A stretch of 18,235 nt of DNA, taken from NCBI GenBank assembly GCA_002311635.1, contig DBZJ01000110.1, positions 1-18,235 of the forward strand, written 5' to 3'. The position numbers were made by a program, and so were the translations under genes. Of the stretch, positions 1-18,235 are shown one piece after another; positions within the stretch are counted from its first letter, which is position 1; each line of letters begins with the position of its first letter. This DNA comes from Syntrophaceae bacterium UBA1163 (lineage in GTDB: Bacteria > Desulfobacterota > BSN033 > UBA1163). The notes under the pieces were generated by a model. It saw nothing but the letters and a program-made list of their open reading frames with translations. It was not told the DNA's origin and ran no database searches.

Positions 1-17
1 GGAGTGAAGGGATCAAG

Positions 18-1112
18 ATGAAGGATCTCTTCAACTCAGTCATTCCGGAATTGGTGGACATCATGAAGATCCAGAGATGTGCCCTCTTCTCCGTCACGGA
101 GGACCAAGAGCACATTATCCTGGAGGCTGGATATCCTGAAAACGTGCATGGAATTGGAAAGGTCCGTTCTGTGAAAGGAGAACTTTATGCAAAGATGATT
201 GTGGACCAGACAGGGCCTTTCGGGAGCTTTGAAAATGAGAAGATCTTCCCCCACTATATCCTCATTACCAATCCCAAGGAAACCCTTCTCCTTCCCTCAG
301 ACATCAAACATTTCCTTGAAACTCAGCAGATCAATTCGGTTCTGTATATTCCTTTAGGAATGGATGAAACCGTGAGATACTTCCTCGTCTTTGATGCCCA
401 AGCTCATCATCGGCGATTTACAGAGGAGCAGATCGAGATCTTAACCTTCTTTGGCAAGGAATTGACCAAAGGGCTGAAACTGGAGAAGATGGACGACATC
501 CTTCATGATTTCAAGAACCCTGCCATTGCCGTGGCGGGCTTTGCCAAGCGGGTCCAGAAGATCCTTAAAGAAGGCGCCTATCCTAAAAATGAGAAAGTGG
601 ACCAGGCGTTGGATATTCTTTTAAAAGAGACTTCCCGTATTCAAGAATTGGCACTCACCCTTCATGAGAAAGGAAAGGAATCGGTCATTGACCTAACGGA
701 AATATCGAAGAGACGATTTTTAATCAACGAAGAAACCTTGAAGGAGTTGAACAGAGGGAACATCCAATTAATTGAGCGAAAGTTGGAATCTCCTTTATGG
801 GTTCGATGCTTTCCCCTTCATATTGAAAGAGTGATCGATAATCTCCTTAACAACGCTTCCAACGCCATTCCCGAAGAAGGAGGAGAACTTTCTATTCGGT
901 CCTATCGCAAGGACCCTTGGGCCGTGGTCGAGATTAATAATACGGGTCAGATCTCGGAAGGGGAAAAGGATCGGTTTACTCTTGGGGAAGGCAGAGGGAG
1001 GGGGCTTCACACGTGCGCTCGATTGGTCAAAAATATGAGAGGGACAATGTCCGTGGAGTCGAAGGAAGGTCAGACCACCTTTTGTATCATGTTGCCGCTT
1101 GTCGAGCCATAG
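18..1112 (+). CDS. GAF-domain sensor histidine kinase-like protein
   Basis: The 364-residue protein has an N-terminal GAF-like sensory domain (about residues 3-150) followed by a histidine-kinase transmitter. The H-box is around H163 (ILHDFKNPAIAV), the N-box is NLLNNASNAI at 275-284, and a glycine-rich ATP lid (GEGRGRGLHTCARLVKNMRG) lies at about 324-342. No membrane segment is visible, so a cytoplasmic sensor is inferred. The G1 box reads EINNTGQIS, without the usual Asp of DxGxG, which questions normal ATP binding. The ATG at 18 has AAGGG six bases upstream and falls where a GAF helix normally begins. The frame stays open to the window edge, so an upstream extension cannot be excluded. No response regulator is seen next to it. 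Confidence 0.8.
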   Translation: MKDLFNSVIPELVDIMKIQRCALFSVTEDQEHIILEAGYPENVHGIGKVRSVKGELYAKMIVDQTGPFGSFENEKIFPHYILITNPKETLLLPSDIKHFLETQQINSVLYIPLGMDETVRYFLVFDAQAHHRRFTEEQIEILTFFGKELTKGLKLEKMDDILHDFKNPAIAVAGFAKRVQKILKEGAYPKNEKVDQALDILLKETSRIQELALTLHEKGKESVIDLTEISKRRFLINEETLKELNRGNIQLIERKLESPLWVRCFPLHIERVIDNLLNNASNAIPEEGGELSIRSYRKDPWAVVEINNTGQISEGEKDRFTLGEGRGRGLHTCARLVKNMRGTMSVESKEGQTTFCIMLPLVEP

Positions 1113-1201
1113 TTCCAAGCCATTTTCATCCCTGAATAACACAAAGAGGGACGATAAAAGGGATGTAAAAAACTCAGCTATCTGGATGGAAAGGAGTCAT
1201 T

Positions 1202-1477
1202 ATGAATAAAGAAAGACTTGAATGGGTTATATCAGGATTAAGCCGGTATAAATTAACTGAGCATGAAGACCAATTTATCAAATCTGCATCGGGAGATTTC
1301 GATCAAAAACAAATGTTGACGGAACGCCAGGAAGAAAGACTCGAAAATCTTTATAAGGAGAAGTCAAAATCGAAACCGAATAAAAATTCTCCTGATTATT
1401 TTTCTTTTCAGGAATCTCCCCCCAAAAAGGCCAGGGTCCGGAAACCTTTTGCCAAGGATGTTTTGATAACAACCTAA
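1202..1477 (+). CDS. Small hypothetical protein, lysine-rich
   Basis: A 91-residue charged protein with no recognised family. It starts with ATG after a good ribosome site (AAAGGAG, about 6 bases upstream). The N-terminal half is predicted mostly helical with many Glu, Lys and Gln residues. The C-terminal half is basic and rich in Ser and Pro (KSKSKPNKNSP, PPKKARVRKP), so it is probably disordered. It follows the histidine-kinase gene by 89 bases in the same direction and could be co-transcribed. No signal peptide or membrane segment is visible. Function unknown. Confidence 0.6.
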   Translation: MNKERLEWVISGLSRYKLTEHEDQFIKSASGDFDQKQMLTERQEERLENLYKEKSKSKPNKNSPDYFSFQESPPKKARVRKPFAKDVLITT

Positions 1478-1574
1478 CCGTACTGGCGCTGGGCTTTTTC
1501 AGGATAACGGATTCATTGTTTTTGCTTCTTACGCCATCTTGGAGCTTCCTACGAAGTTCGCACTGTTGCCTTAG

Positions 1575-2558
1575 CTAAATGGCATGATCGGTGTTTATAG
1601 AAAACACTATCTTCTGTTTCCGGATTTCGCTTCTTAGGATTCCCTTTTCCTTTAGGTATTTGAGATGGGCGATGGCCTCCCCCGTGGCGAACCATTTTTG
1701 GGATACGGGGAACACGTCCCATGAGTCGCTCACGATATCCCAGGTCATCTTCGAGGCCACCTGAAAAGCACTCATCTTGCCTTTTTCCAGAATAGCGACA
1801 ATTTCATCAAGCCTGTCCTGGTGGTGATGTTTCAATTCCTGAATCCTTTTTTTGCAGTCCTTGAAGATACCTCTATGACCGGGCAGTACAAGTTCGATAT
1901 CAAGCTCATCGATCTTGTCCAAGCTGGCTAAGTACTCCTTCAAGGGGTTCCACTCATCAGACCACAATTGGATGTTGGGAGTGATGTCATTAAGAATGTG
2001 ATCTCCGGACACGAAGATCTTCTTGCCGGGTTCGTAAAGGCACATATGCCCCCACGTGTGGCCGGGCGTCTCAATGCACTTGAATGCATAATCCCCGATG
2101 GTTACAATGTCGCCCTCTTTCAAGATATGAAAAGTGAGGTCGGCGCTTGGCCTGAATTTAAGGCCGGGATGGCTCTGCAGAGCCTTCTGAAGCTCATTTT
2201 CAGGGTAACCGTTCAAGCGGGCAAAGCTAAGAAAATCCTCCAGCCGAAAACCGGATTTAAATCGATCGGCATCCGGCTGGTTAAAGTATATCTTCGAATT
2301 ATCTGTAATGAGGTTGGAGACAAGACCGAAATGATCTGCGTGGAGATGCGTAATGAAAAAGTCTGTCTTTCTTATATCGACTCCCAGTTCTCTTAAACCA
2401 GCCTGCATGACCTCCATGCACACTTCCTGGTTCCAGCCGGTATCGATAATCAAGTTTCGTTCCGTGTTCTTAATCACGTAGGAATTGATCGCTTTCAAGG
2501 GATTATTGGGAAGAGGAATTTCGATTCTGTATAGATTTGCTGAAATTTTTTCGACCAT
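1575..2558 (-). CDS. MBL-fold metallo-hydrolase with C-terminal winged-helix-like domain
   Basis: The 327-residue protein carries the full metallo-beta-lactamase signature: HLHADH at residues 71-76, H167 in TPGHTWGH, D186 in SGDHI and H228 in LPGHRG. These are the expected ligands of a dinuclear metal site. Residues 240-320 look like the helical/winged C-terminal domain found in LACTB2-type MBL hydrolases. The substrate cannot be named from sequence; thioester, phosphodiester or RNA hydrolysis are all possible in this fold. The ATG at 2558 has GGAG about eight bases upstream. The reading frame stays open upstream of this ATG for about 30 codons, but the ribosome site and the family N-terminus favour 2558. 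Confidence 0.9.
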   Translation of the reverse strand: MVEKISANLYRIEIPLPNNPLKAINSYVIKNTERNLIIDTGWNQEVCMEVMQAGLRELGVDIRKTDFFITHLHADHFGLVSNLITDNSKIYFNQPDADRFKSGFRLEDFLSFARLNGYPENELQKALQSHPGLKFRPSADLTFHILKEGDIVTIGDYAFKCIETPGHTWGHMCLYEPGKKIFVSGDHILNDITPNIQLWSDEWNPLKEYLASLDKIDELDIELVLPGHRGIFKDCKKRIQELKHHHQDRLDEIVAILEKGKMSAFQVASKMTWDIVSDSWDVFPVSQKWFATGEAIAHLKYLKEKGILRSEIRKQKIVFSINTDHAI

Positions 2559-2629
2559 CGACTCACTCCAACGGGATTTATTGTAAAGAGCGTAAAGCAG
2601 ATTTACATCCGGAAGCAGATCTTTATTGT

Positions 2630-2764
2630 CTACTCGCCTGTCAGAAGGACTGTGACCGCCCCATGGGTCAACTCCTGAGACTCCAAGAGGCGTTCGGCTT
2701 CGAAAACGGGTATCGCGCTCGGTACCGTGACCACATTATAAGTCATTACGTCCCGCGCCAACAT
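2630..2764 (-). pseudogene. Truncated CBS-domain protein
   Basis: A 44-codon frame begins with ATG preceded by AAAGGAGGAAGCG, a very good ribosome site. Its start, MLARDVMTYNVVTVPSAIPV, is typical of the first strand-helix unit of a CBS domain, followed by EAERLLESQELTHGAVTV. CBS domains occur in pairs of about 60 residues and bind adenine nucleotides. Here the protein stops at TAG after less than one domain. The gene is too short to fold as a Bateman module, so it is probably a remnant of a longer gene. It lies between glnS and the MBL hydrolase on the same strand. Confidence 0.6.
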
Positions 2765-2818
2765 CGCTTCCTCCTTTCCGCCTTCTTCTCGCGAAGGGGC
2801 TGAGCCTGGATGCTTCGT

Positions 2819-4513
2819 TTACCTTTTCTCCTTCTCCGAGATTTTGGCCCAAGTGTCCCGGAGCGTCACAATCCGGTTGAACACCAATGCCTTCTCAGAA
2901 GAATCAACGGAATCCACACAGAAATAGCCAAGCCTCTCGAATTGGTATCTGCTACCCGGACCGGCACCTAAGAGGCCTCGCTCCACACGGCATGAGCTTA
3001 GGGTTTCCAGCGATTTTGGATTTAGGTATTTTAAAAAATCATCCTCTTTGGTCATCGGATCAGCGACTGGGAAAAGGCGGTCATACAATCGTACCTCGGC
3101 AGGAACCGAGTGGTCCGCCGATACCCAATGGATAACTCCGTCGACTTTGTGTCCGTCTGAGGGGGGGCCGTTTCGTGTCTCCGGATCATAGGTGCAGTGC
3201 ACCTCAATGACCTCGCCCGTCTTCGTGTCCTCAACCATGCGGACACATTTTATGATGTACGAATATCGCAAACGCACCTCGCGGCCCGGAGCGAGGCGGT
3301 AGTATTTCTTGGGAGGATTCTTCTGAAAGTCCTCCCGGTCGATATAGAGGACTCTGGAAAAGGGGACTCTCCGCACTCCCATGGAAGGGTTCTGCGGATG
3401 GTTGGGACATTCAAATTCCTCCCTTTGTCCTTCGGGATAATTATCGATGACCACACGAAGGGGCCGCAATACCCCCATGACGCGCGGTGCCTGTTCATTC
3501 AGATCTTCACGAACGCAATGCTCAAGAAGAGAAATATCGACGAGATTTTCATTTTTAGCCACGCCGATTCTGGCACAAAAGGTTCGGATGGCCTCCGGCG
3601 TATAGCCTCGCCTTCTCATTCCTGCCAGGGTTGGCATTCGCGGATCGTCCCAGCCGGTCACATAGCCTTTTGTCACTAATTCGATCAGCCTGCGCTTGCT
3701 GAGAACCGTGTAGCTGAGGTTGAGACGGGCAAATTCGATTTGCTGAGGATGACAATCCACGTTCAGTTGATCCAGGATCCAATCGTATAAGGGACGGTTA
3801 TTTTCAAACTCGAGGGTGCAAATCGAATGAGTGATTTTTTCGATGGAATCCGAAAGACAGTGGGCGAAGTCGTACATCGGGTAGATGCACCATGTTGTCC
3901 CGGTTCGATAGTGAGCGGCCCGCTTGATGCGGTAGAGGACCGGATCCCGCATGGTGATGTTTGGGGAAGCCATGTCGATTTTGGCACGAAGGACATGGGC
4001 GCCGTCCTCGAATTGGCCCGCGCGCATCCGCTCGAATAAATGCAGGTTCTCTTCGATGGGACGGTTCCGGTAAGGGCTCTCTTTCCCCGGCTCGGTTAAG
4101 GTCCCGCGCTGTTCCCTTATTTCGTCGGCGCTCAGACTGCACACGTAGGCTTTGCCTGCTTTAATCAGCTGGACCGCAAATTGGAAGAGTCGCTCGAAAT
4201 AGTCGGAAGCGAAAAAGAGACGATCCCCCCAATCAAAACCCAGCCAGCGGACGTCGTTGATAATGGATTCGACATACTCAAGCGATTCGCCGCTCGGATC
4301 TGTGTCGTCCATCCTTAGGTTGCAGGTACCGCCGTAATGGGCGGCTATGCCGAAATTAAGGCAAACGGACTTGGCATGTCCGATATGGAGGTATCCGTTG
4401 GGCTCGGGCGGGAAGCGCGTCGCAACACGTCCCTGGAATCTATCGGATCTAAGGTGTTCATCAATAATTTCTCTTATGAAGTCAGAAGGGGGTGAAGCGT
4501 TGGTCTGGGCCAT
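2819..4513 (-). CDS. glnS: Glutaminyl-tRNA synthetase
   Basis: A class I aminoacyl-tRNA synthetase that charges tRNA-Gln with glutamine. The 564-residue protein aligns by eye with E. coli GlnRS along its whole length: [15 protein letters not shown] (HIGH at residues 43-46), [19 protein letters not shown], the KMSKS-equivalent VLSKRRL, the [23 protein letters not shown] stretch (read in two parts), and the C-terminal anticodon-binding beta-barrels ending in RDTWAKI. The frame is open for 50 codons upstream, but the ATG at 4513 matches the family N-terminus ([12 protein letters not shown]) and has AAAGGAA upstream. The gene is divergent from a tRNA-Gln gene, its own substrate. It appears intact. 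Confidence 0.97.
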
Positions 4514-4550
4514 AGAGACAGTTCCTTTCTCTTGCTCTTCTTGGCCTCTT

Positions 4551-4578
4551 AATATATCATATCTTACCCGTCTCGCAA
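4551..4578 (-). promoter_or_regulatory. Candidate sigma70 promoter of glnS
   Basis: On the minus strand TTGCGA (4578-4573) is followed after 16 bases by TATATT (4556-4551), in the glnS-tRNA intergenic region. It sits 38 bases above the glnS ATG. Match by eye only. Confidence 0.5.
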
Positions 4579-4676
4579 GACCTTGTGGGCTAAGAGGTAT
4601 GAGGAAGGTAGAAGGAAGGCCCAGAAGGTTCAGATGCGCTTTGCGGAGGGAATCCAAAATCAAACGTAGTCTAAGA

Positions 4677-4705
4677 TTGATCGACGGGGTTATTGGTGGT
4701 ATAAA
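4677..4705 (+). promoter_or_regulatory. Candidate sigma70 promoter of tRNA-Gln
   Basis: TTGATC (4677-4682), a 17-base spacer and TATAAA (4700-4705). Transcription would start near 4712, leaving a leader of about 38 bases before the tRNA. The placement and spacing fit well. Confidence 0.6.
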
Positions 4706-4749
4706 AAGTATGAGAGGCTTAACGGCGTATCGGCGACTTCTTGAAGGAT

Positions 4750-4820
4750 TGGGGGGTCGTCTAGCGGTAGGACTATGGACTCTGGCTCCATCAACCGAGG
4801 TTCGAATCCTTGCCCCCCAG
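4750..4820 (+). tRNA. tRNA-Gln (anticodon CUG)
   Basis: The sequence folds into a full cloverleaf. The acceptor stem is TGGGGGG paired with CCCCCCA. The D-arm is GTCT/GGAC. The anticodon stem ATGGA/TCCAT encloses the loop CTCTGGC with anticodon CTG. The T-arm is CGAGG-TTCGAAT-CCTTG, and the discriminator base is G. The weak U-A first pair and G73 are typical of tRNA-Gln. The 3' CCA is not encoded in full (GCA follows). The 3' half is shared with the end of the integrase gene, marking the tRNA as the integration target. Confidence 0.96.
4791..4820. other. Presumed attachment site within the tRNA-Gln 3' end
   Basis: The last ten codons of the integrase frame, including stop, fall inside the anticodon-to-acceptor 3' half of the tRNA. 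Integrases of tRNA-targeting islands usually recombine in this region and restore the tRNA. The exact core cannot be fixed because no second copy was found in the window. Confidence 0.5.
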
Positions 4821-5927
4821 CAAATTTCCTTTTTTACTTTCAGGTAGTTGTATATCTTGATGCAGTATAACCTTTTTATAACCCCGGCCCCTAATGATAT
4901 CCTCTAAGGTCTGTAGTTGGTAAGCGGCATACCGTTCTGTGGTCTTGCTGGTGGTATGGGAGTAGACCCTCCTAATTTCATCCAAGCTAAAACCCTCATT
5001 TAACCGTTGGCACCCAAAACTGTGCCTCATGGCATTGTAAAGGTTAATGAGGGCAATCCCCGATGTTTTGTTGGCTCTGTTCCAAATAAGATTGAGCATC
5101 CGATTGGTGTACGGTCTCCATTCTCTCCTCCACTGTTTAGCAAAGACAAATTGGGAGCCACTTCCATTTTCAAATATCCATCTCAGTTCAGGAAGGATGG
5201 GGAGTATTTTGATCCGCTTGGTTTTGGTGTAAGGTTTAAGATTGCCTGTTGCTCCAAGGACGGAAGTTATGACAAAGTAAGCAGGGTTGTTATCCAAGAA
5301 GACATTCTCCTTGAGTAGCCCAGATGCTTCATTTGTCCTTGTGCCATATCTTCTCATAAACTCAAAGACGGGTAGGTCTTGTTTAGCGATGTACTGAAGT
5401 ACCTTATCTTGCTCTTCCTCAGTAAGCCACTTGATGGGTTTTTCTTGGACAGTAATTCTGGGAAAGTCGGGCAACTCCTTTAAAAGTCTTTTGTGAAATC
5501 TAAAGAATGATCTAAGCTCCCCCATATAGTTGTAAATGCTTTTGTCCTTCAATCCCTTGCTCTTTAGAAAGGCAAGGAACTGCAATATATCATTTGTCTT
5601 TATTGCCCGGATATCCCGTTGTTTGAAGAAACGAAGAAAAAATCTGTTGGCTATCTGTTTTCTCTGTTCAAGCCATTCACGGGAACAGGTTGATAACTTT
5701 TTCCACGTTTCGATGGCAACGTCGAACCTATAAACCTTTTCCTTTATCCCGAACCGTTCGGGGTCGAACCCATACTCCTGTAAATACTTTATCAAAAGCT
5801 GGCAATCCTTTTTGCTTTTTAAAGGCTCGTCGTATGCCAAGCTTCTGGTAAGGTGGATTTGTTCACCTTGGTAGGTAAAGTAGACCTGATATCGTTTCGG
5901 CTTATATTCATAGAAAGAGAATTTCAT
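4791..5927 (-). CDS. int: Tyrosine recombinase/integrase
   Basis: The 378-residue protein has an N-terminal arm-type DNA-binding region (1-60), a SAM-like core-binding domain (about 65-155) and a catalytic domain. Candidate catalytic residues are R197 ([11 protein letters not shown]), R301-H302 ([10 protein letters not shown]), H324 ([12 protein letters not shown]) and nucleophile Y333. The usual HxxR motif reads NxxR (N298), a deviation from the common pattern. Known role of the family: site-specific integration and excision. The frame ends inside the tRNA-Gln gene (C-terminal GKDSNLG is encoded by the tRNA), the hallmark of a tRNA-inserted element. The ATG at 5927 has a clear AAGGAGG about 8 bases upstream. 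Confidence 0.93.
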
Positions 5928-6081
5928 CTACTTTCCCTCCTTGCCACAACCTACCCTTTAACCGATGGTAAGTGATTTGGTGGATGGTGGATTTTGGATC
6001 AGTTATGGTGGCCACAGAGTAGTCAGGCCCAACATCCTTTAACTGGATTACCTTTGACTTCCCATCCCAGTGCCTTTGCCA
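5908..6081 (-). pseudogene. Small frame upstream of the integrase, no canonical start (possible excisionase-like or frameshifted gene)
   Basis: A 57-codon open frame on the minus strand looks coding (DGKSKVIQLKDVGPDYSVAT, then [19 protein letters not shown]) and overlaps the start of the integrase gene by 20 bases, suggesting translational coupling. It has no ATG, GTG or TTG near its beginning. The well-placed ribosome site AGGAGG and ATG at 6082 lead instead into another frame that stops after 19 codons at 6023 (MAKALGWEVKGNPVKGCWA). A one-base indel between 6060 and 6080 would join the two. It may be a pseudogene, a sequencing error or a programmed frameshift. Position before int suggests an accessory recombination factor, but no HTH motif is evident. 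Confidence 0.45.
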
Positions 6082-6214
6082 TTAGGTAACCTCCTTGACT
6101 TACTACTTAATAACATCCAATCCATTAGAACCCAAACCACCGCAGCAACCCCCCAAGAGAATTCCTTACTTACAAAATCCCATATTGGAGCGTTTGGGTA
6201 GAGATGGGGGGTTA

Positions 6215-7219
6215 TTAATGATTTTTAGTCCGTGACTTCAGAAATTTCCTCCATTCAGGAAGTCGAAATCCTAAGACTTGAAACAAAAGTTCCTGAGCCT
6301 TTGCTTTGAGCTTTTCTTCTTCCATCTCCTCTTTACTCATCGGCACCTCCATCTTAAAGATTTTACCCTTTTTACCCATTGCTTCGTAGGACCCTTCCAT
6401 CCTAAAGGTTTTGCTCTCTTTTTTGGGAACAAAATTGAACCACAAAACCTCGGTTCTTGGGGTTCTTTTTTTGCCGCTCACACCACATTGAACTTTAATA
6501 TTAGACCGATGCCATCCATTTTTCTCTAATGGCTTATAGATTGAATTGGCATATCCTGATAGCACAAATTTACCCTTAGAGTTTAGCAGTAAATCAACAA
6601 GCTCTTTATGATCATCGTTGGTCATCTCTTTTTCGTACACTTTTTTAGCCTTCCTTGTCTCAGGGACATATGGAGGATCCAAATACAAGAAATTTTCTTC
6701 CCTATCATAACGTGGAATAAGTTTTCTAAAATCTTCGTGATCAATCTGAACCTTCTTAAGCCTATAATGAAAATCCTGTAAAGCTTCTGGTATTTTGGCC
6801 CATACTTTACTAAGGGCACCATTGGGTTTAATACTACGACCCCATCCACTTCTAATTATCCCACCTATAGACATGGAGGCTAAAATATACCATCGATAAG
6901 CTCTTTCTACTGAATAGGGAGGGAGACTATCCAAAGTAGAGTCACAATAATCATATTCCTCTTTGCTAAATGGAGTTAAATCAATTTTTTCAACAAGAGT
7001 ATCTAAATCCTTTTTATTCCGAAGTACTCTATAAAAATTTACAATATCAGAATCAAAGTCATTAAGAACCTCAAGCTGAGATATAAATGGGGATTTAGCA
7101 AAGAGCAAAGCACATGAGCCGCAAAAAACTTCTACATAAGTTTCATGAGATGGAATAAGTTCTAACAACTTGGGCACAAGATTACTTTTGCCACCAATAT
7201 ATCTGAACGGTTTTTTCAT
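6215..7219 (-). CDS. D12-class (Dam-like) N6-adenine DNA methyltransferase
   Basis: The 334-residue protein opens with the D12-class signature KPFRYIGGKSNLVPKLLELI, has the SAM-binding motif I variant YVEVFCGSCALLF (28-40) and the catalytic DPPY at 181-184 (LYLDPPYVPET), followed by VLSGY. The family methylates adenine N6 in short DNA sites. Motif I usually reads EPFxGGG; here it is EVFCGSC. The C-terminal 60 residues are charged and lie beyond the usual Dam core. No restriction partner is adjacent, so it is probably an orphan methylase of a mobile element, used for protection or replication control (inference). The ATG lies one base after the stop of the upstream gene, so the two are coupled. 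Confidence 0.9.
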   Translation of the reverse strand: MKKPFRYIGGKSNLVPKLLELIPSHETYVEVFCGSCALLFAKSPFISQLEVLNDFDSDIVNFYRVLRNKKDLDTLVEKIDLTPFSKEEYDYCDSTLDSLPPYSVERAYRWYILASMSIGGIIRSGWGRSIKPNGALSKVWAKIPEALQDFHYRLKKVQIDHEDFRKLIPRYDREENFLYLDPPYVPETRKAKKVYEKEMTNDDHKELVDLLLNSKGKFVLSGYANSIYKPLEKNGWHRSNIKVQCGVSGKKRTPRTEVLWFNFVPKKESKTFRMEGSYEAMGKKGKIFKMEVPMSKEEMEEEKLKAKAQELLFQVLGFRLPEWRKFLKSRTKNH

Positions 7220-7220
7220 T

Positions 7221-7997
7221 CTAATTCCCCTTCATCGATTTAGGAGGTTCGGCATAAGGGCAGCCGTAATAACAATTTTTAATATCTTTTTCCTCTCCCG
7301 CTTCCTTCTTTCTTATACAAGATCGGATGATTGATTCAGTTCTCCTAAACTCTTCCGATTTGATAGCTTCATCGGGATTACAGGACATCACTGACTTGAT
7401 AAGTTCTTTAGCTTCTTTCTCTGATTTAACGATATTTAACTTAGAAAAAATCCCCCACACACCCGGCTTAATGTTTATGATTTGGTAATTCTCATAAGGG
7501 ATTATCTTTCCCAATGATTTCCCATTCCCTGATATTGGTCTATCTTTCTTAACCAATGAAATTTTTTGACCATCAATCCTTCTCAAAATGCTTTTTTTGT
7601 AAGGGACGTATCCTTTTTTTCGGGATTCTTCTATAACTTCTTTTATTATAGAAAGATGATTAGCCAATTTCTGAGCTTCAAAAGATTCTCTTTTAGTTAT
7701 ACCGAGTTCCGTTAAAGTTCTCCCGGCGTAACCAATTCCTTTCTTACCCCTTGGAATGGAAAGATTTTTTAAAAGTGTTCCTAATTTTGCTTCAGCATAA
7801 AAAACCTCTTCCGCCAAAAGTTGTCCTTCTTTTGCAGCTCTGTCTCGGAGTTCTTTTGCCATATCAAGTCTATTCACTGCTTCAACTTTCGCACGGTAGG
7901 CTTTCAATCTCTCAGTGTTCAGGATAACAAATGCATGTAATTTTTCTACTTTCCCAGAAAGGGCGGTGCTGCCCCGGAGCTGAATATTCTTTTCCAT
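7221..7997 (-). CDS. Phage/plasmid-type hypothetical protein, possibly ParB-accessory-like
   Basis: A 258-residue helical protein. Residues 15-100 (RLDMAKELRDRAAKEGQLLA, then EEVFYAEAKLGTLLKN) resemble small phage and plasmid proteins often found beside ParB-like genes. Residues 85-125 (ELGITKRESFEAQKLANHL) resemble an HTH-containing segment in the same group. The C-terminal part carries a Cys pair (CYYGCPYAEPPK). Function is unknown; DNA binding is plausible. An upstream TTG start at 8027 is possible, but the ATG at 7997 has GAGG about 6 bases upstream and is preferred. It is the first gene of the leftward operon and its stop is one base from the methyltransferase start. Confidence 0.65.
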   Translation of the reverse strand: MEKNIQLRGSTALSGKVEKLHAFVILNTERLKAYRAKVEAVNRLDMAKELRDRAAKEGQLLAEEVFYAEAKLGTLLKNLSIPRGKKGIGYAGRTLTELGITKRESFEAQKLANHLSIIKEVIEESRKKGYVPYKKSILRRIDGQKISLVKKDRPISGNGKSLGKIIPYENYQIINIKPGVWGIFSKLNIVKSEKEAKELIKSVMSCNPDEAIKSEEFRRTESIIRSCIRKKEAGEEKDIKNCYYGCPYAEPPKSMKGN

Positions 7998-8041
7998 TTC
8001 TCGCCTCGGCAGGATGACAGTTAGCAAGTTTTTTATGGTGA

Positions 8042-8070
8042 TTATTAAGCAAAATTCGTGCCGATGTTAA
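8042..8070 (-). promoter_or_regulatory. Candidate promoter of the leftward operon
   Basis: On the minus strand TTAACA (8070-8065), 17 bases, then TAATAA (8047-8042). It lies about 45 bases above the 7997 start. The -10 match is moderate. Confidence 0.35.
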
Positions 8071-8079
8071 GATAAAAAT

Positions 8080-8100
8080 AGGGGGCTCTCAATGCCCCCT
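8080..8100 (-). terminator. Candidate Rho-independent terminator (minus strand)
   Basis: A 7-bp stem, AGGGGGC (8080-8086) and GCCCCCT (8094-8100), encloses a 7-base loop. Read on the minus strand it is followed by ATTTTTATC. It lies immediately after a short minus-strand open frame (8213-8106) that ends in a Lys/Arg-rich stretch. That frame (AKSGVRGLLYRELKRKANMKK) has no good start and may be the 3' remnant of a gene. Confidence 0.45.
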
Positions 8101-8218
8101 GTTGGTTACTTCTTCATATTAGCCTTTCGTTTGAGTTCCCGATAAAGCAATCCTCTTACCCCGGACTTAGCTAACTTCTTCGAGCGTTGTGGAAGGGCTC
8201 TGTCAGGGGCGTTTCAGC

Positions 8219-8265
8219 AAAGTTTATACCCAACACAGATAAGAATGGGTAAAACTTTGTATAAT
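8219..8265 (+). promoter_or_regulatory. Inverted repeat overlapping a -10 element (candidate operator)
   Basis: AAAGTTTATACCCA (8219-8232) and TGGGTAAAACTTT (8246-8258) form an inverted repeat with one extra base in the left arm and a 13-base gap. A perfect TATAAT (8260-8265) follows directly. No good -35 is seen at the right distance, which would fit an activated or repressed promoter. It sits between the leftward and rightward modules of the element. Confidence 0.45.
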
Positions 8266-8320
8266 TTAGATATAGAGAATGAGCCAGCACTCGCAACAAA
8301 GCATAAGACCGGGGGATATA

Positions 8321-8527
8321 ATGGCGGCAAACAGCCGATCAATCAGCAAAGTGGCATCAAAGTATGGTTATGCCCCCTCCCAAATACCCCGCCGGGGTAT
8401 GAAAACATACCCTTTATCGTTGAAATTTGGGGCTGTGGCAAGAGATCAGGGAGAGATAAGTAGTCTTTGGCTGGCAGGGGGTTTTAAATACCCCCCGTCA
8501 AACTACGTTATTATACAATTATCTTAA
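8321..8527 (+). CDS. Doubtful small ORF in the control region
   Basis: A 68-codon frame starts at an ATG preceded by GGGGG (6 bases away). It opens with SRSISKVASKYGYAPSQIPR, which has a weak HTH-like look, and ends with a TAA inside a TTAAGGAGG ribosome site. An alternative start is the ATG at 8279. The frame contains two of the region's G/C-run hairpins, and another overlapping frame (8245-8463) is equally open. The evidence for coding is therefore weak. Confidence 0.25.
   Translation: MAANSRSISKVASKYGYAPSQIPRRGMKTYPLSLKFGAVARDQGEISSLWLAGGFKYPPSNYVIIQLS
8384..8495. repeat. G/C-run palindromes
   Basis: ATACCCC-GCC-GGGGTAT (8384-8400) is a 7-bp hairpin with a 3-base loop. GGGGGT-TTTAAAT-ACCCCC (8477-8495) is a 6-bp hairpin with a 7-base loop, the same layout as the 8080-8100 hairpin. 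Neither is followed by a T-run on the plus strand. They may be protein-binding sites or RNA structures. Confidence 0.5.
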
Positions 8528-8610
8528 GGAGGTGTTAACGAGAAAAAGCAAGTTTGGTATCAATTTATGGAAATTTAAAAGGTCAGATAAGGAGTGAGGA
8601 GGCGGTAAAA

Positions 8611-8733
8611 ATGAAGAAACTGTTGTTGCTGGTTGTGGTGATCGGGTTGTTAATGAGTGGGATAGCAGGAGCTGAAGGAGCTTGGGGGCTGTGGACTGTT
8701 TTTGGTAGCACTCTTTATTCGATAGGAGCGTGA
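8611..8733 (+). CDS. Small exported or membrane peptide (40 aa)
   Basis: The ATG follows GAGGAGG by 8 bases, one of the best ribosome sites in the window. The 40-residue product starts MKKLLLLVVVIGLLMSGIAG, a textbook signal peptide or single membrane helix, with a possible cleavage near AGAEG. The remainder (AEGAWGLWTVFGSTLYSIGA) is short and hydrophobic. Function unknown; small holin-like, toxin-like or regulatory peptides are options. It is the first clear gene of the rightward module. Confidence 0.6.
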   Translation: MKKLLLLVVVIGLLMSGIAGAEGAWGLWTVFGSTLYSIGA

Positions 8734-8921
8734 GTATCAAGAAGTTTAAAAGGTGAAATTATATAATTAATACATAGGGAGAGAAGTGGAATTGAACCCG
8801 ATAGAGCCGGAAACATTTGAGTAGTATATGGGCGGTGCTCTTACGTGAGCACACAAGACTTCATGCTCTAAGAAGGAGTGAATTGGTGACAATAGAATTG
8901 GCAGAAGGGAGGTGAAAATTT
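8734..8921 (+). other. Intergenic leader before the Cys-cluster gene
   Basis: The stretch contains a TATAAT at 8762-8767 without a clear -35. A mini-frame at 8786-8824 (GTG start after GGGAGAGAA) encodes MELNPIEPETFE. A perfect hairpin GTGCTC-TTACGT-GAGCAC lies at 8835-8852. No T-run follows the hairpin. It may be an untranslated leader with structure; nothing else was recognised. Confidence 0.3.
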
Positions 8922-9437
8922 ATGAGTAATGAAAATAGTAGTATAAAGCATCTACCTGATTCAGGGCTGGTTAATTTGAGAGACCTGTCGGAGTATTTTG
9001 GCATCAGGCTTGACAGGATGCAGGCCAAGCTCAAAAATGCGGGGATTAGTACCACGGATTTAAGCCGAAATTCCCGGTTCCGTTTCGTGAATTTGGCCGA
9101 GTTTGCCAAGTCAGACCTTAAGCTCGCTCCGCATGTTCCTTTGAAGGGGTTTAGGAAGAAAGGGGCAGACCTCAAAGATCGCCCTGTGCCTGAAAAGGAA
9201 GCCCAAATGACCTTGCAAGAAGCCAAGGGCAGGATAGTCTTTCTAACTGGCCACCCAGATGAAGATAAACGACTCAGGGGAGAACTTATGAATTCCGATT
9301 GCTTTGGTAAGATGTATGGTGCGGATGATTGTTGTCAGAATTGCACCCGGCCTGTTGACCTCGATGGCACAAAAGGGCCTCTCAAACTCTTTTGTCAAGC
9401 AATGTCTCCCCAACCAGTTGAGATCAAAGCTGCATAA
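8922..9437 (+). CDS. Hypothetical protein with HTH-like N-terminus and Cys cluster
   Basis: A 171-residue protein. Residues 15-45 (GLVNLRDLSEYFGIRLDRMQ onward) look like a helix-turn-helix of the type that opens element regulators. Residues 127-158 hold five cysteines (C127, C137, C138, C141, C158) in DCFGKMYGADDCCQNC, similar to CFGxxYxxxDxxCxxC zinc clusters seen in phage and plasmid proteins. Zinc binding and DNA binding are inferred. The ATG has GGGAGGTG about 8 bases upstream. It is the first larger gene of the rightward replication module and could regulate it. No named family was recognised. Confidence 0.7.
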   Translation: MSNENSSIKHLPDSGLVNLRDLSEYFGIRLDRMQAKLKNAGISTTDLSRNSRFRFVNLAEFAKSDLKLAPHVPLKGFRKKGADLKDRPVPEKEAQMTLQEAKGRIVFLTGHPDEDKRLRGELMNSDCFGKMYGADDCCQNCTRPVDLDGTKGPLKLFCQAMSPQPVEIKAA

Positions 9438-9632
9438 AGAATCCCATCCTATTAGCTCCAGCACAGACTGGGCCACCTTAAATCTGTTACCAAAAGGTGT
9501 GGAACACCTATAAAAACTCAGACTATTGCATGGCGGGCAAAGTCTTAAAAGATGATACCTTGGCTCCCCAACCAAGAAAGGAGAGATGAGAACATGGAAT
9601 GGCCATGATCTATTTTAAGGAGGTCGTTTAAC
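9438..9632 (+). other. Gap with hairpin and two overlapping mini-ORFs
   Basis: AGGTGT-GGA-ACACCT (9495-9509) is a 6-bp hairpin. Two mini-frames follow: 9530-9589 (MAGKVLKDDTLAPQPRKER) and 9586-9618 (MRTWNGHDLF). They overlap by an ATGA stop/start, and the second ends inside the AAGGAGG of the next gene. This layout would fit translational coupling, but both peptides are very short and unproven. Confidence 0.3.
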
Positions 9633-9905
9633 ATGACGATCAGAAAGATCACAGAGGTTAACCTTATAGCCTACCTCAAATGCAAAGGCTATCATGAAGC
9701 AGAACCACCTAAAGTAACCGGCCCCTTTGTCACCTTTTATTTAGAAGATTCCCCCGAACTAAGAAAAGAGATAGAAACCTATTTCAACCAAAAAGCACTG
9801 GTTGAGCCTATGACTATGGTTGAATCTCTTCGCCTTATAAAAAGTAAGGTAGGAGATATGAAGAGGAATAGGGAATCCCGATCTGGGGGTGGCTCTGATG
9901 AATAA
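9633..9905 (+). CDS. DUF5659-like small protein
   Basis: A 90-residue protein with the pattern of the DUF5659 family: NLIAYLKCKGY near the start, GPFVTFYLEDSPELRKEIET in the middle (about 31-50), YFNQKALVEP and a helix VESLRLIKSKV. Proteins of this kind occur beside phage and integrative-element primases; no biochemical role is established to my knowledge. The ATG follows TTAAGGAGG by 10 bases. The last codons overlap the start of the primase-helicase gene by 8 bases, so the two are probably co-translated. The family assignment is by eye. Confidence 0.75.
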   Translation: MTIRKITEVNLIAYLKCKGYHEAEPPKVTGPFVTFYLEDSPELRKEIETYFNQKALVEPMTMVESLRLIKSKVGDMKRNRESRSGGGSDE

Positions 9906-12063
9906 GCAATGTAAAGAATGCGGGGCACCCATAATTGTGGCCAATGTTGGCAATACATGCCCGGCCTGCACAGAAAAGAAACTTGAAAAGATAAGGGCAA
10001 AGTATAGGGACAAGGAGCAGACAGGTGATCAAATACCCAAGGACTCTAAAAAAGACCCCAAAGTCCTACCATTAAATGAGCTGAGGAAGCTGGCAACTAA
10101 GGAACATAGCAAGAAGGTCTTTGAAGCCGCAAAGAAGTATGTAGCAAAGGGATACTCTGTCCTTCCTATCATACTGGGGGATAAATACCCGTCGGTCAAG
10201 GGAGAGCACATGAAATGGACTGAGTATCAGGATAGGCTCCCCACAGAGAGTGAGCTGATCAAGTGGTTTGAGAACCCCCATAATCAGATCGGCGTTATAA
10301 CAGGGAAAGTATCCGGGGGTCTGTTTATCTTTGACTTTGATAGCATCAAAGGAAACCCCACGGATGACTGGGAGAAAGCATTTGATGAATTCTTAGAGAA
10401 GTTCCCCGAATTCAGGGACAGCCTGTGTATTATGACAGGCTCAGGCAAACTTCACATCTATGGGATGTGCCCTGAGATGCAAAGAAATCTAACCCGCAAG
10501 GTCAAGTATATCAGGGATAAGCATACGGGGAAGACCGTAGCAGCCATTGAGTTTAGGGCAAACGATAGTCAATCTCTGTGCCCTCCATCTATCCACCCCT
10601 ATGGGGGAGAATATACCCCTGTGGATGAGGGAAAGGAACCTGCCCCGATCAGCTTATCAAGGTTGAATGAAATACTGGCCCAGTTTGATGAAGTGGAACC
10701 TGTAGGGGCAAAGGATGATAGTAAGCAACCCAAGAAACCCGAAGGCTGGCAAGACCCTATATTAGAAGGCTTAGATGACGGCGAGAGACACACAGGTATC
10801 ATAGCAGAGGCAGCACGACTGATAGGCAAGGGGTTATCAAAGGGTGAGATAATGCCGACACTCCTTGATATCAACTTAAGGTCTACTCCCCCTCTTGAAG
10901 AGTGGGAAGTTGAGGAAATGTATGAGAACAGGCTCAGGAAGGACATCGAGAATCACCCTGAGAAATACAGGAAAGCAGATGAAGCCCAGAAAGAAGAAGT
11001 CATCATTAAGAGAATAGATGACTATAAACTACTTGATAGGAAGGAGTTGAAAACGATGTTAGAGAATCAAACAGAACCCAAGTGGCTCTGGGATGGAATC
11101 CTACCACAGAACGGACTGAGCTTATTACTGGCAAAGCCCAAGGTAGGCAAGAGTGTGTTTGCATTTAATCTGGCTCTCAGAGTATCAAGGGGAGAGCCCT
11201 TCCTTGGGAAGAGCACAACTCAAGGAGATGTCCTATACCTTGCCCTTGAAGAGAGTGCAGAGCAGGTGGATAAGAACTGGGACTCTTTTAATAAGACTAA
11301 TGGGGAGCCCAGTGGTGGAGAACACCTCTATGTCCACTTCGGGTCAGCACCCACAGAAGCCCTCAAGAAACTTGAGAAGGCCATAGAGATGAGAGAGATC
11401 AAGCCGAAGCTTGTGGTCATAGACCTCTTACAGAAATTTGCCAGAATCAAGAAGATAGAAGACTATGCAGAAGTGATCACCGCCATTGAGCCTATTATGG
11501 ACATGGCAAGAAGGTTAGGATGTCATATCCTTCTAACCCACCACTCCCCGAAAGGTGAAAGGGAATTGATAGAGAGCGGTCTGGGGTCTATGGGGTTAAC
11601 GGGGTCTGTGGACACCGTCATCCTTATTAAGAAGACTCCAGCACCATCGGACAGACGGTCATTCTCTACAGATCAGAGATACAGGAAATCTGGGGTTGAG
11701 AATATTAAGGACTGGGTGATCGACCTCAAGGAAGATGATATAACCTTGGAACTGGCGGGCACGATATCGGAAGTCACGGAGACTGATGCCAAGGAGCACA
11801 TCCTGAGACTGATGGGTGATATCGGCAAGGAAGGAAGCTTTTATACTGAACCGATGACCAGTGAGCAAATCAGGGAAGAGATCAAGAAGAGTAAAGCCCA
11901 AACTCTGGGATACCTCAAGGAGCTTTTTGGGGATAAGAAAATTAGAAGGGAAGGAACTGGACGTAAGAAAGACCCCTTTAAATATTCCGGTGAGCCCAAA
12001 GAGATGTGGAGAAGGAGCAAGAAGGGACAGGTGAATTATGAGCCTGAGTGTGAGTGCCAATAA
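9898..12063 (+). CDS. Primase-helicase (Prim-Pol + RepA-like ATPase)
   Basis: A 721-residue replication protein. Domains in order: zinc ribbon (C5, C8, C21, C24); AEP-type Prim-Pol domain, about 75-250, with catalytic D146-x-D148 (FIFDFDS), TGSGKLHIYG with H186, and CPPSIHPYGGEY; PriCT-like helical linker, about 290-350 (ERHTGIIAEAARLIGKGLS); RecA-fold ATPase of the RepA/AAA_25 kind, about 385-600, with Walker A LAKPKVGKS (K418), Walker B LVVIDLL (D509) and ILLTHHSPKGE. A C-terminal winged-helix-like part follows. Such fusions start replication of plasmids, phages and satellites. A GTG at 9889 is possible; the ATG at 9898 gives the expected zinc-ribbon start and overlaps the upstream gene by 8 bases. 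Iteron-like repeats begin right after its stop. Confidence 0.92.
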   Translation: MNKQCKECGAPIIVANVGNTCPACTEKKLEKIRAKYRDKEQTGDQIPKDSKKDPKVLPLNELRKLATKEHSKKVFEAAKKYVAKGYSVLPIILGDKYPSVKGEHMKWTEYQDRLPTESELIKWFENPHNQIGVITGKVSGGLFIFDFDSIKGNPTDDWEKAFDEFLEKFPEFRDSLCIMTGSGKLHIYGMCPEMQRNLTRKVKYIRDKHTGKTVAAIEFRANDSQSLCPPSIHPYGGEYTPVDEGKEPAPISLSRLNEILAQFDEVEPVGAKDDSKQPKKPEGWQDPILEGLDDGERHTGIIAEAARLIGKGLSKGEIMPTLLDINLRSTPPLEEWEVEEMYENRLRKDIENHPEKYRKADEAQKEEVIIKRIDDYKLLDRKELKTMLENQTEPKWLWDGILPQNGLSLLLAKPKVGKSVFAFNLALRVSRGEPFLGKSTTQGDVLYLALEESAEQVDKNWDSFNKTNGEPSGGEHLYVHFGSAPTEALKKLEKAIEMREIKPKLVVIDLLQKFARIKKIEDYAEVITAIEPIMDMARRLGCHILLTHHSPKGERELIESGLGSMGLTGSVDTVILIKKTPAPSDRRSFSTDQRYRKSGVENIKDWVIDLKEDDITLELAGTISEVTETDAKEHILRLMGDIGKEGSFYTEPMTSEQIREEIKKSKAQTLGYLKELFGDKKIRREGTGRKKDPFKYSGEPKEMWRRSKKGQVNYEPECECQ

Positions 12064-12277
12064 ATGCGGTTTTGTGGTTTTACCCTATATAAAATATAAG
12101 AAAAACCGAATTGATTTTGTGGGTGAATTTAACTATAAAAATTTGAAAAGAAAATGCGGTTTTACTTACTTTATTTATAAAGTAGAACCGCAAAACCGAA
12201 TCATGGATACCCTATATTTATTGAAAAAATGCGGTTTTAACCTGTTTTTTAAATCCACCACTCAAAAAACCGAATAA
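12038..12277 (+). CDS. Possible ORF running through the repeat region
   Basis: A 79-codon frame starts inside the primase-helicase gene at an ATG with AGGTG about 5 bases upstream. It contains KCGF three times (codons from TGC at 12065, 12155 and 12230), which is simply the translation of the TGCGGTTTT repeats. Spacings of 90 and 75 bases keep them in frame. The repeats continue past its stop in both orientations, so a DNA-level role explains them better than a protein. Kept as a low-confidence call. Confidence 0.25.
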   Translation: MSLSVSANKCGFVVLPYIKYKKNRIDFVGEFNYKNLKRKCGFTYFIYKVEPQNRIMDTLYLLKKCGFNLFFKSTTQKTE

Positions 12278-12345
12278 AACCGAATGAACCGAAAAACCGA
12301 ATGGGAGCCACGCAAGTGGAAAACCGCAAAACCACAAAACCGAAA
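12064..12345. repeat. Iteron-like repeat cluster, candidate origin of replication
   Basis: An AT-rich stretch holds twelve exact copies of AACCG or its complement CGGTT, usually within AAAACCG(A/C)A. CGGTT lies at 12067, 12157 and 12232. AACCG lies at 12104, 12186, 12194, 12268, 12278, 12287, 12295, 12322 and 12338. Near-copies occur at 12076 (TGGTT) and 12330 (AACCA). The left part is built of units TGCGGTTTT-(about 30 AT-rich bases)-AAAACCGAAT, each an imperfect inverted repeat, with an exact 90-base shift between the first two. The right part has direct copies 8-10 bases apart. Its position directly behind the primase-helicase fits an origin recognised by an element-encoded protein (inference). 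Confidence 0.75.
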
Positions 12346-12376
12346 GGACAAGATTGGGTGAGTAAGGGTGACTCAA

Positions 12377-12625
12377 ATGACAGAATTTGACAGACAGGAT
12401 AGACAGATCACTCAAGACAATCCTGAAGATATCAAAGAATTTATAGTATCCAACGGGCTGGACAAGTCTATATTGGACGAGAGAGATGGAGCCCTTGAAG
12501 ACTGGCGACTCAAATGGGAGGGCATGGTCAAAGGCTTTATGAATTATCTTCAGGAAAGGTTTGCAAGCATCGAGCAGAGGTTGAACAGGATGGAAGGAGA
12601 ACGGTATGGACATCAAAAGGACTGA
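12377..12625 (+). CDS. Small acidic coiled-coil-like protein
   Basis: An 82-residue charged protein of unknown family. Residues 1-45 are acidic (MTEFDRQDRQITQDNPEDIK). Residues 50-80 (MVKGFMNYLQERFASIEQRL) have heptad-like spacing of hydrophobic residues that suggests a short coiled coil. The ATG follows AAGGGTG by about 6 bases; an in-frame GTG lies at 12368. It is the last gene of the rightward module, just after the repeat cluster, and may be a small partner of the replication proteins (inference only). Confidence 0.55.
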   Translation: MTEFDRQDRQITQDNPEDIKEFIVSNGLDKSILDERDGALEDWRLKWEGMVKGFMNYLQERFASIEQRLNRMEGERYGHQKD

Positions 12626-12653
12626 ATCTGAATGTAAGAGAATATCAGGCAGG

Positions 12654-12680
12654 AAGCGACGGGTTCGATTCCCGTCGCTT
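12654..12680. other. tRNA T-arm-like perfect hairpin (possible att scar or bidirectional terminator)
   Basis: AAGCGACGGG, the 7-base loop TTCGATT, and CCCGTCGCTT form a perfect 10-bp stem. The inner 5 bp with the loop match a tRNA T-arm. No D-arm, anticodon arm or acceptor partner is found upstream. It lies between convergent genes (29 bases past one stop, 5 bases before the other), so it could act as a terminator, although no T-run follows. It may alternatively be a 3' tRNA fragment left by an integration event. Confidence 0.5.
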
Positions 12681-12685
12681 ATCTA

Positions 12686-13741
12686 TTAGAATAAGTCATC
12701 AAGCGTTTGTAGATATAGCTCAATCTCACTCGTATCTTGTCCCGCTTCCTTGAAGAACTCGATACATCGCAATAAATAGCTTTTCCAGTCAGAGGCGACA
12801 TTCTTGAGGATTTCCATATAGTCTTCTAGATGGAGGCGGTCAGGAAACGCCTTCCCTACCAGGGATAGGGCCATGAGAAGGGCAAGAATACAGTTGAAGT
12901 TCGCCGACAGTATGTGTCCTGTAATCCGTGTTCCTCCGAGAAAAAAATGTATCTCCGGCTTCCCTTCTGACGATAGCCCAGCCTTTCTGGCGCTCTTGCT
13001 TCTGACATACTCAAACGTGGTATGAGGCCCATATGTCGAAAGGAATCGGTAGATCGGATCATCTTTGATTCCTAGCTTGGCTCTTACGGCTGCCGGAGAC
13101 AATTCCCGCTTTATTCTCTTTTTCTCATCCGAACACCACAGATCGGCATACGAGGGGTCCTTTAAGAATAGCTGGACCATGTTTAAGCTTTCAAAGACGC
13201 TTCTGATATGAGTATGGGCCTGATTAACGTAGGCATGTTGAGCCAGATGAAAACCAGCAACCAATTCATCCACGCAGGAAAACAGGATGCCGAGGATTGC
13301 AAAAGATGTGGTGCCGGACTGAGTTCGCTCAATTGATACGTCGTATACGGCGTCAAGGAATGCCTGAAAGTATTTTTCAAAAACCACCCGTGTTTCAGTC
13401 ACGATAGGGTCGGCAATCTCTGACCTGCGTTCAATGCTCATGATTAGTGATTGTGCCGAAGGAAGACCCTGCTTCACCGTCCTAAGCAACAGCTTGGCGG
13501 CGCGTATCTCTTTCGTGTCGGGAGCCGTTTTCATCGCTTGATCAGCAGACTCTATCGAAGCGTCAATTATCTTGTCCGCTAGAGCTTCCATCTCTGGTGT
13601 CATATTTGAGTAGTTGTCCCTCAAGAAGGAGAGCACTTCTACCGCGATATCAGTGGGCTCGCCCCCACTCGATGCTGCTTTTTCCAGTAAGGACTTGACA
13701 TGGTCCTGAAATACCTCCCTGGTCACTCTAGTCTCACCCAT
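12686..13741 (-). CDS. Unrecognised 351-aa protein, predicted all-helical
   Basis: The protein is rich in helices and has no signal peptide or membrane segment. The stretch around residues 170-200 (AHTHIRSVFESLNMVQLFLK) and a later YGPHTTF resemble proteins of the DUF5677 kind, but I am not sure of that. The family has no settled function. The ATG at 13741 has CGGAGGA about 8 bases upstream. It is transcribed away from the adjacent restriction-modification gene and ends next to the T-arm hairpin. Its base composition is closer to the left flank than to the AT-rich replication module. A defence role is possible from context only. Confidence 0.7.
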   Translation of the reverse strand: MGETRVTREVFQDHVKSLLEKAASSGGEPTDIAVEVLSFLRDNYSNMTPEMEALADKIIDASIESADQAMKTAPDTKEIRAAKLLLRTVKQGLPSAQSLIMSIERRSEIADPIVTETRVVFEKYFQAFLDAVYDVSIERTQSGTTSFAILGILFSCVDELVAGFHLAQHAYVNQAHTHIRSVFESLNMVQLFLKDPSYADLWCSDEKKRIKRELSPAAVRAKLGIKDDPIYRFLSTYGPHTTFEYVRSKSARKAGLSSEGKPEIHFFLGGTRITGHILSANFNCILALLMALSLVGKAFPDRLHLEDYMEILKNVASDWKSYLLRCIEFFKEAGQDTSEIELYLQTLDDLF

Positions 13742-14079
13742 GGTCTTATCCTCCGTTTCCCCTATCTCGGATTGGCTCTCTCCTGCGGGCTACAAGGCTG
13801 GTTTATGGTTTTCAGATTGCTTTAACTATGGCACGGCTCGTACGCACTGTCAAAAAAACCTGGCCGCGGCTTACGGGATTTACCTTGAGCACGTCGAGGA
13901 CAGAAGGAGCAGGATATCCGAGATCTCATAAATCCAATTCCCATTGACACCCCGTTCCTGATTTAGTACACTTCTTTTGAAAATTAAGCCCAGAGGTTAA
14001 AGTCCTTGGTAATTGAACTGATCCCGTTTTTGGTTTAATGCTGTGTTCAATAGAGACAGGACATAAGGGTAATAAAGAA
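13742..14079 (+). promoter_or_regulatory. Divergent intergenic region with promoter for the Type IIG gene
   Basis: TTGACA (13944-13949), 17 bases, then TACACT (13967-13972) makes a good sigma70 promoter on the plus strand. It would give a leader of about 100 bases. The part from 13742 to 13931 contains an open frame of 63 codons without a ribosome site or recognisable product; I do not call it. No operator repeat was seen. Confidence 0.55.
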
Positions 14080-17000
14080 ATGGAGAAGAAACCCCTTCTA
14101 ACTTTGGAATCCGAGGATTCGATACTTAAAGCCGCAGATAAGCTGGTCGCCGCAGCGAAGGATTTACTGCGAACAGCAAAGACGGAAGAAGACCTGAGAA
14201 TAGGTTTTGAAAAAGTTCTTGAACCCCTGTGCATAGGTCTGGGAATCAAGTCCTCTCCGAGGTATGAAAAGTCTATATATTCGGGGGGACGTTCTGACGC
14301 ACTACACGGTCTGGTAATTATTGAATACGAGCCACCCAAGGCGTTCAGGTCTAAGAAATCAATTGACCATGCGTTTGATCAACTATTCGACTACATTTGT
14401 GGAGAAGCCAAAGCCACTAAAGAAACTCTTTTTCTTTTTGACCCCAAATTTAGGGGGGTTGGTTTTGATGGGGAGCAGATATTCTTTGTGCAATATGGGG
14501 GCGATAAAAACAAGCCTAAAATAAAGCTCGAAAAAGATGAGTTTATCCGTATGGGTCCCTATCCTTTTGACCCCCAGAGCGCAAGGACACTTCTTACCTA
14601 TCTGCGTTCCCTTTCCCGTGAATTACTTACCGCTGAAAATCTTGCTCAGGTCTTTGGCCCCGGAAGCGAAATTGCGCCAACGGCTGTATCTGCGTTTGTA
14701 GATGCTCTGGAAAATTGGGGCACTGAAAGAGTAATTGTTTTCTTAAACGAGTGGAAACGTTTATTTGGCATCGTTTATGGAGAACAGTTCGGTGCCCATC
14801 AGGAAGAGGAAGTAAGGGCTTTAGCGGATCTCTATAAGGTCAGCAGAGAGACAGATTTTCAAAAACTACTCTTTTCCGTCCACACGTATTTTGCTCTCCT
14901 GATGAAGTTTATTGCTGCGGAAATTATAACCCTTAAGGAAAGTTCCCTTAATTCCTCCTTCTGCCTTAATCTGGCTCATGCTTCCAAAGATGATTTTAAG
15001 AATCAACTCGCAAACATAGAAGACGGATGGATATATACGAACCGTGGCATTACGAATTTTTTAGAAGGCGATTTCTTCTGCTGGTATCTTGACGCTTTGT
15101 CTCTCCGTCTCGAAGCTGCGATACGGGACATGACGAGATCCCTCTCAGAATTTGAACCTGCAACAACTCTTATTAATCCCGAATCTACGCGTGATCTACT
15201 TAAAAAGCTATATCAATATTTAGTGCCACAAGAGGTAAGACATAAGCTCGGAGAATACTATACCCCAGATTGGCTTGCTGAACTAACTTTGAACGAGGTT
15301 GGTTATGATGGTAATACCTTGAAGCGATTTCTTGACCCTGCCTGCGGCTCAGGAACATTTCTGGTGCTCGCCATTCAAAAAGCAAGGGAATACGGCCGCG
15401 CCAATAGAGAACCACCGATAGAAACAACAGAAAGAATCCTTGCAAATATATGGGGATTTGACATGAATCCCTTGGCGGTTATCGCTGCTCGTACAAACTA
15501 TCTTTTTGCTCTTGCAGACATAGTGCATGAGTTGCCTTCGGTCGAAATTCCCGTTTATCTCGCAGATTCGGTTCTCTGGCCTGAAAGAAGGAGGGGCCAG
15601 CTTAACCTGCCGCCAAGAGGGGAATCGATCCCCACTCCGACTTCTTTGCAGACCTTTTTTGTTCCCAGAATCTGGATAAAGGACGAAGGATTTTTGATGA
15701 GAAAGGCAGCACCGCTGGTGGAAAAAATGGCGAAAGAGCAATATACCGTGTCGGAAGCCATGGAGCAGTTCAAAAAAGAAGGTTTGGTGTTTCCTCCGCA
15801 CGAAGAAGTTGTAGAAACCTTTTATGGCGGGATATTAAAACTTGAAAAGCAAGGGAAGAACAGAATATGGGCAAGATTTCTCAAAAACGTCTTTGCCCCG
15901 ATGATAGCCGACAAGTTTGACTTTGTGGTGGGCAACCCCCCATGGATTCGTTGGGGATATCTTTCAAAAGAGTATCGTGAGGCAACCTTGCTTCTTTGGC
16001 AAAATTACGGTTTGTTTTCATTAAAAGGCCACGCTGCCCGCCTTGGAGGAGGCGAAAAGGATTTCTCTATGCTTTTTGCTTATGCGGCCATAGATTACTA
16101 TTTGAAGGAAGGTGAAAAACTTGGATTTCTCATTACTCAGGAAGTCTATAAGTCAAAGGGAGCCGGAGAGGGATTCCGAAGGTTTCGTCTGGGGGATAAA
16201 GAATATTTCAAAGTTCTCAAGGCGCATGACTTGGTCACTGTTCAGCCTTTTGAAAAGGCGGCAAATAAGACGGCGATGATAATCCTGAAAAAGGGCAGTG
16301 CTACGACTTATCCGGTCCCGTATACGCTATGGAAACGCAAAAAGGGAGTAGGTAGAATTCCTACGGATTCCAGCTTAAAGGATGCCTTAACTCTTTTGCA
16401 AAAGCAAAAGTTATTGGCACAACCCATTGGTTCAGCCACAGGGTCATGGCAAACGATATCCGAAAAGCAGAAAGGTTTGAAAGCCATTGAAGGAGAAAAT
16501 GCTTACAAAGCAAGAAGAGGGGCAAGCACGGAGCCATACGGTGTTTTCTGGCTTGAGGTTAAGGAAGTCCTTTCGGATGGAAACATTATCGTGAGGAATA
16601 TGGCGGAACGTGGGACAAGTTCCATCCAGCAAGTCGAAGAGGCCATAGAGCCGAACCTTGTATTTCCAATGGTGGCGGGTGCTGATATCGATAGATGGGG
16701 AGCTTTGACCAAGAATTATGTGGTGATCAGTCAGGACCCCAAGGCCCGAAAGGGCTTTAACGAAGGCACGATGAAAGCATCTCATCCAAGGACTTACAGC
16801 TATTTATTAAGGTTTAAAAAAGAATTATGTAATCGCGCTTCTTTTAAGAAATATCACTTGGAAGTTGGGAATCCATTTTACAGTCAATATAATGTTGCTG
16901 AATATACATTCGCCCGCTACAAGGTAGTTTGGAAGCGTATGGCGAATGATGTCATCGCATCGGTTATATCACAACATAAGACGCCTTTCGGCTATAAGAC

Positions 17001-17322
17001 CGTTATTCCATCGGATACTACTGCCATATTCTCCTTAGACGACGGAAATGAGGCGCACTATTTATGTGCAATAATCAATTCAGCACCAGTTAGAGAGTTC
17101 GTAAAAACCTATTCTTCAGCAGGTCGTGGTTTTGGAGCGCCATCAGTAATGAACCATGTTGGCATTGCTAAATTTGACCCAAAGAATAAATTGCACCAGA
17201 AGCTTGCTCATCTATCCAAAGCCCTTCACGACTGCAAACAAAAAGACAACCTTGATAAAATGGAGACGTTGGAAAAAGAAGTTGAAAGCCTCGTATGCGA
17301 ATTGTTCGGAATCCCCGTTTAA
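14080..17322 (+). CDS. Type IIG-like restriction-modification protein (N6-adenine methyltransferase with N-terminal nuclease-like domain)
   Basis: A 1080-residue single-chain protein. Residues 45-130 look like a PD-(D/E)xK nuclease fold: GGRSDALHGLVIIEYEPP has D73 and E82-x-E84, with Glu where the catalytic Lys is usually found. A helical region (about 190-390) links to the methyltransferase: motif I FLDPACGSGTFL (D419-G425) and motif IV VVGNPPW (N619-W622), both typical of gamma-class adenine methylases. The C-terminal part (about 780-1080) fits a TaqI-type target-recognition domain. Known Type IIG enzymes cut and methylate with one chain. The ATG at 14038 is in frame but has no ribosome site; the ATG at 14080 is preferred, with only a weak AAGGG upstream. 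Confidence 0.85.
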   Translation: MEKKPLLTLESEDSILKAADKLVAAAKDLLRTAKTEEDLRIGFEKVLEPLCIGLGIKSSPRYEKSIYSGGRSDALHGLVIIEYEPPKAFRSKKSIDHAFDQLFDYICGEAKATKETLFLFDPKFRGVGFDGEQIFFVQYGGDKNKPKIKLEKDEFIRMGPYPFDPQSARTLLTYLRSLSRELLTAENLAQVFGPGSEIAPTAVSAFVDALENWGTERVIVFLNEWKRLFGIVYGEQFGAHQEEEVRALADLYKVSRETDFQKLLFSVHTYFALLMKFIAAEIITLKESSLNSSFCLNLAHASKDDFKNQLANIEDGWIYTNRGITNFLEGDFFCWYLDALSLRLEAAIRDMTRSLSEFEPATTLINPESTRDLLKKLYQYLVPQEVRHKLGEYYTPDWLAELTLNEVGYDGNTLKRFLDPACGSGTFLVLAIQKAREYGRANREPPIETTERILANIWGFDMNPLAVIAARTNYLFALADIVHELPSVEIPVYLADSVLWPERRRGQLNLPPRGESIPTPTSLQTFFVPRIWIKDEGFLMRKAAPLVEKMAKEQYTVSEAMEQFKKEGLVFPPHEEVVETFYGGILKLEKQGKNRIWARFLKNVFAPMIADKFDFVVGNPPWIRWGYLSKEYREATLLLWQNYGLFSLKGHAARLGGGEKDFSMLFAYAAIDYYLKEGEKLGFLITQEVYKSKGAGEGFRRFRLGDKEYFKVLKAHDLVTVQPFEKAANKTAMIILKKGSATTYPVPYTLWKRKKGVGRIPTDSSLKDALTLLQKQKLLAQPIGSATGSWQTISEKQKGLKAIEGENAYKARRGASTEPYGVFWLEVKEVLSDGNIIVRNMAERGTSSIQQVEEAIEPNLVFPMVAGADIDRWGALTKNYVVISQDPKARKGFNEGTMKASHPRTYSYLLRFKKELCNRASFKKYHLEVGNPFYSQYNVAEYTFARYKVVWKRMANDVIASVISQHKTPFGYKTVIPSDTTAIFSLDDGNEAHYLCAIINSAPVREFVKTYSSAGRGFGAPSVMNHVGIAKFDPKNKLHQKLAHLSKALHDCKQKDNLDKMETLEKEVESLVCELFGIPV

Positions 17323-17431
17323 AAGGCAAATTAACCTCACGGAAATACGGCCAACAAAACGAATCCTTATATAATTAGAATATTGATCCTTTAAACCCTT
17401 CCTTACCGATTTGGTATTAAAAACCCTTGTT

Positions 17432-17459
17432 TTGACAGCCTTTATACCCCCGATAATTA
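17432..17459 (+). promoter_or_regulatory. Candidate promoter
   Basis: A perfect TTGACA (17432-17437) with TAATTA 16 bases downstream (17454-17459), just above the decayed frame starting near 17470. The rest of 17323-17469 is AT-rich and no gene was seen in it. Confidence 0.3.
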
Positions 17460-17469
17460 ACGATGCTAT

Positions 17470-17690
17470 TTGAAGGACGAAGGACCCGTCCAGCCAATCA
17501 TTGACGAGCTGAGAAGGAAAGGAGTGAGTCAAGAACGACTCGAAACGGAATACATACCAATGCTGAAAAAATCAATGGTTGGGAAGATAATCCAGATATA
17601 ACGATTACGAGTTAAAAGTGAGGGTAAACACAAAGTTCACCGGGAGCGTAAGAGATCTGGTGGAAAGACTTGTTAGGCGGCGATATTCTT
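17470..17690 (+). pseudogene. Decayed gene of unknown function, frameshifted
   Basis: From the TTG at 17470 an open frame reads LKDEGPVQPIIDELRRKGVS and ends SMVGKIIQI with TAA at 17601. One base further on, the next frame continues smoothly with YNDYELKVRVNTKFTGSVRD and LVERLVRR. Skipping a single base near 17596 joins them as KIIQ-YNDYELK. No clear start codon precedes the first part. The second frame runs on into the opposing protease gene, so the true 3' end is unknown. It looks like the remnant of a helical protein and may have been damaged during insertion of the island. Confidence 0.5.
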
Positions 17691-17715
17691 TCTCGAACAC
17701 CCTTTCATATTCTGC

Positions 17716-18235
17716 TCACTTGGCTTTGGCCGCCGGGTCGGGCGGCACCTCTGGGATCGTTTCTCCTAAGCTTTCCAGTATTCGCCAGGCATAGAAGGCG
17801 GGTACAATTACGCCCAGCTTGCCCCCTGTATCGTCAGAAATAGTGGCTACTGCGACTCCAACAATCTGGGGGCCTCCTCCGCGAATTTGGATAGATCGAG
17901 GTGGCGTCCAAACCGGGACCTTGAGATCGAATAGAGGTGCCCCGCTAAAACCACCGATACTCGGATCTTGTGTCAGGAAGTATGTGGTTGTCCGCCCCGT
18001 TTGGGGAATTGTCAGTAAACCGCTCGCAGCTTTCGTTTCCCGTGATATAGGCGAAAACGATTCACGAACCCCGAGGGCGAGCGGAAAGCCCAAGACCGTA
18101 AGAACGGCGTCGCGCGGTGGAGCTATCTCTTGGTGGGTTAGGAGAGAGAGCGGCGCAAAGTGCCCTTGAAGATACGGCCCGATAGCGGGTCGCGGTTGCA
18201 GGATCAATATCGCCAAGTCAGCGTCGGGGCTGCGG
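17716..18235 (-). CDS. Trypsin-like serine protease, C-terminal part (cut by window edge)
   Basis: The frame enters from the right edge and covers the second half of a trypsin-fold protease. The catalytic Asp region is DADLAILILQP at about 18217-18225, and the nucleophile lies in GGFSGAPLF (Ser codon at 17944-17946). The catalytic His and any signal peptide would lie beyond 18235. The C-terminus (PEVPPDPAAKAK) is Pro/Ala-rich. No PDZ domain follows, unlike DegP/HtrA. The gene is more GC-rich than the element and probably belongs to the host chromosome. Confidence 0.8.
   Translation of the reverse strand, partial: RSPDADLAILILQPRPAIGPYLQGHFAPLSLLTHQEIAPPRDAVLTVLGFPLALGVRESFSPISRETKAASGLLTIPQTGRTTTYFLTQDPSIGGFSGAPLFDLKVPVWTPPRSIQIRGGGPQIVGVAVATISDDTGGKLGVIVPAFYAWRILESLGETIPEVPPDPAAKAK

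Follow-up and report, generated by a model that had tools for sequence, protein, structure and literature searches.

A repeat array at the 3′ end of a primase-helicase gene as the probable replication origin of a tRNA-integrated element

Results

Gene content of the element

The window (the whole stretch of DNA analysed, 18,235 nucleotides) contains a tRNA-Gln gene at positions 4750..4821 of the plus strand, the sole Rfam match and the likely attachment site of the element described here. A tyrosine integrase gene (4791..5927, minus strand) overlaps the 3′ end of the tRNA gene and is followed on the same strand by a gene for a Dam-like D12 adenine methylase (6215-7219), also part of the element, and by an ORF of unknown function. 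The plus strand then carries, in this order, the genes for a 171-aa protein (8922..9437), a DUF5659 protein and a primase-helicase (9889..12063), the proposed initiator. Between the two divergent groups, the long intergenic stretch 8028-8921 lies near the GC-skew minimum and includes five ATACCC words in 300 bases from position 8201; it is probably a regulatory region. Immediately behind the primase-helicase gene lies a repeat array (12064..12345, no strand assigned), and a small ORF (12368-12625) begins 22 bases further on.

The whole is likely to be a small tRNA-integrated mobile element that may excise as a circle. Matches to packaging or interference genes were absent from Pfam and PHROGs for the seven ORFs tested between 4791 and 12625, and a search for a second att copy, or for the right end of the element, did not find one. 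On account of these two negative results the element is not classed here as a phage-inducible chromosomal island (PICI), a group that includes the SaPIs. A hairpin resembling a tRNA T-arm, built around ACGGGTTCGATTCCCGTCGC, occurs at 12655-12680, shortly behind the small ORF and once in the host genome; it may mark a remnant or a foreign attachment site close to the element's right end. Beside the element, the segment 14038-17322 encodes a 1094-aa protein with a strong match to Type IIG restriction-methyltransferases (PADLOC, E 2e-277). A run of N in the host contig from 18236 on (locus L017, 237-296) starts exactly at the end of the window, so the right-hand neighbourhood may be a scaffold join; judged by reading, a gene for a resolvase-like serine recombinase appears to follow at about 2247-2838 of L017.

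The primase-helicase was characterised with Pfam, AlphaFold2 and Foldseek. Pfam places a PrimPol domain at residues 81-253, PriCT-1 at 291-342 and a RecA-like AAA_25 helicase at 392-556, with scores of E 1e-16 for PF09250 and E 4e-4, just below its cut-off, for PriCT-1. Foldseek matches of the helicase part were DnaB, Twinkle, KaiC and RSF1010 RepA, all RecA-like hexamers. The AlphaFold2 model (721 residues) has a mean pLDDT of 78 and a pTM of 0.45, so the arrangement of the domains relative to one another is uncertain. Its C-terminal unit, residues 623-698, is modelled as helix-helix-helix-strand-strand and is predicted to be a winged helix (WH). The corresponding coding part (11764..11991, plus strand), where a WH profile match ends at 11991, would specify the reader of the repeats discussed below.

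The repeat array

The array has AAAACCG(A/C)A as its unit; the first unit begins at 12065, the stop codon of the primase-helicase gene ending at 12063. The twelve exact AACCG cores that a previous, sequence-only reading had counted in about 280 bases are all present, nine on the plus and three on the minus strand, and every one extends to AACCG(A/C)A (seven AACCGAA and five AACCGCA). Two additional copies differ from the unit by a single base and read AAAACCACA; they lie at 12073-12081 (minus) and 12328-12336 (plus). Among 282-base stretches of the 21.4-kb contig, AACCG density peaks at 12064-12345. The earlier estimate that fewer than one core would be expected by chance holds against the window average (whole-window shuffles give 27.7 cores per 18,235 bases, or about 0.4 per array length) and fails against the local AT-rich composition, dinucleotide shuffles of the array region giving a mean of 1.5 cores with a maximum of 7 in 5,000. 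When the word was left free to be any G/C-containing 5-mer, as a post-hoc choice demands, the shuffles averaged 5.5 copies and reached at most 11 in 2,000, as against the 12 observed.

The layout proposed previously, with paired inverted units on the left and direct repeats at steps of 8 to 10 bases on the right, was confirmed in both its parts. Inverted core pairs lie at 12067/12104, 12157/12186 and 12232/12268. The first belongs to dyad A (12065..12110), which consists of inverted AAAACCG units and a degenerate direct copy around a 20-base spacer, ACCCTATATAAAATATAAGA, at 12082-12101; the second belongs to dyad B (12155..12200), where inverted units enclose a 20-base spacer at 12164-12183 and are followed by a second direct copy. 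The third inverted pair, with its spacer at 12239-12265, and the direct-repeat cluster (12266-12344) occupy 12230..12344; no strand is assigned to any of the three groups. On the right side the direct copies follow one another at steps of 10, 9 and 8, then 27 and 16 bases, a degenerate copy lying inside the last gap. AT content is 71% in the left part of the array (12064-12262) and 57% in the right part; the 20-base spacers of the two left inverted pairs reach 80% and 85%, and when the separate 40-base stretches of 4822-12660 are ranked by AT content, three of the top eight fall in the array. In the host genome (about 91% complete) the word pair AAAACCGAAT..AAAACCGAA, with 0-30 bases between the words, is confined to the array, and blastn of the array against phages returned a single, chance-like match. 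The element encodes a Dam-like D12 adenine methylase; GATC is absent from the array.

The sequence-only reading had interpreted the array as a replication origin and named GC-skew data placing the origin elsewhere as grounds for refutation. The cumulative skew is lowest near 8.0 kb, where the direction of the genes flips; it does not point to the array and is no decisive guide here.

Repeat clusters behind related genes

The closest homologues of the primase-helicase (P0002-P0005) are 61-73% identical to it. Used alone as query, the window protein retrieved no relative from genome contigs or viral contigs, while phage and plasmid records yielded distant relatives only (305 and 13, respectively), all below 60% identity and, among the matches listed, at 23-32%. 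With an alignment of 24 homologues, 34 viral-contig loci and 77 genomic loci were recovered, the genomes having titles that name Deltaproteobacteria, Acidobacteria, Nitrospirae, Chloroflexi, Bacilli and others. On first inspection, clusters of short repeats were apparent just behind the gene or inside its 3′ end. For a count, the end of the WH served as reference point and was extrapolated where the profile match fell short of the profile end. The WH profile matched 84 of 114 loci, and the 30 without a match were excluded. L019 and L020, which lack a WH match, were included manually since repeats had already been noticed there; for these two the stop codon served as the reference point. The resulting 86 loci were reduced to 75 by removal of near-identical ones and to 74, the window being one of them, by omission of L028, which was too short. 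The 450 bases behind the WH were scored in each, with 1,466 tiles from the same loci as controls.

A 7-mer with at least five copies was found in 26 of the 74 loci as opposed to 15 of the 1,466 control tiles, and one with at least six copies in 16 loci as opposed to 3 tiles. Leaving out the window, L019 and L020, the first figure became 24 of 71. In 32 of the 74 loci the region outscored its own shuffles at p ≤ 0.01, and the enrichment was also seen in the diverged subset with helicase identity of 50% or less (9/27 loci against 6/533 tiles with a 7-mer of five or more copies). Clusters are thus common but not universal, since no 7-mer with at least four copies occurred behind the WH in 28 of the 74 loci. 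Comparison with homologous elements was a check that the sequence-only reading had called for; many relatives carry clusters, and two loci from the host's family and genus count against the origin interpretation. The locus from the host's family (L018, 38% identity) has no convincing array, only a weak repeat of four copies (p 0.03), and that from the host's genus (L019) is borderline with four copies (p 0.05 by shuffles), its repeats being visible by eye. Different words are found at other loci, for example ACTTCAG in L020, CTCCACC in L062 and L067, and CATGAAC in L052. L019 also contains a tandem of AGGGTGAGC (9351-9401, 5.8 copies, period 9) about 1.6 kb upstream of its primase-helicase gene.

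A shared TATA-centred dyad

The word most enriched behind the WH was GGGAAC/GTTCCC, present in at least two copies in 36 of the 74 loci as compared with 29 of the 1,466 tiles. Its common core layout is GTTCCC, a TATA-rich spacer, and GGGAAC. Among 52 adjacent GTTCCC..GGGAAC pairs, gaps of 10-11 bases (18 pairs), 18-19 bases (10) and 36-37 bases (10) recurred. Of the dyads with gaps of 9-11 bases, 16 of 20 had TATA or ATAT in the spacer, and the AT content of these 20 spacers was 69%, against 47% for their regions. Relative to the WH end, the first GGGAAC/GTTCCC copy fell between -20 and +60 in 35 of the 36 loci, and in 32 of the 36 at least two copies lay inside the reading frame, in the 3′ coding tail. 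GGGAAC was distributed over the three frames as 15, 27 and 19 copies, and GTTCCC, mainly in two of them, as 41, 29 and 3. Because GGGAAC is used in all three frames, constraint appears to act on the word as DNA and not on a single protein tail encoded by it. Direct copies at 8-base steps occur in many relatives. Dyad A of the window, TGCGGTTTTGTGGTTTTACCCTATATAAAATATAAGAAAAACCGAA, follows the same plan as, for example, that of L057, TTCTTGTTCCCATGTTCCCATATATATAGAGGGAACAACAAAACAAG, with a longer spacer, and the words GGGAACCGAAT in L026 and AACCGAG in L084 resemble both the common word and the window's AAAACCGAA.

The converse search started from the pattern. Viral contigs were scanned for GTTCCC N1-5 TATA N1-5 GGGAAC, with a palindrome as control and 120 matches listed for each. 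Among the matches listed, the dyad lay just behind such a helicase/WH gene in 30 of 120 instances and the control in 2 of 120; a helicase/WH anywhere on the locus was found for 31 of 120 and 13 of 120, respectively. After removal of duplicates and known loci, this position was taken by 8 of 55 dyads listed and by 1 of 60 control matches listed (p 0.013), a result that is supportive but modest; the eight loci encode distant helicases (15-45 bits) without a WH profile match. No description of a GGGAAC dyad behind such genes was found in the literature searched, a body outside which most subscription papers and bioRxiv preprints lay. Papers matched by the letters of the repeat appeared, among the matches listed, to be unrelated to judge from their titles.

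The repeat word and the winged helix

The best predictor of GGGAAC within the WH was a single alignment column (z 9.5) at the start of the predicted third, or recognition, helix. This position is arginine or lysine in 30 of 35 GGGAAC loci and in 7 of 32 others. The GGGAAC class is distinguished by columns 9 and 5 as well (z 8.3 and 6.4), both of which lie outside the recognition helix. Partial Mantel tests over 53 loci related the motif to the recognition helix given the helicase (r 0.27, p 0.0005) and, much less, to the helicase given the recognition helix (r 0.08, p 0.14). A correlation of the motif with the remainder of the WH also persisted given the recognition helix (r 0.17, p 0.005). 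Any locus having a 6-mer in four copies qualified for this comparison, which means that chance words may be among the units compared, and relatedness was not fully removed, since columns outside the helix and the rest of the WH keep a signal. Within these bounds, there is a statistical link by which the repeat word tracks the recognition helix more than the helicase. From this covariation we infer that the repeats would be bound by their cognate initiator.

Discussion

The array is most likely the replication origin of the element, read by the primase-helicase encoded just upstream through its own C-terminal WH. The origin interpretation of the sequence-only reading is thus backed by comparison with relatives, in which repeat clusters and a shared dyad occupy the same place. 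We postulate that the WH of the primase-helicase binds the AAAACCG(A/C)A repeats and that oppositely oriented copies would place subunits on either side of AT-rich spacers (TATATAAAATATA and similar). The spacer might then melt, the RecA-like hexameric helicase could load on the melted DNA, and the PrimPol domain would prime synthesis, so that replication would start here. The previous suggestion of a composite origin with a recognition part and a melting part is plausible, because the inverted units of the array flank AT-rich spacers and the short-spacer dyads of relatives mostly carry TATA or ATAT.

The binder proposed previously was a different one, the 171-aa product of 8922-9437. Although encoded upstream, on the same strand of the same element, this protein is assigned to no family by Pfam, PHROGs, PADLOC or NCBIfam, and tblastn (E 0.01) detected no counterpart in loci L018-L132, many of which have arrays. 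We consider its binding to the repeats extremely unlikely and have replaced it with the winged helix of the primase-helicase itself, since it is this winged helix that the repeat word follows. One could also imagine that the repeats are priming sites, read as single strands by the PrimPol/PriCT part and not as duplex by the WH. The NrS-1 phage polymerase primes at an 8-base template site, 5′-TTTGGTTA-3′, of which the NrS-1 genome has one copy per strand, and a priming preference of CCPol-MP for the repeats of the SCCmec origin is described in passages of PMC7581432. Such a role is unlikely here, to judge from the closer association of the repeat word with the recognition helix than with the helicase (the PrimPol domain not being part of that comparison) and from the presence of clusters at L032, L035 and L040, where open frames of about 345-380 codons encode mainly helicase and WH.

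Two further explanations concern what the array does rather than what reads it. It may be an operator, a copy-control site or a partition site, comparable to incompatibility iterons, and not a start point. The small ORF that starts so closely behind it would fit an operator, and iteron arrays can serve both as origin and as control site. Set against this, the array sits where the initiator gene has its 3′ end, and in relatives it is often located within the coding tail and includes a TATA-rich dyad; a purely regulatory site is improbable on these grounds. Alternatively, the origin could be a long stem-loop as in pRN1, whose essential stem-loop sits behind its PrimPol gene (passages of PMC4234260), the repeats being by-products of the hairpin. 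As single-stranded DNA the segment 12060-12205 (146 bases) folds at -23.8 kcal/mol (z -5.8) into a structure made of the repeats, the fold of 12060-12350 has a z of -4.3, and the array includes a 49-base imperfect inverted repeat. Given this capacity to form a long hairpin, a pRN1-like stem-loop has to be counted among the rivals. We regard it as quite improbable: a hairpin does not need the direct-repeat half (12266-12344), direct copies recur at 8-base steps in many relatives, and it is the word, beyond the fold, that is common to the loci.

Reading the array as the origin brings the element close to several known systems. The alpha protein of satellite phage P4 also combines primase and helicase in one chain; it binds the P4 origin, in which short repeats are found. 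Its helicase is of another family than that of the window. Replication of P4 is touched on in PMC6092414 and PMC7145576. The remaining systems are compared through passages of the papers cited. In PICIs the origin follows rep directly and has iterons to the left and right of an AT-rich stretch, and a PICI rep-ori plasmid is functional in E. coli (PMC6092414). The array, as putative origin, is likewise immediately 3′ of the initiator gene, and two of its inverted pairs flank 20-base AT-rich spacers, to which the window adds a third pair and the direct cluster. The mixed architecture that had seemed unusual to the sequence-only reading thus has a published precedent. Gram-positive PICIs also share with the element an int gene transcribed away from the replication genes, with the origin, a putative one in the element, placed after them (PMC6092414). 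The differences are that the window's initiator, with PrimPol, RecA-like AAA_25 helicase and WH, is of another family, that relatives of the element often carry the array inside the coding tail, and that no packaging gene is found among the seven ORFs tested.

The C-terminal domains of SaPI Rep and of SCCmec Cch2 read repeats behind their own genes (PMC7581432). Cch2 thereby resembles the proposed initiator in being a helicase with a C-terminal domain that binds repeats just downstream of its gene; it differs in having a SaPI5-Rep/D5-type helicase and, in its putative origin, only three 5-base iterons, whereas in the window PrimPol is joined to a RecA-like helicase and the sites number a dozen. 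ORF904 of pRN1 is similarly a PrimPol-helicase-WH protein with an essential region, the putative origin, just behind its gene, this being a 100-base stem-loop combined with an SF3 helicase, in contrast to the repeated words and non-SF3, RecA-like AAA_25 helicase of the window (PMC4234260). Comparable in gene content are the integrated PrimPol-PV1 elements, with PrimPol, PriCT, RepA-like helicase and WH, whose authors suggest that the WH may take part in origin recognition; an origin sequence is not described in the passages of PMC5862659. By analogy, the class represented by the window looks like the PICI rep-ori organisation equipped with a second initiator family.

Taken jointly, the observations can be read as pointing to a large, unnamed class of replicons in bacteria and phages. 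Their origin would coincide with the 3′ end of the gene for the initiator and consist of a GTTCCC-TATA-GGGAAC dyad plus tandem copies; it would often be translated as a protein tail. The word would change with the recognition helix of the WH, having gone from GGGAAC to AAAACC in the lineage of the window, and this protein-DNA code would set which elements share origins and which exclude one another's. We give this wider reading even chances. For most integrated elements and phages no origin is known. Clusters found at the same place behind related genes in bacteria and phages could make origins predictable from sequence. If a WH-coding 3′ end does predict the origin to within a few hundred bases, and its recognition helix the repeat word, the origins of many uncultured elements could be tested from sequence alone.
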